Shown here: positions 1 to 64,000 of the stretch, piece by piece
How positions within the stretch are numbered: position 1 is the first letter of the stretch
Layout: every line of letters starts with the position of its first letter
Source of the DNA: Betaproteobacteria bacterium
Lineage (GTDB): Bacteria > Bdellovibrionota_B > Oligoflexia > Silvanigrellales > Silvanigrellaceae
Assembly (NCBI GenBank): GCA_016868315.1
Contig: VGHE01000013.1
Location: 1 to 64,000, forward strand
Reading direction: 5' to 3'
DNA: 64,000 nt
Notes under the pieces: model-generated
The model's input: only the letters and a program-made list of their open reading frames with translations
The model's database searches: none
What the model was told of the DNA's origin: nothing
Program-made: the position numbers and the translations under genes

Positions 1-825
1 TGTATTGGCGCGAGCGCGCGTATGTGGTTTGCGCATGTCCTCGCTTTCGTCGCGTTCGATGTGCTCCGTGTGCGCCGGAAGTTGGTCATGCACAATTTGC
101 AGCGTGTTTTCGGAACACAGACAGCCGCGCATGACCTCGCCCGCTTGGGTCGTAATTCGTTATCAAATTTCATTCTAACGAGTCTTGAGTTCTTTGGGGC
201 GCGCAGAATTTTTCCCAAGCAATCGATCGAAATCGAGTATCCCGAGAGGATGCGAGAGGTTTTGAATCGAGGACGGGGAGCGTATGCAATGGTCATTCAC
301 TCAGGCAATTTCGAAATGATGGCTTATGGATTTTCCCGTGAATTCGGCCCCATTCATGCACCAGTGAAGTCTGTGGGCAAAGGACAAATGGCCGCCTGGG
401 TCAAGCGCAAGCGTGCCGAAAGCGGCATGAGTGAGATTGTTAACGAGCAGGGCGGTTTGCGTTCGAGATCCGCTCGTATCATAAATGCTTTGAAGCAAAA
501 CCAAGTTGTCGGATTTATGGTCGACCAACGACGCTCAAAGGGAGTGCTAATTCCCTTTTTCGGTGAGCTCGCCTGGACAAACTCCGGTCTGTTTTACTTG
601 TGGAAGCAGTATGCAGCAGCGATCATTCCTGTGACCATTCGGCGGGCTGGATTGAACCACCACATCATCACCATTCATGATGAATTCGCTGTTCTAGAGA
701 AAGACGACTGGAAATTTGATCAATTTGTGCTCGAAAATTCGAAGAAGATGAACAGCTGTGTTGAGTCTCTCGTCATCCAGAATCCCCAGGAGTATTTCTG
801 GATGCACGATCGTTGGAAAAAATAA
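1..825 (+). CDS. Lipid A biosynthesis acyltransferase (LpxL/HtrB-like), 5' end cut by window
   Basis: Likely transfers an acyl chain from acyl-ACP to a lipid A precursor at the inner membrane. The frame is open to base 1 and the family is usually about 300 residues, so the N-terminus probably lies upstream; the first internal ATG is at 22. Counting from that ATG, the HX4E catalytic signature of this family is present as HSGNFE (His93, Glu98). The early RRKLVMHNLQRVF segment matches the conserved Arg-Asn region after the N-terminal helix, and a VDQRRSKGVLIPFFG block fits the substrate region. It converges on the peroxiredoxin gene with only 8 bases between the stops. Family assignment is firm; the exact acyl specificity (lauroyl, myristoyl or other) cannot be read from sequence. 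Confidence 0.85.
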   Translation, partial: CIGASARMWFAHVLAFVAFDVLRVRRKLVMHNLQRVFGTQTAAHDLARLGRNSLSNFILTSLEFFGARRIFPKQSIEIEYPERMREVLNRGRGAYAMVIHSGNFEMMAYGFSREFGPIHAPVKSVGKGQMAAWVKRKRAESGMSEIVNEQGGLRSRSARIINALKQNQVVGFMVDQRRSKGVLIPFFGELAWTNSGLFYLWKQYAAAIIPVTIRRAGLNHHIITIHDEFAVLEKDDWKFDQFVLENSKKMNSCVESLVIQNPQEYFWMHDRWKK

Positions 826-833
826 TTTTTGCG

Positions 834-1409
834 TTATTTTTTCTTTTTTTCACTCAGGTCATCTGAACTGGTTTTACCTTGCAGTGTTTGCAGCGTTTCA
901 ATCACTTGCTTTGCGTCGAGCAGTGGGTCGACCTTGTCGTTGACGTGACGTATCTTCAATTCAGGATCTATTACAAACGTCCATCGCTTTGCGAGTTTTA
1001 CGACCGGGAGCTTGACCCCAAACGCCTGCGTGACTTTCGCGTCTGGATCAGAAAGCAGCGTAAAGGTTAATTTGTGTTCTTTTTGGAACGCAGCGAGCTT
1101 CTCAACGGTGTCGGTGCTGACCCCGAAAACTTCGGCATTTTGTTTCTTGATTTGATCAGCTGCATCACGAAAGGCGCAGGCCTGTTTTGTGCAGCCGGGC
1201 GTTCCTGCTTTGGGATAGAAATACAGGATTGTCCATCCTTTCCCTTTGCGTGATTGAAGTGAAAAGGGAGCACCTTCGTTTGTTTTGAGTTCAACCTCAG
1301 GCGCAGCATCGCCCACCTTGAGAGCGGTGGCGGCAAAAGCAAGCGTTGTGGCTGATGTTGAAGCGAATGCAATAACTGGCATGAAAAATCGAATGGCACT
1401 GAAAAACAT
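834..1409 (-). CDS. Exported peroxiredoxin, Bcp/PrxQ type
   Basis: Thiol peroxidase that reduces hydrogen and organic peroxides. Residues 1 to about 27 look like a Sec signal peptide ending LAFA-A, so the enzyme should act in the periplasm. The thioredoxin-fold body follows, with GTPGCTKQAC giving peroxidatic Cys73 and a resolving Cys78 five residues later, the CX4C spacing of atypical two-Cys PrxQ proteins. FSLQ..KG..ILYFYPKA and the later FVIDPELKIRHV fit the AhpC/TSA fold. The tail is Ser- and Lys-rich. The start is fixed by a very good ribosome site, AAAAGGAGGCCTTC before ATG. The lipoprotein gene at 1503-2264 lies 93 bases upstream on the same strand. The export signal is the unusual point, since most Bcp proteins are cytoplasmic. 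Confidence 0.88.
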   Translation of the reverse strand: MFFSAIRFFMPVIAFASTSATTLAFAATALKVGDAAPEVELKTNEGAPFSLQSRKGKGWTILYFYPKAGTPGCTKQACAFRDAADQIKKQNAEVFGVSTDTVEKLAAFQKEHKLTFTLLSDPDAKVTQAFGVKLPVVKLAKRWTFVIDPELKIRHVNDKVDPLLDAKQVIETLQTLQGKTSSDDLSEKKKK

Positions 1410-1502
1410 GAAGGCCTCCTTTTGGGAAGACCTTCATGCTTTCATCACTTCTGCTGCTCGTCAACCGAGCTTCCTGACGCGGCTGAGAGATCTCTACGAC
1501 AC

Positions 1503-2264
1503 TCAGGGCGGGCAGGCATTTCCGGCGCTGTCTACGCGTGTCAGGTTAACGCTGGAATCGACCATGATTCCGAGCTGAGAACCTGGAGTGCGGCCGTCAT
1601 TGATTCCTACGTTGACAGGAAGTGTGGGTGCACCGCCGGGAGCGGGTGTGGGCTTGGTGTCGAGTCGTATTCCCAGGTCGGACTGGGCAATTTTTGCACT
1701 GCAGTGAAGTTTGATATTTACGGTACTCCGGGCACCAACGGCAGCCTTGATGCAATACCATCCGTTCGGGTTGAGCAGTTCAAAGGTTGTGCTCGAGGCA
1801 ACGTTCACACTCAGTGGTAGAACAATGAGCCGCGGCTCAGGGGTAGATTCGAGATCCTTCGGATTGCCGATCGTGACTCCGATAACGCTCACTATCTCGC
1901 CCATGACTTTGACCTGATTTGCCTTCACCTCTTTAAATGGGGTCGTGCCCCACAGGTTCAGGCATTTGCGCAGTGCATCGGTCTCTGGAACTCCAGGAGC
2001 GAAGCTGAGCCCGGGCTTGGGTGTCGCTGTTCCTGGCGAGGGTGACGGAGTGGCGTTCGCTGTGCCTCCGCTGCCCGAGCCACTTCCCGTTTCCGAGCCA
2101 TCCTGACCTGCTGACGACTGGTCGCCGGATGTTTGAGCGCCTTGCTTTTTTAACGTTGAACCTGATGTGCCTGGCAGGGTTGCGTATTGTCCCGGGACGC
2201 AGGCCGAGAATGTGGTCGCAAAAACAACAAGAGTAAGTTGGTACGTCACATTCAGATTGCGCAT
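1503..2264 (-). CDS. Putative lipoprotein with Ser/Gly/Pro-rich linker
   Basis: Function not recognised. The N-terminus MRNLNVTYQLTLVVFATTF is a lipoprotein signal peptide and SAC places the acylated Cys near residue 22, so the mature protein should be membrane-anchored. A low-complexity linker (GSGSGSGG, then TPSPSPGTATPKPG) spans about residues 40-88 and separates the anchor from a globular C-terminal domain of about 165 residues with four cysteines (including RKCLN, WYCIK, LHCSA and the terminal NACPP), which may form disulfides. Start ATG at 2264 follows AGGAGGCTGCT on the minus strand. It could share a transcript with the peroxiredoxin downstream. Confidence 0.7.
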   Translation of the reverse strand: MRNLNVTYQLTLVVFATTFSACVPGQYATLPGTSGSTLKKQGAQTSGDQSSAGQDGSETGSGSGSGGTANATPSPSPGTATPKPGLSFAPGVPETDALRKCLNLWGTTPFKEVKANQVKVMGEIVSVIGVTIGNPKDLESTPEPRLIVLPLSVNVASSTTFELLNPNGWYCIKAAVGARSTVNIKLHCSAKIAQSDLGIRLDTKPTPAPGGAPTLPVNVGINDGRTPGSQLGIMVDSSVNLTRVDSAGNACPP

Positions 2265-2452
2265 AGCAGCCTCCGGCTAAAAAAAACATTCTCCCCCTTC
2301 GGCTCTTTTCAAAGGAAACTTGAGAAATTTCTGTTTTTTTATTCTTTCTGTGCGTTTGCATTATGGAGCGTCAGAGCTCCGACATCTGCGCGAGCTCAGA
2401 TTTCCGCCCCAATCTCCGACAAAAGATCGCCTGATTGCATACGGAGGCCGAC

Positions 2453-4090
2453 GTGACAATTTTGGGGCACATTACCCCTGAGGTCATCAACATTTTTCTC
2501 AGCGAAGCTGCCGACCTCTTGGGGCAGTGGGATGAAGCTTGCTTCTCGTTGGAGAATAATGGAGATGCGCGGGAAGCATTGCTCTGGGTTTCACGTTCCA
2601 TTCAGAGCTTGCGCCGTGCAAGCCGTGGCATTGGTCTCGAGGATTTCGCACAAACATTAAATACAACCGATGAATACCTTCGCCTCGTGTTGCGATCCGG
2701 AAGCATCTCTGCCGGAGATGTCTCGGCGACGCTGATGTTGACCCACAACGTTTTGTCGCGCTGGATTGTCGGTTTGCGTGCAGATGCCGCGTACCGCGAA
2801 GATGTCACTGAATTGAATGACTCGATTCGCCAGCAGAAGGCCTCGGTGCAAGAGGTTCTTGACGAGGAGAGAAAACTCGCTGATGCAAGGTCGGTTTCGT
2901 TGGAGTCAGGTGAAACCCAGGAAGATGACCAGGCGCGCTCCGCCGCTCGCGATGCTGCGGTGAAAAGTCTGGTCGAAAGTGGCGCTAATGCAGTTTTGGC
3001 GCAGTCTGATGAAAGGATTCAGCAGTTAATTGATCTGGTTGCACGGATTTCAACGCAGCAGAGCTCCGTTGAGACTGCTGCGGCCAGAGTGGATATTGTC
3101 TCACCCCAATTGAAGCGCATGATTGGTAATACCAGCCGCATGATTGCTGATCTTTGTGAAGCGGCCGTGAGCCTGCGTCTGGTTCCGATTGATGGGTTGT
3201 TTGAGCGACTCGCTGTGTTTGCGGTGGAGTCAGCGCAGTGCAAGGGAGCAGCAATCCAGGTCGATTACGATGGCCAGACGACTTTAATTGACAAAGAAAG
3301 CTTGGGTTCACTTTGGGAACCTGTTTCGAAACTCATCCGCTGGATGGTCGAGACCAGCTTCGAATCGCCCGAGGAGCGAGTCAGGAGCGGAAAGTTGCCT
3401 ATGGGTGTTCTGCGCATCAGCGCTCACGCGAAGAACTCGGTTGTAAGAATTGTTCTTGAGGATGACGGACGGGGACAGGGCGACGGTGATTCAACTCCAG
3501 GAGGACAGAATCTCCGCAGTTTTGTTGATGCTGCGCGATCAATGCTGCGAGAACTTTCGGCAACCTTGTCTGTTCATTCTGCAGTTGGTCGTTCAACTCG
3601 GATTGAAATCACTGTTCCTGCGGCACCCCGACTCATTGATTTGGTCACGGTGAATTGCAATGAGCAGCCCTATGCAATTGCGCGCCATGCGCTTGAAGAA
3701 GTCATTGATCCCGGAAGTTTTAGCACTCATATCCTGCGCGGCGACAAGCAGTTGATTGAATTCAACGGCAAGCTTTTTCCTTTTGTGACCCTTGTAGAGC
3801 TGCTCGAGAAGACACCCACTGCGGTGCGCAGACGTGTGCAGGCTACGGTAGCCATTGAAAAGGGACATGTGCTGCTTGTGCGTATTGGGCGTGACACCAT
3901 TGCGGTGGGAGTGGAGCAGATCGTTCGAACAATTCGCACCCTTGTGACCCCACCACAGCCTCACCTTGATGGAGTCAAAGGCCTGTCTGGAACATTCATT
4001 TCGGGAACTGGAGAGCCCGTTTTGGTTGTCGACATTCTCGAGATCGCTGCGTCCTTCATTGGGAACGGGCAAGAACGGGAGGTGGCATGA
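2453..4090 (+). CDS. CheA-like chemotaxis protein, probable pseudokinase
   Basis: Resembles CheA in domain order: a P1/HPt-like helical domain (about 1-125), a linker, a dimerisation/kinase-like region with the LRLVPIDGLFERL signature (about 185-390), and a C-terminal CheW-like domain (about 390-545). Key residues are missing. The P1 HTLKGSA equivalent reads QSLRRAS, so the phospho-accepting His is Gln51. The N-box that normally reads RNxxDHG is RWMVETS, with Trp297 in place of the Mg/ATP-binding Asn. The G1 box DDGRG survives (337-341), but the GVGMDV motif is not recognisable. Start GTG 2453 is chosen over TTG 2435 because GGAGG lies six bases before it. The stop overlaps cheW as ATGA. It is probably a scaffold or allosteric partner rather than a kinase (inference). 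Confidence 0.8.
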   Translation: MTILGHITPEVINIFLSEAADLLGQWDEACFSLENNGDAREALLWVSRSIQSLRRASRGIGLEDFAQTLNTTDEYLRLVLRSGSISAGDVSATLMLTHNVLSRWIVGLRADAAYREDVTELNDSIRQQKASVQEVLDEERKLADARSVSLESGETQEDDQARSAARDAAVKSLVESGANAVLAQSDERIQQLIDLVARISTQQSSVETAAARVDIVSPQLKRMIGNTSRMIADLCEAAVSLRLVPIDGLFERLAVFAVESAQCKGAAIQVDYDGQTTLIDKESLGSLWEPVSKLIRWMVETSFESPEERVRSGKLPMGVLRISAHAKNSVVRIVLEDDGRGQGDGDSTPGGQNLRSFVDAARSMLRELSATLSVHSAVGRSTRIEITVPAAPRLIDLVTVNCNEQPYAIARHALEEVIDPGSFSTHILRGDKQLIEFNGKLFPFVTLVELLEKTPTAVRRRVQATVAIEKGHVLLVRIGRDTIAVGVEQIVRTIRTLVTPPQPHLDGVKGLSGTFISGTGEPVLVVDILEIAASFIGNGQEREVA

Positions 4091-4581
4091 ATCATTCTCA
4101 GCTTGCTGAAATCAAGGCAACAGAGAAGTTTCTGCTGTTTCGCTTTCAGGGCGAGCTCTATGGCACCGTTTTGAATGCTGTGCGTGAGGTTGTTCCTTTC
4201 CAAACGCCACGAGCTGTGCCCAACACGAAAAAGAACTTTCTTGGGATTGTGAATCTGCGTGGAGAGATTGTCAGTGTGATTGATCTTCGCCTGTGGTTTA
4301 CCGACGAAAAGCAAAATGCGCGCCGTTCGACGTCACGAGCTCTTGTGGTTGTTGAATCGAGTGCCGGTGTTGTGGGAGTTGCCGTCGACCAAATTGAGGG
4401 AGTCTGTCAGCTCGATAAAAATGAAATTGAGTCACCGACCGGAATGCCCGGAGAAATTGCTGCCGGAGGAATGGTCGGAATCGGTAAATTTAGACAGGGA
4501 CTAGCGACGTTGCTTGACCTGAATGTTCTCTGTGGCGCGCTCGTACTTGCGCCCGAGAGCAGAGAACGTTTGGCAGGCTGA
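4087..4581 (+). CDS. CheW-like coupling protein
   Basis: Couples chemoreceptors to a CheA-type protein. A single CheW domain covers nearly all 164 residues: FLLFRFQGELYG at the start, the conserved VREVVPF, then FLGIVNLRGEIVSVIDLRLWF, which is the typical CheW core (GhxNlRGxhhpVhDLr). Later VVGVAVDQIEGVCQL and the LLDLNVL strand complete the double barrel. It starts in the ATGA overlap with the CheA-like gene, implying translational coupling, and the receptor-like gene follows 13 bases after its stop. In contrast to its CheA partner, the CheW signature is intact. Confidence 0.92.
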   Translation: MNHSQLAEIKATEKFLLFRFQGELYGTVLNAVREVVPFQTPRAVPNTKKNFLGIVNLRGEIVSVIDLRLWFTDEKQNARRSTSRALVVVESSAGVVGVAVDQIEGVCQLDKNEIESPTGMPGEIAAGGMVGIGKFRQGLATLLDLNVLCGALVLAPESRERLAG

Positions 4582-4594
4582 AGGGGGACGCAAC

Positions 4595-6739
4595 ATGTTC
4601 TGGCGTGCATTATCACTGCGGAGCAAGCTACTCATTGTCACACTGGCAGGACTGGTGTGCATGGGTTTGTTCGCCTACTTTTTAATGAGGCAGTCCTTCT
4701 CGAGCCGACAGGCACTGGCACGTGAGGACATCAAGTCGAAGGCGGTCTTGGCGTCGCAAGCGATTTCAGCGGTTTTTCGCGAACGGTACATGGACGTTCA
4801 AGCATTTGCCGCAAATGCGGTGTTTGTTGGGCAGAACAAAGAGGCAATGACACAAAGCCTCAATAACTACGTTGAGAACTACAAATCCTATGATGCAATT
4901 CTATTCGTTGATGCAGAGGGAAAATTCGTAGCTTCTAACTCTAAGACGTTTGATGGCAGGCCCGCGGAGCAGAAGAATCTTGAAGGTCGTGCATTCGCTG
5001 ATACGCCATGGTTTCAAAGAGCAGTTAACGGTCAATACTTAGAGGATAAGGCAAAGGGACTGACGGGCTCTGTCGTTGAGGATATTCAAGTTGATCCTCT
5101 CTCGTCAGCACTACTGGGCAGCACCCAATATGGAATGAGTTTCTCGCGTGCGGTTGTTCTTCCCGATGGTAAAATCCTGGGTGTTGTCACGGCTCGTACA
5201 TCTTTGCGTTTCATAGAGACTGAGTTGCGTGGTGTTTACGAGTTGTTCCAACAGGTCGGTCTGAAGTCTGGGCAGGCAATGCTGATCAACCGTGAGGGTT
5301 GGTTGGTTGCCGAAGTTTCTGGTGAGACGGTGACCGAGAGAAGTGAGCTTAAGCGAAACCCCGAGAAAGTACTGCGCTGGAATCTTGCGACACAGCAGGG
5401 TCAGATGGCAGCCGTGGAAGCTGTTGCTGGCCGCGCCGGATCGGCCGTCGAGATAGACCGTGTGGGGCGGGTGGAACGTATTTGGGGCTACAACCCACTG
5501 CGTGACAGCAGGTTCCTTGATCAGTTGGGCTGGTCTGTTGTTGTTTCAACCGTGAGCGATGAAATGCTTGCAGACATGAATTTGCAGCGGCGCTGGTTCT
5601 TCTTTGGATTCTCGGCACTGTTGATTGCCTTCAGTTTGTTCGGGCTTGGCGCGGCCAGGGTAATAAGCCGAGAGTTTATGGAATATTCGTTGCGAATTAA
5701 AGACGAGTGTTCACGCCTGAGCGAACTCGGAGACGGGCTCAATAGAATCGTAGGCAAAGCCTCAAACACGAACACGGACAGTCAGGCTGTAATGAGTGGA
5801 TTTTCATCGGCCGTGAAGTCTATCTACGCACAAACAGAGGAGTGTGAAAAAACATTGTCTGAGAGTGTTCGCCGCTCGAGGGAATTGAAGGAAAAGGCGA
5901 CGGTGAGTGAGCATTCAGTTCAACGCGTAGGCGTTGAGATGACACTCGCGCGAACTTCTGCTGAGCAACTTTCCGGATTCGAGAAGGAAATTTCTGAGCT
6001 CAACAACAAATTTTCTGCGCTGTCTGAGTTCATTTTCAAAGCACAGCTCGCAGGAACGAATGCACAGATTGAAGCCTCGCGTGCCGGCTCGAACGGCAAA
6101 GGTATTGCTTCTCTGGGTCAGGATCTTGAGGTTATCTCGGAACAGGCAGACGCAATCTTCCGTGAGGTGAGCGAGGGAATGGGCAAGGTTCAAAATCGTC
6201 TTGTCACCCTCACAGGTTCTATCCGTCGCAGCGTCACAGACAGTGAAAATCTGATGATTGAGGCTCGGTCATCCTTGGGACAATTCCCCACGGAATTTTC
6301 TCAAATTGCTGAATCGCTTGAGGCGGTTCAAGAAGCCCTGGTTGCGCGAGAAGAGGCGCTGCGGAGCGTTTTTGAATCGATGCTTCACGCAGAGGGTTCA
6401 GGAGCACGTGCAAATTCCATGTATGGTGAGCTCAAGCGCGGGCTTCATGAGTTGCATGAACAGACCGACAGGGTTGATGAACTCGTTCAGGATATGGCGG
6501 CTACAATTAAGGGGCAACGTGTGCGTCATCGCGGAAGAAAGCAGACCTCCTCTTTTTCTGATGCTGCGTCTGTTTTCATGCGTGGCGGGTCTGATGTGTC
6601 TCCGGATCGGGCGCGGGCAGATGCCGTGGATCGCCTGGCTCAGAAAATGAGACCAAGACTTGTCGTTAAATCCGAAGAGAGTGAACCTGAAGTCAATGAT
6701 ATCGGAGTCGGCGAGAGTTCATCGAGACGTGTGGGTTGA
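4595..6739 (+). CDS. Divergent methyl-accepting chemotaxis-like receptor with Cache-type sensor
   Basis: 714 residues. TM1 is about 11-31; an extracytoplasmic sensor of about 300 residues follows (FVDAEGKFVASNSK, DTPWFQRAV and ISFSRAVVLPDGKILGVV-like blocks suggest a double Cache fold); TM2 is about 334-356. A long coiled-coil cytoplasmic part contains a recognisable but drifted receptor tip: AQLAGTNAQIEASRAGSNGKG where canonical receptors read QTNLLALNAAIEAARAGE. The C-terminal 60 residues are basic and variable. ATG 4595 is preceded by AAGGGGG; the longer ORF from 4523 lies inside cheW and is rejected. Together with the two upstream genes it forms a chemosensory-like trio. No CheR, CheB or CheY gene is adjacent. 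Confidence 0.82.
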   Translation: MFWRALSLRSKLLIVTLAGLVCMGLFAYFLMRQSFSSRQALAREDIKSKAVLASQAISAVFRERYMDVQAFAANAVFVGQNKEAMTQSLNNYVENYKSYDAILFVDAEGKFVASNSKTFDGRPAEQKNLEGRAFADTPWFQRAVNGQYLEDKAKGLTGSVVEDIQVDPLSSALLGSTQYGMSFSRAVVLPDGKILGVVTARTSLRFIETELRGVYELFQQVGLKSGQAMLINREGWLVAEVSGETVTERSELKRNPEKVLRWNLATQQGQMAAVEAVAGRAGSAVEIDRVGRVERIWGYNPLRDSRFLDQLGWSVVVSTVSDEMLADMNLQRRWFFFGFSALLIAFSLFGLGAARVISREFMEYSLRIKDECSRLSELGDGLNRIVGKASNTNTDSQAVMSGFSSAVKSIYAQTEECEKTLSESVRRSRELKEKATVSEHSVQRVGVEMTLARTSAEQLSGFEKEISELNNKFSALSEFIFKAQLAGTNAQIEASRAGSNGKGIASLGQDLEVISEQADAIFREVSEGMGKVQNRLVTLTGSIRRSVTDSENLMIEARSSLGQFPTEFSQIAESLEAVQEALVAREEALRSVFESMLHAEGSGARANSMYGELKRGLHELHEQTDRVDELVQDMAATIKGQRVRHRGRKQTSSFSDAASVFMRGGSDVSPDRARADAVDRLAQKMRPRLVVKSEESEPEVNDIGVGESSSRRVG

Positions 6740-6783
6740 ATTCTCTTGGTTATGCTTTGTCTGTTTATGCAAGGAGGCCTGAC

Positions 6784-7965
6784 ATGACTCTGATGCGCAA
6801 GTCATTTTTCGCTCTCCTTCCCACGCTTCTTCTCGTGGGAGTTTTCCTGCCCGCATGCAAGAGCCGAAACTTCGGTGAGGAAACGAGCGAGGTTGATTCC
6901 TTGCTGGATCCGCACAGACTTCCCGCGCGTGGCCCGTGGTTTGAGGGCTGGTATGTTCGAATCACTCCTGTGAGTGGAACCGACCGTTCTCTTGGGGCGA
7001 TTGTTGGTTCATATCTTCCCCCGGGTGAGGATCGTTCTCTCTCAGAAAAGCGCGGCTTGAGGGGTTACGCAGCACTTCTCGAGAGTGGACAAGTTGCAGC
7101 ACCGTTGCGTGCGTTCGAGGCTTTCCCCGAAAAGACCAACATGTTTTTGAATGCGGCGGATCCGGTCAAGCGCGACCCCGCCCCATCTTCTCCAGCTTCA
7201 TTTCGGTGGGTTGCAGATAACCTCGGCGAAATGAACCAGTCCGGGCTCGATCTGAGTGTGGGTGGCGCGCAATTGAAGGTGAATTGGTCGGAGCCTGTGC
7301 CCTGGAATAGCAGTGGTTTTGGCCCACAGGGACTTTTGAGCTTATTCCGTGCTTTCCCGTTGCACTGGTTTGTTTACAGTCTGGCTTCCCGAGTCAAGTT
7401 CGAAGCTGTCCTACCTGATGCGAGTATTCCCGAGAAGTTCGAGAGAATTTCCGGAACCGGCTATGCGCATATCGAGAAGAACTGGGGTGTGTCGTTCCCT
7501 GAGTCATACATTTGGATGCAAGCACATTATCCAGAGCAGAAAAGGACTATTGCGCTGGCTGGTGGTAAGCCTCTGAAGATTGCGGGTGTGCAGCCCGAGG
7601 CGTGGCTGATTGGATACCGCAGCGAGCGCTTCAAACAGGACTTCACACCACAGAATGTTGGTACGTTCTTCGAAAGCAAAGTCGATGCGTGCGCAGGGCG
7701 ATTTGAACTCAAGGCGTCCTATTTGAACCGCAGACTGATCATCACGGCACAGGCGCCACGGAAAACATTTGCCGGAATTTCTATTCCAAAGGAATCAGGA
7801 TTCGAACGAGATGGCTCGGAGCAATCGTTTCAGACGCAGATTGCTGTGCAACTTTTTGAGGTTCCTCCGTTGGGAGTGGGCATCCAGGGCGAGAAGCTGC
7901 TTGAGCAAACTGTTTTAATGGGGGGAGCATTGGAATTTGGCGGCACATATAAGTGTCAGAAGTAG
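6784..7965 (+). CDS. Tocopherol-cyclase-like lipoprotein
   Basis: The start ATG 6784 has AAGGAGG six bases upstream (the TTG at 6736 is rejected) and gives a lipoprotein signal, MTLMRKSFFALLPTLLLVGV then LPAC with Cys25. The mature protein has hallmarks of the tocopherol cyclase family (plant VTE1 and bacterial homologues): an N-terminal FEGWYVR (53-59) and a central HIEKNWGVSFPESYIWMQ block (229-246), which corresponds to the family EKNWG..FP..W.WxQ motif. Plant members close the chromanol ring of vitamin E; what an anchored bacterial lipoprotein acts on is unknown. It lies 44 bases after the receptor gene on the same strand, so may be co-transcribed. It converges on nrdJ with a 7-base gap. 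Confidence 0.75.
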   Translation: MTLMRKSFFALLPTLLLVGVFLPACKSRNFGEETSEVDSLLDPHRLPARGPWFEGWYVRITPVSGTDRSLGAIVGSYLPPGEDRSLSEKRGLRGYAALLESGQVAAPLRAFEAFPEKTNMFLNAADPVKRDPAPSSPASFRWVADNLGEMNQSGLDLSVGGAQLKVNWSEPVPWNSSGFGPQGLLSLFRAFPLHWFVYSLASRVKFEAVLPDASIPEKFERISGTGYAHIEKNWGVSFPESYIWMQAHYPEQKRTIALAGGKPLKIAGVQPEAWLIGYRSERFKQDFTPQNVGTFFESKVDACAGRFELKASYLNRRLIITAQAPRKTFAGISIPKESGFERDGSEQSFQTQIAVQLFEVPPLGVGIQGEKLLEQTVLMGGALEFGGTYKCQK

Positions 7966-7972
7966 AGTCCTT

Positions 7973-9829
7973 TCAGTTTGGTTCGCAGCTATCCCCTCCG
8001 CAGGCCCAATCTATAAAACGTTCATCTTTTTCTGCGCCCGGAGGAGTTCCCAAGCGCGAAAAATCGATGTTTTGAGGCAGCTGCGCTAGGCGTTTCTTGA
8101 ACTCGCTTTCGCTTATCTTTTCAAAGGGTGCTTGAAGATATGTGCCACCGTTGTCTGGCAGGAGGCTAATGCCACTAAAATTGTTTTTGTTCCGTTGCAT
8201 CCAATCCAACAGCTCGCCATGTTCACTGGGCTTATAGGTCACCGTGACGCTAACGTTGTGCGGATTAGGTCCGCTTCGATGTGTCGGCATAATCCAATTT
8301 TGTGTCATGAATTTGCATCGCTCGAGAAGTTGTAGCGCACTTTCCTGCGGACGCAGGATTGCGCCTTCATGGCTCACAGGAAAAGACACGACAATACCGC
8401 CATCCTGTGCATGGTCTTTCTCAAGGAATTGATTGCTTCCCGAATCTCCCAATTCTGCAACGGAGCACAGGTGCTCACCGATAAGTGAATTTCGTTCAAG
8501 TCGCACGCGCCGAATGTAAAAGGCATCATGAGCGGCATGAATGCCCGAGGTGACCGCTAACTCAGCCGACTCTGTGCCAGAGGGTTTGATCGTGCCAATT
8601 CGAGCCGCACAAGGCATTCCCAGTTTTCTGGAGAATTTTTCATCTGTCTCGAGCGCGAGATGCGCCGCCTTGGCCAGTAGGTTTGGTCGAGTCACCAGAG
8701 GCCAGGCCAGAGCAAGTCCTGTAAAGCTGACTCCCAGAAGACCTTCTTGTTCGCAGTCTGTTTGCCACTGCCGTGAAATATAGTGAAATGACGTGTAGTT
8801 CTTCTGTAGCACTCCAATCAGTGTTGCCGCTCGCACGGAAGAGAGGAACTCGATTTGGTTTCGGCACGCTGCCGCATTCACAGAGCTCAAATTACAAAAC
8901 GCCTTCAGAGCGACCTCATGACACGGATTGTAAAACCAGTGAGGGTCATTCATCAGACTGACTCCCGGCTCGCCACTTTGGCTCGCAAAGCATGCGGAGA
9001 GAATACCACTGAGCTTATCGGTGAAATGAGGATCAGAGCGTAACAGTCGCGCACTGATATTAGTGCGTGCACGCCAAGGGGTCTTTTCCCACCAGTTTCC
9101 AGACTTGAAGGTGAGCATGGCCTCACTGTCTGAATCGAACAGACAGATCAACGCAGCTCTGCGCACTCCACCTACAACCACAGCATCAGCAAGCATGCAG
9201 ACGACGTCTGCACACTCGACGTCGCTCAGGCGCCTTCCAATGGCACCCGTCAACACGTTGCGAATGCGCTCGTGAGCTTGGTGCAAGGGTTCCGGCCCGC
9301 TCGCCGTTCCTCCTGTGGAAAGAGGTGTTCCCCGTGCGCGCACCAGACCATAGTTGAACGCGACGAGTGGGTTAAGAAAGAGAGCGCGAATACTATCAGC
9401 CCAGGATTCCTTGCTGTCCTCAATCACAAAGGTCTGTTCATGGCCATGCCCAACGACCGGGAGCTGAGAGATGAATTGTTTCTCAACAGAAAAGCCCTGT
9501 CCGGTGCCACACATGAGGATGTAAAGAAAGTCGGAGAATTTCTGAACGCTATCGAGCCCCTGCCCCGCACAATTGAACATGCGGATGTTCTCGCGCCTAA
9601 TGGGCTCACCCGCAAACTGAAAGGAGCGCATGCTCGGGCGCACGTGACCTGAGTAAACCCAACGGAAAGCCTCGCGGATGTCTTCTGCGATTAGAGGAAA
9701 GCGCTCGAGATGCATTGCCTCAACGCGGGCGATCGTCTCGTGACGCGTCTCTCGGCGGCCAGTGGACAATGAAACAGGGTATGTTCTGTAGAACACCAGT
9801 TCAGAGAGCAGCTTCAATCCCCGTTGCAT
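7973..9829 (-). CDS. nrdJ: Adenosylcobalamin-dependent ribonucleoside-triphosphate reductase (class II)
   Basis: Makes deoxyribonucleotides using a B12-generated radical, independent of oxygen. The layout matches the monomeric Lactobacillus-type RTPR. MRSFQFAGEPI and FNCAGQG carry the first redox Cys, CGTGQGFSV follows, and IGRRLSDVECADV..VVVGGVRR is the effector/substrate region. NPCHEVALKAFCNL holds the Asn-Cys-Glu radical site and the second redox Cys. The C-terminal ACGGDSCE is a CX4C re-reducing pair. At 618 residues it is shorter than the roughly 740 of the Lactobacillus enzyme, the shortfall being mainly N-terminal. It is 32 bases downstream of the hibernation-factor gene in the same direction. 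No cobalamin riboswitch is visible upstream. Confidence 0.9.
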   Translation of the reverse strand: MQRGLKLLSELVFYRTYPVSLSTGRRETRHETIARVEAMHLERFPLIAEDIREAFRWVYSGHVRPSMRSFQFAGEPIRRENIRMFNCAGQGLDSVQKFSDFLYILMCGTGQGFSVEKQFISQLPVVGHGHEQTFVIEDSKESWADSIRALFLNPLVAFNYGLVRARGTPLSTGGTASGPEPLHQAHERIRNVLTGAIGRRLSDVECADVVCMLADAVVVGGVRRAALICLFDSDSEAMLTFKSGNWWEKTPWRARTNISARLLRSDPHFTDKLSGILSACFASQSGEPGVSLMNDPHWFYNPCHEVALKAFCNLSSVNAAACRNQIEFLSSVRAATLIGVLQKNYTSFHYISRQWQTDCEQEGLLGVSFTGLALAWPLVTRPNLLAKAAHLALETDEKFSRKLGMPCAARIGTIKPSGTESAELAVTSGIHAAHDAFYIRRVRLERNSLIGEHLCSVAELGDSGSNQFLEKDHAQDGGIVVSFPVSHEGAILRPQESALQLLERCKFMTQNWIMPTHRSGPNPHNVSVTVTYKPSEHGELLDWMQRNKNNFSGISLLPDNGGTYLQAPFEKISESEFKKRLAQLPQNIDFSRLGTPPGAEKDERFIDWACGGDSCEPN

Positions 9830-9861
9830 TCTTTAATAGTCCTTTCCTCATGGGGAGCTCT

Positions 9862-10458
9862 TTAGAGAGAGCCCTCCCAGAATTTTTCAGGGCTGCTGAT
9901 TTTTCTGCGACGCCCGGTAACGTGTACGCTGCTTGCCTGCGGGCCTTTTTCGCCGAGCTCTTCGGCAAAGCGCAAGACATCGCCCACTCTAATCTTGTCA
10001 AATTCGCCATCCACAACGCTGTTGCGGTGAAAAAAAATTTCTCGTGATTCATTGGTTTCGAGAATACCATAGTCATCGATATGGGAAATAACCTTCACGG
10101 TCGCGAATGGCAGAGCGTCAGGCAAATGATAGTCCACACGAAGTATCTGCTTGTGCTTGAGAAGCTGGTTGCGCAAAGCCGAAAATGCATCACGCAAAGC
10201 CACATGGAGTTGTTCATGAGCGATGTTCATCCCAATGTCTCTGCTTGACACAAGCTCACTTTGGGGAGCCGAGAGGTCAATGCGTACATGGAATAGGTTC
10301 CCTCGGATACGGTGCTTGTGGGGTGCCTCGATGACGACGCGGCACGCTGCAACATGACTGAACATGAGTTCGAGCTTTTTGACGCGCTTGTGAATCAGCT
10401 GCTCGATTGCTGCAGAAGGCTCCATGCCACGAAATGCAATTTCCGTGTAGATGGTCAT
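9862..10458 (-). CDS. Ribosome hibernation factor (HPF/RaiA) fused to a cold-shock-like domain
   Basis: Residues 1 to about 110 form an S30AE (HPF/RaiA) domain: IAFRGMEPSAAIEQLIHKRVKKLE, then CRVVIEAPHKH and LFHVRIDL, ending in AHEQLHVALRDAFSALRNQL. Residues about 120-180 form a cold-shock type OB fold (GILETNESREIFFHRNSVVDGEFDKIRVGDVLRF). Such two-domain proteins are known in proteobacteria; the N-domain would bind the 30S decoding site, while the OB fold may bind RNA. The second ATG (10458) is preferred over 10464 because AAAGGA is correctly spaced for it. It is divergent from lon and upstream of nrdJ in an apparent operon. No long-HPF dimerisation domain is seen. Confidence 0.87.
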   Translation of the reverse strand: MTIYTEIAFRGMEPSAAIEQLIHKRVKKLELMFSHVAACRVVIEAPHKHRIRGNLFHVRIDLSAPQSELVSSRDIGMNIAHEQLHVALRDAFSALRNQLLKHKQILRVDYHLPDALPFATVKVISHIDDYGILETNESREIFFHRNSVVDGEFDKIRVGDVLRFAEELGEKGPQASSVHVTGRRRKISSPEKFWEGSL

Positions 10459-10566
10459 TTCCATTCCTTTCTCAGAGTGTGAATCGTGCTGCTGTGAAAA
10501 AGACTCTGCTGCTTCATTCTAAGTGTGATAGAAACTGGCGACGATCAACGGCCGTTTCATTACCGT

Positions 10567-10596
10567 AAGGGTCAATTCATTTTTTTCGCGACCCTT
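10567..10596. repeat. Inverted repeat in the lon/HPF divergent intergenic region
   Basis: AAGGGTC (10567-10573) and GACCCTT (10590-10596) are perfect 7-base arms around a 16-base T-rich spacer, 64 bases before the lon start. It could be an operator or an RNA hairpin in the leader. It does not match the CIRCE element, and I see no convincing sigma-32 promoter. Confidence 0.35.
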
Positions 10597-10659
10597 GTTC
10601 TCTGTTCTATAACCCTGACGGAAGAGTCTCTGAATTCGGTTGAACCTTGGGGGTGACCC

Positions 10660-13017
10660 ATGAATGAGAACCAGAGCCTTCAACGACTGCCTCTCCTACC
10701 CATTCGCAATGCTGTTTTGTTTCCCCATCTGATTGTTCCAACATCGGTGAGTCGACCAAGTTCCATTGCTTCTGTTGAAGCCGCGCTTGCCAAAGAAGAG
10801 AAATGGATTCTTGCGGTGACACAGAGGGATTCTTCGGCAAGTGACCCTTCAGGAATCGACTTGTTTGAGTACGGTACATTGGCACTCGTACGTCGATTTG
10901 CCCGTCTCGATTCGTCGCTTGAAATCAATCTTCAGGGGCTGCGTCGGGTGCGGGTGAACAACGTCGTCAACAACGGTCGCTATCTCGAAGCCGACTCCTT
11001 CGATTCGCCAGTTCTGCGCAGTAACACTCCCGAGGTTGATGCATTGCAGCGCTCAATCGTCGATCTGACCGAGAAAATTCAGGACTTGAGCGATCTCAAA
11101 GGGACAGGGAACCTGATGAGACTGCTTCAGCAGATTCAAGATCCGCTTGGTCAGGTCTATCTGCTCGCCTCATTGTTGAGTCTCGATGTGAATAAGGAGC
11201 AGAGCCTTCTTGAGGCGAACACTCAAGAGGAACTTTACCGGCGCATGGTTGATTGCCTTGGATACGAGGTTGAAGTGCTCAACCTGCGTGAGAAAATTAG
11301 CACGCAAGCGGCGAGTGCAATGTCTCGCGAGCAGAGGGAGTATTTATTGCGGCAGCAGATGCGCGCCATTCAGCAAGAGCTAGGTGGTCACGATGGAATT
11401 CAGATTGAAGTGCAGCAGTTGAAGGAAAAGCTTCTCGCATCAACTCCGCCCGCGCCCGTTTTGAAGGAGGCTCTCGCTGAACTCGAACGTCTTGAGCAGC
11501 TCAATGTTGCTGCGCCAGATTATCAGGTTTTACGAACGCATCTTGAGCTTATTGCTGATCTCCCCTGGAGTGTTATTACCAAGGATAACCTTGATTTAAA
11601 GAGAGCTGAGACGATACTCGACCATGACCACTACGGCTTAAAAGAGGTCAAGATTCGTATCCTTGAACAGCTGGTGGTGATGAAACGTAATCGCACAGCG
11701 CGCGATCCGATTCTCTGTTTGATTGGACCTCCGGGCGTTGGTAAGACATCTCTGGGTGAGTCAATCGCTCGAGCATTGGGTCGAAAATTCGAGCGGATGA
11801 GTTTGGGTGGATTGCATGATGAAGCTGAATTGCGAGGACATAGGCGCACCTATATTGGCTCGATGCCTGGTCGTATCATTCAGGCCATAAGGCGCTCAGG
11901 TGCACGCAATCCGCTGTTGATGCTTGATGAGGTCGACAAACTCGGACGAGATTTTCATGGAGATCCTGCCCCCGCATTGCTTGAGATTCTTGATCCGGCA
12001 CAGAACTATTCTTTCCACGACAACTATCTCGATGTTCCTTTCGATCTGTCCAAAGTATTTTTTATCGTTACAGCGAATACTGCAGATGCTATTCCAGCTC
12101 CGCTTTTGGATCGCATGGAGCTGGTGCGTTTGGTGGGGTACACCGATGATGAGAAGATTCATATAGCTCAGAATTATTTGATTCCAAGGCAGCTCAACAC
12201 CACCGGACTGACTCAGCTTCAGTGCCAATTCACCGATGAATCTTTGAAATTTCTCATTCGGCGTTTCACGCGTGAGGCGGGCGTCAGGCAGCTCGAGCGT
12301 GTGATTGGTCGGGTTGCTCGGAAGATTGCACTTGGATTAGAGCGCGGTTTGATTTTGAATTTTCAACCCAATTCAGCTGACATTGAGGGTCTTCTCGGGG
12401 CGCCACCGTTTCCCTCAGATGTCCTCCGCAACGACGTCCCACCAGGTGTTGCTGCTGCGTTGGCCTGGACTGAATTTGGTGGTGATGTTCTTTATGTTGA
12501 GGCCGTTCTCTTGCAGGGTGGTCGGGATATTCAACTCACAGGGCAACTGGGTGACGTGATGCGCGAGAGCGCGCATGCTGCTCGGAGTTATATTTGGTCG
12601 CAGTCCAACCAGCTCCAAATTGACCCCGCTCATTTTGAACATGCAGGGTTGCACATTCATATTCCCGCGGGCGCGGTGCCCAAGGATGGTCCGTCGGCTG
12701 GTGTGACCATCGCAACCGCACTTGCTTCCTTGCTCACAAAGCGTGTGGTTCGCAGTGATACTGCCATGACAGGGGAAATGAGTCTGACGGGTCTGATTCT
12801 ACCTGTGGGTGGAATCAAAGAGAAGGTTCTAGCAGCGCACAGGCTGGGGCTACGTCGGGTCATTCTTCCTGAAGGTAATCAGCAAGATCTTTCTGAGGTG
12901 CCTGATGATGTCCGCAAAGAAATGCAGTTTGTTCTTGTTAAAAACATGCACGATGCGCTCTCGGCAGCTTTGGAGGCAGAGGAACAAGAGCTACAGCCCG
13001 TGCGATCCGTTTCGTGA
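10660..13017 (+). CDS. lon: ATP-dependent Lon protease
   Basis: Cytoplasmic AAA+ serine protease that degrades damaged and regulatory proteins. The N-terminal substrate domain begins [18 protein letters not shown]. Walker A is GPPGVGKT at about 356-363, Walker B is LLMLDEVDK at about 418-426, and the proteolytic Ser-Lys dyad is Ser679 in PKDGPSAG and Lys720 in [12 protein letters not shown]. The length of 785 residues is standard for LonA. A GGGGGTGA ribosome site precedes the ATG; the local GGGTGACCC could fold weakly over it. Transcribed alone, divergently from the HPF-like gene. All catalytic elements are intact. Confidence 0.97.
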
Positions 13018-13111
13018 TGTCAGATTTGTAAATTGTGTTTCAATTGTTGTTCATTCAGATCTTGATGGCAGCGTCCGCGGGTCATGATCATCAATCAAAA
13101 GGAGGTTCTGA

Positions 13112-13690
13112 ATGTTGCAAAGAATATGCGCATCTTTGACTCTTGCATGTGCCTGCCTTGTAGTTGCGAATGCTAAGGCAAGCACAACTACAGATGTGAA
13201 TGAGGCTTTGCCTACACCTTTCGAAATGGCACACATGGCCTACCAAGGTCAGTTCACTCAGTGGGGCATTCCTGCTGCGGGAATTTTCTGTTCTGATGTA
13301 AACAACACCATGCTCATTAGCCAGGATTTGGCTTACGCATACCTTCTCGAAAGTGGTTACGTCGATACCCTACTCGCTCCGACGGAGGGTGCTCCTGCAT
13401 CGCAGGCTCAGGTGAAGGGCAAAGACCTTCCAGTCTCGCAAGGTCAGGCTCAGGTTAAAATCAAAGACGTTCCAATCTCGCAAGGTCAGGCTCAGGCCAA
13501 GGGAAAAATCATCCCCCCGCAGCAGGGTCAGTCTTCGAGCATCATTCGCCAAGCTGACCTCGATATTCGTCGCTTCGTCGACTACACAAACGCTCTGACG
13601 CAAGACGAAGTGCGTCTCGTCCGCGAGAATTTCGACGCGGAATTCTTGCGCGATCTCAACATGCAAATGCGCTACATGTGCAACGAGTGA
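13112..13690 (+). CDS. Secreted protein with 14-residue tandem repeats
   Basis: Function not recognised. A signal peptide covers about residues 1-24 (LTLACACLVVANAKA-S), predicting export. A conserved-looking N-domain follows (TPFEMAHMAYQGQFTQWG, one Cys), then three imperfect repeats of the type SQGQAQVKIKDVPI in the middle, and a C-domain (VDYTNALTQDEVRLVRENFD) ending in a second lone Cys, YMCNE; the two Cys may pair. The start is certain from AAAAGGAGGTTCTG before ATG. It stands alone between lon and tRNA-Thr. The repeat region is Gln-, Lys- and Pro-rich and probably unstructured. Confidence 0.75.
   Translation: MLQRICASLTLACACLVVANAKASTTTDVNEALPTPFEMAHMAYQGQFTQWGIPAAGIFCSDVNNTMLISQDLAYAYLLESGYVDTLLAPTEGAPASQAQVKGKDLPVSQGQAQVKIKDVPISQGQAQAKGKIIPPQQGQSSSIIRQADLDIRRFVDYTNALTQDEVRLVRENFDAEFLRDLNMQMRYMCNE
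13400..13532 (+). repeat. Imperfect 42-base tandem repeat inside the secreted protein gene
   Basis: Three copies. The first is short (lacking the Gly-Gln pair, 36 bases), the second is the full 42 bases, and the third has diverged at its end. The shared core encodes QAQxKxK..P. Being in-frame and near-identical at DNA level, it can expand or contract by slippage. Confidence 0.7.
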
Positions 13691-13717
13691 GCCTGGGTTA
13701 TCGCCTGTTTCTGGCGT

Positions 13718-13767
13718 GGCTTGACTCCGCGGTTCGACCCTGCTAGTGGGTCTTTCCTTGGAGTCAA

Positions 13768-13770
<3 letters not shown>
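13718..13770. repeat. 11-bp perfect inverted repeat flanking the tRNA-Thr promoter region
   Basis: GGCTTGACTCC at 13718-13728 and its exact complement GGAGTCAAGCC at 13760-13770. The left arm contains a TTGACT -35-like hexamer; the right arm runs into the first three bases of the mature tRNA. A 17-base spacer would put a poor -10 (TAGTGG) at 13744. The function is unclear: it could be a promoter-proximal operator, or a precursor hairpin if transcription starts further upstream. Confidence 0.5.
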
Positions 13771-13842
<72 letters not shown>

Positions 13843-13886
13843 TCCCCCTCCCTTTTTAAATTTCCCCTCGAAATACAACTTGAGAT

Positions 13887-13909
13887 ATCCAAATTTCTTG
13901 GATTTTTTT
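13887..13909 (+). terminator. Possible intrinsic terminator after tRNA-Thr
   Basis: ATCCAA (13887-13892) and TTGGAT (13898-13903) with a 5-base loop, running directly into seven T. The stem is AT-rich and weak, but its position suits tRNA termination. Confidence 0.5.
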
Positions 13910-14063
13910 ATTTGCTGTTCTTTTATAAGATTCAGAAATCCTGGGATATTTTTTAATTTCGTTAAGTTTGAAAAAAAAAATCTCAAGTTTGAGCTGCCCC
14001 GGTACGAATATTTTGCAGTGCGTGTCCAGTTGGGAAGGGCACGGATATGTGGAGGGACAGGTC

Positions 14064-15266
14064 GTGAAACGCAGATTTGAGCAGCATAGACCAGGGAGGT
14101 CTTTCGTCGCCGCTGCAGATGCGACGCGGTTTGCCGCATCGTTGCTTGCCTGCCTGGGCATGGTCGGTTGTGAATTCGGTTCATCTTCGAAGAAGTATGT
14201 GTCTCGTTATGGTGAAGCCGTACCTCAGAGTGCCCCAACCACACAGGCCGTATTCGATAATGAACGAGCTTTACCTCGTTGTGATGCATCGCAGAACCGC
14301 CGTCTTGTATATGTAATTTCAGAAGCCAGCTTTAGATACTGTGTGCGCGATCGTTGGGAATCTGCAACGAGTATCGATCCCGATGCAATTGCACTGGCTG
14401 CAAGAAAAATTACTCCGGACAAGGGTCCGGAAGGACCCCAGGGACCAGAAGGTCCAATTGGGCCGCAAGGACCTTCTGGTCCTTCAGGTGAGCGCGGTCC
14501 GGCAGGTGCTTCGGGTGCGGCAGCTTTAGTCAAGACATCTCCCGAGCCCGCAGGATCAAATTGTCCAGCCGGTGGGCAAAAATTTGAATCAGGAGTGGAT
14601 GACGGCCGCGGCAATGGGTTGGCCAACAATGGTGTGTTGGAATCCGCAGAAGTGCTCAACACGTCGTACACTTGTAATGCGGTGTCTTCGGGTTTGAAGG
14701 TCTACAAGAGTGCAGACAATCCGCTTGGTGCGTTGATCAGTTTCGTAACTTTCCCATACACGGGTCCGTCACAGACTGCGAACGCGCTGGCCAGTGGGCT
14801 GTACGTCCGCTCGCTCAATGAAGATAAATTTGCCATTTATCAGATTGCAAATTCTCTCGCACTTCCGGGTGGAGACGCTGTGAGTGAAAGCAATCAGCAA
14901 TTGGGATTGGTCACGGGCAATATGATCGGCTGTGCTGTGCCTCTCTTTGTAAACAACAATTGCTCAGGTCAAGCGTATATGAATCCTTGCACCTCACAGC
15001 AGGCAACAGCAATCAATAGCACGTTGATGCATTTTAGTTTCAATTCGAAGTTCTACTACAGATTTGAAAACACTGGTCTGGATTATGCATTCACTTCGAA
15101 TCTGATGGAGTCTGTTTTGGTCTCGAGCTATCTTTCACCTGCAGGTGCGTGTCGCGCGATGACGTTGACAACTCAAGCACGTCGCATCAAAGTCGAGCCC
15201 AATGTTTTTGCTGACTACATCAACCCACCCGGCACAATGCAAACGAGCTGGTTTGTTGCACCTTGA
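14064..15266 (+). CDS. Lipoprotein with collagen-like Gly-X-Y segment and DUF7151-type domain
   Basis: Start GTG 14064 is preferred to ATG 13968: GGAGGG lies seven bases before it and it yields a lipoprotein signal (AASLLACLGMVGC). Residues 121-153 are eleven Gly-X-Y triplets, mostly Gly-Pro-X, as in bacterial collagen-like proteins. Immediately after comes GSNCPAGGQKFESGVDDGRGNG and, about 30 residues further, YTCNA, matching the Cys-flanked repeat often annotated DUF7151 in surface proteins. The remaining 230 residues are a globular domain with several Cys. Probably cell-surface exposed. The upstream 120 bases are strikingly AT-rich. A strong terminator follows the stop. Confidence 0.75.
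   Translation: MKRRFEQHRPGRSFVAAADATRFAASLLACLGMVGCEFGSSSKKYVSRYGEAVPQSAPTTQAVFDNERALPRCDASQNRRLVYVISEASFRYCVRDRWESATSIDPDAIALAARKITPDKGPEGPQGPEGPIGPQGPSGPSGERGPAGASGAAALVKTSPEPAGSNCPAGGQKFESGVDDGRGNGLANNGVLESAEVLNTSYTCNAVSSGLKVYKSADNPLGALISFVTFPYTGPSQTANALASGLYVRSLNEDKFAIYQIANSLALPGGDAVSESNQQLGLVTGNMIGCAVPLFVNNNCSGQAYMNPCTSQQATAINSTLMHFSFNSKFYYRFENTGLDYAFTSNLMESVLVSSYLSPAGACRAMTLTTQARRIKVEPNVFADYINPPGTMQTSWFVAP
14424..14522 (+). repeat. Collagen-like Gly-X-Y coding repeat
   Basis: Eleven consecutive Gly-X-Y codon triplets in frame in the lipoprotein gene, seven of the first being Gly-Pro-(Glu/Gln/Ile/Ser), using GGT/GGA-CC units that repeat at DNA level. Confidence 0.8.
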
Positions 15267-15288
15267 ATGACTTCAGGTGCAGGCACTG

Positions 15289-15320
15289 AGAGAGCAACTG
15301 TAGGTTGCTCTCTTTTTTTT
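15289..15320 (+). terminator. Strong intrinsic terminator
   Basis: AGAGAGCAAC (15289-15298) pairs perfectly with GTTGCTCTCT (15304-15313) over a 5-base loop, followed by an eight-T run. Ends the collagen-like lipoprotein transcript. Confidence 0.9.
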
Positions 15321-15545
15321 TGAGTGGAAAAAAATTGGTCAGTGAAAAAACTCTAGTCACCCCCTGCAGTCTGTGCTTTCCTGTCTGATAGGTTTAACCA
15401 AACAACGAATAGCTCTTGATCTCCGCAACTTGGAGTCATTTTTGGCATTGCATGGAGCATCTTCTGCTGCTGGCCAACGAATTGCTCTGAGCGTTTGGAG
15501 CTGTCTGTTGAATGGGTGCGGTCGAGACATGAAAAGGAGTGGTGA

Positions 15546-16748
15546 ATGAGATCATTACAGTTCCGCAATGCCTTTGTTGCATTCAGTCTCTTTGCAGGCT
15601 TGGCTGCAACATCAGCAATCGTCTCATGCCGTCAATCACCCGAATCTGAAACAGACCTTCGAGCCATTGATGCTCTTCCTGTAGCCAGCTTTGAAAACTG
15701 GTGTGGAGCATACAAACTTCAGAACTGCTCAGTACAGCCCGACGACCGCATACCTGCAGATCAATGGCAGGCAGGGGTCGATGTTTTTGCAGAGCTCATG
15801 GAAAGTCTAACCACAATAAAATTGAGCCGTGCAGATTTCGATCGCAAGACGGTTCAAGATCTCTTTTCCACCTTTGGTGCAAATTCGACGCTGTCTTTTG
15901 TCAGCAAAATTCCATGGCAAATGCTCGCTAAAGAAGACAACACTCTGGTTCTGCGCAATTCAGCCAGCAACGCTGTGGCGACCTTCAATAGTCTGCGCCT
16001 GATTGGTGCGCAAACAGTCTACGCAAAGTTTGTGGACAAGCAGCTCATTTCCATTCGGGGTCTGCAGATCACCGACTCCGTGGGTGGTCAGCTCAGAACC
16101 GTAACGCATATCGATCTTTCACGCCCCAGCCGATTGACTTTGGTCACAGACCGAGAGCGCATCACGGATATTCCCGTACAATTTTTTCAAGTCCCTGGAT
16201 TTCAGCAGCCACCGACTCTGACACCTTCAGCTGCATTTAATTCGATTGCGAACGTTGTGCTTGAACCAGGGTTCGACTGGAGAAAAAACCTGCATATTCT
16301 TCTCAACGGCAGAAATCTCCGAAACATATATGCGCGGATTCAATCGTTTATTCCAGAAGGTTCCGCCGATGAAACGACACGCAAAATCATCGAAAATACG
16401 ACAACCTTTATGGTGGGCGGCGCTTCCTCCGACATCCTGATCTCAATGCAAATGAGCAAGCCACTCAAGTGCACAACAAAAATCAGCAACATACCCGTGC
16501 TTGGGAATGTGAATTTCGACATTGATTTTTTGGCGGGATTTGGGCTGAGCGATTTGGTTCGGGTGAAGTCCGACGGCGTTAAAACCAGCATGTACGGTGT
16601 GACAACCTCGATTGGTCGAGTTGAAAATATAGAGGTCGACGCCAAGCAAATGCGGATGAAAATCGGGATGATCACCGTTCCCATCGATTTCAAGCCTTCT
16701 GCTCCAGGATCCGGAGGTCCTCGGATCGACGCCGTCCTCTGTCGTTAA
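15546..16748 (+). CDS. Putative lipoprotein of unknown function
   Basis: Not recognised. The N-terminus MRSLQFRNAFVAFSLFAGLA and AIVSC give a lipoprotein signal with the acylated Cys near residue 28. The mature 370 residues include an early Cys pair (NWCGAYKLQNCS) and two late Cys (KCTTK and the terminal VLCR), and show alternating hydrophobic strands in the C-terminal half. No known motif is seen. The ribosome site AAAAGGAGTGGTGA is good. The gene is monocistronic: terminators lie on both sides (15289 and 16783). The 225 bases before it, from 15321, contain no gene that I trust. Confidence 0.7.
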   Translation: MRSLQFRNAFVAFSLFAGLAATSAIVSCRQSPESETDLRAIDALPVASFENWCGAYKLQNCSVQPDDRIPADQWQAGVDVFAELMESLTTIKLSRADFDRKTVQDLFSTFGANSTLSFVSKIPWQMLAKEDNTLVLRNSASNAVATFNSLRLIGAQTVYAKFVDKQLISIRGLQITDSVGGQLRTVTHIDLSRPSRLTLVTDRERITDIPVQFFQVPGFQQPPTLTPSAAFNSIANVVLEPGFDWRKNLHILLNGRNLRNIYARIQSFIPEGSADETTRKIIENTTTFMVGGASSDILISMQMSKPLKCTTKISNIPVLGNVNFDIDFLAGFGLSDLVRVKSDGVKTSMYGVTTSIGRVENIEVDAKQMRMKIGMITVPIDFKPSAPGSGGPRIDAVLCR

Positions 16749-16782
16749 AACGCATCGGAATTGGAACTTTGCAAAAGAAAAG

Positions 16783-16815
16783 CCCGCAGCTCAAGCTGTG
16801 GGTTTTTTAATTTTA
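16783..16815 (+). terminator. Intrinsic terminator
   Basis: CCCGCAGCT (16783-16791) and AGCTGTGGG (16794-16802), one G-U pair, then TTTTTTAATTTT. Ends the lipoprotein gene at 15546-16748. Confidence 0.85.
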
Positions 16816-16925
16816 GGGAGCATTGCATTCAGTGCAATTTGGAATCTTTTATTGCCCACAGATTTCTGACCTGGTTCTAACCATTACGCTCATTCTGGCG
16901 ATACTCTGCGTCGACAGGAGGCCAC

Positions 16926-17579
16926 ATGATCTTCAACGATCGCATTCAGGCTGCCCGACTTCTTCTTGAGAAGCTCAGAAACTATGACAGACAGCGTGTG
17001 GTGGTGCTAGCGATACCGCGGGGTGCGGTTCCCATGGCAGAATGCATTGCGAAAGGCCTGGGTGGTCGCATCGGCCTCGCCCCCGTGCGAAAAGTGTCTT
17101 CACCTCTGGCGCCTGAGTTTGCATTGGGAGCTGCAGACATCGAGGGCAACTTCTACCCTGAGCGCAGTGTTCTGCAGTTTCCACAGGAACAGCTCAAAAC
17201 TTGGTTTAAGAAAAGTCTCGAGGTTCTCCGTTATAGAAATTTTCGGTGGCGACAGTTTCTTGCCCATGATGATCTCAAAGACAGGATCGTGATTGTGGTT
17301 GATGATGGTATCGCGACGGGGGCGACAATGCGTGCTGCACTCATGTGGTTGCGGCGGAAAGAACCTCGAAAGATCGTCGTGGCTGTTCCTGTGTCATCGC
17401 AGGAGGGTTCTGAACTCATCAATAATCTTGCCGACGAGGTTGTTTGTCTAGAGGTTTCTCCCGATTTCGCAGCTGTGGGAGAATTCTATCTTCACTTCGA
17501 GGGGGTGACTGAGGAAGATGTTTGCTCCATTCTGAGGAATCAATTTCAGGAAAAAGAACAAGCAGAAACGCAAAGATAG
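16926..17579 (+). CDS. Phosphoribosyltransferase-domain protein
   Basis: 217 residues of type I phosphoribosyltransferase fold. The N-terminal VLAIPRGAVPMAECIAKGL and LAPVRKVSSPLAPEFALGA blocks match the ComF/YhjK-like group, and the PRPP-binding loop is VVDDGIATGATM at about 123-134. Such stand-alone PRTases bind PRPP but their acceptor base is usually unknown, so a specific reaction is not claimed. Start ATG follows CAGGAGGCCAC. The small gene at 17726 follows on the same strand after 146 bases in which I see nothing else. Confidence 0.8.
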   Translation: MIFNDRIQAARLLLEKLRNYDRQRVVVLAIPRGAVPMAECIAKGLGGRIGLAPVRKVSSPLAPEFALGAADIEGNFYPERSVLQFPQEQLKTWFKKSLEVLRYRNFRWRQFLAHDDLKDRIVIVVDDGIATGATMRAALMWLRRKEPRKIVVAVPVSSQEGSELINNLADEVVCLEVSPDFAAVGEFYLHFEGVTEEDVCSILRNQFQEKEQAETQR

Positions 17580-17725
17580 CAAAAAAATACATCTAAGATT
17601 CGGTGTTCGATTTGCAACGCGAAGCGGAAATCATCTGGCCAGAGAGTCAAAAAAGTCTTGGCAGCACCGGTATTTCCCGATACGAACTCCTCTGACTGGC
17701 ATCGGTCTTTTCGAGGGGGGATGAG

Positions 17726-17914
17726 ATGCTTTTTCGAGCTGTTTCAATTTTGATTTCATTAACAATCACCGCGGCATTTTTTGGATGGGTGCGTTCTTCG
17801 TCGCAGACTCCTGCCTCAACCCGGTTAGATGAAATTTTTTCTTTGGAGTCGGGCACGCCGGCCAAGAAGTCACGTGCGTCGCGTCGTTCGGTTGCAGAAG
17901 CGAGACCCCAGTAA
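17726..17914 (+). CDS. Small membrane or secreted protein (62 aa)
   Basis: Unknown. One N-terminal hydrophobic segment (residues 2-21, LFRAVSILISLTITAAFFGW), then a Ser/Thr-rich, basic tail (KKSRASRRS). The strong GAGGGGGGATGAG ribosome site and a terminator directly downstream argue that it is a real gene rather than chance. It may be an exported peptide or a single-span membrane protein. Confidence 0.55.
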   Translation: MLFRAVSILISLTITAAFFGWVRSSSQTPASTRLDEIFSLESGTPAKKSRASRRSVAEARPQ

Positions 17915-17940
17915 AAACAGATGCGCTAAATCTCTTGTGA

Positions 17941-17986
17941 TTGGACGCTGGGATGAATTCTTTCCTGCGTCCAAAAATTTTTTTTT
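17941..17986 (+). terminator. Intrinsic terminator
   Basis: TTGGACGC (17941-17948) pairs with GCGTCCAA (17967-17974), with partial inner pairing; AAAA then nine T. Ends the small gene at 17726-17914. Confidence 0.75.
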
Positions 17987-18044
17987 GAATTTAGCTTTGG
18001 ATGAGTGAATGGTGGGCATGATTCTCTAAAAGGAGGCTCCCATC

Positions 18045-19010
18045 ATGAATTTTGTCTCTCTTGCATGGTTGATGTCGATCGGTGTTTTGAGTCAGCTGCA
18101 CTGGGTTTCGTCTGTTCAGGCCGGGAGCAAACCGGCAGAGTATCTCGATCTTTTTCTGCGGGCTTCCGAGAATTCGCAGGGTGAATCTTTGATGTCCGAG
18201 GACTGCCTTGCTCTGAGGTCGCTCACGGAGGTGCAGAGCACGGAATCAGTCCGTTGGCGCAAAAGAGCTCAGACTTTTTTTCAGGCGCGTTGTGCTGAAC
18301 AGTTAACCGGAAAAATGGGTTTCGAGGACGCTCCTGCGTTGTCTGATAAGTCCGCCGACGCGATTTGGGATGGAACTGCGTTGTGCAGTGCTGGCGACCA
18401 GAGGCTCATACGCTGCGAACACCGGGGCGAGAATGGGCGGGGGTTGTTGGTTTATGCAGGTCGCGATTCCTGGGACAATAGCCCTACACTCGTCTGTGCT
18501 CATGTTGAGGCGACCTATCGGAGTCCTTTCGAACACGAGCAGCAGGTTGCGGCACGTTGCGTGGTGACGGAGTTTGATTGGCGCTACGAGGGCCTACGCT
18601 CTGACGTTTATGGGGTAATAAATTGGTTGTTACAGAAAGCGCCGCATGCACCGTTACAGATTCCTGCTGCGCTCAAATCGCAATGTACCGAGGTCTTCCC
18701 AGATGCGATTTACTGCACGCCCACCCTGATTGTGTTTCCTGAGACAGACCCGACTCGTGTAGGCATTTGTCAACTGAACACGCACGATCGAGTTCTCGGC
18801 TTGGGCGCAATTTTGAAGATCGGTAGCTGGAATAGCCATTGGGTATGCGAGTCTAAATCACTCATTGTTCCCGACATGGATAGTCGGCTGAGCGTCGAAG
18901 AGCGTCAGTGTGTTCCCGATCACCTGGGTCAGCACAAGACTCCCTACTGCCGCTTTCCGTATATGCCAGTGGCTCGCAAACCTGTTCGAACATATATCGA
19001 AACTCGGTGA
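18045..19010 (+). CDS. Secreted Cys-rich protein of unknown function
   Basis: No family recognised. The signal peptide is about residues 1-27, with cleavage after SVQA. The mature protein of about 295 residues has 12 or more Cys in the pattern of a disulfide-rich exported protein (EDCLAL, ARCAEQL, TALCSAG, LIRCEHRG, LVCAHVE, ARCVVTE, SQCTEVF, IYCTPT, GICQLN, WVCESK, RQCVPD, PYCRFP). It converges on the desaturase gene with a 13-base gap. The start is certain from AAAAGGAGGCTCCCATC before ATG. Confidence 0.7.
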   Translation: MNFVSLAWLMSIGVLSQLHWVSSVQAGSKPAEYLDLFLRASENSQGESLMSEDCLALRSLTEVQSTESVRWRKRAQTFFQARCAEQLTGKMGFEDAPALSDKSADAIWDGTALCSAGDQRLIRCEHRGENGRGLLVYAGRDSWDNSPTLVCAHVEATYRSPFEHEQQVAARCVVTEFDWRYEGLRSDVYGVINWLLQKAPHAPLQIPAALKSQCTEVFPDAIYCTPTLIVFPETDPTRVGICQLNTHDRVLGLGAILKIGSWNSHWVCESKSLIVPDMDSRLSVEERQCVPDHLGQHKTPYCRFPYMPVARKPVRTYIETR

Positions 19011-19027
19011 GCCTCGGATGGGCTCAC
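19007..19027. repeat. Hairpin spanning both stop codons of a convergent gene pair
   Basis: GTGAGCC (19007-19013) and GGCTCAC (19021-19027), a 7-bp stem with a 7-base loop. The arms include the stop codon of the secreted-protein gene and the stop codon of the desaturase gene. There is no T run, so it is probably a stability or Rho-barrier element. Confidence 0.5.
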
Positions 19028-20037
19028 TGATATTGGCTGGTGTTGATAAGTTTCAACTCACGCGTGAGTCCAACGAAGGTTCTGATATACCCTTTGGACT
19101 GTGGCATCGGCTGAGCGTTTTCGTTGTCTAGCAAATTTGTCATGCGGTTGTGTGCTTCCTCAAGGTGATAAAAGGGAACTTTGGGGAATGCGTGATGAAT
19201 CGAATGAAAATTGAGGCCGTTGAACAACCAGCTCATCGCAGTGTTGGTCTCGATGTTGCGGCAAGCATGAATTTGGGTTGAAAAGTAGTTCGCTCTTTTT
19301 CCTGCGATGCCATAGTGCTCGACGTGAGCTCTGAGTTGCAACAGTCCACCACCGACGCGTTCAACGATAAGATACAGGATGAGAGCTTTTGCAAGCTGAC
19401 CCTGCGCTGCAGCCAGTGCGTACAATGTCCCGTTGATTGCAACGATACCCACGACGTCGATCACCAATTGCCGGCGGAGCCCCTTTGACTGTTTCATGAA
19501 TCCTGAAGCGCGGCTCAGATGTTCCATGATCATGCCAATTCCACCGCCCAAAAAAACTGCGATAAGCAATTGGTGTCGGATTCTAAAGCGCTTGAGAGCG
19601 CCAGCCTGTTCGTACTCTTGCTGCGTGTAGGTCACGCGCTCCGGGTCGCGCTCATCAATTCCATTCATCTTGTGATGCAGCTTGTGTAGCTCAGAGTAAA
19701 TTCCATGAGGCCATAGAACGCCCCAGGTCGCTACGCGCGCTGAGATTTCGTCAAACCAGCCGATTCCTGTGAGGGTATGGTGAATGGCATCGTGTGTGGT
19801 GACCGCCGCAGCAGCAAAAAAGATTCCTGCAATCATGGCGGCAAGGTAAAAGAGCAGGCTGTCGAGCCCGTGCTGATATGCTACTGCGAGTGATGCAAAA
19901 AGAATCGCCATTGAGCTGAAGTAACGCCACAATCCTGGACCTGGACGAGTTGTTTGAAGATCCGCAACCGTGCGTCCGAGAGCCTGACCTGGCAGGTCGG
20001 CAATGCGAGATTCAGTTTGAACATGAGCAGCGGTCAT
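19024..20037 (-). CDS. Membrane fatty acid desaturase family protein
   Basis: Di-iron membrane oxygenase that would introduce a double bond or hydroxyl into acyl chains or related lipids. It has the three His boxes of the family: HDAIHH (about 83-88), HKLHHK (about 118-123) and HSIHHAF (about 278-284), with hydrophobic hairpins between them. 337 residues is typical. A GAGGAG ribosome site lies about ten bases before the ATG. Substrate position cannot be deduced; carotenoid-modifying relatives share these boxes. Transcribed alone on the minus strand. Confidence 0.87.
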   Translation of the reverse strand: MTAAHVQTESRIADLPGQALGRTVADLQTTRPGPGLWRYFSSMAILFASLAVAYQHGLDSLLFYLAAMIAGIFFAAAAVTTHDAIHHTLTGIGWFDEISARVATWGVLWPHGIYSELHKLHHKMNGIDERDPERVTYTQQEYEQAGALKRFRIRHQLLIAVFLGGGIGMIMEHLSRASGFMKQSKGLRRQLVIDVVGIVAINGTLYALAAAQGQLAKALILYLIVERVGGGLLQLRAHVEHYGIAGKRANYFSTQIHACRNIETNTAMSWLFNGLNFHSIHHAFPKVPFYHLEEAHNRMTNLLDNENAQPMPQSKGYIRTFVGLTRELKLINTSQYQ

Positions 20038-20175
20038 AATTTCTTATCTCCTCAACTCGGCTCACCTAAAGTGGCCGTGTCGAGCGTAACAAGCAAAAAT
20101 CAGAGCTTGCAATTGTTTTCCGTCGAAGCTTTGGCAAGGCACCGTGAATGCTGCATTAACTTGCAACTAAACGCG

Positions 20176-20739
20176 TTATTTTGGGATGTTTCCGGGCGAT
20201 TTCTCTGCCCATCCGAGCGCCCAGGTCGCATCCATGCCCCATTGTCCGGTTCGGCGCTCGTCGCCCTCGATCCAGGTCAGCCTGTAAAAAGGTTCAATCA
20301 GTAGCTGCCCCGATGCTACCGGGATGCCAAGCCCCCAGGCCAGAGCCTGAGAATTCAACCATTCGGTTGCAGGCAAGGCCGATGAATCTGGCGCAATACT
20401 GCTGCTGGTTGTCAGCCCAAGGTTGCGCATCACGAGCGAGCTTTGCCAACTGAGTGACGGAATCAAAAAACCCTCATAAAGAATGCCTAATTCAAAGGTG
20501 CCGCTCCATGTTTTCTCATCGATGCTTAACGCCTTGGGGTCATCCGGATAGGGTATGTACTCAAATCCAAGTCGGAATCCTGGGCGAAGAAACCAAGGGG
20601 TGCGATCGAGACTGATGTAGCCCTGAGCAACCAGCTCTGCTTGGTGCAGGCGCGTTGTGATGTTGCTTGCGTCATTGCGCTCTGCAACTGAAATGGATGC
20701 ACCCAGCCCAATGAGCTTTATCAATCCCTCAGGGCTCAC
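20176..20739 (-). CDS. Putative beta-barrel protein, last gene of the hydrolase/metalloprotease operon
   Basis: Unrecognised. Amphipathic alternating strands rich in Gly and aromatics (LRPGFRLGFEYIP, TWSGTFELGILYEGF, SLSWQSSLVMRNLGL, LLIEPFYRLTW) suggest an outer-membrane beta-barrel of about eight strands. No signal peptide is visible from the GTG start at 20739, which has GAGGGTGG upstream and overlaps the metalloprotease gene by 11 bases. Either export is handled otherwise, or it is a barrel fragment separated from an upstream part. The 138 bases downstream to the desaturase start hold no gene. Confidence 0.55.
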   Translation of the reverse strand: MSPEGLIKLIGLGASISVAERNDASNITTRLHQAELVAQGYISLDRTPWFLRPGFRLGFEYIPYPDDPKALSIDEKTWSGTFELGILYEGFLIPSLSWQSSLVMRNLGLTTSSSIAPDSSALPATEWLNSQALAWGLGIPVASGQLLIEPFYRLTWIEGDERRTGQWGMDATWALGWAEKSPGNIPK

Positions 20740-22030
20740 AGACCACCCTCACTTTTTGGGCGAAACCGGTGGTACCAAACAGCTCCGTGAAATTCTCACA
20801 CAACAATTTCTTCTCTTCTCCGGCTGTAAAGGATTGGAGGAATGCTGCAAGGAAGCTGCTGGTCAGAGCGCCATCATAGGTGAGCACCGGCCTATCGCGG
20901 CGCTTACACATCAGCGCCTCCTGATTTGCGAATGGAATGATATCAACCGCGGGTGATTTGCGCATGTTCTCGGCAGTCTTCTCAAGAGCTGCATAAACGC
21001 GGCGGCTGAAGCCCATCAGTTCGGCTCGGTTGTTCGAGTACCGTTTGGCAACGTTGTAAAGTGATCGAGCAAACAGTGTTCCAATGCAGTAAAAACGGCC
21101 TGCACACGCACTGTCATTTCCGAGCTGGGAGAAGTTGAATTTTATTCCGTTCAATGCCCTACTGTTATTTGCTATCGCGGGGTTTAGCTCAGCAAAGATA
21201 TCTGCCGACGAGGTCACTACGTAACTGTGGAAATCGGCAAACCCCTCATTCAGTCCAGAAATTGCATATTCAAGACTCCAGCGCCCACGAAAAAACTTAT
21301 CCTCGCGTCTTGTTTGGAGTTCGGCCTCATTTGGCAGCGTGCAGTTTTCCACAGTGTTCTGATTGAAAGAGGTTTTAAACAGTGCGTGTCCAAATTCATG
21401 GGAGATGACTTTGATGTTGGCTGAGAACGGAATTGATTCAATTTCCGAGCGTCTAAATAAATAAAACTGATTGTTTTCTGAATTGAAAGCGGCATTAAAT
21501 TTGATTGTGTAAAACGACTTGTGGGCTCCATCTTTTTCTAGAATTGTTGGTTCAAAATAAAGATTGAATGGGCCGTTTATTTTCTCTTTGAGTGATTGTG
21601 GCTCTAGTCCGGTTGATGCTTTCAGCGCGTTTATCGTTCTCTCAAAGGCATAGAAGCTCGATAAAGCGAGTAGTGACGAGGTGTCTCGCGGAATAATCAC
21701 GCCATTCTTGACTGTATATCGTAATCGACCACGATTCGAGGTTGAGTCGAGTTCAGCGCTGACGAGAGAACCAAAATTGGAGCTTATTTTGATTACTCCT
21801 CCAAGATTTACCGAGAAAAAATTACTTTGGAGCGTATCGATATCTTCGAGCAGCGAAAGGTTCCGTGGCGCGACCAACCATTGCTCTCCACGCTCTGTTG
21901 TCGGGGGCAGATGATCAATCACCTCGGCTTTGTAGGGCTTCGGTGCCGAACTGCTGTCCATGGCACAGCCACCTGCTATCGAACATGTGAGTGAGGCCAG
22001 GCCTACTGCGAACCAATTGTTGGATGTCAT
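20729..22030 (-). CDS. Zinc metalloprotease lipoprotein (gluzincin, HEXXH)
   Basis: ATG 22030 has GGAGG seven bases upstream and overlaps the preceding gene as ATGA; the longer frame from 22339 lies inside that gene. The signal peptide ends SIAGGC (Cys22), so it is an anchored lipoprotein. HEFGH (211-215) gives two His zinc ligands and the catalytic Glu. GLNEGFADF (259-267) supplies Glu262 as third ligand, the gluzincin NEXXXD arrangement also seen in thermolysin-like enzymes. The protein has 433 residues, with Cys in the C-terminal half that may form disulfides. Substrate unknown. Flanked by two barrel proteins in one operon. Confidence 0.8.
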   Translation of the reverse strand: MTSNNWFAVGLASLTCSIAGGCAMDSSSAPKPYKAEVIDHLPPTTERGEQWLVAPRNLSLLEDIDTLQSNFFSVNLGGVIKISSNFGSLVSAELDSTSNRGRLRYTVKNGVIIPRDTSSLLALSSFYAFERTINALKASTGLEPQSLKEKINGPFNLYFEPTILEKDGAHKSFYTIKFNAAFNSENNQFYLFRRSEIESIPFSANIKVISHEFGHALFKTSFNQNTVENCTLPNEAELQTRREDKFFRGRWSLEYAISGLNEGFADFHSYVVTSSADIFAELNPAIANNSRALNGIKFNFSQLGNDSACAGRFYCIGTLFARSLYNVAKRYSNNRAELMGFSRRVYAALEKTAENMRKSPAVDIIPFANQEALMCKRRDRPVLTYDGALTSSFLAAFLQSFTAGEEKKLLCENFTELFGTTGFAQKVRVVCEP

Positions 22031-22959
22031 TCTGAAGCCTCCGTAGCTTTGTCTGCTGTCGGAGTTGAATCCAACAATTGCCAAGCAGTATTGAGGCCAA
22101 AATAGGGAAAGATTTGTTGAGGCTCGTTTGGATTTGCGAAAGCTCCGAGCGTGAATAACCAGGAGGGTGATGAACGCCAGTTGACGAGCGTGCGCCAGAC
22201 TGTATTCAAAGCGTTTTCTCCGAGGCATCCAGAGGTGGCGTCTTTGCGTATACCCGGGTTCGATGAAATGAAGCGAGCGTATGGGCAGATAGTCAATGTG
22301 CTGATGGCATCGAATTTGTGAGAGATTTTGATCTTCCACAAAGGCGTGAACGCAAGTGCAATACTTCGTTCGTGCTCTTGCTCGATCATGCCCAGGTCAC
22401 CCCGATTGCTTGCCTGGTGCAGAAAGGCAGAAGAGAGGCCGAATACATTCCGGCCTGAGTGTTTACTGATGTTGATGGTGCCAGCAAGAATACGATTGCG
22501 CTTGAGGGTTTTTTGCTCTCCCGTAGGTTCCAGACTGTTCACAGCAAGGAAATAACCCGTGAGCGTACCTTTCCATCCAGAGTCCGCGAAAACTGCGTGC
22601 CGGCTTTTGAGGAAGAAATATGGCACTCCGCTGTTGAGTTTGGTTTGCATTAAATCCGAAAGCCCGAGGACGGTTGAGATCGCATTTGTGCCGATAGTCC
22701 AGCGGTCGTTGATGCCATAGTCGAGTGCAAAGGAGGGAAACTCACCTATGATTTCGCCGGTACGAGAAAGTTCGGTATCGAAGACTCCTGGAATACCCGA
22801 CGACGCGGTGTCAGTTTCGCCGAGCTCATCAGTCCGGTAAGGGATGTCTTGTCCGCGTTGTGCGAATGCGAAGACTTGAAACACAGAGGCGATAAGCCAA
22901 GAGACACCGCAGGACATGACCCGAGACAGCACGACAGCGGTGTGCTTTCTATCTTCCAT
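22027..22959 (-). CDS. Putative outer-membrane protein
   Basis: No known family. Starting at ATG 22959, a signal peptide of about 34 residues ends FAFA-QRG. The mature part of about 276 residues shows many short amphipathic strands (ALDYGINDRWTIGTNA, WKGTLTGYFLAVNS, RSIALAFTPLWKIKISHKF, SWLFTLGAF), consistent with an outer-membrane beta-barrel, and ends with the loop-rich YFGLNTAWQLL. It overlaps the hydrolase gene by 11 bases and the metalloprotease by 4, so translation is probably coupled. The alternative ATG at 23001 would give a long hydrophilic lead and is less likely. Confidence 0.65.
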   Translation of the reverse strand: MEDRKHTAVVLSRVMSCGVSWLIASVFQVFAFAQRGQDIPYRTDELGETDTASSGIPGVFDTELSRTGEIIGEFPSFALDYGINDRWTIGTNAISTVLGLSDLMQTKLNSGVPYFFLKSRHAVFADSGWKGTLTGYFLAVNSLEPTGEQKTLKRNRILAGTINISKHSGRNVFGLSSAFLHQASNRGDLGMIEQEHERSIALAFTPLWKIKISHKFDAISTLTICPYARFISSNPGIRKDATSGCLGENALNTVWRTLVNWRSSPSWLFTLGAFANPNEPQQIFPYFGLNTAWQLLDSTPTADKATEASE

Positions 22960-23761
22960 TCTGTGGGTTTTCCTGTGGGCTAAGAGAGATTGATTTTTCA
23001 AGTGAATCTTTCAGGATATTCCAGGCAACAGTGCCCATGCTTCTTTGGTCTATCATCAGATGATAGTAACGTGGAGTTAACGTGGCGTCATCATTGCTTA
23101 GCCAAAGAACTTTCCACAGACTCAATGATTTATTCACAATCGTCTTGGCAAGAGTCTGACTGTCGACAAGTTCATCTTTCTCCGAAAGTACAACAGTTGT
23201 CGGTATCGATGCCGTTGTGTTCCAGGAGGCTGTTCTCCATTCATCGTGAAGGTCAAACAGAGAATTATAGGATTTCAGTGGAGTGGTGTTGCGTGCCCGA
23301 TAGTCAGGATGGTTCAGACTTGGCAAACTTCCAAAGGGCAGCCATGCGATGCTTCGAATCACGAGGACTTTATATCGAAAACTCAATGCAGGTGAGAGGA
23401 GAATCATTTGTGTGGGAAGTGGGAGTTGAGTCTGTGAGTCAAAGACGTTCATACCAGCTAGTGCACCAAGTGAGTATCCAACAAAGAGACGTTCATCATT
23501 TTTACCTCTGCATTTTTCAGTCGCGCGGTTCCATTGCTCAATGAATTCACTCTTCCAGTGGATGGCCGAGATGCTCTTGTCGTCTGCGGCTGTATTTGTG
23601 TGGCCTGCAAGTTGACCCACGGTCGTTTGGAATTTCTGCTGCTCAATGAGAGCTGCCAGTTCTCCCATCCGTTCGGGGTTGGTGTTGAGGCCGTGCAAAA
23701 CGAAGGCACAGGCCTGTTTTGCGTGCATTGCTGGCGTTGTTTGTGCCAGTGTAGGGCTCAT
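22949..23761 (-). CDS. Alpha/beta hydrolase
   Basis: Serine hydrolase of the alpha/beta fold, likely an esterase or lipase-like enzyme. The oxyanion strand is FVLHGLN (20-26), the nucleophile elbow is GYSLG with Ser97, the acid is probably Asp in SEKDELVD, and the His is probably in RYYHLMID. There is no clear signal peptide. An in-frame stop lies five codons before the ATG and AAGGA precedes it, so the start is secure. First gene of a four-gene minus-strand operon with overlapping junctions. Confidence 0.78.
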   Translation of the reverse strand: MSPTLAQTTPAMHAKQACAFVLHGLNTNPERMGELAALIEQQKFQTTVGQLAGHTNTAADDKSISAIHWKSEFIEQWNRATEKCRGKNDERLFVGYSLGALAGMNVFDSQTQLPLPTQMILLSPALSFRYKVLVIRSIAWLPFGSLPSLNHPDYRARNTTPLKSYNSLFDLHDEWRTASWNTTASIPTTVVLSEKDELVDSQTLAKTIVNKSLSLWKVLWLSNDDATLTPRYYHLMIDQRSMGTVAWNILKDSLEKSISLSPQENPQNGR

Positions 23762-23962
23762 TGCCAGGATTCCTTACTGCCTGTGGCTTCGGTTGCACGT
23801 TGGTGAATTGATGTTCGCTGATTGTGGTGAATCTTTGACCGGAACACAACACATCCCTCTGTAGCAAGCTAGACCCAATCGAACGCGCTCACGAATTTCA
23901 GACTTTTTTCCGATATTTCTCAATGGAAAGGCTGGTTTGTCATCCGTGGGAGTATCTTGTTT

Positions 23963-24286
23963 ATGAATGCCTTTGAAATAATAGCAGAAAACAAGATTCG
24001 AGAGGCCATCGAAAATGGTGAGTTAGATAACTTGAGCCTCAGTGGCCAGCCCCTCGAATTGGATGATGGTCAGTTTGTCCCACTTCACCTCAGGCTTTCG
24101 CAAAAGATTCTCAAAAATGCGGGTTTTCTGCCCACTGTCCTGCAGCTTAAAAAGGAAATCCTTCAGCTCTCAGAGCGACTTGCCGAGGCTTCCGACGAGG
24201 CAGTGCGGGAAAGCATCAAGCGTCGGCTGTTTGAAAAGACACTCCGGCACGACGTGTTGATGGACTCAGAGCGATCAGCTTCCTAA
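23963..24286 (+). CDS. DUF1992 (DnaJ-homologue subfamily C member 28-like) protein
   Basis: A small helical protein of the widespread DUF1992 family: IAENKIREAIENGELDNLSLSGQPLELDD, then VPLHLRLSQKILKNAGFLPTVLQLKKEI, which are the family signatures. It has about 107 residues, no signal peptide, and its function is unknown in the family. ATG 23963 is used; a TTG two codons upstream (23957) is better spaced from GGGAG and is possible. Upstream, 23762-23962 carries no other gene. Confidence 0.85.
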   Translation: MNAFEIIAENKIREAIENGELDNLSLSGQPLELDDGQFVPLHLRLSQKILKNAGFLPTVLQLKKEILQLSERLAEASDEAVRESIKRRLFEKTLRHDVLMDSERSAS

Positions 24287-24413
24287 GCACCAAGGATGCT
24301 CATAAATAATCGAAATCGAAATAACATTTACCTTTGTATTAAGAAATCTCGGTGTGATTCCGAAACGACTTTTGTAGTTTTGCACAGAACCCAATGGATG
24401 GAGTGAAGCAACG

Positions 24414-24992
24414 ATGGTTCGTGTCCTGAGTACGATTTCATTCGCATTGCTTATGATGGGTTGCCGTAATTCCTCGGACTCAATAGCGTCGAGTCTCTCA
24501 GGCGCGCTGAAGCCAGAGGGGTTTCTTGTCATTAAAGAGCTCGTTCCCGACTCTTCCAAGCCGGGCTATTTTCTTGTGACGTGTGCTTCAAGCTCTGGCG
24601 ACAAAAAGGCAAGTGTGAGCCAAGCAGAGATCGAATCGAACAAGGTGTGCTTGCCGACAGCGGCGGCTGCATCTTCGAGCGGTGCATCTTCGGCTGGTCA
24701 GTCGCCAGCGGCATCGAATACGCAACCGGCATCTGGATTTCAGGCAAAGAACTTGCAGCCAACTTATCTGAAGGCGCGAGCAGCAATTGACGTGACGTCA
24801 ACAATGGCCGGTTTGAAGGTCGGCTTAGACTATTGCGTGATCTCCGGGCCTCTTTCCGCCACGAATATCTGTGTTTATTCTGAAAAGGAGCTCAAAGCGA
24901 CGGGGGTAAAATTATCTGGTTGTGACCTGACCTCTGGATATCTTTTCGCCCAACATTTTTCAGTTTCACCAGCTGTTTCAGCTTGCCGTTGA
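24414..24992 (+). CDS. Putative lipoprotein
   Basis: Unknown function. A short lipoprotein signal (MVRVLSTISFALLMMGC, Cys17), a first domain with FLVTCAS, a Ser/Ala/Gly/Gln-rich linker at about 85-110 (AAAASSSGASSAG), and a C-terminal domain with Cys in LDYCVIS, NICVYS, SGCDLTS and a final ACR. The linker is compositionally similar to that of the lipoprotein at 1503. The next lipoprotein gene starts 10 bases after its stop, so the two are probably co-transcribed. Confidence 0.7.
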   Translation: MVRVLSTISFALLMMGCRNSSDSIASSLSGALKPEGFLVIKELVPDSSKPGYFLVTCASSSGDKKASVSQAEIESNKVCLPTAAAASSSGASSAGQSPAASNTQPASGFQAKNLQPTYLKARAAIDVTSTMAGLKVGLDYCVISGPLSATNICVYSEKELKATGVKLSGCDLTSGYLFAQHFSVSPAVSACR

Positions 24993-25002
24993 GGTGTGAA
25001 CA

Positions 25003-25770
25003 ATGATGCGTCATGTTTTTCATAAGAACGTCAAGGTGAGCGCAATGAATTCTTCCATGCTCTCGGTCATCGTTCTGGGCAGTGTCTTCGCAGCATGCAC
25101 CCAGGAGCCAGTTCGACGCTCTGCAGTAGATGCAGCTTCGATTTGCGGCACGAATGCAGACAAGCCCGTGTGGAAAGGTGAGTGCTTGCGCACTCAGTCG
25201 GTTCAAGCTGAAGCAGATGCTGGAGCTGCGCCCTCCGAGCCTGAACCCGTTGCTCCGGGGGACAAATCTCCCCCCGAATCAGTCCGAGTTGAACCCGGAG
25301 ATGGTGCTGGAGAGCGTCCAGGTGCACCGGTGGCACCAGTTGCACCAGTTGCACCAGCTGCTCCGGCGGCGCCTGCAAAGCCCGATCCTGATCAGCAAAA
25401 GGCAGATGCCATCAAAGTGATCACCGATGCGATTGATAAGCATGGTGCTGATGCTGTTGCTGGAATTGAGAAAACACTTAACCGTGGACAAACCACCAAG
25501 GTTTATGTGGTGACTTTCAGCAAGGATTCGTTCGTTGGCATTGCAGACAACTCCGTTGTTAAGAACTGTTTTGTGGGTGCTGGGTCGGTGGTCGAAGTGA
25601 AGGGTCAACCTCTCAAGGTCACTGAGTTCAGTAGCATGGGAGTGAACCAGTACGTGACCGGTGAAGCTCTCGAGGTCAATGTTGCAGGTGGCTCATCGGA
25701 TGACTGTGGTCTGAAAGGCAAGGATTTTGTGTATATCGGCGGACACGCGAGTGTCGCTGCGAAACCTTGA
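25003..25770 (+). CDS. Putative lipoprotein with Pro/Ala repeat linker
   Basis: Unknown. Starting at ATG 25003, the signal peptide has a basic n-region and hydrophobic core MLSVIVLGSVFAAC; a second ATG at 25045 lacks the basic residues. A long acidic, proline-rich linker (about 65-130) ends with APVAPVAPVAPAAPAAPAK, probably a wall-spanning or flexible arm, followed by a globular domain of about 120 residues containing two Cys (KNCFVGA and DDCGLKG). Likely surface or periplasmic, anchored by the lipid. Confidence 0.7.
   Translation: MMRHVFHKNVKVSAMNSSMLSVIVLGSVFAACTQEPVRRSAVDAASICGTNADKPVWKGECLRTQSVQAEADAGAAPSEPEPVAPGDKSPPESVRVEPGDGAGERPGAPVAPVAPVAPAAPAAPAKPDPDQQKADAIKVITDAIDKHGADAVAGIEKTLNRGQTTKVYVVTFSKDSFVGIADNSVVKNCFVGAGSVVEVKGQPLKVTEFSSMGVNQYVTGEALEVNVAGGSSDDCGLKGKDFVYIGGHASVAAKP
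25321..25377 (+). repeat. Short tandem repeat encoding Ala-Pro-Val units
   Basis: GCACCAGTT is repeated in tandem within the lipoprotein gene and continues as diverged GC-rich Ala-Pro codons. Prone to slippage. Confidence 0.6.
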
Positions 25771-25816
25771 CGCCAGCAACTAGAAAAAAACAAAAGTTCC
25801 GGAAAAACGTGTCGAT

Positions 25817-25845
25817 ACCCCTCCTAACTGAGTTTGGCGAGGGGT
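25817..25845 (+). promoter_or_regulatory. Hairpin that includes the Shine-Dalgarno of the barrel gene
   Basis: ACCCCTC (25817-25823) is the exact complement of GAGGGGT (25839-25845), which is the ribosome site for ATG 25849. The stem is 7 bp with a 15-base loop. Folding would block initiation. No T run follows, so it is not an ordinary terminator. Confidence 0.5.
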
Positions 25846-25848
25846 TTC

Positions 25849-26685
25849 ATGAATTTTACCTTTCATAGAAAGAGTGTTGCGCTGGCGCTTTTCAGCGCGT
25901 GTTACATTCCGACTTCGGCCTCCGCGTTCTCGTTGGGCATCCGTCCTAATGCCGGTCTCGAGATGATTACAGTCAATTCTCTCAAATTGGTCGATGCAGA
26001 CGGTCGCGCATACGTGCCGGCGGACGAGGTCGCACGCAGCTTTCTATTTTTTGGTGCGGATGTTGTTTTCACGCCTATCAAGTTCAACAACAACATGTCG
26101 GTGAGCGCTCTCCTTGGCCTGCGCATGGCTTCATCCAAGCTCACGGGTGCATTCGTAGATGAGCTCAGTTTTATGTACATCCCGATCGGTGCATCATTCG
26201 ACTACATGCTGGGCAGTTTGAGGTTTTCTGCTTACTCGACGTTTGACTTGGGTTTGTCGCCGAAATTAAAAATCACTGTTCCCGCAACGAGCGCATCTCT
26301 TGAACCCAAATTGGCGTCTTTGTCACGCATTCGATTTGGTGCATTTGGAGAATATTTCATTATTCCGGCGTTGAGCGTCTTTGCGCAGGGTGATTACGGC
26401 ATCGGTGGCTACAAAAGCGAAAAAGGCGAGAAGGAAATAGATCTTGGAGACACTGGGCAAGGCGAACGTATAGGTTTTTTGAGCGCCAATGATAATAAAC
26501 TCAAAGGATTGACCTTCGGAGGAGGCGTCGCCTACTACTTCCCTCCACCCAACCGCGGTGCGGTGTCCACGGGCAGCAAAGCTGCACCGGCGAAGAAGCC
26601 TGTTCGAGGAACGGGCAAGAGGCCAGCCGTGAAGCCGAAGCCCAAGCCTAAGGCACCACCGGCGGATGCTGGTTCAGGGATGTGA
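25849..26685 (+). CDS. Outer-membrane beta-barrel protein with basic Pro/Lys tail
   Basis: ATG 25849 is used because GAGGGG precedes it; the TTG at 25834 is rejected. The signal peptide is about 1-26 (CYIPTSASA-FSLG). The body (27-240) has repeated Gly/aromatic amphipathic strands (SVSALLGLRMASS, FMYIPIGASFDYMLGSLRFSAYSTFDLGL, IRFGAFGEYFIIPALSVFAQGDYGIGGY) typical of an eight-stranded barrel, ending in GGGVAYYFPPP. Unusually it continues with about 40 basic residues rich in Lys-Pro pairs, which could reach into the periplasm or bind peptidoglycan or polyanions (inference). The stop overlaps the next gene as GTGA. Confidence 0.72.
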   Translation: MNFTFHRKSVALALFSACYIPTSASAFSLGIRPNAGLEMITVNSLKLVDADGRAYVPADEVARSFLFFGADVVFTPIKFNNNMSVSALLGLRMASSKLTGAFVDELSFMYIPIGASFDYMLGSLRFSAYSTFDLGLSPKLKITVPATSASLEPKLASLSRIRFGAFGEYFIIPALSVFAQGDYGIGGYKSEKGEKEIDLGDTGQGERIGFLSANDNKLKGLTFGGGVAYYFPPPNRGAVSTGSKAAPAKKPVRGTGKRPAVKPKPKPKAPPADAGSGM

Positions 26686-28349
26686 TCGCGGAACTCAATA
26701 CATGCAATGAGGTTCGAGTTTTGATTCCACAAACAGGTTCCTCTGATACATTCGACTATGACTTTATCGTGATTGGCTCCGGTTTTGGGGGCAGTGTTTC
26801 TGCTTTGCGTTTGAGTGAAAAGGGTTACCGAGTTTGCGTGATTGAGCAGGGCAAACGCTTTGCAGCCAAAGATTATGCCAAGTCAAATTGGGATTTGCCT
26901 CGTTATCTGTGGGCTCCTTTTGCAAAGTGTTTTGGAATTCAGCGACTCACCTTCTTCAAGGATGTGTTAATTCTCAGCGGTGCGGGTGTCGGTGGAGGCA
27001 GTCTTGTTTACGCCAACACTCTGATGGTTCCCTCGGATAAGGCTTTCCAGAGTGAAGCCTGGCGACCGATTGGAAATGCACGCGAGGCGCTTGCACCTTT
27101 CTATGCGCTTGCAAAGAAAATGCTGGGCGCTGCAACAAATCCCAAGATGACCTTCATCGACAACACCATCGAGGCATATGCAAAGCACGCCGGCGTTCAC
27201 GACACCTTTGCACCCACCGAGGTGGCAGTGTTTTTCGGCGAGCCTGGAAAGAGGGTTCCCGATCCCTATTTTGGGGGCGAGGGTCCCGCACGATCGGGAT
27301 GCAACTTCTGCGGTGGTTGCATGGTCGGATGTCGCTTCGATGCCAAGAATACGTTGGATAAGAACTATCTGTATTTGGCAGAAAAACGTGGAACAGAGAT
27401 CCTGCCTTTAACACGTGTGTCACGCTTATCGCCTTTGAATGACGATGGTTCGGCGGGTTGGAAAATCGAAGTTGAGGCTGTCGATCAAATTCTTTTTCCC
27501 AAAAAACGGACTCTGCGTGCACGCAATGTGGTTTTGGCGGGTGGTGTCTTGGGTACGCTGCGTTTACTGCTTGAGTGTCGCGATCGGCACCAGACGCTCA
27601 CGCGTTTATCACCTTTTTTAGGTCATCAGGTACGCACCAACAGCGAAGTATTTACGGGTTCAAGTCAACCGGGTGCGCGTCGCGAAGTTCCGTACTCTCA
27701 TGGCATAGCTATCTCTTCGATTTTGAAGGTTGATGAACGCACGGCTATTGAGCCGGTGCGTTATCCGGTGGGTTCTAATTTTATGAAGCTCTTGGCGGCT
27801 CCGCTTGTGAGCGACCCGAGCGAGTTTCGTAGAACCCTGAAATTTTTGTGGCGCATTGTGAGCAGACCGGTTGAGTTTCTCAAGCTGACGTTTAATCCGC
27901 GATGGGCTGAGACCAGTGTTATTTTTCTTGTGATGCAGGATCTCGACAATCGCATTCGGGTAAATTTTGGACGCAGTCCGTTCACGTTGTTCCGCGGTGG
28001 ACTCGTTTCTGAGCGTGAAGATGGAAGTGAAAAAGTTCCCTCAGAAATCCCCGCAGCAAACCAGTTCACCGAGTGGTTCGCAGAAAAGGTCGGCGGCACG
28101 GCGCAGTGTGCGGTGACTCAGGTCACAGTGAATATTCCGACCACGGCTCATATCTTGGGCGGATGTCCGATGGGCGATGCACCCGAAACAGGCGTTATCG
28201 ATGCGCAGCACAGGCTGTTTGGTTACACTGGGATCTGGGTGTGCGACGGGTCGGCTGTGCCGGCCAATCTAGGAGTGAATCCAAGTCTCACGATCACGGC
28301 CATGACCGAACGCGCCATGACTTTCATTCCTCCGAAGGCCTCGAGCTGA
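26682..28349 (+). CDS. GMC-family FAD oxidoreductase (cholesterol-oxidase-like)
   Basis: FAD-dependent alcohol oxidase or dehydrogenase. The dinucleotide fold YDFIVIGSGFGGSVSALRL lies near the N-terminus, LSGAGVGGGSLVYANTL is the second FAD contact, and the C-terminal HILGGCPMG and DGSAVPANLGVNPSLTITAMTERA block holds the catalytic His/Asn region. A Cys cluster, CNFCGGCMVGC, sits in the middle, as in a subgroup of bacterial GMC enzymes annotated as cholesterol oxidase; it may bind a metal or form disulfides. There is no signal peptide. The GTG start overlaps the previous stop by 4 bases; TTG 26720, preceded by GAGG, is an alternative. Substrate uncertain. Confidence 0.82.
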   Translation: MIAELNTCNEVRVLIPQTGSSDTFDYDFIVIGSGFGGSVSALRLSEKGYRVCVIEQGKRFAAKDYAKSNWDLPRYLWAPFAKCFGIQRLTFFKDVLILSGAGVGGGSLVYANTLMVPSDKAFQSEAWRPIGNAREALAPFYALAKKMLGAATNPKMTFIDNTIEAYAKHAGVHDTFAPTEVAVFFGEPGKRVPDPYFGGEGPARSGCNFCGGCMVGCRFDAKNTLDKNYLYLAEKRGTEILPLTRVSRLSPLNDDGSAGWKIEVEAVDQILFPKKRTLRARNVVLAGGVLGTLRLLLECRDRHQTLTRLSPFLGHQVRTNSEVFTGSSQPGARREVPYSHGIAISSILKVDERTAIEPVRYPVGSNFMKLLAAPLVSDPSEFRRTLKFLWRIVSRPVEFLKLTFNPRWAETSVIFLVMQDLDNRIRVNFGRSPFTLFRGGLVSEREDGSEKVPSEIPAANQFTEWFAEKVGGTAQCAVTQVTVNIPTTAHILGGCPMGDAPETGVIDAQHRLFGYTGIWVCDGSAVPANLGVNPSLTITAMTERAMTFIPPKASS

Positions 28350-28387
28350 TCTTCTGCGTGATGCTGCGGATTCAACTCATCAACAAC

Positions 28388-28415
28388 GGCAAAAGCCCAC
28401 TGCGTAAACGCAGTG
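28388..28415 (-). terminator. Intrinsic terminator for the minus-strand lipoprotein gene
   Basis: GCCCACTGCG/CGCAGTGGGC form a 10-bp stem with a TAAA loop, followed on the minus strand by TTTT. It lies between convergent genes and may also slow plus-strand transcription. Confidence 0.75.
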
Positions 28416-28457
28416 GGCACTGTGCCATGAATTTTGCATGAGGGGCGCTGATTTGAA

Positions 28458-29231
28458 TCAGCGCGGACCTGGAACGAGAACTGCAGTTTCACCAGCCTTG
28501 ATGGTCACCACTTCCTGAACGCTTGGGAACAGAATGGCTGCACCCAATCCACCTGCAGCAGCGCCAATCAGAGGAGCCCACCAGGTGATGCCGCGGTCGC
28601 CGGTCAAGCCATCAATCAGGAAGGCAATACCGGTACCGGCAGCCGCACCCAAGAGAATGTTCGTAACGCTTGCGTCGCGTGTGCTGAGCATGGTGGATGT
28701 CACTTCAGCGCTGGCAGCCATGTTGTAAACCACTGAGCCGTACTTCACGCCAGTGACGTTGAAGATAGCTCTCGGAGCGCTCATTTTCAGTGTACCGATG
28801 AGGCGTGAGCCTGCGGCAAAAACGGGCGCGCCTTGGATGTCCTTCACTGCAACGGTGACCTGAGGAAGTTTGTCCTCAGAGACGGCGTCATTGCCACTGC
28901 CCGGAAGATTGATGTTGTTTCCTGGGTTGGACGTAACGAACGTGGGGAACTGAATTGCGACCATGCTATTCGCAGGAATCAGGTAGCGGTTTGCACCGTT
29001 GGTGGCTTCGAAAAAGCCCGCAGGTGCCTGTTGCACGGGGGTTTGCTGCACAGGAGTCTGCTGACCAGGGTTGGACTTGTTGGCATCTTGATTCTGCTGA
29101 GGAGAATCATTCCTGAGCTGCGCTGCTGGTTCTTGCGAGCCTCCCTCGGAAGAGCTGTCGTCGGAGCTGCAGGCCACAACAGAAGTAATAGCCAGGATTG
29201 CACTCAGGGGAACAAGAAATAGATGACGCAT
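28458..29231 (-). CDS. Putative lipoprotein with glycine-zipper-like hydrophobic hairpin
   Basis: Function unknown. The lipoprotein signal ends TSVVAC (Cys21). An acidic Ser region and a Gln/Pro linker with QTPVQQTPVQQAP repeats lead to a domain starting RYLIPANSMVAIQFPT, whose later GSRLIGTLKMS is reminiscent of the VirB10/TrbI C-terminal barrel (weak similarity only). A Gly-rich hydrophobic pair follows (LLGAAAGTGIAFLIDGL and LIGAAAGGLGAAILF), then a final VVTIKAGETAVLVPGPR. The GGGAGG ribosome site is strong but can pair with an upstream segment (see 29232-29299). Confidence 0.68.
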   Translation of the reverse strand: MRHLFLVPLSAILAITSVVACSSDDSSSEGGSQEPAAQLRNDSPQQNQDANKSNPGQQTPVQQTPVQQAPAGFFEATNGANRYLIPANSMVAIQFPTFVTSNPGNNINLPGSGNDAVSEDKLPQVTVAVKDIQGAPVFAAGSRLIGTLKMSAPRAIFNVTGVKYGSVVYNMAASAEVTSTMLSTRDASVTNILLGAAAGTGIAFLIDGLTGDRGITWWAPLIGAAAGGLGAAILFPSVQEVVTIKAGETAVLVPGPR

Positions 29232-29299
29232 GGGAACCTCCCGTTGATGATGAAAAAGCTGCCCCGCGAACCTCTGGGCACAGGGGACTGCAACGGGAG
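29232..29299 (-). promoter_or_regulatory. Leader that can sequester the lipoprotein Shine-Dalgarno
   Basis: On the minus-strand mRNA, CTCCCGTTG (29299-29291) is an exact complement of CAACGGGAG (29246-29238), which carries the GGGAGG ribosome site. The enclosed 44 bases contain a CCCC/GGGG inner pairing. Pairing would close translation of the lipoprotein at 28458-29231. Confidence 0.5.
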
Positions 29300-29591
29300 T
29301 ATCAAGAGTCGTGCCAGCGACTCCTCGAAAAAAGTCAAGCGTTTTCGGGATTGTTTTCGCCCGATCAGGTGCCAGCGGGGTTGACGCACTGTTGAACCAT
29401 TCGACAGAGGTGTCAGATGTTGCACAGGGGTGTGCCTGCAGCGGTGATTTGTATGATGCTTGCGACCCTGTGCGCTTTTTTGGAACCCAAGCCGCCGGGC
29501 ATTGTGCTTTTTTTGGGCTTGGTTGATGGACAAAGTGGGTATGACGAGCATAACTGTATTAGAATTTGTTGCACATCTCGATGGGGGGTGC
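29300..29591. other. Intergenic region between divergent lipoprotein and regulator genes
   Basis: With the leader it makes a 360-base gap. A possible -10 (TAGAAT at about 29560) lies upstream of the regulator but lacks a good -35. A 66-codon open frame, 29417-29617, begins with a hydrophobic stretch and has GAGGTG before its ATG, but it overlaps the regulator start; I do not count it as a gene. Confidence 0.4.
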
Positions 29592-30203
29592 ATGGTCAAC
29601 TCACCGAACACGAGTAGTGAAACGCAAGGGGCATCTCTAGCCTCAAATGTGAAATATTTGAGAAAAGAGCTGTCTCTAAGCCAGGAACAGCTCTCAGAAC
29701 GCTCAGGCATTCCCCGCAGTACCATCGCCAGTCTTGAGCGCGGCGAAGGCAATCCAACTTTGCAGGTACTCATGGGCGTTGCGCGCGGATTGGGTGTGAC
29801 CATTTCCGAGCTTTTGGCACAACGCCAGCCCCGAGCCACATTTTTTCCGTCCCAAACCCACGGGCGAACACAGTATCCTCTAGAAATTGCCGGTGTTGAA
29901 ACATCCACTCGGGCTGTCGAAACGTTGCGTTTGACGCCAGCGCAGATGCGCTATTTGGTCATTGAGGAACTGGTTCTTGAGGGTCTTGAGACGATTCTCT
30001 CTCCGGCTCATCCGGCTGGAACAGAAGAACATTTTTTCGTGGTCGAAGGCTCATGCGAGGTTGAGGTGAATGGCGAAACATATCGGGTCGGGCAGGGAGA
30101 CCTGCTCAGATTCGATGGCGACCAAAAACACCTTTATCGTGGCGTTGGTAAAGGCAAGCGGGCGCGGGGCTTCGCAGTTGTTGTGCAGGTGCCCCGCGTC
30201 TGA
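29592..30203 (+). CDS. XRE-family transcriptional regulator with C-terminal cupin
   Basis: DNA-binding regulator of the HTH_3 plus Cupin_2 architecture. Residues 16-75 form the helix-turn-helix (VKYLRKELSLSQEQLSERSGIPRSTIASLERGEGNPTL, split across two helices), and 115-200 a cupin barrel (LETILSPAHPAGTEEHFFVVEGSCEVEVNGE, then GQGDLLRFDGDQKHLYRG), which normally binds a small ligand or metal. The start at ATG 29592 follows GGGGGGTGC and gives 203 residues; the longer frame from 29460 has no support. It could regulate its divergent neighbour or the convergent dehydrogenase; targets are unknown. Confidence 0.85.
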   Translation: MVNSPNTSSETQGASLASNVKYLRKELSLSQEQLSERSGIPRSTIASLERGEGNPTLQVLMGVARGLGVTISELLAQRQPRATFFPSQTHGRTQYPLEIAGVETSTRAVETLRLTPAQMRYLVIEELVLEGLETILSPAHPAGTEEHFFVVEGSCEVEVNGETYRVGQGDLLRFDGDQKHLYRGVGKGKRARGFAVVVQVPRV

Positions 30204-30218
30204 GCTCGTGCTTGGTAC

Positions 30219-31088
30219 TCAGTACGAGTAAACTCCGCGTCCGGTTTTGCGTCCGAGATATCCAGCATCCACATACTTTTTAAGCAGCGGACACGGACGA
30301 TATTTCGAGTCGCCCAGGCCTTCATGTAGAACTTTCATGATGGCCAGGCAGGTATCGAGGCCTATGAAATCTGCCAGAGTGAGCGGACCCATGGGCTGAT
30401 TTGTGCCCAGCTTCATTCCGGCATCAATGTCTTCGGGCGTAGCAATGCCTTCCATCAGTGTAAAAAATGCTTCGTTGATCATCGGCATGAGAATGCGGTT
30501 GACGATGAATCCAGGATAATCTTGCGAGCAAACCGTAGTTTTTTCGGCCTTTTCAGCCAGGGATTTGGTGACCTGGTAGGTGTTTTCGCTCGTCGCATGA
30601 CCGCGGATGATTTCCACAAGTTGCATGACCGGCACGGGATTCATGAAATGCATACCGATAAACTGACCTGCGCGTCGCGTTGAACTCGCAAGGCGTGTGA
30701 TGGGCAGACTGCTCGTATTGGAAGCGAGAATCGCATGTGCTGGAAGGATTTCATCGAGTTGTTTGAAGATTGACTTTTTCAGCTCTTCGTTTTCGCTGAC
30801 AGCCTCGATGGCGAAATCACAATCTTTGAAGTCAGCCAGGTGAGTGGTTGTTTTAATGCGACCGAGAATGACCGGTGGGTGTTCCGGGAGTTTTCCTTTT
30901 TCGAACAGTTTCATGAGGCTTTTTTCAATGCTGGCCACAGCTTTTTTGAGAGATGCCTCCGAGACATCCATCAGGCACACGTTGAAATCGGACTGAGCCA
31001 ATACCTGGGCAATGCCGTTGCCCATCTGTCCGGCGCCCACAACTCCGACCATTTTAATCTGATTGATTTGGGTCAATTCCATTGTCAT
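30219..31088 (-). CDS. 3-hydroxybutyryl-CoA dehydrogenase
   Basis: NAD(P)-dependent oxidation or reduction at the 3-hydroxyacyl-CoA step (beta-oxidation, butyrate or polyhydroxybutyrate metabolism). The Rossmann motif is [19 protein letters not shown]; catalytic Ser/His/Glu/Asn are in [26 protein letters not shown] and [12 protein letters not shown]. 289 residues is standard for the single-domain Hbd/PaaH type. AAGGAGC lies 11 bases before the first ATG, and a second ATG two codons later is also possible. Monocistronic; convergent with the regulator gene. Confidence 0.92.
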
Positions 31089-31333
31089 AGAAAGTCTGCT
31101 CCTTCCAAGAGTTTATCTGCATGAACAGAGAGCGTCGCCACACGAACGAACAACCCCCCGGTCTTGTTCAGATCCACATCAGAAAATAGGGTTTGCCCGC
31201 CGATGTCAAACGTGCGCAGGAAGGAATACCCTGAAAATCGGGTTGAATTTTGCAACAACTCCGGATTAGGAGTGGGCTTGTGCTCGAAAGTTCCCGTTAT
31301 TCTGGGGACAACAGACTCCTGGGAGAAGTGCTC

Positions 31334-32425
31334 ATGATTTACCAACAACCCTTACCCTCACCTTATCCCGCCCTGGATGCGGCGGCTCTGACCGAACGCA
31401 TTTTGGCGGCGAAGGCCAAGTTGGGAGATCAAGCGGTTGTCCTGACGCACCACTATCAGCGGCCTGAAATTGTTGCTTTGGGTGACATGCGCGGCGATTC
31501 GTTGAAGTTGGCTCAGTTTGCGGCCTCCCAGGAAAAGGCCAAGTACATTGTTTATTGCGGCGTGCATTTTATGGCGGAGAGCGCGGATATACTGAAGCGC
31601 GGCCAACAGGTGGTGGTGCTTCCTGATATGGGTGCAGGCTGCGACATGGCCGACATGGCCGATTCCGATGATGTTGAGTTGGCTTGGGATGAGCTTGTTG
31701 GTGTTCTCGGTCACGAGAGCATCATGCCGGTCACTTACATCAATTCAACCGCAGCACTGAAGGCATTCGTCGGACGCAAAGGTGGCGTTGTTTGCACAAG
31801 CTCCAATGCAGAGAACATAGTGCGTTGGTCATTGGAGCAGAGAAAGGCTCTGTTCTTTTTTCCTGATCAGCATTTGGGGCGCAATACATGCAAGCGCCTC
31901 GGGTTCACTCCCGAGAGTATGGTGCTCTGGAAGCCAGGTGTGCCACTCGGTGGACAAGCTCCTGAGCGCCTGAAAGACAGTCGTATTTTTCTTTGGCAAG
32001 GGCATTGTCCCGTGCACGCGATGTTCACGTTGAAGCAGATTCATGTGCTGCGCAGCGAGAACCCCGACATCAAAATCATCACTCATCCGGAGTGCCCCAT
32101 GGAGGTTGTGGATGCCTCCGATGCTGTTGGTTCGACCGAATTCATCGTCAAAACCATTGCCGAAAGCGCGGCTGGTTCTCACTGGGCTGTGGGCACGGAG
32201 ATGAATTTGGTGAACCGCATTGCTCAGGAGAATCCAACGAAAAAAATCGTCAGTTTGAACCGTTTCATGTGCCTTTGCGGTACCATGAACCGCATTGACC
32301 TCGCCCATTTAGCCTGGGCGATGGACTCCATCGTTGCGGGTCAGCCGGTCAATGTGATTACCGTGGGTGAGCCCCAACGTTCTCTTGCGCGCGCATCGCT
32401 CGATCGTATGCTGCAAATGAGCTGA
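31334..32425 (+). CDS. nadA: Quinolinate synthase
   Basis: Makes quinolinate from iminoaspartate and dihydroxyacetone phosphate for NAD synthesis, using a 4Fe-4S cluster. LTHHYQRPEI, GDSLKLAQ, CGVHFMAESADIL, LPDMGAGCDMADM and THPECPMEVV are family signatures; probable cluster cysteines are in YCGVHF, HPECPM and the C-terminal FMCLCGTMNRI. ATG 31334 follows GGGAG and gives 363 residues; the longer frame from 31250 is unsupported. No nadB or nadC is adjacent, so the pathway genes are dispersed. The 245 bases upstream hold no gene. Confidence 0.95.
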   Translation: MIYQQPLPSPYPALDAAALTERILAAKAKLGDQAVVLTHHYQRPEIVALGDMRGDSLKLAQFAASQEKAKYIVYCGVHFMAESADILKRGQQVVVLPDMGAGCDMADMADSDDVELAWDELVGVLGHESIMPVTYINSTAALKAFVGRKGGVVCTSSNAENIVRWSLEQRKALFFFPDQHLGRNTCKRLGFTPESMVLWKPGVPLGGQAPERLKDSRIFLWQGHCPVHAMFTLKQIHVLRSENPDIKIITHPECPMEVVDASDAVGSTEFIVKTIAESAAGSHWAVGTEMNLVNRIAQENPTKKIVSLNRFMCLCGTMNRIDLAHLAWAMDSIVAGQPVNVITVGEPQRSLARASLDRMLQMS

Positions 32426-32486
32426 AAGCTCGATTTTAGGTTACGTTGATACGAAACCTTACGCTCATGCCGGATGGGAGACGATT

Positions 32487-32906
32487 TTGGACAAAAACGA
32501 CCCGAACAATCCTCAATCTCCGCATCTTCCGGCGTCGACAGCCGCGGCTTCGGGTTCACAGCGTGAGCTGTCGCTTGAGGAAATCATCCAGCTTGCCAAC
32601 AAAATCGGACTCGAATACGTCGACAAAAGGCGCGAAGCAGAACGGCTTGAGTTGTTGCGGACAACTGTGCGAGCCAAAATCATGAATCGCATTGAAGCAG
32701 AGGCAGGCAGCGAAGCTTCTATTCCTGAAAGTCGACTCAAGCGTCTCGCAGAAGCAGACAGCGAGTACGTTCAGCTGCTTGAACAGGTTGCACAATTACG
32801 CGCCGAATCTGAGAAACTTAGAATTCGCTACGAGAGCTACCGCAATCTTTTCGACGCTAAGCGCACGATGATTAGCTACAAGAAAACTGAGCTCAAGACT
32901 CTCTGA
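32487..32906 (+). CDS. Predicted coiled-coil protein (139 aa)
   Basis: Unknown. It uses a TTG start with GGGAG six bases upstream. After a Pro/Ser/Ala-rich N-terminus, residues 26-130 are charged and heptad-like (ELSLEEIIQLANKIGLEYVDKRREAERLELL, then LLEQVAQLRAESEKLRIRYESYRNLFDAKRTM), predicting a long helix or coiled coil. Its last 14 bases overlap the end of the helicase-loader-like gene on the opposite strand. The short gap after nadA suggests it may be on the nadA transcript. Confidence 0.65.
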   Translation: MDKNDPNNPQSPHLPASTAAASGSQRELSLEEIIQLANKIGLEYVDKRREAERLELLRTTVRAKIMNRIEAEAGSEASIPESRLKRLAEADSEYVQLLEQVAQLRAESEKLRIRYESYRNLFDAKRTMISYKKTELKTL

Positions 32907-33990
32907 GCATTTCCGCCTTGTAGCGTTCGAGGTAGCTGTCCGCGAGTGCTCTGCGAAAGCTGGGCAGCCCAATGAAATCAACAAAAACTGAAGACTCCAC
33001 GATGCGATCATACATGCGCGCACCGATGCGTTCGGGAAGAGATTGTTCCCAGAAAGATTCATTCGCTGGTGCTGTACGGAAGCCAGAGCGAACAGGGTCG
33101 TAAGAAAATTCTGGTGGAAGATAGTTGGTTGTCAGAAGTGTGATGCGCCCTTCGTTGTAGCGGCTATTGAGAAGATCATCGAGTTTCTCAAGTTGCCAAG
33201 CTTTTTCGGCGCGCCCTTTTCCGAGTTCATCGATAAGCAAAACATCGGCCTCGCGCAGAGGCTTGAGGATTTTTTCTTCGGATGAATTCTGCGAGTAGCT
33301 TTCGCGCAGCTGACTCAGTAGAAAAAGGAAATCGACAAAACGCGCCGAGCAGCCGGTCTCCTCGACCAGCCAGCGCAGCGCCGATGCTGCGAGATGGGTT
33401 TTGCCTGTGCCCACAGGGCCAAGCAGTGTCAGGAAGATTTTATCTGGTGCTGAACCTTTGTGACTCAAAAATGGAACAACGCTTTCACAGAAACTGAACA
33501 CGCGTGTGCGGCAATCGTTGAGTTTTTGAGCGTGCTTGCTGTTCTGACCGAGGTGACCCATCTGCAGTGCGTCGAAGGTGGTTTGCTTATAGCGTCGTGG
33601 GAATCCAACCTGGTTGAGCAGTTCTGCGCGGCGTCTGCCTGTGCGACAAACACAGGCACCGGGAATAACCTCGTCTTTGAGGGTCAGTAAATTGAAGCGG
33701 CGCAACTGTCCGGTGCCCATGCAATCTTCACAGCGCGGCTGAGCATCGCATGCAGGACAAACAGAAAACTCACCGGAGTTGAGCTCGGTATTGAGGTAGA
33801 TACCGAGGGTGTGCTGACCACATATGCAGGGTTGATCGGCGCTGGGGAGTTTGTTCTCAAATCCACCCTGCGTGTTTGTGCGCGTTCCCGCAACAAGATG
33901 CCGCGGTTGAGCATGTTTGTCCCGTTCACGCGCGAGTCGTTCCAATTCCTCGAATGCAGATTGCAAGTTCAGTGGTGACTCTTTGGGCAT
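32893..33990 (-). CDS. DnaC/IstB-like AAA+ ATPase with N-terminal Cys clusters
   Basis: Probable helicase loader or related ATPase. Walker A is GPVGTGKTH and Walker B is VLLIDELGKG, followed by the sensor-like ITLLTTNYLP, all as in DnaC/IstB proteins. Before the ATPase domain there are at least nine Cys in CICGQ, CPACDAQPRCEDCMGTGQL and CVCRTGRR, likely binding zinc in a DnaJ-like way. ATG 33990 with GAGG upstream gives 365 residues. The preceding small gene ends 10 bases before, and there are no transposase genes nearby, which argues against an IS21 IstB. Confidence 0.8.
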   Translation of the reverse strand: MPKESPLNLQSAFEELERLARERDKHAQPRHLVAGTRTNTQGGFENKLPSADQPCICGQHTLGIYLNTELNSGEFSVCPACDAQPRCEDCMGTGQLRRFNLLTLKDEVIPGACVCRTGRRRAELLNQVGFPRRYKQTTFDALQMGHLGQNSKHAQKLNDCRTRVFSFCESVVPFLSHKGSAPDKIFLTLLGPVGTGKTHLAASALRWLVEETGCSARFVDFLFLLSQLRESYSQNSSEEKILKPLREADVLLIDELGKGRAEKAWQLEKLDDLLNSRYNEGRITLLTTNYLPPEFSYDPVRSGFRTAPANESFWEQSLPERIGARMYDRIVESSVFVDFIGLPSFRRALADSYLERYKAEMLRES

Positions 33991-34000
33991 GATGCGAACC

Positions 34001-34273
34001 TCAGTATTCGTTGGCCTCTCGTACCGCACGCCGGAGGGGGCGGTCTAGGGCCTTCAGTGAGGTTGGAAAGCGTGTTCCTTTTTCCTGGCAATCTCGATAG
34101 ATTGCGAGAATAGATTGACACAAGGTCTCGGGGGCGAGCCGCTCTGTGGCCCAGCCCTTGAGCACCTCGAGATCTTGGGTTGAGACAACAACTCCCCGGC
34201 CACGAAGTTCAATGAAAACATTGAGGACGGTGTTGTACTGGCTCAGGTCGATGTCTTGTGATGGTGAATCCAT
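34001..34273 (-). CDS. Small conserved-looking protein upstream of the DnaC-like ATPase
   Basis: Function not recognised. 90 residues, predicted helical, no signal peptide. ATG 34273 with AGGAG four bases away is used rather than the further ATG at 34312. It sits 42 bases after enolase and 10 bases before the DnaC-like gene on the minus strand, so it may cooperate with the ATPase, for example as a helicase-interaction partner (inference from position only). The C-terminus is basic (RPLRRAVREANEY). Confidence 0.6.
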   Translation of the reverse strand: MDSPSQDIDLSQYNTVLNVFIELRGRGVVVSTQDLEVLKGWATERLAPETLCQSILAIYRDCQEKGTRFPTSLKALDRPLRRAVREANEY

Positions 34274-34311
34274 AGATCTCCTGAGCAGTGTGCGGGACCT
34301 GTGGGTGGGCA

Positions 34312-35704
<1,393 letters not shown>

Positions 35705-35714
35705 CTAGGGGCAC

Positions 35715-35743
35715 TTGACTTTGCAAAAGGCCTCTTGTTTATT
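35715..35743 (+). promoter_or_regulatory. Probable sigma-70 promoter of the HU gene
   Basis: TTGACT (35715-35720), a 17-base spacer, then TTTATT (35738-35743). The resulting leader of about 95 bases contains a GGGTTG-TTTT-CAACCC hairpin at 35781-35796. Confidence 0.6.
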
Positions 35744-35842
35744 TTCTCTCAGGCATGTGTAAAAGTCCGAATTAATGCTTGGGTTGTTTTCAACCCTCGG
35801 TCAAAACTGTCACTCGTTTCTTTTCATGAAAGGATCCGCCAC

Positions 35843-36193
35843 ATGGCAAAGAACACCACTGTCTCCACGAGCCAACTCATTGCAGCGGTCGCTGACAAGT
35901 TCAATCAGCTCCCCAAGAAAGTCACCAAGGAAGTCATCGCAGACTTTCTCGCGACTGTTGAGAGCGAAGTGTCGCACGGCCGCAAGCTGCGCATCGACAA
36001 AGTCGGAATTCTCCAAGTGAAAGAGCGCGCTGCGCGCATGGGTCGCAACCCACAAACAGGCGAAGAAATCCGCATTCCTGCATCCAAGAAAATCGCTTTC
36101 CGTCCTGCTAAGTCCCTTAAGGAGCAGGTCACTGGCGCTAAGAAGGGCGCTCGTACACCCAAGAAGGCTCCTGCTAAGAAGAAAAAGAAGTAA
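35843..36193 (+). CDS. HU-family DNA-binding protein with Lys-rich tail
   Basis: Nucleoid-associated protein that bends DNA. Residues 1 to about 95 form the HU/IHF fold (STSQLIAAVADKFNQLPKKVTKEVIADFLATV, then KLRIDKVGILQVKERAARMGRNPQTGEEIRIPASKKIAFRPAK, with the DNA-intercalating NPQTGEEI arm). The last 20 or so residues are a histone-H1-like tail (KKGARTPKKAPAKKKKK). ATG 35843 follows AAAGGATC; the longer frame is upstream leader. It has a strong promoter and terminator of its own, suggesting high expression. Confidence 0.92.
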   Translation: MAKNTTVSTSQLIAAVADKFNQLPKKVTKEVIADFLATVESEVSHGRKLRIDKVGILQVKERAARMGRNPQTGEEIRIPASKKIAFRPAKSLKEQVTGAKKGARTPKKAPAKKKKK

Positions 36194-36225
36194 TTTCTTT
36201 TTCTAAATAGGGTTCCTGAACATGA

Positions 36226-36260
36226 AAACCGCTTGCCTTTTGGCAGGCGGTTTTGTTTTT
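36226..36260 (+). terminator. Intrinsic terminator after the HU gene
   Basis: ACCGCTTGCC-TTTT-GGCAGGCGGT stem with one G-U pair, followed by TTTTGTTTTT. Confidence 0.9.
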
Positions 36261-36353
36261 GACAAAAGATACAGGTGAGCGAGAACGTGGCGCATGCAAA
36301 AAGTGCAGCACTGAATCACTTCGGCGATGCCGATACCCCAAGCAGGAGGGGTC

Positions 36354-38627
36354 ATGGCATCTAGCATCCTTCAAAAGCTTCTGCCCAACACCAAGATACA
36401 GGCTCACATTTTCAGAGCTGTACTGTATCTGGCGTTGCTCGTTTGCGTCGTCTTGTTTGCGAGCCAGCTCAACGAGCAGGCCAAACGCAACGATGTGAAT
36501 GCGACTTTAGAGAAGCTTCTGAATGATGGTCAGGCGCGAACTCTTCAGAATGTGCAAATCACTTATCTGCTCTGTCCAAAGAAAATTGAACTCGATCAAA
36601 GCAAGTGTGACCGCGAGCAATCAGGCAAGCCAGTTGTGCACGATACACTTCTTGCCAATATTACCAAGATCCCAAAGATCACTCCTATCGTTGGAGAGGC
36701 TTTGCAGGCTAACTGGGCTGTTATCCGCTACAACTTCACAAACGAAGATTATGATTGGTTTCGAAAGAGTCCTTCGGCCGTGCTCGCTCTTCCTCGGAAT
36801 ATCCATACAGGAACCTATTTCCCGCTTAAGGGCGATAATTTCCATTTTGCAGCCGGCTTAGGGGCCGACACGACCTTTACCTTTACGCGTGATGATCTTT
36901 TGGAAATGGATCACATCGAATTTTGGATTGGCTTAGCAGGGCTGCCCTACTTTGGTCCGTCTGACATTCCTGCTCATTTTGTGCGTCCGAAGGAACTCCA
37001 CCGATTTTTGTCACTCATTGGAATGCAGAAGGAAGCGTCGATTTTGACCCGCCAGCTGGAGTTGGGTCTGCCCGTGGTCTTGGCAGCGATAGCTATTATT
37101 CTCGACCACAGTACTGTCATGTCGTATCTCTCCCTGTATGCAGCATCTCGTGCCATCCACGATTACATCGGCTTCCGCATGGAGGCTGCAGTACCGCACT
37201 ACATAGAGAAGAAACTGTACTTCATTTCGGTGGGTACCGGCTTTGCGTTTTTGGTTCTTTTTACTGCGTTGATTGTAGGTTTGAACGTCCGCCGCATTAA
37301 ATTGGCTCATCGCTGGATGTTTGTGTGTGTCATGGGTGGATTGTTCGGAATTGGCGAATATATCGATCCGAGTTTCTCGACCACGAGCGATCTGTGGGGC
37401 GATTCTCTCGCCATCTTTTCGTGCTTTCTTGTGATTCTGTACGCAGCCTATGACAGGTTCAAATATCCACCCAGTGCCGAAACAAAGGCCAGCAATCCTG
37501 AGTCATACAGTCGTGCAAGCGTTGCACTTGTTGTGACTCGGCTGGCTATTGTCTGCATTGCTTTTGCAGTGCATGGCTGGTCGAATGTGCGCGATCTCAT
37601 CGGGCACTCGACCGACTCAGACCTAAAGAGCCGGCTCGATTGGAAGTCGATGATTCTGATGCCCTCCCTCATGACAGCAGCTTTGCTGGAGGTGGGTTCC
37701 ACGGCGAAGAAGATGCTCAATTTCGGTCGCGATATGGCCACCAAAGCGCTCATTGAACAGGAGCTTCAGGTCGGACGAGAGGTTCAGGCGCGTATGCTTC
37801 CGAGTTTGCGCACAACGACCTTCGCTTGGCACTGGCGAGCCATGTACATGCCTGCCGAGGCATTGGCTGGGGACTGGTTCGACATCCGTGAGCTGAATTT
37901 TGCTGACGGCCGATCCTTGCTTGTGGCTTGTGTTGCCGATGTGACCGGACACGGGGTGGGCTCCTCTCTCGCCACGAGCGTGATTTGTTCTCATTGGGGG
38001 CTTTGGTGCAATCGGCTTCTTGAGTCAGGTTTTCCTGAGACTTCGGAAGAGAAGCACCAAGCCATTAAGCGTGCGCCGTATGCCATCCATTCGGGGTTGA
38101 AGGCGCTCCGTGAAAATGAAAATTGCACTGCCATCTTCGCAATCTTTGACCCTGTTCGAGAAGAAATTACCTTTTGCTCTGCAGGTCATCCTGGAATCTT
38201 ATCGATTGGTCAAAAATCGTTCCGATACTTCACAACCCAAGGAGAGCGGCTTGGTGGCGATGTACTGGGTGACTTACTTTGGAATGCAAAAACCGAATCC
38301 CTCACAGGAGATGAGCTCCTTGTGTTGTACTCCGACGGAGTTGTGCCTCTGCGTGCCACGGTGTCGAGTTGGGCAGCACAAATTAAGCGCAAGGTGACAG
38401 CCGGGAATGTAGACCGTCCTGAGTTGATGCTTGTGAAGCAGTTGCAATCCAACAAGTATGGATTTGCAGATGCTCCTGACTTGAAAGACGACATGACACT
38501 CGTCATGGTGCGACGTAATACCTCGGCAACCGCGCGAAAGTGCGAGCCTGAGGAACGACAGGAGCAGAGCGTATCTGCGGTGCCTGCAGCTGCTGCGTCC
38601 GACCAAGAAGTATCCAAATCGGCCTGA
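36354..38627 (+). CDS. Membrane sensor with SpoIIE/PP2C-type serine phosphatase domain
   Basis: 757 residues. TM1 is at about 19-38; an extracytoplasmic domain of about 200 residues follows (to about 235), then six to seven hydrophobic helices (about 240-440) and a short coiled coil (EQELQVGREVQARMLP), as in 7TM-DISM sensors. It ends in a SpoIIE-type phosphatase with the metal-binding Asp motifs intact: GDWFD, VADVTGHG, AGHP, YSDGVV and DDMTLVMV. Such proteins dephosphorylate anti-anti-sigma factors or similar partners in response to an outside signal. No anti-sigma pair is adjacent. ATG 36354 follows AGGAGGGGTC. The C-terminal 35 residues are Ala/Glu-rich and variable. Confidence 0.87.
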   Translation: MASSILQKLLPNTKIQAHIFRAVLYLALLVCVVLFASQLNEQAKRNDVNATLEKLLNDGQARTLQNVQITYLLCPKKIELDQSKCDREQSGKPVVHDTLLANITKIPKITPIVGEALQANWAVIRYNFTNEDYDWFRKSPSAVLALPRNIHTGTYFPLKGDNFHFAAGLGADTTFTFTRDDLLEMDHIEFWIGLAGLPYFGPSDIPAHFVRPKELHRFLSLIGMQKEASILTRQLELGLPVVLAAIAIILDHSTVMSYLSLYAASRAIHDYIGFRMEAAVPHYIEKKLYFISVGTGFAFLVLFTALIVGLNVRRIKLAHRWMFVCVMGGLFGIGEYIDPSFSTTSDLWGDSLAIFSCFLVILYAAYDRFKYPPSAETKASNPESYSRASVALVVTRLAIVCIAFAVHGWSNVRDLIGHSTDSDLKSRLDWKSMILMPSLMTAALLEVGSTAKKMLNFGRDMATKALIEQELQVGREVQARMLPSLRTTTFAWHWRAMYMPAEALAGDWFDIRELNFADGRSLLVACVADVTGHGVGSSLATSVICSHWGLWCNRLLESGFPETSEEKHQAIKRAPYAIHSGLKALRENENCTAIFAIFDPVREEITFCSAGHPGILSIGQKSFRYFTTQGERLGGDVLGDLLWNAKTESLTGDELLVLYSDGVVPLRATVSSWAAQIKRKVTAGNVDRPELMLVKQLQSNKYGFADAPDLKDDMTLVMVRRNTSATARKCEPEERQEQSVSAVPAAAASDQEVSKSA

Positions 38628-38711
38628 TTTTTTTACATTTCCTGGTGTGGCTTGCCTCGGTCTGATCTGCTGGGCTAATGTGCAGACATAAAGTTTGTCG
38701 GGAAAGTCAGC

Positions 38712-39878
38712 ATGTCCAAAACCAGGCCTGTCCTCGCATTTCTTGAAGAAGCATGGCTCAAGCAGCTCTACACGGAGTTTGACTCCATCTGCTTTCAATT
38801 CAGATTGAATCTGCGCAAGCCCCTGTTTGAAATTCGTGACATGAAATCGCAGTGGGGGCAGTGGGATCCTCTCACTCGTACAATTTGCATCAGTCGAAAT
38901 CTGATTCAAGCTCACGGCTGGCATCATGTTTTGGGTGTTTTGAAACACGAGTTGGCGCACATGTTCGTCAGTGAAGTGTTGCAGGGCGATGCCTCGCACG
39001 GTTCTGATTTTCACCGTGCATGTGAGATTCTGGGAGTTCCCGAGGAGTATCGGGGCGGTGGTCTCGACCTCGGCGAACCTCTGCGCACCTGGCAAGAGAT
39101 GTCGGAAGTCCCCGAGGAGGATGCTGTCGTTCTGCGCAAGGTTGAAAAGCTTTTAGCTATGGCGGAATCAACGAATGAGAACGAAGCTTTTCTCGCCATG
39201 GCGCGCGTGCAAGAGCTTATTCACAAGTACAATCTCGAGCGGGTGCTGAACCGCAAGAAAAACCGCTACGTTTCATTGCTCATCAATCACCGTAAACAAA
39301 AGGTCGACAGGCTACAACGCATGATTGCAGGCCTGCTTACGGGCTATTATTTCGTTGATGTTGTTTTCGCCGACCTCTACGACGCCCAGCAAAATGTGGT
39401 TCACAAAACCATGGAAATTCTCGGCACCGAGCAGAATGTTTACATGGCTGAATATGTTTATGGCTTCCTACGGCAGCAATCCGAGTCGCTGTGGGATAGC
39501 TACCGCACGAAGAATGCACTCAAGGGAGCTTCTCCTAAAATGTCCTTCCAAACGGGAGTTATTGCAGGCTTCAAGAGAAAGCTTGATCAAATGGAAAAGA
39601 ACGCTCAGCGCGCGGCACGCTCGGCAGCACACATTTCTGAAAACCTTCCCTCCGGAGTTGAACCCGAATCGAAATCTCTCGTGCGTTTCGACGATCCTGG
39701 CCTAAGGAAGTTCGTCAAATCGCGCTTCCCTCGGCTGACTTCGATTCGTACCGGAGGACGTGTCTTGGGTGAGCACTACGACAGTGGTCGCGTGCAGGGC
39801 GAGCGGATTGTTATTCACAGAGGCATATCCACCCAAGGCAGCGGTGACCGTGCACTTCTTGGACCTGCCCGAGGCTGA
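38712..39878 (+). CDS. SprT-like metallopeptidase domain fused to DUF2786
   Basis: N-terminal SprT-like zinc domain: HELAH at 79-83 and a third likely ligand His96 in SHGSDFH. It is followed by DUF2786 (about 139-180, VEKLLAMAESTNENEAFLAMARVQELIHKYNL). The middle to C-terminal 190 residues correspond to the helical region that often accompanies DUF2786. SprT-like proteases in eukaryotes (SPRTN) digest DNA-protein crosslinks; whether this bacterial fusion does so is not known. Standing between the SpoIIE gene and tRNA-Arg, it appears monocistronic. Confidence 0.82.
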   Translation: MSKTRPVLAFLEEAWLKQLYTEFDSICFQFRLNLRKPLFEIRDMKSQWGQWDPLTRTICISRNLIQAHGWHHVLGVLKHELAHMFVSEVLQGDASHGSDFHRACEILGVPEEYRGGGLDLGEPLRTWQEMSEVPEEDAVVLRKVEKLLAMAESTNENEAFLAMARVQELIHKYNLERVLNRKKNRYVSLLINHRKQKVDRLQRMIAGLLTGYYFVDVVFADLYDAQQNVVHKTMEILGTEQNVYMAEYVYGFLRQQSESLWDSYRTKNALKGASPKMSFQTGVIAGFKRKLDQMEKNAQRAARSAAHISENLPSGVEPESKSLVRFDDPGLRKFVKSRFPRLTSIRTGGRVLGEHYDSGRVQGERIVIHRGISTQGSGDRALLGPARG

Positions 39879-39904
39879 ATCAGGTCGCTTCATTGGCAGA
39901 AACG

Positions 39905-39919
39905 TTGCGCGAGGCGCAA
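39905..39919 (+). repeat. Small hairpin between the SprT-like gene and tRNA-Arg
   Basis: TTGCGC-GAG-GCGCAA, a perfect 6-bp stem with a 3-base loop, 27 bases after the stop. It has no T run, so termination is uncertain. Confidence 0.4.
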
Positions 39920-39949
39920 GAGTTGAGCTAAACCTGTGCGCAGGGTGTG

Positions 39950-40026
39950 GTCGCCGTAGCTCAGCTGGATAGAGCGGTTGTTTCCTAAACAACAGGTCGC
40001 ATGTTCAAGTCATGCCGGTGACGCCA
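39950..40026 (+). tRNA. tRNA-Arg (anticodon CCT)
   Basis: Complete cloverleaf. Acceptor GTCGCCG pairs with CGGTGAC (one G-U); the D arm is AGCTCAGCTGGATAGAGC; anticodon stem GTTGT/ACAAC encloses loop TTCCTAA with anticodon CCT; the T arm is GCATG TTCAAGT CATGC; discriminator G is followed by an encoded CCA. Its 3' end overlaps, in antisense, the last codons of the oxidoreductase gene at 40005. Confidence 0.97.
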
Positions 40027-41258
40027 CCTACGCTCTCGTTCAAACCACTGCGCCAACGTGAAGGGCGCAGCAGTGCCCGCAGGTTTTTTGCTTTCCCAGT
40101 TTTAATAATTTCAGTGATGAGAGCCGCAGCCTGAAATCCGGCCGACCAACCGCATCCAAGCCAGCCCGTTGCACCCAAAATCCGTCCGTGATGCCCGAGG
40201 TCACCCAACATCGGCAATTCATCGCAGGGCAGGCAATCTACACCCAGGCCAATGTGCTGCATTTCGAGCTGTGCATTAGCACACGCAGTGAGGTATTCTG
40301 AATTCATGTCGGGTGCGAGAAGAGGCGCGCAGTGCGGGAGAAGCTGTTTGCGAACCCAGGCTTCGATTTTTTTCGGTAGGGCAGCATCTACCCCATGTGC
40401 GGACAGATCCACTCCAGCGCCGGCCTGTGGCAAAAGAAAGCGTGGTCCACTGAGCTTCAATCTCCAAACCCATTGGCCTGTGCTGATTTGTTCGGGTTGA
40501 AAGAGTCCAGCAACATGGCCACTCGCGGCGCGGAATGGCACGGGCGGTGCATTTTGCTCTGCCGGAATAGATGTTCTCCAAATGGAAAGCACATCGCTCA
40601 TTGGCACCAGCATGTGCGCAAGCCAGGGTTGAAGATCACCAATGTGAAATCCGTTAGCAAGAATGATCATCTCGCTTTCGCAGACTGTTCCATTGTCGAG
40701 ATGCACTCGACAGACGTCTTTGGAGTCCTCGATTCTCATGACCTGTGCTGCAATCCACGCGGGAAGATGACTACTTTTACTTTGAGTTTTGAATGGTGTG
40801 TTTGAGTTAATCATCACACCAGCGTCAACCTTCTCCGTGTAGATTTCATCGACTGAAAGTGCAGAGGAAGTCAGCCCCAACTCTAATTGGCACGCTGTTT
40901 TGAGTTCGACCCTCTCATGATTTTCGAGCGCAATACGATAGGTGGGTAGGCGATGCATGTGCTGGTTGCCAAGAAGGCTTTCAGCGACTGCGATACCCTG
41001 TGAACAGAAATCTTGAAGCCACTGTGCCATCTCGAGCCCGTGTGCAACCACGGCGCGTGTGGGCGGATCATTGAGCGAAGGCCAAAAAACCCCCAAGCCT
41101 TGCGATGCCCAATGCGCAGCTCCAGCGCCACATTCAGGGGCAATAACGGTTGTTCTAATTTTTTCTTTGGAGAGAAGTTGTGCGCAGGCCCAGCCCAGTG
41201 GACCCGCGCCAATCACAATGACGTCAGATTTTTTCGTTGCCTGCGACAGGTCGCTCAC
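40005..41258 (-). CDS. FAD-dependent oxidoreductase (DAO family)
   Basis: Amine or amino-acid oxidase-like flavoprotein. The FAD-binding Rossmann motif is DVIVIGAGPLGWACAQLLSK at residues 12-31. The C-terminal block GLGVDCLPCDELPMLGDL, then ILGATGWLGCGWSAGFQAAALI, is the typical DAO end where the flavin is contacted again. Substrate unknown. GTG 41258 with GGGGATT before it overlaps the prmA end by 35 bases; the frame extending to 41309 is inside prmA. The last eight or so codons (GGVTGMT-stop) are the antisense of the tRNA-Arg 3' half. Third gene of a minus-strand operon. Confidence 0.8.
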   Translation of the reverse strand: MSDLSQATKKSDVIVIGAGPLGWACAQLLSKEKIRTTVIAPECGAGAAHWASQGLGVFWPSLNDPPTRAVVAHGLEMAQWLQDFCSQGIAVAESLLGNQHMHRLPTYRIALENHERVELKTACQLELGLTSSALSVDEIYTEKVDAGVMINSNTPFKTQSKSSHLPAWIAAQVMRIEDSKDVCRVHLDNGTVCESEMIILANGFHIGDLQPWLAHMLVPMSDVLSIWRTSIPAEQNAPPVPFRAASGHVAGLFQPEQISTGQWVWRLKLSGPRFLLPQAGAGVDLSAHGVDAALPKKIEAWVRKQLLPHCAPLLAPDMNSEYLTACANAQLEMQHIGLGVDCLPCDELPMLGDLGHHGRILGATGWLGCGWSAGFQAAALITEIIKTGKAKNLRALLRPSRWRSGLNESVGGVTGMT

Positions 41259-42171
41259 ACACAATCCCCGACCAGTGTCCCAAGGTGACCATCTTCTTAA
41301 CCACGGCATTGTGACTCTTCACAAGCTCACAGAAGTCGTCGATCTCTGTCTTGAGAATTCCTGAGACTATGATTGTGCCACCCGGGCGTGTGTGTCCAAC
41401 AATGTCGCCAAAAATTTTCGTCAAAGGACGAAGTTGGATGTTGGCAAAGACAAGGTCAAAGTTCGTTTCTTGAATGGCGTCGATTGGAGTTGCAACGAAT
41501 CGTGCGTTGTTGATGCCATTGTCACGGGCGTTGACTTGAGCAATGTGAACGCTGCTTTCGTCGATATCACAGCCAAGAATATTGCTGCTGCCCAACATGG
41601 CTGCGGCAATCGCGAGAATCCCCGAGCCTGTTCCCACATCGAAAATACTCGCTGGCACAGGCTGAGCTTCGAGGAGAAGTTCGAGGCAAAGTTTGGTTGT
41701 TTCGTGTTGACCCGTTCCAAAAGCCATCCCTGGATCGATAATTATTTTGTGGGGCTGTCGGAAATCACTTGGATTCTCCCAGGGCGGTAGAATGGCGAAG
41801 CGACCTGCGATGTCGATAGGCTTGAAAGATGCCTTCCAAGATTCGCGCCAGTTTTGGTCAGCAATGGGCTGCAGCACGAGCTGCTCGGTTTTTAGTGGAA
41901 TGCGTCCTGCAGCGGCCTCGGTCAACAGATTGCTGCGCAGATTTTGAAGATGTGCAAGATCTTCGCTGTAGAGTATGACTGGTACCTGGCGTACGAGTTC
42001 ACCGTAGTAGTCGCGCGTGAGGTGTTCGTAGTCGTATTCAAACTCAACATCGCAATCGAGAGCACCTTCAACAAAGTTGTGCTCGTCGTATTCGTGCAGG
42101 ATTTCGATCAGGGTGTCTTTGTTGGCGTCGTCGGTGTGAATGCGGAGCTCATAGCAGATCGGATGGGTCAT
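41224..42171 (-). CDS. prmA: Ribosomal protein L11 methyltransferase
   Basis: SAM-dependent trimethylation of ribosomal protein L11. The N-terminal substrate domain (1-130) contains DQNWRESWKASFKP; DPGMAFGTGQHETTKLCL is the characteristic PrmA block; the SAM site is FDVGTGSGILAIAAAMLG, and LGCDIDESSV plus LVFANIQLRPL follow. 315 residues is slightly longer than usual because of an acidic N-terminal insertion (HEYDEHNFVEGALDCDVEFEY, split). GAGG lies five bases before the ATG. It is coupled to its neighbours: 7 bases after the TPR gene, overlapping the DAO gene. Confidence 0.93.
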   Translation of the reverse strand: MTHPICYELRIHTDDANKDTLIEILHEYDEHNFVEGALDCDVEFEYDYEHLTRDYYGELVRQVPVILYSEDLAHLQNLRSNLLTEAAAGRIPLKTEQLVLQPIADQNWRESWKASFKPIDIAGRFAILPPWENPSDFRQPHKIIIDPGMAFGTGQHETTKLCLELLLEAQPVPASIFDVGTGSGILAIAAAMLGSSNILGCDIDESSVHIAQVNARDNGINNARFVATPIDAIQETNFDLVFANIQLRPLTKIFGDIVGHTRPGGTIIVSGILKTEIDDFCELVKSHNAVVKKMVTLGHWSGIVCERPVAGNEKI

Positions 42172-42178
42172 GAATGCC

Positions 42179-43438
42179 TCACAGGGTCAACCGATCCTCC
42201 ATTGTTTTTAGGAGTTGAGCGGCCTTTTCGTAGTTGGGTTCGCGCGCCAAAGCGAGCTGTGCGTATTGGCGAGCCTCCAGGAACCTCCCCCACTTGGCAT
42301 AAGCTAGACCAATATTAAAGAGAATTTGATGGCGGTTGGTATTTGTGGGCAAAACCAGTTGAGCCTTTTTGTAGTGCTCAATTGACTCCTCGTAGCGTCC
42401 CGCTCGAACCAGCTGAATTCCATAAGCGTTCAAGTAGCTTGCAACTTTGTTCACATCTCCGCAGTGTTCCAGGAGTACCCGCGCCGAGTCGAAGTCCCCG
42501 AGTGCCAGTTTGACCCGAGCGAGGTCTTCGCGTGCCTGCATGGAGTGCTCGTCGAGACTGAGCGATTTTGCAAAGGCGCTGTCTGCCTTTTCCATGTTTC
42601 CCAAGGCCATGTGACACTCAGCAATCTTGGCAAGGCGGCCGGGATGGCGTGGGTTGTTGAGCCTGAGCTTCTCAAGAATCGGCAAAGCCTCCTGGATTTG
42701 GCCGCGCTCGATGAAAAGGTCAGCCAAGCCTTGCAACGCCCTGAGATAGTTCGGGTTTTTATCAATGGAGCGTCGCAGCCAGTTTTCTGCTGTTTTGTAA
42801 TCATTCTCGAGCATTGCGCGCCGCGACATCAGCTCGCAGTAGCGCGCCGTGTCTCCGAGCTGTCGCAGCAGCTCATCGCTCGCAATGATTTTCTCATCAT
42901 CACCCACAGCCGACCAGTTTTTCAGAACTCTTTCGAAGTGCCGGACGCTGCGCTCGGCAGGGTTGCCACCGTTGTCGTTTTCAAGTGCGATCAGTTTTTC
43001 GATGCGGCGAGCGAACTTGATGCAATCCTGAGACCACTCTGTTTTGAGAGGGTTGAGCGGCTGAACGCACCCCACTCCGAATTCACCGAGAAAAGTCACT
43101 TCTTCTCGGGAAAGCGCTTTGGCAAGTACGGTCGTGCGGCGCAGCAACGGGTCGCCCCCTTGGGAGGCAAGATCGCATACGAGACCTTCACTGCTCCGCT
43201 GGGTCACGCTTTTTCGTTCAAGAAGTGTTCTCCAGTCCTGCTGGGGATTGCTCTCCCAAAGCAGAATGACAACAGCTGCCTCGTCGAGAGCCGCTTCTGG
43301 CGATCCCATGCGCAGCGAACCACAGCGAATGAGAGGTGTTCCCGGGAGCACCTGCGCCAGTGCGGTGGCCATGAGAGACATGCGCTCTTCATCGTCGCCA
43401 ACAAGCAACAAATTGGTTCGAGATTTAAAGGGTTTCAT
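42179..43438 (-). CDS. TPR protein with degenerate receiver-like N-terminus
   Basis: Residues 1-140 resemble a response-regulator receiver in layout (TNLLLVGDDEERMSLMATAL with acidic residues), but the phospho-Asp strand reads VVILLWES with no Asp. From about 175 onward there are six to seven tetratricopeptide repeats (RYCELMSRRAMLENDYKTAENWLRRSIDKNPNY and ILFNIGLAYAKWGRFLEARQYAQLAL as clear examples), making a protein-binding solenoid. It is cytoplasmic. AGAGGAGC precedes the ATG. It is first in the operon with prmA and the DAO gene. It resembles the gene at 51753-53123 in architecture, suggesting paralogy. Confidence 0.78.
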   Translation of the reverse strand: MKPFKSRTNLLLVGDDEERMSLMATALAQVLPGTPLIRCGSLRMGSPEAALDEAAVVILLWESNPQQDWRTLLERKSVTQRSSEGLVCDLASQGGDPLLRRTTVLAKALSREEVTFLGEFGVGCVQPLNPLKTEWSQDCIKFARRIEKLIALENDNGGNPAERSVRHFERVLKNWSAVGDDEKIIASDELLRQLGDTARYCELMSRRAMLENDYKTAENWLRRSIDKNPNYLRALQGLADLFIERGQIQEALPILEKLRLNNPRHPGRLAKIAECHMALGNMEKADSAFAKSLSLDEHSMQAREDLARVKLALGDFDSARVLLEHCGDVNKVASYLNAYGIQLVRAGRYEESIEHYKKAQLVLPTNTNRHQILFNIGLAYAKWGRFLEARQYAQLALAREPNYEKAAQLLKTMEDRLTL

Positions 43439-43481
43439 GAGCAGCTCCTCTAGACTTATGATACCCTATGAGGGTTATCGG

Positions 43482-44582
43482 ATGGATTCGAAAAAGCCTG
43501 AGCGTTGGGTGAGAAAGGGTGTCAGACTTATGAAGCAGGGCGCGGAAACACCCCGGAATTGCTTAATCCTGGGCGGAGGCGCGCTCGGGCTCTTGTTGCA
43601 CTACAATTTGACTCATGCGTTTTCCGAAAACGGCAGCCCAACACGCAGAGTCACACACAGCAGAACAACCGTTCCAGAGCCCATACTGTTTGAGCAAGCA
43701 ACTGCGGAAGCTCTCCCATTTCAAGTGGAATACCACACAGGGTCTGCACAAAGTTGCCTAAAAATAATTGACCCTGAGTTGGTTTTTATTTGTGTTCCTC
43801 CGGAGAGCACAGAGGAAGTTTTGCACACCTGGCTTGCTGCAATGGAGACATGGGGGCAACCCAAAACTCAAGTTCAGATAATTTTTTGCAACAACGGCTG
43901 CCTAAGTCCAGCGACACTTGGCCGAATCCAGCAAGCACATTCACGATTTTCTTTCCTGCGCGCGCTCTTTTTTGTGGGAGCGATGCGCACTATACATGAA
44001 GATCATACCGTCATCCGCTGGACGGGTGGAACTCGTGTTGTTTGGGACTGGCTGCGGCCGCCGCTTGAACACCGGTCGACTGAATTGCCCAACTTTCTGA
44101 GTTGCCCTGCAGCCCTCGCCAGTGGTCAGTCAACTCGAACTGCGCCAGTCAAGAGTTCGGCTGCAACCCTGGGTTTTACAGAATGGATGCGCGAAACAAC
44201 TATCTTCGCTGCTGAACGGTGCAAATTCTTTACCAACTTCATGCTTGCCGCAGCCGTGGGTCCTCAACTCGCCAAAAACAAAACATTGTCAGAGCGTCTC
44301 GAAGACTCCATCGTTTCTCATCAGGCACAACAATTCGCCGTTTTGTGGGAGCATCATGGAGTGACTGCCGAACAGCTGAAATTGACCTTGATGTCGACCG
44401 TGGCCGACACGGGGGAAAACATCAACTCACTGAGCTATGCTGCTGTTCAGGGCAAGACCGGAACCATGGCGTGGTTTTTGCAAAGCCTGGAGGAAGACAT
44501 TCGACGCTCTCCTCGGCGTGCTAAACTTGAGCCGCTGATTTCGTTTCTGAGTTCCGTCCGCAAAAATTGGAGGATGGAATAA
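43482..44582 (+). CDS. Ketopantoate-reductase-like protein, divergent
   Basis: The N-terminal NAD(P) fold CLILGGGALGLLLHYNL and the later ELVFICVPPESTEEVLHTW resemble PanE/ApbA ketopantoate reductases, as does the C-terminal helical domain (CKFFTNFMLAAAVGPQL). The usual C-terminal SMxQDxxxGRxTEID signature reads NSLSYAAVQGKTGTMAW and lacks the acidic catalytic residue, so a canonical pantothenate role is doubtful. ATG 43482 has GAGGG eight bases upstream; ATG 43530 is an alternative. It heads the rhomboid/S8 operon, its stop overlapping the rhomboid start (TAATG). Confidence 0.68.
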   Translation: MDSKKPERWVRKGVRLMKQGAETPRNCLILGGGALGLLLHYNLTHAFSENGSPTRRVTHSRTTVPEPILFEQATAEALPFQVEYHTGSAQSCLKIIDPELVFICVPPESTEEVLHTWLAAMETWGQPKTQVQIIFCNNGCLSPATLGRIQQAHSRFSFLRALFFVGAMRTIHEDHTVIRWTGGTRVVWDWLRPPLEHRSTELPNFLSCPAALASGQSTRTAPVKSSAATLGFTEWMRETTIFAAERCKFFTNFMLAAAVGPQLAKNKTLSERLEDSIVSHQAQQFAVLWEHHGVTAEQLKLTLMSTVADTGENINSLSYAAVQGKTGTMAWFLQSLEEDIRRSPRRAKLEPLISFLSSVRKNWRME

Positions 44583-46033
44583 TGAACAGCGAACCATCAT
44601 CAGCCGATACTGCGGTCGGATACAAGCCTCCATTTCTGACTTTTGTTCTGATTGGCATCAATGCCTTCGTCTATTTAATGATTCAACTTCAAGGCGGACC
44701 AACCTACGAAAATCTGCTGCGCTACGGCGCTAAGGAAAATGGTCTAATTGCTGAAGGTGAAATTGGACGCCTGTTTTTTCCAATGTTCATGCATGCAAAT
44801 CCTGCACATATTCTTTTTAATATGTTTGCACTTTACCAATTCGGGAGAGTCTTTGAGGTTCTCACTGGCGCGAGAAATCTTTTTGTCACCTACATTCTGG
44901 GCGGACTTCTTGGAAATGCGGCGAGTTTCGTGCTCAGCAGTTCCCTTTCGGTTGGTGCATCGAGCAGTCTCTTCGCGCTTCTTTTTGCCCTCTATGTGCT
45001 GGAGCGCTACCAGCAGAAAATAAATCTCGAGAGCACAGGCATCAAAACCAGAACCTCGCTTGGTCCAGTCATTGTAATTAACGCGGTCATCACCTTTTTA
45101 ATTCCAAACATCGATTGGGCTTCCCACCTGGGTGGTAGTATTGCCGGAGTTCTCATCGGGCTGGGCATTGTCATGAAGCACAAAATGAACACCCGTCTGC
45201 TGGGCATGGTCAAATACTGGAGAGTCGATCCCTCAACGCTTCAGCTGCGCTTTTATCAGCGCGAAGGATTATACCTCGCGGTGGTTGGGACTTTAATTTT
45301 CGCTGCGTTTTTCAAAATACCGACCGTGAGCTTTGCCGATAGAGTTTTTGGTCTAGGTGTTCTTGAGGCCAGCAGTAATCCGACGACGGGTCACGCTGAA
45401 GCTGAGTTACCTCGTTATCGCTCGGCATTCGACGCACCTGAGTCTCCTGTCTATCCGGAGACACTTCTTCAACAGGCCATGGCAAATCTGGCCGCCGGAC
45501 GTTTCGACGCTGCCGAATCGATGTTCATTGTTCTCAAGCAACTCAATAAATTTGGGCTTGGAACAACTGAGTTTGCATCGCAGTCAACACACACACTGCT
45601 GGAAAAGGCTGAGGAGGCAGCACGCAGCCGTGAGCAGCTTGATGCGACTCTTGTTCAAGCATTGACCGACGAGAATACATCGGTTGCCGCACAACCAGGA
45701 TACTGTGATAGAGCGGCAGATTACGCTCGCTCCATAGGCTTTTATTCCATTTCTGGACTTTTGTACCGGTGTGCATTCTTCATGGATTTTGGCAACAAAA
45801 AATTTGCTCAATCAGCCATTGCGGACTTGTGGTTGGAGAGCAGTCGATGTGAAAAGAATCTTATTCTCACCTTTAGAAACAGCAACGCAGATGGTTTTGG
45901 TGACTTCCGTGTGCAACGTGAGTCGTGTTCCAACCACCTTGATGAATTCAGAGCGCAGCTCATTCAATTAGAAGGCCTCGGCTTTCTTACTAAGAATGGT
46001 GCTGTTCCAGAAAAAAAAGCATCTTTTAACTAA
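44582..46033 (+). CDS. Rhomboid intramembrane serine protease with periplasmic C-terminal domain
   Basis: Six rhomboid helices plus a seventh at about 230-245. HANPAHILFN (71-80) carries the conserved loop His and Asn80, GASSS (125-129) the catalytic Ser127, and SHLGG the catalytic His182. After TM7 come about 235 mostly soluble residues with two TPR-like helix pairs (YPETLLQQAMANLAAGRFDAAESMF) and four Cys (GYCDRA, YRCAFF, SRCEKN, ESCSNH) that suggest a disulfide-bonded periplasmic domain. ATG 44582 follows GGAGG. Its stop is 12 bases before the first S8 protease gene. It may cleave the S8 proteases' C-terminal helix (inference). Confidence 0.9.
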   Translation: MNSEPSSADTAVGYKPPFLTFVLIGINAFVYLMIQLQGGPTYENLLRYGAKENGLIAEGEIGRLFFPMFMHANPAHILFNMFALYQFGRVFEVLTGARNLFVTYILGGLLGNAASFVLSSSLSVGASSSLFALLFALYVLERYQQKINLESTGIKTRTSLGPVIVINAVITFLIPNIDWASHLGGSIAGVLIGLGIVMKHKMNTRLLGMVKYWRVDPSTLQLRFYQREGLYLAVVGTLIFAAFFKIPTVSFADRVFGLGVLEASSNPTTGHAEAELPRYRSAFDAPESPVYPETLLQQAMANLAAGRFDAAESMFIVLKQLNKFGLGTTEFASQSTHTLLEKAEEAARSREQLDATLVQALTDENTSVAAQPGYCDRAADYARSIGFYSISGLLYRCAFFMDFGNKKFAQSAIADLWLESSRCEKNLILTFRNSNADGFGDFRVQRESCSNHLDEFRAQLIQLEGLGFLTKNGAVPEKKASFN

Positions 46034-46045
46034 CTAAGGCAGACG

Positions 46046-48160
46046 ATGTTGATGAAGAGTATAAAATATTCAACGTTGTTTCAGAGCATCTTCATTGCGT
46101 TGGTGGTGTTTTTCGTTGGTTGTGGCCAGCAGGGTCTTGAGACTGGCATTCGCGCGAAAATTCCCGAGAAGAGTGTTCGCCTTCCGACCCCCGCCAACGT
46201 CGATGCGTGGTGGTCACAATGGGACAAGAAGACGTTTATTGTCGGCATGGTTGAACGCGAAGAGGTGTCGACCTCAGAAGCTCTTCTTCAAACGCGGCAG
46301 TTGCTCGCGGGGGCTTTGATTTCGTCAGTTTCAAACACCGATGGTCTTCGATCCGGGCAATCCCGCTTGGCTCTCGATGCTCTTGCCGGAGCCCTTGTCC
46401 TGGAGCGCCAAACACTCATTCCCGACCTTCCAGAAGTGGGATTGGAGCTTTCATCGAGTTCGCCGACCCCTCCGTCCAACCGGATTCAGGTGTCCCACTA
46501 TTTTGTTTCTGTGCCTTCTGTTGTGCAGGGTGCGGAAAAAGCATCTCAGTATGGTCTTGAGGGGTTGTTGCGCTTCAGCGACGCGCTGACGAAGCGTCAA
46601 GGTACGGCCGGGTTGCTGCAAGCTCTGGCGCGTGCACGGGGAGTTGAATGGGTAGAACCTAATTTGGTTGGTTACTTGCGTTCACAGAGAAGGCCTGGTG
46701 CGGAACAAGCCGGCGCACTCGGAATTGCGCCCGAGTTCAAATACAACACGTCAATTGTTTCAGTGCTCAAGAGAATTCGCGCCGACACAGCCTACTCTTA
46801 TGTTGAGCGAACCAAGCCAAAGCTCTCTTCGGTCACGGTGGCCATCCTCGATACCGGTGTTGACTCCGATCATCCTGAACTCAAAGACCAGATGTTCGTG
46901 AATCCTGGGGAAACCAAGGATGGATTAGACAACGATAACAATTGTTACGTCGATGACATTTTTGGAATTGATGCCACGCTTGAGTGTGGCCGCGATGATG
47001 GCGTTGTTCCGCGACCCGGTCATGCTGATTTAGGTGGATCCGGTAAGCAGTGTCCACGCACGCGTGCCGACGATGAGCTGTCTGCAAACTGTGGCCACGG
47101 TAGCCATGTTGCGGGAATTGTTGCAGCCAAACATGGTGGAGATCTCAGTACCATTGGTGTTTGTCCGAGCTGTAAGATTCTCTCTGTTCGTGTAGCCGAG
47201 CGCTGCGTGCAGCCCGACACCAATCAAGCTGGAGAATGTCGGCGACCCATGACCGCATTTGACCCGCTCACCTCGTATGAGGTCGACGGTGGAATTTCAG
47301 ATGCTTCTCAGGTGCGAGCTCTGGCTTATCTTTACAATCTGCGCGCTCCTGACAATCGGAATCGTTTGCTTGTCAATGTGGTCAATCTGAGTCTTGGTAA
47401 GTATTTTGCATCGCGCTCAATGAGTTACATTATTCGCAATCTGCAGCGCAAAAATATTATTGTGGTAGCAGCAGCCGGCAACGACGGAACTGAGACCCCG
47501 AGCTATCCTGCTGCTTACGACAGTGTGGTTGCTGTTTGTGCCACCAGCGAGGACTATGCAAAGGGCGTCTACGGCCGCGCACCCTTTAGCAACTTCGGCG
47601 ACTGGGTCGATATTTGCGCTCCGGGAACTGACATAGTTTCGACCACGCCGGGAAAAACCTTCGATGGCGGCGGGCTTTTCGTAGACAAGAGTGGAACAAG
47701 TCAGGCAACGCCCTTTGTTGCAGGTGCGCTTGGTTATCTGCTTTCTTATTATGGCAACGATAAGAGTGCTCCGCAGATCGTAGAGATGCTCAAGGACGCT
47801 GCTGATTCTGAATCACTTTATAATTCACCGAGCAATCGCGTGCCGGGAACGGGTGAGAGACTTTACCGTGCGTGCTACACGGATACCTCCAACTGCGACA
47901 ATCTTCTCGGATCTGGTTTTCTTGACCTCGATGCTGCGCTTCAGGGAAGGAAGCAAAGCAAAACAAATTTTGACTATCTCTCCAATCAACCGGGAGGCTG
48001 TATTGTGAGCTCGGCTGCAGCGCTGCACTCACGCTCGTTCAGTGATCAGCTCTTGTGGTTTCTCACCAGCATGCCAGCTCTTTTGGCTCTGGCTTATATG
48101 ATTTTGCTTGTCCTCCGTTGGACATCTCGCAGAAAAATATCCGGGAGAACGAGACAATGA
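46046..48160 (+). CDS. Subtilisin-like (S8) protease lipoprotein with C-terminal sorting-like tail (paralogue A)
   Basis: Signal peptide with lipobox FVGC (Cys26). A prodomain-like region ends GVEWVEPNL (199-207), the end of an I9-type inhibitor. The catalytic triad is Asp269 (AILDTGVD), His351 (CGHGSHVAG) and Ser552 (SGTSQATP), with oxyanion Asn479 (AAAGND). Many Cys are in the catalytic domain. The C-terminus (650-704) has GGCIVSS, a spacer, LTSMP, a TM helix (about 670-690) and the basic RRK, resembling GlyGly-CTERM or MYXO-CTERM tails. Its stop overlaps the next gene (ATGA). The closest relative in the window is the next gene. Anchored at both ends until processed (inference). Confidence 0.9.
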   Translation: MLMKSIKYSTLFQSIFIALVVFFVGCGQQGLETGIRAKIPEKSVRLPTPANVDAWWSQWDKKTFIVGMVEREEVSTSEALLQTRQLLAGALISSVSNTDGLRSGQSRLALDALAGALVLERQTLIPDLPEVGLELSSSSPTPPSNRIQVSHYFVSVPSVVQGAEKASQYGLEGLLRFSDALTKRQGTAGLLQALARARGVEWVEPNLVGYLRSQRRPGAEQAGALGIAPEFKYNTSIVSVLKRIRADTAYSYVERTKPKLSSVTVAILDTGVDSDHPELKDQMFVNPGETKDGLDNDNNCYVDDIFGIDATLECGRDDGVVPRPGHADLGGSGKQCPRTRADDELSANCGHGSHVAGIVAAKHGGDLSTIGVCPSCKILSVRVAERCVQPDTNQAGECRRPMTAFDPLTSYEVDGGISDASQVRALAYLYNLRAPDNRNRLLVNVVNLSLGKYFASRSMSYIIRNLQRKNIIVVAAAGNDGTETPSYPAAYDSVVAVCATSEDYAKGVYGRAPFSNFGDWVDICAPGTDIVSTTPGKTFDGGGLFVDKSGTSQATPFVAGALGYLLSYYGNDKSAPQIVEMLKDAADSESLYNSPSNRVPGTGERLYRACYTDTSNCDNLLGSGFLDLDAALQGRKQSKTNFDYLSNQPGGCIVSSAAALHSRSFSDQLLWFLTSMPALLALAYMILLVLRWTSRRKISGRTRQ

Positions 48161-50253
48161 ACGTCTTTAAATATTTTTTAGCATCTCTCGTTTTTGCATT
48201 GCCTTCCTGCGGAGATAAAAAATCTGAATACGAGGTGTACCAGAAGGTCAGCGGAGTGACCTGGCCAACGCTGGAAAATCCTACTGCGTGGCGAAAGCTT
48301 TGGGATGGTAGGTCTTGGATTGTTGCACTTTCGCGTGACTATCAACAATTAAAGAGCCGTGAGAGGTTGCGCGATCAGCTTGCTTTTTCACTTGTGCGCA
48401 CTCTGCAGGAGAGAGACCCTGCATTTGTTGTGAGTGCAGATTTTCACGCACGTGCTGCACAACTCATTAATGCGCATGTGGTTGACATCCGTAACATGGA
48501 GCAGACCTTGAGTTCGGGGCACGCACCGATGCCTGTCTTCGGATTCGGCACGCTCTCGCTCCGTGGAGGATCCGCTGGCCTGGAGCAATTGTTGATGGCC
48601 AGCGAGTTTCTTGGAAGTCAGTTGCGCGGGCTAGAAGCCGAGGTCAGGAATAACTACCTTCTCGAATTCATGTGGTCTTCACTCGAGAGAACACCTGGGG
48701 TTGAGTTTGCCGAGCCCGACTTGGAGAGCCAGACTCAGGCCACGCCTGCTGAGATTCAGACCTTTCTGAAGAATCAGTGGAATACAAATGTGATTGGTGT
48801 TGCTGAACTTGCTCCACTCATGGCTCAGAGCGGACAGTCTGTTGTGGCAATCATCGACACAGGTGTAGACAACGCGCTCGATGCAGCCGGTTCGCCGCTG
48901 GATGGGCGTTTCTTCAAGAATCCGGGCGAAGATCCTGCACGTGGAAAAAGTGAGGGTTCCGACGACGATGGCAACGGTTGGGTCGATGACTTCATGGGTA
49001 TTGACGCAACGATTCCCAAAGGTGAAGTCGACAGAAGTCCTGCTCCACGGCCAGGTTCCAACGATGTTGGCGGCAAGGGCGCCCGGTGTGATGACACGGG
49101 CGCAAAGAATGCATCAAGCTGTGGCCACGGCACGCACGTTGCTGGGATTGTTGCTGGATACGGACCTGCTGGTGCATTTCCATATGCGGGTGTGTGCCCG
49201 TTAAATTGCCAAATTCTCCCTATCCGTGCAGCGCGCCGTTGCTTTGGTCCAAAGAGTCAACCCGATGCTCTCTGCCAGCCGGCAGAGGAGGCGGGTGCCT
49301 TTAATCCCGAGCAGCAGCGTGAGTTTGACGGCGGAATCACGGATTCTTCGCAGCTGCGGGCACTGGCCTATATTCTTGATTTGGAGTCACCCTCGAGTCC
49401 GGGTCGCCTGGCCACCAACGTGGTGAACCTCAGCATCGGTAAGTATTTTTCAAGTCGCTCGTTGTCGCTCATTTCGAGACGTTTGATTCAAAACGATGTG
49501 TTAATGGTCGCAGCAGCAGGTAATCAGAACGTTGAGGTTCCGATGTTCCCTGCTGCCTACCGTGATGTTATTGCGGTGTGCGCAACGAGTAAGGCTCCTG
49601 GCGAGCAAGAGCCCACGGGAAGTAGTGACCCTACCAAGGGTGCTGCCGGTTCTCGTGGCGAACGATTTAAGGCGCGCTACAGCAACTTTGGTGACTGGGT
49701 AGACATCTGTGCCCCAGGCACACGAATAATTGCTTCAGTTCCGGGTGGAGATACGGATTTTAAGAGTGGAACGAGTCAGGCGTCGCCGCATGTTTCGGGC
49801 ATCGCTGGGCTCATTAAGGCGCTGCGTCCGAGCCTTTCAGCCCTCGAGATTCGTTCGCTTCTCATCAAGTATTCTGATTTTGATTTTCTCTACGGTTTGT
49901 TGGCCAACGGTCGGCGCGTGAACGCTGATTTTGAATACTCACCCTATCCGGACATCAAGGTTTTTCTTCTGGGCGCAGGGGAGTTGAGCGCATCAAATAT
50001 CTTTTTCGCACTCACCGATCCGAGTAAAGCGCGTCTGAGTCAGGCGAGCTCCGCAATTGAATCTGGAGATACCAGCCAAGTGAAGGAGGGCTGTATCGTG
50101 TCGAGTCTTGCGGCAAATCATCCTCTCAAGACTCTCGAGCGCACCACAAGCATGCCTTTCATGTTATTGCTTTCGTATGCCATTTTCTTCCTCTTTCGGG
50201 TTTCTAGGCGCAAAAAAAAGTCCGGCGGGCTGCCGGACTCTCCTCATGAATGA
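48157..50253 (+). CDS. Subtilisin-like (S8) protease lipoprotein with C-terminal sorting-like tail (paralogue B)
   Basis: ATG 48157, with GGGAG nine bases upstream and an ATGA overlap. Lipobox LPSC (Cys18). The prodomain ends GVEFAEPDL (181-189). The triad is Asp234 (IIDTGVD), His324 (CGHGTHVAG) and Ser540 (SGTSQASP), with Asn456 (AAAGNQ). An insertion before the FKARYSNFGDWVDICAPG block (EQEPTGSSDPTKG) distinguishes it from paralogue A. The tail is EGCIVSS (644-650), TTSMP, a TM helix of about 16 residues, then the basic SRRKKKS and 10 extra residues. The AAA codons of the basic stretch double as the antisense T run of a terminator for the facing gene. Confidence 0.9.
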   Translation: MNVFKYFLASLVFALPSCGDKKSEYEVYQKVSGVTWPTLENPTAWRKLWDGRSWIVALSRDYQQLKSRERLRDQLAFSLVRTLQERDPAFVVSADFHARAAQLINAHVVDIRNMEQTLSSGHAPMPVFGFGTLSLRGGSAGLEQLLMASEFLGSQLRGLEAEVRNNYLLEFMWSSLERTPGVEFAEPDLESQTQATPAEIQTFLKNQWNTNVIGVAELAPLMAQSGQSVVAIIDTGVDNALDAAGSPLDGRFFKNPGEDPARGKSEGSDDDGNGWVDDFMGIDATIPKGEVDRSPAPRPGSNDVGGKGARCDDTGAKNASSCGHGTHVAGIVAGYGPAGAFPYAGVCPLNCQILPIRAARRCFGPKSQPDALCQPAEEAGAFNPEQQREFDGGITDSSQLRALAYILDLESPSSPGRLATNVVNLSIGKYFSSRSLSLISRRLIQNDVLMVAAAGNQNVEVPMFPAAYRDVIAVCATSKAPGEQEPTGSSDPTKGAAGSRGERFKARYSNFGDWVDICAPGTRIIASVPGGDTDFKSGTSQASPHVSGIAGLIKALRPSLSALEIRSLLIKYSDFDFLYGLLANGRRVNADFEYSPYPDIKVFLLGAGELSASNIFFALTDPSKARLSQASSAIESGDTSQVKEGCIVSSLAANHPLKTLERTTSMPFMLLLSYAIFFLFRVSRRKKKSGGLPDSPHE
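50212..50239 (-). terminator. Minus-strand intrinsic terminator inside the end of an S8 protease gene
   Basis: AGTCCGGC/GCCGGACT with a 5-base loop, followed on the minus strand by eight T. It serves the short HPF-like gene (stop at 50274) and is embedded in the coding sequence for the S8 protease basic tail. Confidence 0.8.
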
Positions 50254-50273
50254 ACTGAGCAATCGAGCTCGGT

Positions 50274-50597
50274 TCAACTTGCCTGAGCAATGCCTTTCAC
50301 AGGCTTGTGATGATCATAGCGCTTGCTGTGCGCCTTTTTAATTTGCTCCATCGCACGACGGGTCGCCCCATGAATGCTGTGATACATATCGGGCGAACGT
50401 ATTGTCACGTCACCATGAAATGGACCATCGTTCCAGGTCAGGTGTACAACGTGGTCATTGCCTTCCAGCGACAAAGCCCAGCGGCTCCCGAAGTTGTGAA
50501 GTGCAAGTGGCTTCAACTTTTCTGTTGATTCTGCCTCGCAGCACTCGCGCAACGCTTGGGTTAATTCAAAACCATGAGCCGCAACCTGATTCGCCAT
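50274..50597 (-). CDS. Short HPF-like (S30AE-related) protein
   Basis: 107 residues. The sequence follows E. coli HPF in two places: HGFELTQALRECCEAESTEKLKP versus the HPF start (EITEALR..), and SPDMYHSIHGATRRAMEQIKKAHSKRYDHH versus HPF's DMYAAIDGLIDKLARQLTKHK. The middle strands are compatible (SLEGNDHVVHLTW). It is therefore probably a divergent ribosome hibernation factor or a derivative that binds elsewhere. ATG 50597 is fixed by AAAAGGAG. Last gene of a three-gene operon, 13 bases after the PATAN gene. Confidence 0.72.
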   Translation of the reverse strand: MANQVAAHGFELTQALRECCEAESTEKLKPLALHNFGSRWALSLEGNDHVVHLTWNDGPFHGDVTIRSPDMYHSIHGATRRAMEQIKKAHSKRYDHHKPVKGIAQAS

Positions 50598-50610
50598 GAG
50601 AAACTCCTTT

Positions 50611-51756
50611 TTAGGAAATTGCTTCAGCCACTCGCGAAAAGTACGAACCTCTCGTACTGACCAATTCGGCATGAATTCTTCTTGCGTCCTCCTCAAATCC
50701 TCGGTTGTTTGAGAGTTCAAAGAGTAAATACAGTAAAGCTTTGTGCAGACCCTCCTGAACGAGTGTAACAACGGAGACAGGCCAACGGTTTGCCATTGAG
50801 CCTCTCGCCCGCAATTTGAAATCGCGGTTCAGTGCAATCACTTTGTGGAGTTGTTGAATGACGAAACCGTGGTTTGGAATCAGTTGGACACCTGCACCAA
50901 ATTCAGATTCGAGGATTCGAATCGCTCTGTTCACTGCCACGTCCCATCCGGTCAGATTCTTCTCGATGAAGACAGCTTCCATCAACAAAAATACCTTGTT
51001 GGCGGAGCCCACGACCTCTTGAAGCTCATTTTCGGCGGCCTTCGGTAGATCTTGAGCATGAAGATTCCAAGTGTCCACAATGATTCCCATTGCGTACATT
51101 TTGAAGATCGCTTTGAGTGTATAAATTTTCGACAATCGGCTCTTCTCGTCGATAATTGTTGTGAAGTCTTTGTGCTGCTCCACGAGGGTCAACATGTCTT
51201 TTAGAAAATCTGTTTTTGCGAGTGGTCGAGCGCGTTCATCGATTTTTAGCGCCGGTGACTGGCGTGCAGCAGCCTCGAACAGGCGGATGTGGCGATTATC
51301 CTCTTCACATTCATCGAGGGTTTGATCCCAGCGAAAGCGCAGACCCAAGTCGGGTGTTTTCAATTTTTCGATGCCGCTGACTTCAATATCCAAAGTGGGG
51401 TAGAGCGAGAGCGAAGTGAGAATTTCTTTCGACTGAAGAACAAGTGCCTCCCACAGGTCGGTCATGTTGAGTAAGCCCGTCTGAACCAGCAAGTCTCCAA
51501 ATCGGAATCTCTCGTTGACCTTGCCCGCAAGCTCAACGAACAGGTCAAGAGAGATTCTTCCCTCACGGTAGATCACATCACCAAGGCGATCATCAAGCAG
51601 GTTTGAATTGCAATGAGTGATCTCTCCGCCCTGCAGGAAGACGTTTTTCTGTCCCTCCGAGCAGGAGAATTTTACCGATCCGGTAAAGTGCATTGTCCTT
51701 AGGTCGAGGAGAAAATCCCTCAACATTCTTCCGTCAATAGTGGTTCGCTGATTCAT
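50611..51756 (-). CDS. DUF4388 (PATAN-domain) protein
   Basis: Starts with a DUF4388/PATAN region (about 1-150: LRDFLLDLRTMHFTGSVKFSCSEGQKNVFLQGGEITHCNS, then RFGDLLVQTGLLNMTDLWEALVLQ), a domain common in deltaproteobacterial and cyanobacterial signalling proteins. The rest (about 160-381) is helical with no motif I recognise. Cytoplasmic. The ATG overlaps the stop of the upstream receiver-TPR gene as ATGA, so the two are translationally coupled and probably work together, perhaps in gliding, polarity or phosphorelay control (inference). Confidence 0.8.
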   Translation of the reverse strand: MNQRTTIDGRMLRDFLLDLRTMHFTGSVKFSCSEGQKNVFLQGGEITHCNSNLLDDRLGDVIYREGRISLDLFVELAGKVNERFRFGDLLVQTGLLNMTDLWEALVLQSKEILTSLSLYPTLDIEVSGIEKLKTPDLGLRFRWDQTLDECEEDNRHIRLFEAAARQSPALKIDERARPLAKTDFLKDMLTLVEQHKDFTTIIDEKSRLSKIYTLKAIFKMYAMGIIVDTWNLHAQDLPKAAENELQEVVGSANKVFLLMEAVFIEKNLTGWDVAVNRAIRILESEFGAGVQLIPNHGFVIQQLHKVIALNRDFKLRARGSMANRWPVSVVTLVQEGLHKALLYLLFELSNNRGFEEDARRIHAELVSTRGSYFSRVAEAIS

Positions 51757-53123
51757 AACGCGCCCTGTTCTGCTTCTTGTAGCTCTTCGCCCTGAGCCTC
51801 CTGCACGAGAGGCAATTCAGTGAGAAACAAAATGTGCATGATGTTCTTTTTCATTTGCAGCCACTCGTTCACACTTTCTGGTGGGACACTCGATTCTTCC
51901 ATTTTTCCGAGGAAAACCATTTCGAGAACTTCTTCTTTATTGAAGGCTCGATATTTGGGTTGTCGCTTTGTGGTGGGTTTGGTGTCGAGGAGATCTGGAG
52001 CCGCCGTGGCTCCGGATCGGAACGTCGGTTTTTGCAGTTGTCCGAGTGCAGAGGGGGCATTCTCTTGGACGCAGAGCGCGAGCAGGCCGTCGATTTTTTC
52101 GTTCAATTCCGCCGGTGCGAGAGATTTTGTTTCCAAGAGGTCGCGGCTGGCATCGTTGTATCGTCGAAGCTTCAAATACAGACGCGCGCGGTTGAAGAGT
52201 GTCACAAACCGCGATTCTGGGGTCTCAAGCGGACCAAGTGCCTTTCGGTAGAGAAGCAGAGCATCTTCGACGTGACCAGTTTTGCTCAGCTGCAGCGCGA
52301 GGTTGTTGAGCAAGGCAGTCATTCCCTCGCGGGTTGCGAAGTCCTCGCAAAAGCTCAGCTCGGCCTCTTCTGCAACTGTCAGCTGGTGCGCCGGGCCATG
52401 CACGCGCTTCGCCTCCAGACGCGCAATAGTCTTCTCCTCTTTGGCGAGAATCTGTACGGCCTCATTTAATTGCCCCAGACGAAGCGAGACGCGGGTACGC
52501 ACTTGCAGGCCAGGGAGATAGTCGCTTTTTAATTTGAGCACTTTGGCGATGGTTGCATTGGCGCGATAGAATTCTTGCTTCTTGAGGTACTGCAGTGCCT
52601 GAAGCGTGAGGGCTTCAAGAGATTCGGGTTCCTTCTCAATCCAGATGGCAAGAGTTCGCTCGGCTTCGAAGACACCACCCCTCATGAAGAGGTCATGCAC
52701 TTTGCGCAGGGCGATGCGGTTAATAGGCAGAGTGCGTTCGCGTTCAATCAATTCCGAGAAGGCCTGCTCCATCATGCCAATGCTCACCGGTTTGATAAGC
52801 ACGGTGGCAAAGCCTTGGGTGCGCAGGGTGACAATCTCCTCACGCGATTGAACCCGAGCGAGCGCGACAAGTAACCCCTTGATCTCAGTCTTGAGCTTGC
52901 TTAGCTTCTCGAGAAAGCCCGATTTTTCGGTTTCCGGCAAACTGTCGACGTCGATAAGCACCAAAGCAGTGTTCTGAAGCGTGGTGTGGTTCTCAAGGTC
53001 TTTGGCGTCCTTGATGACGGTCAGTTTTTTGAGCCCGAAGCTGCGCAGGGCCATCTGAATGTCGGCAGCTAGTCCGCCTTCCGGGGAGAGCAGCAGAGCC
53101 GTTGGGAATTTGTTTTGCCGCAT
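51753..53123 (-). CDS. Receiver-like domain plus TPR protein
   Basis: Residues 1-130 form a receiver-like domain: VLIDVDSLP keeps the phospho-Asp and IKPVS the conserved Lys, but the N-terminal acidic pair is missing (ALLLSPEG). Four to five TPR-like helix pairs follow (about 150-340), then a Pro/Thr-rich linker and an acidic C-terminus with a Gln-rich end. ATG 53123 is preferred; TTG 53129 is closer to GGGAG and remains possible. First gene of the operon with the PATAN and HPF-like genes. Same layout as 42179-43438, where the phospho-Asp is lost. Confidence 0.75.
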   Translation of the reverse strand: MRQNKFPTALLLSPEGGLAADIQMALRSFGLKKLTVIKDAKDLENHTTLQNTALVLIDVDSLPETEKSGFLEKLSKLKTEIKGLLVALARVQSREEIVTLRTQGFATVLIKPVSIGMMEQAFSELIERERTLPINRIALRKVHDLFMRGGVFEAERTLAIWIEKEPESLEALTLQALQYLKKQEFYRANATIAKVLKLKSDYLPGLQVRTRVSLRLGQLNEAVQILAKEEKTIARLEAKRVHGPAHQLTVAEEAELSFCEDFATREGMTALLNNLALQLSKTGHVEDALLLYRKALGPLETPESRFVTLFNRARLYLKLRRYNDASRDLLETKSLAPAELNEKIDGLLALCVQENAPSALGQLQKPTFRSGATAAPDLLDTKPTTKRQPKYRAFNKEEVLEMVFLGKMEESSVPPESVNEWLQMKKNIMHILFLTELPLVQEAQGEELQEAEQGAL

Positions 53124-53224
53124 GCTCAAGAGCTCCCAGTTGTCTGCAACAGGTCTTGGTCAAAGGTCATCCCATCCCTATTCTACACCTGCCAGACGGG
53201 GTGTGGGTTGCCAGGGCTTTTGAA

Positions 53225-53253
53225 TTGACAGATGCAAAATCGGGCGGTAAGCG
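53225..53253 (+). promoter_or_regulatory. Possible promoter upstream of rpsP
   Basis: A perfect TTGACA at 53225-53230, 17 bases, then a poor -10 (TAAGCG). The 277-base region 53124-53400 holds no gene. Confidence 0.25.
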
Positions 53254-53400
53254 AGGTTTCCCACATGACGTTGGGATGTTTCTGGCAACGCGTCCACGAG
53301 TCTTTAACGGAAATCACTCAAATGGTTGGGTTATTTTCAGAACTCGCGAGATGCCGGGTATGTGGTCCCTGTTTATCCACGGCAATGAAGGATTTAGCAA

Positions 53401-53649
53401 ATGGCTCTTAAGTTCCGCATGCAACGTTTTGGCAGCAAAAACGCCCCATTCTTCCAGGTTGTCGTGACTGACTCCCGCAATGCCCGCAACGGCCGCTTTA
53501 TCGAGCGCGTTGGCCACTACAACCCCATGACTGAGCCCTCAACTATCTCCTTTGAAGTTGAGCGCATGAATCACTGGTACAAAGTGGGTGCACGTCCATC
53601 CGACTCCGTTGCAAATCTTCTCAAGAAGACCAACACCAAGCTCGGCTAA
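53401..53649 (+). CDS. rpsP: 30S ribosomal protein bS16
   Basis: Small-subunit protein needed for 30S assembly. LKFRMQRFGSKNAPFFQVVVTDSRNARNGRFIERVGHYNP is the unmistakable bS16 N-terminal part (split across the sheet), and YKVGARPSDSVANLLKKT the C-terminal helix. 82 residues is normal. AAGGATT lies before the ATG. In most bacteria rpsP is followed by rimM, trmD and rplS; here rpsT follows instead. Confidence 0.97.
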   Translation: MALKFRMQRFGSKNAPFFQVVVTDSRNARNGRFIERVGHYNPMTEPSTISFEVERMNHWYKVGARPSDSVANLLKKTNTKLG

Positions 53650-53670
53650 TTGTTTCTTTGTTTCGGTTTT

Positions 53671-53697
53671 CCCCGTGTTCTCCAGAGCAGCGCGGGG
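53671..53697 (+). repeat. Hairpin in the rpsP-rpsT spacer
   Basis: CCCCGTG (53671-53677) and CGCGGGG (53691-53697) form a 7-bp stem with one G-U pair. It is not followed by T, so it may be an rpsT leader structure rather than a terminator. Confidence 0.4.
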
Positions 53698-53786
53698 TTG
53701 GGCAACGAGGGTCTGGTTCAATCCAGTGAGTGTCTGTCTCTCGTTCGCCGTCACTCAAGCACAGTCACTCCCTTTTGGAGTTTTCC

Positions 53787-54062
53787 ATGGCTACTCATAA
53801 GTCCGCTGAGAAACGCGCTCGTCAAACCATCGTCCGCAATGCCCGCAATCGTCAGGCACTGAGCACGATGAAAACAGCAATCCGCAAGCTGCGCGATGCT
53901 ATCGAAGCTAAGCAGTTCGACAAGCTCGACGCCCTCTTCAGCGAAACACAGTCCGTTATCGCTGTGACCCGCCGCAAGGGCGTTATCCATGCAAACAACA
54001 TGGCTCGTCGCATCAGCCGCCTGTCCGCACAGGTCAAGAAGGCGAAGGGCACCACCAAGTAA
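53787..54062 (+). CDS. rpsT: 30S ribosomal protein bS20
   Basis: Three-helix 16S rRNA-binding protein. THKSAEKRARQTIVRNARNRQALSTMKTAIRKL is the family start, and TRRKGVIHANNMARRISRLSAQVKKA its end. ATG 53787 has GGAG six bases upstream. 91 residues. A strong terminator follows. Its position 137 bases after rpsP suggests co-transcription of two small-subunit genes. Confidence 0.97.
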   Translation: MATHKSAEKRARQTIVRNARNRQALSTMKTAIRKLRDAIEAKQFDKLDALFSETQSVIAVTRRKGVIHANNMARRISRLSAQVKKAKGTTK

Positions 54063-54085
54063 TTGGTTTGTGTTCCCGAAATACA

Positions 54086-54117
54086 AAAAGCCCCGGTTTT
54101 GGCCGGGGCTTTTTTTT
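54086..54117. terminator. Strong terminator, bidirectional
   Basis: AAAAAGCCCCGG and CCGGGGCTTTTTTTT around a 6-base loop. The A and T runs on both sides suit both rpsT and the facing IHF-like gene. Confidence 0.92.
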
Positions 54118-54140
54118 GTGGGGAAAGGCAGCTGTGGCGG

Positions 54141-54431
54141 TCAGGCGTTTACACCAAGGCCATCCACACGTTGACGCAGCTCCAATCCGGTCTTCCAGAA
54201 AGGTAGCTTCTTCTCGGGTACCTCAATCTTCTCGCCGGTCTTTGGGTTGCGACCATCGTAGGACTTGTATTTGCGCACAGTAAATGCGCCGAATCCGCGG
54301 ATTTCGACGCGACCATCGGTTGTCAGAGAGTCAATGATGGCCTGGAAGAACAGATTGACGACTTCTTCTGACTGCGTTGTCGTGATATCTGCCTTAGATG
54401 CCAGAACCTCAATCAGTTCACTCTTGACCAT
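54141..54431 (-). CDS. IHF/HU-family DNA-bending protein
   Basis: 96 residues. KSELIEVLASKADITTTQSEEVVNLFFQAI is the dimerisation helix pair, and VEIRGFGAFTVRKYKSYDGRNPKTGEKIEVPEKKLPFWKTG is the DNA arm with the intercalating Pro. The FGAFTV and LPFWKTGLELR features look closer to integration host factor than to HU; alpha or beta type cannot be assigned confidently. ATG 54431 follows AAGG at eight bases; an upstream ATG (54461) would add ten residues. Confidence 0.88.
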   Translation of the reverse strand: MVKSELIEVLASKADITTTQSEEVVNLFFQAIIDSLTTDGRVEIRGFGAFTVRKYKSYDGRNPKTGEKIEVPEKKLPFWKTGLELRQRVDGLGVNA

Positions 54432-54667
54432 AGCCGCCACCTTCTCCGTTGAATTCCCCACCTCGAGCCAAAAGAGCCCTAAGCGCGTGCCAATGCTCCG
54501 ACTTTACTCCAAAGTTAGCGAGCCGTGCATCGGGCTCAGTTCAAAGTTTTGTCATTTGTGTACCGGGTTGCGCAGTCTGAGGCTTCCGGCGGTGGAAAGA
54601 CTGGCAAAAGGCATGCTAGAAGGCTGCAATCTGGTTTAGGTTTCCATCTCTTTATTGAGGTTTCAAC

Positions 54668-57600
54668 ATGCGCGTTGAGCGTCCGGAAAAATCCATCCAC
54701 TTCCCCTCCGTCGAAAAGGCTGTTGCCGAAAAGTGGGATCGGGAGAAAACGTTTCAACGCAGTATCGATGAGCGTCCAAAAGACAAGAAGTACAACTTCT
54801 ACGATGGACCTCCCTTCGCGACAGGTCTGCCGCACTTCGGACACTTCGTTCCCTCCAGCATCAAAGATGCCTTCCCGCGCTATTTCACCATGAAGGGGCA
54901 CAGGGTTGAGCGCCGCTTTGGTTGGGATTGTCATGGCGTTCCTGTTGAGATGCTCATTCAAAAAGAATTGAATTTGAATGGCCGTCCCGAAATCGAGAAA
55001 TACGGCGTTGCCAATTTCAACGCTGCGTGTCGTGCATCGGTGTTGCGCTACACATCCGAATGGCGCAATTACATGCGGCGTTTGGGGCGTTGGGTCGACA
55101 TGGAGAACGAATACCGCACCATGGATCTAAAGTTCATGGAGAGCGTGTGGGCTGTCTTCAAAAATCTGTGGGCAAAAGGCCTTGTTTATGAAGGTCGCTT
55201 TGTGATGAGCTATTCGTCGGCGCTCGGATCAAGCTTGTCAAACTTCGAAGCAAGTCTCGACTATCGCGATATTCAAGATCCTTCGGTCACTCTTCGAGCT
55301 AAACTCACCGGAAAATTCAAAGGCAAAAGTCTGCTTGTGTGGACAACTACGCCCTGGACTCTCCCTGCTAACCTTGCTGTCGCAATTGATGGTGACGCTC
55401 AGTACTGCGAGGTGCTAGACGTCAAGAACCAGGAAACAGTCATTCTGCTTGAATCGCGTGTCAGTGCTTACTTCAAAGATGGCGAAGCCGAAATTAAGCG
55501 CACTTTCCCTGGCTCTGAAATGGCGGGCGAAACCTATGAGCCGTTCTTCGACTCTTATCTAGATCAAGCTGGCGCGAATGCTTTTAAAGTCTATGCAACC
55601 AATTACGTTTTGCATGACACAGGTACAGGTGCAGTGCACACCGCTCCTGCGTTTGGTGAAGACGACTTTCGCTGTGCCAAACAATATAACTTGCCTATCA
55701 TCGACCACCTCGATGTGAGCGGTCGTTACAACAGCAAGAACCATCCTGAAGTGGTTGGTCTTGACTTCAAAGCTGGAGACAAAATTCTTCTGGCTGATCT
55801 TAAAAAGCGTGGTTTCATATATCGCCACGATACGTTCGTGCACAGCTACCCAATGTGTTACCGCTCCGGTCTTCCGCTTATGTACCGCGCTGTGCCGAGT
55901 TGGTTTGTGGATGTTGAGAAAATCAAATCCAAATTGCTGGCCTCCAACGACAAAATCAACTGGACTCCCGAGCACATCAAAAACGGGCGGTTTGGGAAAT
56001 GGCTTGAGAATGCACGCGAATGGAACGTGGCGCGCACCCGTTACTGGGGAAATCCGATTCCGATTTGGAAGAATGATGAAACCGGTGAAACACTTTGCCT
56101 TGGTTCTGTTGCAGAGCTCGAGAAATACGCCGGCCGTAAAATTGAAGATCTGCACATGGAGTTCATCGACGACATCACTATTCCTTCACCTACAGGCAGA
56201 GGCGTGTTGAAGCGCGTTCCGTTTGTGTTCGACTGTTGGTTTGAATCGGGCTCCATGCCCTATGCAGAGAGACACTGGCCGTTTGAAGGTGCTGCGGAGT
56301 TTGAAAAGAATTTTCCTGCAGATTTCATTTGCGAAGGTATCGACCAAACCCGTGGTTGGTTCTACACGCTCAATGTTCTGAGCACCGCTCTCTTCGAGCA
56401 ACCAGCATTCAAGAGTGTGGTCGTCAATGGTCTCGTGCTTGCCGCCGATGGCCGCAAGATGAGTAAGAGCCTGAAGAACTATCCGGACCCCATGGTTACG
56501 CTTGATGAGTTCGGTGCCGATTCAGTGCGTCTATTTTTGTTGAACTCACCTGCAACGGTTGCCGAAGAAGTGCGCTTTAATGTCGAAGGGGTCAAGGAAA
56601 ATACCCGGCGAGTGCTTCTCCCGCTCTGGAATGCTTATTCGTTCTTTGCAACCTATGCTGCGCTCGAGAACTTTGATCCGGAAACGGATTGTGTGACGAG
56701 CAAAAAAGAACTCGATCGTTGGATTCTCTTGCGCCTCAACGAGTTGCTGCGACTGGTTGATGAATCGATGAAGTCCTATCAAATCGCCAAGGCAGTGCCC
56801 TCGATTGTCGATTTCCTCGATGAACTTAACAACTGGTATATCCGCCGCAGCCGTCGCCGTTTCTGGGAGGCCGACAAAGAAGCGTTCTCAACGCTCTTCC
56901 ATGTTCTTGTGCAAACAGCTCAAATCCTCGCTCCATTTGCTCCTTTTGCAACCGAGTATTTCTTCGAGAGACTCGCGCTGACCAAAGAACTCAAGGCGAC
57001 AGGCAGTGTGCATTTGTCGCTCTTGCCAAGCGCGCGGGCTCTGACTGCAGATGAAACGAACCTACTTGAACGTGTTGAACTCGCACGTCGTGTGGTTGAG
57101 TTGGGTCGCAACATTCGCACAGCGCACAAGCTCAAAAACCGTCAACCACTCGCTAAAATCACAATTGGCGTGGTGCAGGAGCAGGCTGCCAGCAAACTTG
57201 AGAGTATGCGTGAGTTCATTGCCGACGAGCTCAACGTAAAGAGCGTTGAAGTCACCCGCGATCCATCGTCGCTAGCGCGCATCATTGTGAAGCCTAACTT
57301 CAAGGTTCTTGGCAAGGTTCTCGGCGACAAAATGAAAGACATGCAGGCTGCCTTGGCTCAGCTCTCTCCGGAGCAGTGCCAGAAGGCTCTCCAGAAGCAG
57401 AACATTCAGGCTCTGGGAATGGAACTTTCGCCCGACATGTTGACCGTGGAGCTGCAAGGCACTGGCCACCAGCTCGTGGCAACCGATGCAGAGCTCGTGG
57501 TTGCGCTTGACCCAACCCTGACCGAAGAGTTGCGCTTTGAGGGGCTTGCGCGCGAAGTGGTGAGCTTGGTGCAAAAAGCACGCAAGAGTGCCAACTTCGA

Positions 57601-57790
57601 GGTTGAAGATCGCATCTTTCTGCAGGTGGTCACCGGCAATGCGCTCTTCCACGCGGCCATCGAAAAGAACAAGGCCTATCTGGAAGATGAAACACTGGCG
57701 CAGTGTGTGAACTCTTTGGCTCAGCCCGACTTCGAGCAGAGCCTTGAAATCGAGGGTCAGGCCGTGACCCTCAAACTCAAGAGGCGTTGA
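54668..57790 (+). CDS. ileS: Isoleucyl-tRNA synthetase, eukaryote-like type
   Basis: Class I synthetase charging tRNA-Ile. NFYDGPPFATGLPHFGHFVP contains the HIGH-like HFGH. The CP1 editing region is about 180-390 (TTTPWTLPANLAV, GTGAVHTAPAFGEDD), and KMSKSLKNYPDP is the KMSKS loop. The anticodon region is C-terminal with the helical WYIRRSRRRFWE. The 1040-residue length and the NFYDGPPFATG signature fit the IleS2 group, which includes eukaryotic enzymes and mupirocin-resistant bacterial ones. GAGG lies seven bases before the ATG. No T-box leader is seen. Confidence 0.95.
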   Translation: MRVERPEKSIHFPSVEKAVAEKWDREKTFQRSIDERPKDKKYNFYDGPPFATGLPHFGHFVPSSIKDAFPRYFTMKGHRVERRFGWDCHGVPVEMLIQKELNLNGRPEIEKYGVANFNAACRASVLRYTSEWRNYMRRLGRWVDMENEYRTMDLKFMESVWAVFKNLWAKGLVYEGRFVMSYSSALGSSLSNFEASLDYRDIQDPSVTLRAKLTGKFKGKSLLVWTTTPWTLPANLAVAIDGDAQYCEVLDVKNQETVILLESRVSAYFKDGEAEIKRTFPGSEMAGETYEPFFDSYLDQAGANAFKVYATNYVLHDTGTGAVHTAPAFGEDDFRCAKQYNLPIIDHLDVSGRYNSKNHPEVVGLDFKAGDKILLADLKKRGFIYRHDTFVHSYPMCYRSGLPLMYRAVPSWFVDVEKIKSKLLASNDKINWTPEHIKNGRFGKWLENAREWNVARTRYWGNPIPIWKNDETGETLCLGSVAELEKYAGRKIEDLHMEFIDDITIPSPTGRGVLKRVPFVFDCWFESGSMPYAERHWPFEGAAEFEKNFPADFICEGIDQTRGWFYTLNVLSTALFEQPAFKSVVVNGLVLAADGRKMSKSLKNYPDPMVTLDEFGADSVRLFLLNSPATVAEEVRFNVEGVKENTRRVLLPLWNAYSFFATYAALENFDPETDCVTSKKELDRWILLRLNELLRLVDESMKSYQIAKAVPSIVDFLDELNNWYIRRSRRRFWEADKEAFSTLFHVLVQTAQILAPFAPFATEYFFERLALTKELKATGSVHLSLLPSARALTADETNLLERVELARRVVELGRNIRTAHKLKNRQPLAKITIGVVQEQAASKLESMREFIADELNVKSVEVTRDPSSLARIIVKPNFKVLGKVLGDKMKDMQAALAQLSPEQCQKALQKQNIQALGMELSPDMLTVELQGTGHQLVATDAELVVALDPTLTEELRFEGLAREVVSLVQKARKSANFEVEDRIFLQVVTGNALFHAAIEKNKAYLEDETLAQCVNSLAQPDFEQSLEIEGQAVTLKLKRR

Positions 57791-57811
57791 GCCTCCTGAC
57801 TCCTCCTGCGC

Positions 57812-57843
57812 AAAAAAATAGAGCCGCTGCGAAAGCGGCTCTA
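57812..57843 (-). terminator. Intrinsic terminator for infC (minus strand)
   Basis: TAGAGCCGCT/AGCGGCTCTA 10-bp stem with a 5-base loop. On the minus strand it is followed by seven T; on the plus strand it sits just after ileS without a T run. Confidence 0.8.
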
Positions 57844-57924
57844 AAAACGCAACAAAAAGGAGGAGAAAACTGACCCCCTAAGATTAGTTAAATCCTTTCG
57901 GACGTGTCAAATTCCGATGTGGGA

Positions 57925-58476
57925 TTATTTTTCCTTCTCGCCCTTCGGAAGAAGGGTGATGACGAGGCGGCGGCCTTCCATGCGGGGCGGCGCCTCGGGC
58001 ACAACGATATCTTCAATGCCTTTCATAAGGTCTTGAAGAACTTCGTGGCCGAGTTCTTGGTGCGACATTTCACGACCGCGGAACTTGACGCCCACACGCA
58101 CGCGGTTCTTTTCAGCAACCCAGCGGCGGACGTGATTTTGCTTGGTTTCGATATCGTGTTTGTCGGTGTTGGGAGTGAGGTTGAGTTCCTTCACTTCAAT
58201 CACGACCTGTTTTTTCTTGGCTTCTTGAGCCTTCTTACTTTGTTGGTACTTGAATTTACCAAAGTCAATCAGGCGGCAAACGGGTGGCACAGCGTCCGGT
58301 GAGACTTCCACCAAATCGAGTCCAACTTCTTCCGCACGCGCAAGTGCATCACGGGTTGAGAGCACGCCAAGCTGCGCACCTGTTTCATCAATCAGGCGAA
58401 CCTCAAGTGCTTTGATACGCTCATTGATACGAGGACCTTCTTGAACGGGAGCGCGATTTGGAGCCGCTGGACGCAT
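57925..58476 (-). CDS. infC: Translation initiation factor IF-3
   Basis: Prevents premature subunit joining and checks initiator tRNA. The N-domain [30 protein letters not shown] and [36 protein letters not shown]-like core are followed by the C-domain ([39 protein letters not shown]). 183 residues. AGGAGG precedes the ATG by about 11 bases. The usual downstream partners rpmI and rplT are absent: a terminator follows directly. A non-AUG start, common for infC, is not needed here. Confidence 0.96.
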   Translation of the reverse strand: [183 protein letters not shown]

Positions 58477-58539
58477 ACTGGTTGATTACCTCCTAGAGGG
58501 AACTGACTTTTGGAACTCGATTATAGCACACTAATACGC

Positions 58540-58576
58540 AAAAAAGCGAGGCGCTCCACGCGGGGTGGAGCGCCTC
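58540..58576 (-). terminator. Intrinsic terminator of the small basic protein gene
   Basis: A perfect 12-bp stem (GAGGCGCTCCAC/GTGGAGCGCCTC), 5-base loop, then GCTTTTTT on the minus strand. Confidence 0.9.
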
Positions 58577-58597
58577 AATTGTCAAACTTTAGTTGAT

Positions 58598-58744
58598 TTA
58601 CTTCTTCTCATTCGCTGGCGGCTTATTGAGAATAAAGAGAGCAGGTGTCGTGCCGTTGGTGCGGACTTGGTTCTTGCGAGCGGTTCCGCGCTTGGCCATC
58701 TTAGCTGCGCGACGGCGATTGGTGATGTCGGTTGGTGATGTCAT
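58598..58744 (-). CDS. Small basic conserved-looking protein (48 aa)
   Basis: A very basic short protein (NRRRAAKMAKRGTARKNQVRTNGTTPALFILNKP). The NGTTPALFxLNKP end resembles small conserved proteins of deltaproteobacteria with an N-GTT-LF-L-P pattern, of unknown, perhaps ribosome- or nucleic-acid-related, function. ATG 58744 has AAAGGAT at eight to nine bases and is followed by a strong terminator, so it is its own transcription unit upstream of infC. The longer frame to 58786 lacks support. Confidence 0.7.
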   Translation of the reverse strand: MTSPTDITNRRRAAKMAKRGTARKNQVRTNGTTPALFILNKPPANEKK

Positions 58745-58834
58745 GGGGCGATCCTTTTCATAAGCATAAGCAAGCAGAACTTGCATGAAACGACGCGATG
58801 GTTAGCACCTTCAATCGCTGTTGGCAATGGCAAG

Positions 58835-58851
58835 TCGTCTTCCGAAGACGA
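58835..58851. repeat. Compact hairpin downstream of the transglycosylase gene
   Basis: TCGTCT (58835-58840) and AGACGA (58846-58851), with the inner TTCCGA/TCGGAA also near-palindromic. It lies 15 bases beyond the transglycosylase stop and lacks a T run. Confidence 0.35.
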
Positions 58852-58865
58852 AACTTTCATGGATT

Positions 58866-59831
58866 TTAACGAGCTTGAATTTCAGGAGCTTGCGGGGGAG
58901 GCATGACCCCGGATGGTGCCGGTGAGCCTCCGGCATCCTGGGAGGGCTCGGCATCAAGGGGTGCTTCGGGCAAGTCCAGTTCAGCGGCCTGTTCTGCCTG
59001 TAGTTCCAAATCCTTGAGCTGCTGTTGTGGCGGATTGGAAGGGGTATTCGGTGCCTTTGGAGCCGACCCTCCCCCCGCTGATTTGCGAGACCGGTTTGCT
59101 GCGAGTGCGGCCTTCGATTCTTCGTCGGTTGGAATCATCTTCATCCGCGCCTGTATGGTTCCAATACGCGATGCCAGGAAACCCGAGGGGCTGCCCACCT
59201 TAAGTGATTTGTTCCAGCGGTTCGGGCTTGGAAGAATGGCCACGAGGCTGGCGCATTCACGGGTTGAGAGCGCTTTGTGAGACTTCTTGAAATAGAATTG
59301 AGCTGCATTCTTGATGCCGTAAACTTGTGGTCCGAATTCAACAATGTTGAAGTACCAGGTGAGCTGCATGTCTTTGCTCGAGGTTGCATCGAGCAGCACT
59401 GCGCCAACCATCTCCCTCGCCTTGCGCAGATAACTGCGTTCCCTCGAAAGGAAGGCGTTTTTCACCAATTGTTGGGTAATGGTGCTCCCACCGCGCCTGG
59501 GCTTCTTTTTACGCTGATTATATTCGTAGCTTTTCTCGATGCTCTCGAGGTCTACACCATGGTGAATGAAAAATTTGGTGTCCTCGGCAGCGACCAGGGC
59601 AAGCTTACAGGCTCGAGGAATGTCGGCGCTGGGTACCCAATTTTTACGATAAGGACCCGAAAGCGCGCCAGTAACGCGCAGGTAGCGTTCTTCACTTTTT
59701 GGTAAATATGGAAAATATGCGAGAAATCCGAGATGCAGCGTAAATACCCAGGGAATAAACCAAGATATTGCTATGGTAACCAGCACCCCGAGTAGCGTGA
59801 AAAGCATGGAAACTGAGCGAAAGATAAACAC
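58866..59831 (-). CDS. mtgA: Monofunctional peptidoglycan glycosyltransferase (GT51)
   Basis: Polymerises lipid II glycan chains on the outer face of the inner membrane. There is an N-terminal TM (about 5-30); the catalytic Glu is in LVAAEDTKFFIHHGVD, with RGGSTITQQLVKNAFLS and FNIVEFGPQVYGIKNAAQFYF following, the GT51 motifs. No transpeptidase domain follows; instead there is a Pro/Ala/Gln-rich tail of about 80 residues (NTPSNPPQQQ, EAPLDAEPSQ). A GTG start with AAAGG six bases upstream. The symbol reflects the single-domain type; a PbpC-like fragment is not indicated. Confidence 0.88.
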   Translation of the reverse strand: MFIFRSVSMLFTLLGVLVTIAISWFIPWVFTLHLGFLAYFPYLPKSEERYLRVTGALSGPYRKNWVPSADIPRACKLALVAAEDTKFFIHHGVDLESIEKSYEYNQRKKKPRRGGSTITQQLVKNAFLSRERSYLRKAREMVGAVLLDATSSKDMQLTWYFNIVEFGPQVYGIKNAAQFYFKKSHKALSTRECASLVAILPSPNRWNKSLKVGSPSGFLASRIGTIQARMKMIPTDEESKAALAANRSRKSAGGGSAPKAPNTPSNPPQQQLKDLELQAEQAAELDLPEAPLDAEPSQDAGGSPAPSGVMPPPQAPEIQAR

Positions 59832-59959
59832 AAAAAACCTTTCAGACGCTTGAATTCAGCTACACTCTAGGCCATTCTTCCCGCCCATGTGTGCGGTTCA
59901 AAGAAAGCCACACTTCACGGTACTAGGCAATCCCAATTGAACATTGAGTGAGGATCTCT

Positions 59960-61498
59960 ATGACAACTCTTCCACCCGTCAAACCCGTTACTGTTTCGGC
60001 TGCAAATACAATCGCGAATCAATCGGCCGATGTCGTTGTGGTTGTCTTGGATGAAACTGACCTTGAGCAAGGCAAAATCAAGAGCACCGAACTCCAGAAC
60101 ATCGATAGCCAATTGGGCGGTGCTGTTGCGGCACTCGTTGCGTTGAAAGACTTTGAAGGCAAATGGCTCTCCACTGCGGTCACTTTGTGTCCGGTCAACG
60201 CCGTTGCCAAACGCGTTCTGCTTGTTGGCGGTGGCAAGAAAACCGACGAGAAACCAGCGCGCGCGCGCCAGCTCGGACTCAAGATTGCTGAAGAAACGGC
60301 ACGCTTTAAGTCAGTTAAAGTTACACTTTGCGGCACAAGTACTTTCCTTTCGACTGGTGAACTCGTTTCACAAATGACACTTGGCCTGCGCATGGGTTGC
60401 TACAAATATCCCAACTCGAACCTCACTGCCGAAGCGCGCAAAGAACTCGAGACACCTGTGGAATTCAAGGTCGCAGGCACGCAAAGCAATGTGGAAGCGC
60501 ACCTCAAGCAGGCTGCAATTGTGGCGGATTCCATTGAAACCTGCCGTCTTCTCCAAGATGCTCCTCCCAATGTTGCCACACCTGCATACGTTGCCAGCGT
60601 TATGTCTGAAAAAGCACGCGCTGCAGGCCTGAGTGTTCAGGTTTACGGTGGCGAAAAACTGCGCCAAATGGGCTTTGGCGCAATGATGGCTGTGGCAGGC
60701 GGCAGCGCCAACGACGCTCAGTTCGTGGTGTTTGAATACGCTCCGACCAACGCCAAGAAGTCTTTGGCTTTTGTCGGTAAAGGCCTGACCATGGACACGG
60801 GTGGCTACTCCATCAAGACACCTTCAACGCATCAGGTTGGCATGAAGTACGATATGTCGGGCGCAGCGGTGACTCTCAACGCCGTGGTGGCGATTGCTAA
60901 GTTGCAACTTCCCATTCGTGTTTTTGGAGTTGCAGCACTGTGTGAAAACATGGTCGATGCGCACGCCTACCGTGTGGGCGATGTGCTCACCACCTACAAC
61001 GGCAAGACCATTGAAGTGCTCAACACTGATGCTGAAGGTCGCATCGTTCTCTCTGATGCACTTGCTTACACAGCAAAAGACCTCAAGGCTGACACGATCA
61101 TCGAGTATTCTACTCTCACGGGTGCAATGATCACTTCGCTGGGTCACCTCGGCGCGGGCGTATTTGCATTCAACTCCGACACGCTCGAGAAGACTGTTGT
61201 GAATGCAGCGCAGCAGGTTGGTGAACGCGTGTGGCCTATGCCCACGTGGGAAGAAATTGGCGAAGACATTAAAGGCACAATCGCTGATGTCACCAACATC
61301 GGTGCGACAGCGGGTGCTGCGGGCTCGAGCGTGGGTGCTATGTTCCTGAAGGAATTTGTTGAGAACAAGCCTTACTGCCACGTGGATATCGCTGGCGTTG
61401 CTAACGGCAATATGGCGCTAGGTTTCCCACGGAAAATCAGCTCAGGCTATGGCGTGCAGCTCTCGATTGAAATTGCACGCGCACTGAGCCTGAACTGA
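59960..61498 (+). CDS. pepA: Leucyl aminopeptidase (M17)
   Basis: Cytosolic dizinc aminopeptidase. Metal and active-site residues are present: Lys274 and Asp279 in GKGLTMDTGG, Lys286 in SIKT, Asp298 in MKYDMSGAA, and Asp/Glu/Arg in NTDAEGRIVLSDAL. The motif wording is off consensus (GLTMDTGGYSIKT for GxTFDSGGxSIKP; EYSTLTGA for VATLTGA), so it is a divergent member. 512 residues with a normal N-domain. ATG 59960 follows GAGGATCTCT. The PolB-like exonuclease gene follows after 11 bases. Confidence 0.92.
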   Translation: MTTLPPVKPVTVSAANTIANQSADVVVVVLDETDLEQGKIKSTELQNIDSQLGGAVAALVALKDFEGKWLSTAVTLCPVNAVAKRVLLVGGGKKTDEKPARARQLGLKIAEETARFKSVKVTLCGTSTFLSTGELVSQMTLGLRMGCYKYPNSNLTAEARKELETPVEFKVAGTQSNVEAHLKQAAIVADSIETCRLLQDAPPNVATPAYVASVMSEKARAAGLSVQVYGGEKLRQMGFGAMMAVAGGSANDAQFVVFEYAPTNAKKSLAFVGKGLTMDTGGYSIKTPSTHQVGMKYDMSGAAVTLNAVVAIAKLQLPIRVFGVAALCENMVDAHAYRVGDVLTTYNGKTIEVLNTDAEGRIVLSDALAYTAKDLKADTIIEYSTLTGAMITSLGHLGAGVFAFNSDTLEKTVVNAAQQVGERVWPMPTWEEIGEDIKGTIADVTNIGATAGAAGSSVGAMFLKEFVENKPYCHVDIAGVANGNMALGFPRKISSGYGVQLSIEIARALSLN

Positions 61499-61509
61499 GG
61501 ATTTTCGAA

Positions 61510-62511
61510 ATGAACACAACAGGTGAATCTCCGTCACCGGTTTTTGGAAGTCAGCGCCTGGGCGAGCGACCTGCCGCCCCGGTGCTGGTTTTTGATATTG
61601 AAACCGTACCAGATGTTCCTCTGTTGTATGCCGGATTCGAACCTCAATTGCCTGCAGGGAAAACCTTCAGCATTGAAAACGATTGGAACAATCTGGCTAT
61701 CGTCAATCTCATCCGCGAACAACGGCAAATCAATTTTCCGGCACCGATGTATCACGTAGTGATGTGTATCTGTGCGATTTTTGTTCATCCGGAAACGCAT
61801 ACAATCATCGACGGCTTCAAAAAAACCTTGCCTCCGTGCGACAGCTACGCAGAACTGCTTGCAGCCGAGGCACAGCTTATTCGTGAGTTTTGGAGCTTTT
61901 GTACAAAACATGCCGATGCGGCGCGGATTTGGTACGACCACGTTCAATCCGATTATCGCATGAACGATTACCAGCGGAAGAAGCTCAAGCCACTTCCCGT
62001 GACCTTCTGTGGCTACAATATTTCAGGCTTCGACCTGCCGGTCATCGAGCAGCGCAGCATGAAGCATTTTATTCCCTGCCCTATCCCCGAATATGGCCGA
62101 GAGTTCGGCTACGATTCCTACCGTTCGCGCTTTGCCTTCGACAAATCCTTTGATTTGGCGCAATTCGTGAATGGTAACGCCTCTCAGAAAATTGGTCTCG
62201 ATATTCTGGCGCGCTCGATGGGGCTCGCTGGCAAACTCGAGGGCATGGATGGCAGCCAGGTGGCCGAGGCCTACTACCAGAGCGGTGCTTCGCAGAAGAT
62301 TGAAGACTATTGCGCTGTGGACGTGCTCATTACCTACGGTGTCTTCCTGGGAGTGCAGCGTTTTCGTGGAATTCTTGATCCAGAGCAGTTCGCCGAATGC
62401 GCCAAGCAGTTCGAGAAGTTCTTGCGCCACGAGGCTCGGCCGTTTCCCTACCGCATTTTAGCCGAGCAAAGCCAAGAATACTTTGAAAAATCTCAACTGA
62501 AGCTTTCCTGA
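61510..62511 (+). CDS. Predicted 3'-5' exonuclease, PolB-like
   Basis: DEDD-fold exonuclease of the PolB-exonuclease-like family. Exo I is FDIETVPD (Asp29, Glu31), Exo II is CGYNISGFDLPV, Exo III is YCAVDVLITYGVF (Tyr-X3-Asp). No polymerase domain is present. It probably trims DNA or RNA 3' ends in repair; the exact role is unproven in the family. It is 11 bases downstream of pepA on the same transcript. AGGATTTT serves as a modest ribosome site. Confidence 0.87.
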   Translation: MNTTGESPSPVFGSQRLGERPAAPVLVFDIETVPDVPLLYAGFEPQLPAGKTFSIENDWNNLAIVNLIREQRQINFPAPMYHVVMCICAIFVHPETHTIIDGFKKTLPPCDSYAELLAAEAQLIREFWSFCTKHADAARIWYDHVQSDYRMNDYQRKKLKPLPVTFCGYNISGFDLPVIEQRSMKHFIPCPIPEYGREFGYDSYRSRFAFDKSFDLAQFVNGNASQKIGLDILARSMGLAGKLEGMDGSQVAEAYYQSGASQKIEDYCAVDVLITYGVFLGVQRFRGILDPEQFAECAKQFEKFLRHEARPFPYRILAEQSQEYFEKSQLKLS

Positions 62512-62644
62512 CACCACCCTTCAAGATTGCCCGGTGCGGGTCGATATTAGGCCATCAAGCCCTGTGATGCTGTTGAGCAGGGGAGCCATTTTACGTTACA
62601 TTTGTTACCTAATCGTTTTGTTCAAGGTTTAGGGAGGCAAGTCC

Positions 62645-63796
62645 ATGGCAGAAGAACTCGGGTTTTCCAAAGGTCTGGCAGGTGTGGTCGCCGACGCGAC
62701 TTCCGTGAGTCAGGTTCAAGGTGAAGTAGGCCGTCTCATTTATCGTGGAATTTCGATCGAAGAAATTGCTGAAAAATCTACATTTGAGGAAATGACTTAT
62801 TTCCTTCTGCGCGGAAAAATGCCAACACAGCCCGAGCTCAACAAAGTCACTGCCGAACTCAAAGAGTTTCGTGCACTGCCTAAAACCGTTGAGGCCGTTA
62901 TCGATGCAGCACCCAAAACGGCGCACCCTATGATGGTTCTCCAGGCAGCTATGGCTGCTTTGGCTTGGGACGAAGCTCCCGTGAACCTCAAAGATGTTGA
63001 TGGCAACGTGCGCAACGCAGTTCGCCTAACAGCACAACTGGGAACAGCGGTTGCACGCATCTCGCGCCGCCGCCGTGGTCTGGCTCCTGTTGAGCCACGC
63101 ACTGATCTCAGCCACGCTGAGAACTTCCTTTACATGCTCGATGGTAAGGTTCCGAGCAAAGATGTTGCGCGTATGTTCGACGTTGCACTCATGCTGCACA
63201 TGGATCACGACTTCAACGCATCGACCTTCTCCGCACGCGTTATTGCTTCGACCGAAGCACGCCTCACGGCTTCCGTGTCCGGTGCTGTTGGTGCACTCAG
63301 CGGCCCTCTGCATGGCGGCGCGAACGAAAAAGTGCTCGAGATGGCCGACAAGATCGGTGCACCTGAGAAGGCAAAAGACTGGGTTGCCAACGCACTGGCA
63401 ACCAAGGCAAAAGTTATGGGATTTGGTCACCGCGTGTACCGCACCATGGATCCGCGCGCTAAAGTTCTTCGCGGCATGCTTGAACAACTCGTTGCCCAAA
63501 CCGGCGACAAGAGCACCTACGAAACTCTCCGCATTGTGCACGACACCATGATCGATGAGCTCGGCAAAACATCCAAGGACTACATTTGGCCGAACGTCGA
63601 CTTCTGGTCAGGAGCTCTCTATCGCCTCATGAAGATTGAAACCATCGACTTCACACCTATCTTTGCTGTGGCACGTGTGGTGGGTTGGTCTTCGCACATC
63701 ATCGAAATGTGGCAGGACAACCGTATTTATCGCCCTGCTGCGAAATACGTGGGTCCCACTGAAGCAACCATCTCTCCAATCGCTTCGCGCGGCTGA
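62645..63796 (+). CDS. gltA: Citrate synthase
   Basis: Condenses acetyl-CoA and oxaloacetate, entering the TCA cycle. Catalytic His in LHGGANE, His in MGFGHRVYRTMDPRA and Asp in NVDFWSGALY are all present, with the YRGISIEEIAEKSTFEEMTYFLLRG start. At 383 residues it is the short type, which includes 2-methylcitrate synthases; context does not decide between them, as no prp genes are adjacent. GGGAGG precedes the ATG. Its stop overlaps the next start (TGATG). Confidence 0.93.
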   Translation: MAEELGFSKGLAGVVADATSVSQVQGEVGRLIYRGISIEEIAEKSTFEEMTYFLLRGKMPTQPELNKVTAELKEFRALPKTVEAVIDAAPKTAHPMMVLQAAMAALAWDEAPVNLKDVDGNVRNAVRLTAQLGTAVARISRRRRGLAPVEPRTDLSHAENFLYMLDGKVPSKDVARMFDVALMLHMDHDFNASTFSARVIASTEARLTASVSGAVGALSGPLHGGANEKVLEMADKIGAPEKAKDWVANALATKAKVMGFGHRVYRTMDPRAKVLRGMLEQLVAQTGDKSTYETLRIVHDTMIDELGKTSKDYIWPNVDFWSGALYRLMKIETIDFTPIFAVARVVGWSSHIIEMWQDNRIYRPAAKYVGPTEATISPIASRG

Positions 63797-64000
63797 TGAG
63801 CTCGACTCAACAGCCCATCATTGAGCTCAAAGACTATGCCCTGCAGTCGGGATACTCAGCCTTGCTGCAGGGTATTCAGCTTTCCGTGCACGCGGGCGAG
63901 TCCTTGGGTGTGGTGGGTCCGGCAGGCTCAGGCAAGAGTCTGCTGCTTAAGGTGATCTCGCAATCCATTTGGGACAAAGATCTCAGTGGTCTGGAAAGTC
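63796..64000 (+). CDS. ABC transporter ATP-binding protein (3' end beyond window)
   Basis: The first 68 codons are visible: an ABC ATPase start (PIIELKDYALQSGYSALLQGIQLSVHAGESLGVVG) with Walker A GPAGSGKS at residues 42-49. The ATG overlaps the citrate synthase stop as TGATG, so it is translationally coupled; the substrate cannot be told from this part. The order beta-strand, Walker A and the following Lys-Val-Ile-Ser match the MlaF-like or general importer/exporter class. Confidence 0.85.
   Translation, partial: MSSTQQPIIELKDYALQSGYSALLQGIQLSVHAGESLGVVGPAGSGKSLLLKVISQSIWDKDLSGLES

Follow-up and report, generated by a model that had tools for sequence, protein, structure and literature searches.

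A Rhomboid Protease Gene Beside Two Subtilase Genes That Share a Cysteine-Containing C-Terminal Tail in a Silvanigrellaceae-Like Genome

Results

Gene content of the locus

The window, which is the whole 64,000-nucleotide stretch of DNA that was analysed, comes from a Silvanigrellaceae-like draft genome of 3.2 Mb, in a poorly known lineage of aquatic bacteria allied to Silvanigrella. It was found to contain a rhomboid protease gene followed by two genes for subtilases of the S8 family, here called S8a and S8b, as had been reported in a preliminary description of this DNA, and Pfam domains confirmed the identity of each of the three (Table 1). The 12 bases described as separating the rhomboid stop codon from the S8a start codon were also found, and the S8a and S8b genes overlap by the four bases ATGA. 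Upstream, a weakly PanE/ApbA-like gene abuts the rhomboid gene, and on the other side genes for an S30AE-family protein and a DUF4388-like protein come after S8b. The rhomboid, S8a, and S8b genes probably form an operon. A reading of the corresponding loci in two related genomes, G002 and G005, showed an open reading frame with a similar dinucleotide-fold start upstream of the rhomboid gene.

Table 1. Genes, catalytic residues, and protein features of the rhomboid-subtilase locus (positions in the window; an arrow marks the Gly-Cys bond).
Feature	Position	Strand	Evidence or remark
Weakly PanE/ApbA-like gene upstream in the probable operon	about 43509..44582	+	Pfam ApbA only, E 0.075
Rhomboid protease, 483 aa	44582..46033	+	Pfam Rhomboid, E 5e-29
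Catalytic Ser127 (GASS)	44960..44962	+	Invariant in all eight intact family members aligned
Catalytic His182 (WASHLGG)	45125..45127	+	Invariant in all eight intact family members aligned
S8a subtilase, 704 aa	46046..48160	+	Pfam Peptidase_S8, E 7e-38
S8a lipobox Cys26	46121..46123	+	Cys at this signal-peptide position in 9/9 homologues covering it
S8a tail: PGG↓C-IVSS, spacer, TSMP, TM, SRRK	47996..48157	+	Gly-Cys between 47998/47999; Pro 48074-48076
S8b subtilase, 698 aa	48157..50253	+	Pfam Peptidase_S8, E 1e-28
S8b lipobox Cys18	48208..48210	+	Cys in 9/9 homologues covering it
S8b N-terminal domain, putative subtilase propeptide (WIVAL...FGTLSL...LERTPGVEFAEPDLE)	48259..48768	+	Motif reading only
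S8b tail: QVKEG↓C-IVSS, spacer, TSMP, TM, SRRKKK	50089..50250	+	Gly-Cys between 50091/50092; Pro 50155-50157

The rhomboid protein

The rhomboid scored 101.7 bits against the Pfam model PF01694 (cut-off 22.6), and the alignment showed that it has the Ser-His dyad of a rhomboid protease, both residues being invariant (Table 1), in agreement with the earlier claim that a rhomboid protease is encoded beside the S8 proteases. Against the rhombosortase model TIGR03902, it scored 26.9 bits, relative to a curated cut-off of 84; the scores were higher with GlpG models than with the rhombosortase model, yet far under the GlpG curated cut-offs. Therefore, the protein belongs to neither of these named subfamilies.

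The AF2 model of the rhomboid (pLDDT 82) consists of a GlpG-like core at about residues 18 to 205, a seventh helix at residues 228 to 248, and an all-helical C-terminal extension that is predicted to be periplasmic. GlpG structures matched the model with TM-scores of 0.65 to 0.77 on the target. The preliminary description had drawn attention to the length of this extension and to its four cysteines. All four cysteines are present, but only C375 and C397 are invariant in the family alignment. Relatives in genus g5 have an extension of the same kind. Nor is its length unique, because in YqgP (GluP) of Bacillus subtilis the rhomboid core is joined at its C terminus to a TPR domain that is helical, large, and extracellular (PMC7231995). 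The window's genome encodes two further rhomboids.

The S8 proteases

Both proteases match the Pfam S8 domain, and the catalytic D, H, and S motifs were invariant in the five members aligned. In each protein a lipobox Cys ends the signal peptide, and both are predicted to be acylated as lipoproteins. The N-terminal region has the motif order WIVAL, FGTLSL, and TPGVEFAEPD, with VEFAEPD at its end, and is probably a subtilase propeptide; the S8b domain gave no match to Pfam or PDB entries, including inhibitor/I9-type propeptide models, and the predicted S8b structure, made from an alignment of five sequences, reached a pLDDT of only 40. The suggestion that a lipid anchor would remain after a cut at the C terminus is doubtful, because the segment that bears the lipobox resembles a propeptide that can be cleaved off. 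Elsewhere in the window's genome, about a dozen further S8-like stretches were found.

Conservation of the C-terminal tail

The two tails in the window were confirmed to carry GCIVSS, TSMP, one transmembrane (TM) segment, and RRK, and they fit the motif as it had been described. The strict GCIVSS and TSMP forms did not hold in the relatives, in which the basic end is rich in Arg and Lys and not strictly RRK. The consensus across the orthologues was GC[IVL][VAI][SNG][ST], a spacer (16 to 21 residues, measured from the Cys), [TAS][SG][MLVA]P, a helix, and a basic end.

In the S8 alignment, the majority share was 0.69 and 0.61 in the two motif blocks, compared to 0.46 before, 0.32 between, and 0.40 after them, and within the tail conservation was highest in the extramembrane GC[IVL]VSS block, the helix itself drifting. 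A profile made only from the b-type tails of the genus picked up, at E values of about 1e-5, both the window's a-type tail and tails from two other genera. Similarly, a profile from genus g1 found the g2 and g3 tails at 2e-8 to 5e-6, profiles from genera g2 to g4 found the g1 b-type tails at 5e-7 to 1e-4, and cross-validated profiles recovered most of the tails. Because profiles find the tails across genera and the motif blocks stand out from their flanks, these comparisons confirm that the shared tail is real and more than a chance resemblance, and they support the earlier view that it is under constraint. Gene conversion between S8a and S8b was considered as the source of the shared tails and rejected, because the b-type tails are closer to one another across species than to the a-type tails of the same genome.

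The tail had also been proposed to lie outside the known tail families, and it was found that no Pfam or NCBIfam model covers it. None of the ten tails was matched by an NCBIfam tail model, including that of GlyGly-CTERM (TIGR03501), and the MYXO-CTERM model (TIGR03901) matched neither the tails nor, at E 1, any protein in the window's genome. Judged by its sequence, it is a tripartite C-terminal tail that has so far not been described.

The tail cysteine and a candidate cut site

Two Cys were invariant in the S8 alignment, that of the lipobox (9/9) and that of the tail (10/10). The Cys pairs 362/373 and 596/602 are gained or lost together, small alignment exceptions aside, and the other conserved Cys (311, 322, 347, 351, 475, and 518) are even in number, leaving that of the tail as the sole Cys of the mature protein that has no partner. 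A structural disulfide was considered as the role of the tail Cys and rejected: because it is left over when the others come and go in pairs, the tail motif is unlikely to form one.

The E. coli rhomboid GlpG (EcGlpG) prefers a small residue at P1 and bulky residues at P4 and P2′ (PMC11389362). A site of this type was found at the invariant Gly-Cys in seven of the ten tails, including that of S8b, in the form V-x-x-G↓C-[IVL] or L-P-G-G↓C-V. Three a-type tails read Q-P-G-G↓C-[IV], in which P4 is Gln and not a bulky hydrophobic residue; the QPGG↓C of these tails resembles the SGG↓S of GlyGly-CTERM. Over the S8 proteins, GlpG-type sites occurred at a rate of 2.4% per position, and Gly-Cys was one of six alignment columns at which at least 60% of the sequences have such a site, the others being in the signal peptide, the N-terminal domain, and the catalytic region. 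Because five other columns also reach 60%, the match at Gly-Cys is only suggestive of a cut site. In the tails, Gly-Cys stands 20 to 25 residues ahead of the TM proline and helix.

Distribution of the tail and the rhomboid

The search for tails covered 58 genomes of the phylum, 14 of them from the family, and yielded eleven strong tails, all in six genomes (G000 to G005) that represent four genera of this one family. Ten belong to homologues of the window's S8 proteases, with one or two per genome, and the eleventh (G005:C678) is a fragment at a contig end, beside S30AE-family and DUF4388-like genes, the same ones that come after S8b in the window. A search for more substrates, which had been recommended, was carried out with profiles of 2 and of 10 tails at the levels of the window's genome, its family, its class, and its phylum, and it returned no clients beyond the homologous S8 proteases and the contig-end fragment; the remaining matches were partial and near chance. 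Among viral contigs and plasmids, the matches were general S8 relatives and nothing closer.

A rhomboid orthologue was found in 13 of the 14 family genomes, the one lacking it being 72% complete. All six tail-bearing genomes have the rhomboid, so that the case named beforehand as evidence against a link, a tail in a genome without the rhomboid, was seen in none of the six. The co-occurrence held in one direction only, because seven near-complete genomes of genus g5, whose named records are Fluviispira multicolorata and Spirobacillus cienkowskii, keep the rhomboid and have neither the tail nor a homologous S8 protease. The g5 rhomboid is under purifying selection in the five genomes tested (dN/dS 0.10 to 0.39). 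Therefore, contrary to what had been suggested, the rhomboid is not strictly dedicated to the tail, and it must have at least one other role.

The rhomboid and S8 genes are adjacent in G000, G001, and G003, and apparently in G002 across two abutting contigs. They are unlinked in G004, contig ends interrupt the locus of G005, and G003 has a second tail-bearing S8 protease encoded away from the rhomboid. In g5, the rhomboid gene is followed directly by a convergent S30AE gene, and the S8 genes are missing. In G004, the S8 gene is near an S30AE gene and the rhomboid gene is next to prmA on another contig; for this reason the ancestral locus probably held both, and the split in G004 looks like a later rearrangement. 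The rhomboid tree did not separate loss of the S8 genes in g5 from their gain in the other genera. A type II secretion system (T2SS) secretin is encoded in all 14 family genomes.

Discussion

The reading that we prefer, to which we give about an even chance, is that the rhomboid cuts the tail and so frees the S8 proteases from the inner membrane, working in the manner of rhombosortase on VesB. VesB of Vibrio cholerae is a secreted serine protease zymogen whose C-terminal helix anchors it in the inner membrane; rhombosortase or GlpG cuts it before this helix, and propeptide removal then activates it (PMC11389362). The likeness lies in the pairing of a rhomboid with a secreted serine protease that has a tripartite tail, usually side by side in single-target systems (PMC3237569, PMC11389362), where rhomboid and target are adjacent in 16 of 21 genomes (PMC3237569), and also in the propeptide, which is putative here, and in the cutting of VesB before the TM segment by two rhomboids (PMC11389362). 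On the other hand, the tail described here has GC[IVL]VSS in place of SGGS and a longer spacer, the substrates would also carry a lipobox, there are only one or two of them per genome, and Gly-Cys is farther from the helix than the RssP and GlpG sites of VesB, which are only a few residues from the TM segment. Because the models of the rhombosortase/GlyGly-CTERM and MYXO-CTERM families were tested and did not recognise them, the rhomboid and its S8 partners are, on these model scores, outside both families.

An S8 protease would, according to the preferred reading, be made as a precursor, be exported by Sec, and be tied to the inner membrane twice, through the lipid on its N-terminal Cys and through its C-terminal helix, the Arg/Lys end of which would stay in the cytoplasm. 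The rhomboid would cut the tail in the periplasm, with the invariant Gly-Cys or a bond close to it as the likeliest place, and the subtilase would probably remove its own lipid-carrying propeptide. If the lipid leaves with the propeptide, the tail would be the one anchor that stays on the catalytic domain, and the tail cut would set the moment at which the active enzyme departs from the inner membrane to the periplasm, the outer membrane, or the outside.

In favour of cleavage by the rhomboid are the adjacency and probable operon, the co-occurrence in six of six genomes, the topology of an anchored substrate, the unpaired Cys, the suggestive GlpG-type site at Gly-Cys in seven of ten tails, and the T2SS secretin encoded throughout the family. 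Counting against it are the g5 genomes, the long distance from Gly-Cys to the TM segment, the Gln at P4 of the a-type tails, the unlinked S8 protease of G003, and the presence of other intramembrane proteases. Shigella GlpG and Rhom7 cut HybA in its helix region, in a quality control role, and we know of no conserved extramembrane signature in HybA. As cited in the VesB work, HybA, which Shigella GlpG/Rhom7 cut, is located in the periplasm apart from a single TM helix at its C terminus, and in that account both HybA and VesB are C-terminally anchored rhomboid substrates of the same topology as the tail proteins described here (PMC11389362).

The foremost alternative, possible though somewhat unlikely, is that the tail is a permanent inner-membrane anchor for the S8 proteases and that the rhomboid acts in quality control, as YqgP and GlpG do, leaving the tail uncut. 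A permanent anchor requires no cognate protease, which agrees with the presence of the rhomboid without the tail in g5, and the helical extension of the rhomboid is similar in kind to YqgP's extracellular TPR domain, YqgP being a protein that takes part in the quality control of MgtE. Bacillus rhomboids were also retrieved by the same rhomboid query. YqgP differs in having an N-terminal metal-binding domain and in cutting a transporter, MgtE, and no adjoining tail-bearing protease has been reported for it. A permanent anchor leaves unexplained why GC[IVL]VSS is conserved 20 to 25 residues before a drifting helix, why an unpaired Cys is invariant, and why adjacency is conserved.

It is also unlikely, in our estimate, that the GC[IVL]VSS tail is a new class of C-terminal sorting signal on lipoprotein subtilases that a GlpG-like rhomboid reads about 20 residues outside the membrane, the two making up a small sortase-like system distinct from rhombosortase and myxosortase.

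We consider it quite improbable that the tail is a Cys signal of the MYXO-CTERM kind, in which the Cys would be lipidated and, for example, a CPBP protease would remove the helix, the rhomboid being a bystander or helper. Removal of the MYXO-CTERM tail frees the protein from the inner membrane, and the CPBP protease MrtX of Myxococcus xanthus requires the motif Cys (PMC11980579). As in MYXO-CTERM, an invariant Cys after Gly is followed by a TM helix and a basic end, and an unpaired Cys could be lipidated. The window's genome encodes two CPBP proteases, and every family genome has CPBP proteins; however, they are found equally in the g5 genomes that have no tails, none whose distribution tracks the tail was evident among the family genomes, and no CPBP gene is present at the rhomboid-S8 locus. 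Furthermore, MYXO-CTERM has dozens of clients, compared to one or two here, its model matched nothing in the genome or on the tails, MrtX is a glutamic protease and not a rhomboid, and a spacing of 20 to 25 residues from Cys to helix is long for a lipidated Cys, which would need the membrane next to the helix.

That the rhomboid chaperones the S8 proteases or assists their trafficking, as iRhoms do for ADAM17, and is not their protease seems very improbable even though the two are co-encoded and iRhom1/2 in ADAM17 complexes were the best solved sequence and top structure matches, because iRhoms have no catalytic dyad, whereas Ser127 and His182 are invariant here, and because GlpG structures match the core equally well, so that the iRhom ranking probably reflects only similarity of the core.

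To our knowledge, natural substrates have been identified for very few bacterial rhomboids. At this locus a likely substrate with a short conserved signature is encoded beside the enzyme, so that cleavage is directly testable. If the rhomboid does cut the tail, this would add a rhomboid from outside the rhombosortase subfamily to the controllers of secreted proteases and would show a general-use rhomboid gaining a tailored client in one lineage.

A frame change in the rhomboid gene of genus g5

In five g5 genomes, a -1 frame change splits the rhomboid gene at one and the same site, CGTTTTTTTTTCC, which contains a run of nine T. Because G009 and G010 are near-identical in this region, these represent four independent lineages. 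The gene is intact in the two g5 genomes that do not have the T9 run. Runs of at least nine T are uncommon in g5, with one to three per 19.5 kb region, and no mention of a frameshift at T9 was found in the literature searched, including the Spirobacillus genome paper. The T9 site is likely one of programmed -1 frameshifting (U UUU UUC) or of transcriptional slippage. Both pieces of the split gene are under purifying selection, with dN/dS values of 0.10 to 0.39 from a comparison in which synonymous sites are near saturation between most g5 species pairs.

A nine-T run in the rhomboid gene

An identical -1 frame change was found to break the rhomboid orthologue in five genomes of genus g5 (which has the rhomboid and lacks the C-terminal tail and homologous S8 proteases), including that of Spirobacillus cienkowskii. 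The break site is a nine-T run (T9), with the slippery sequence T TTT TTC, and the motif HANLVHL lies directly downstream. Both pieces of the split gene are under purifying selection, and in two sister genomes of g5 the gene is unbroken and T9 is absent. From these sequence comparisons, the T9 site looks like conserved recoding of an intramembrane protease gene, by either programmed frameshifting or transcriptional slippage.

The top solved-structure sequence matches of the window rhomboid (44582-46033) were human iRhom1/2, not GlpG, which probably reflects core similarity only.

Features located in the window and in related genomes (C, contig; L, locus)
Feature	Location	Remark
T9, rhomboid gene, G006	L046:10069	
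T9, rhomboid gene, G011	L047:9980	
T9, rhomboid gene, G010	L048:10202	
T9, rhomboid gene, G009	L049:11482	
T9, rhomboid gene, G008	L050:10052	
Second tail-bearing S8 protease, G003	G003:C106 (L162:5466-7745)	unlinked
Tail fragment, contig end	G005:C678 (L164, from about 3203)	
S30AE-family gene (ribosome hibernation factor-like)	window 50274-50771	convergent with locus

Tail-bearing sequences and the bordering gene

No relative of the window's rhomboid was present in the 14 kb read around the second G003 protease. The G005 fragment is convergent with S30AE and DUF4388-like genes, the same arrangement as in the window, and would represent either a further tail-bearing S8 protease of that genome or the missing end of a known one. 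The position of the S8 pair is marked by the convergent S30AE-family gene: of the family genomes seen, nearly all have it at the edge of this locus, S8-less ones included.
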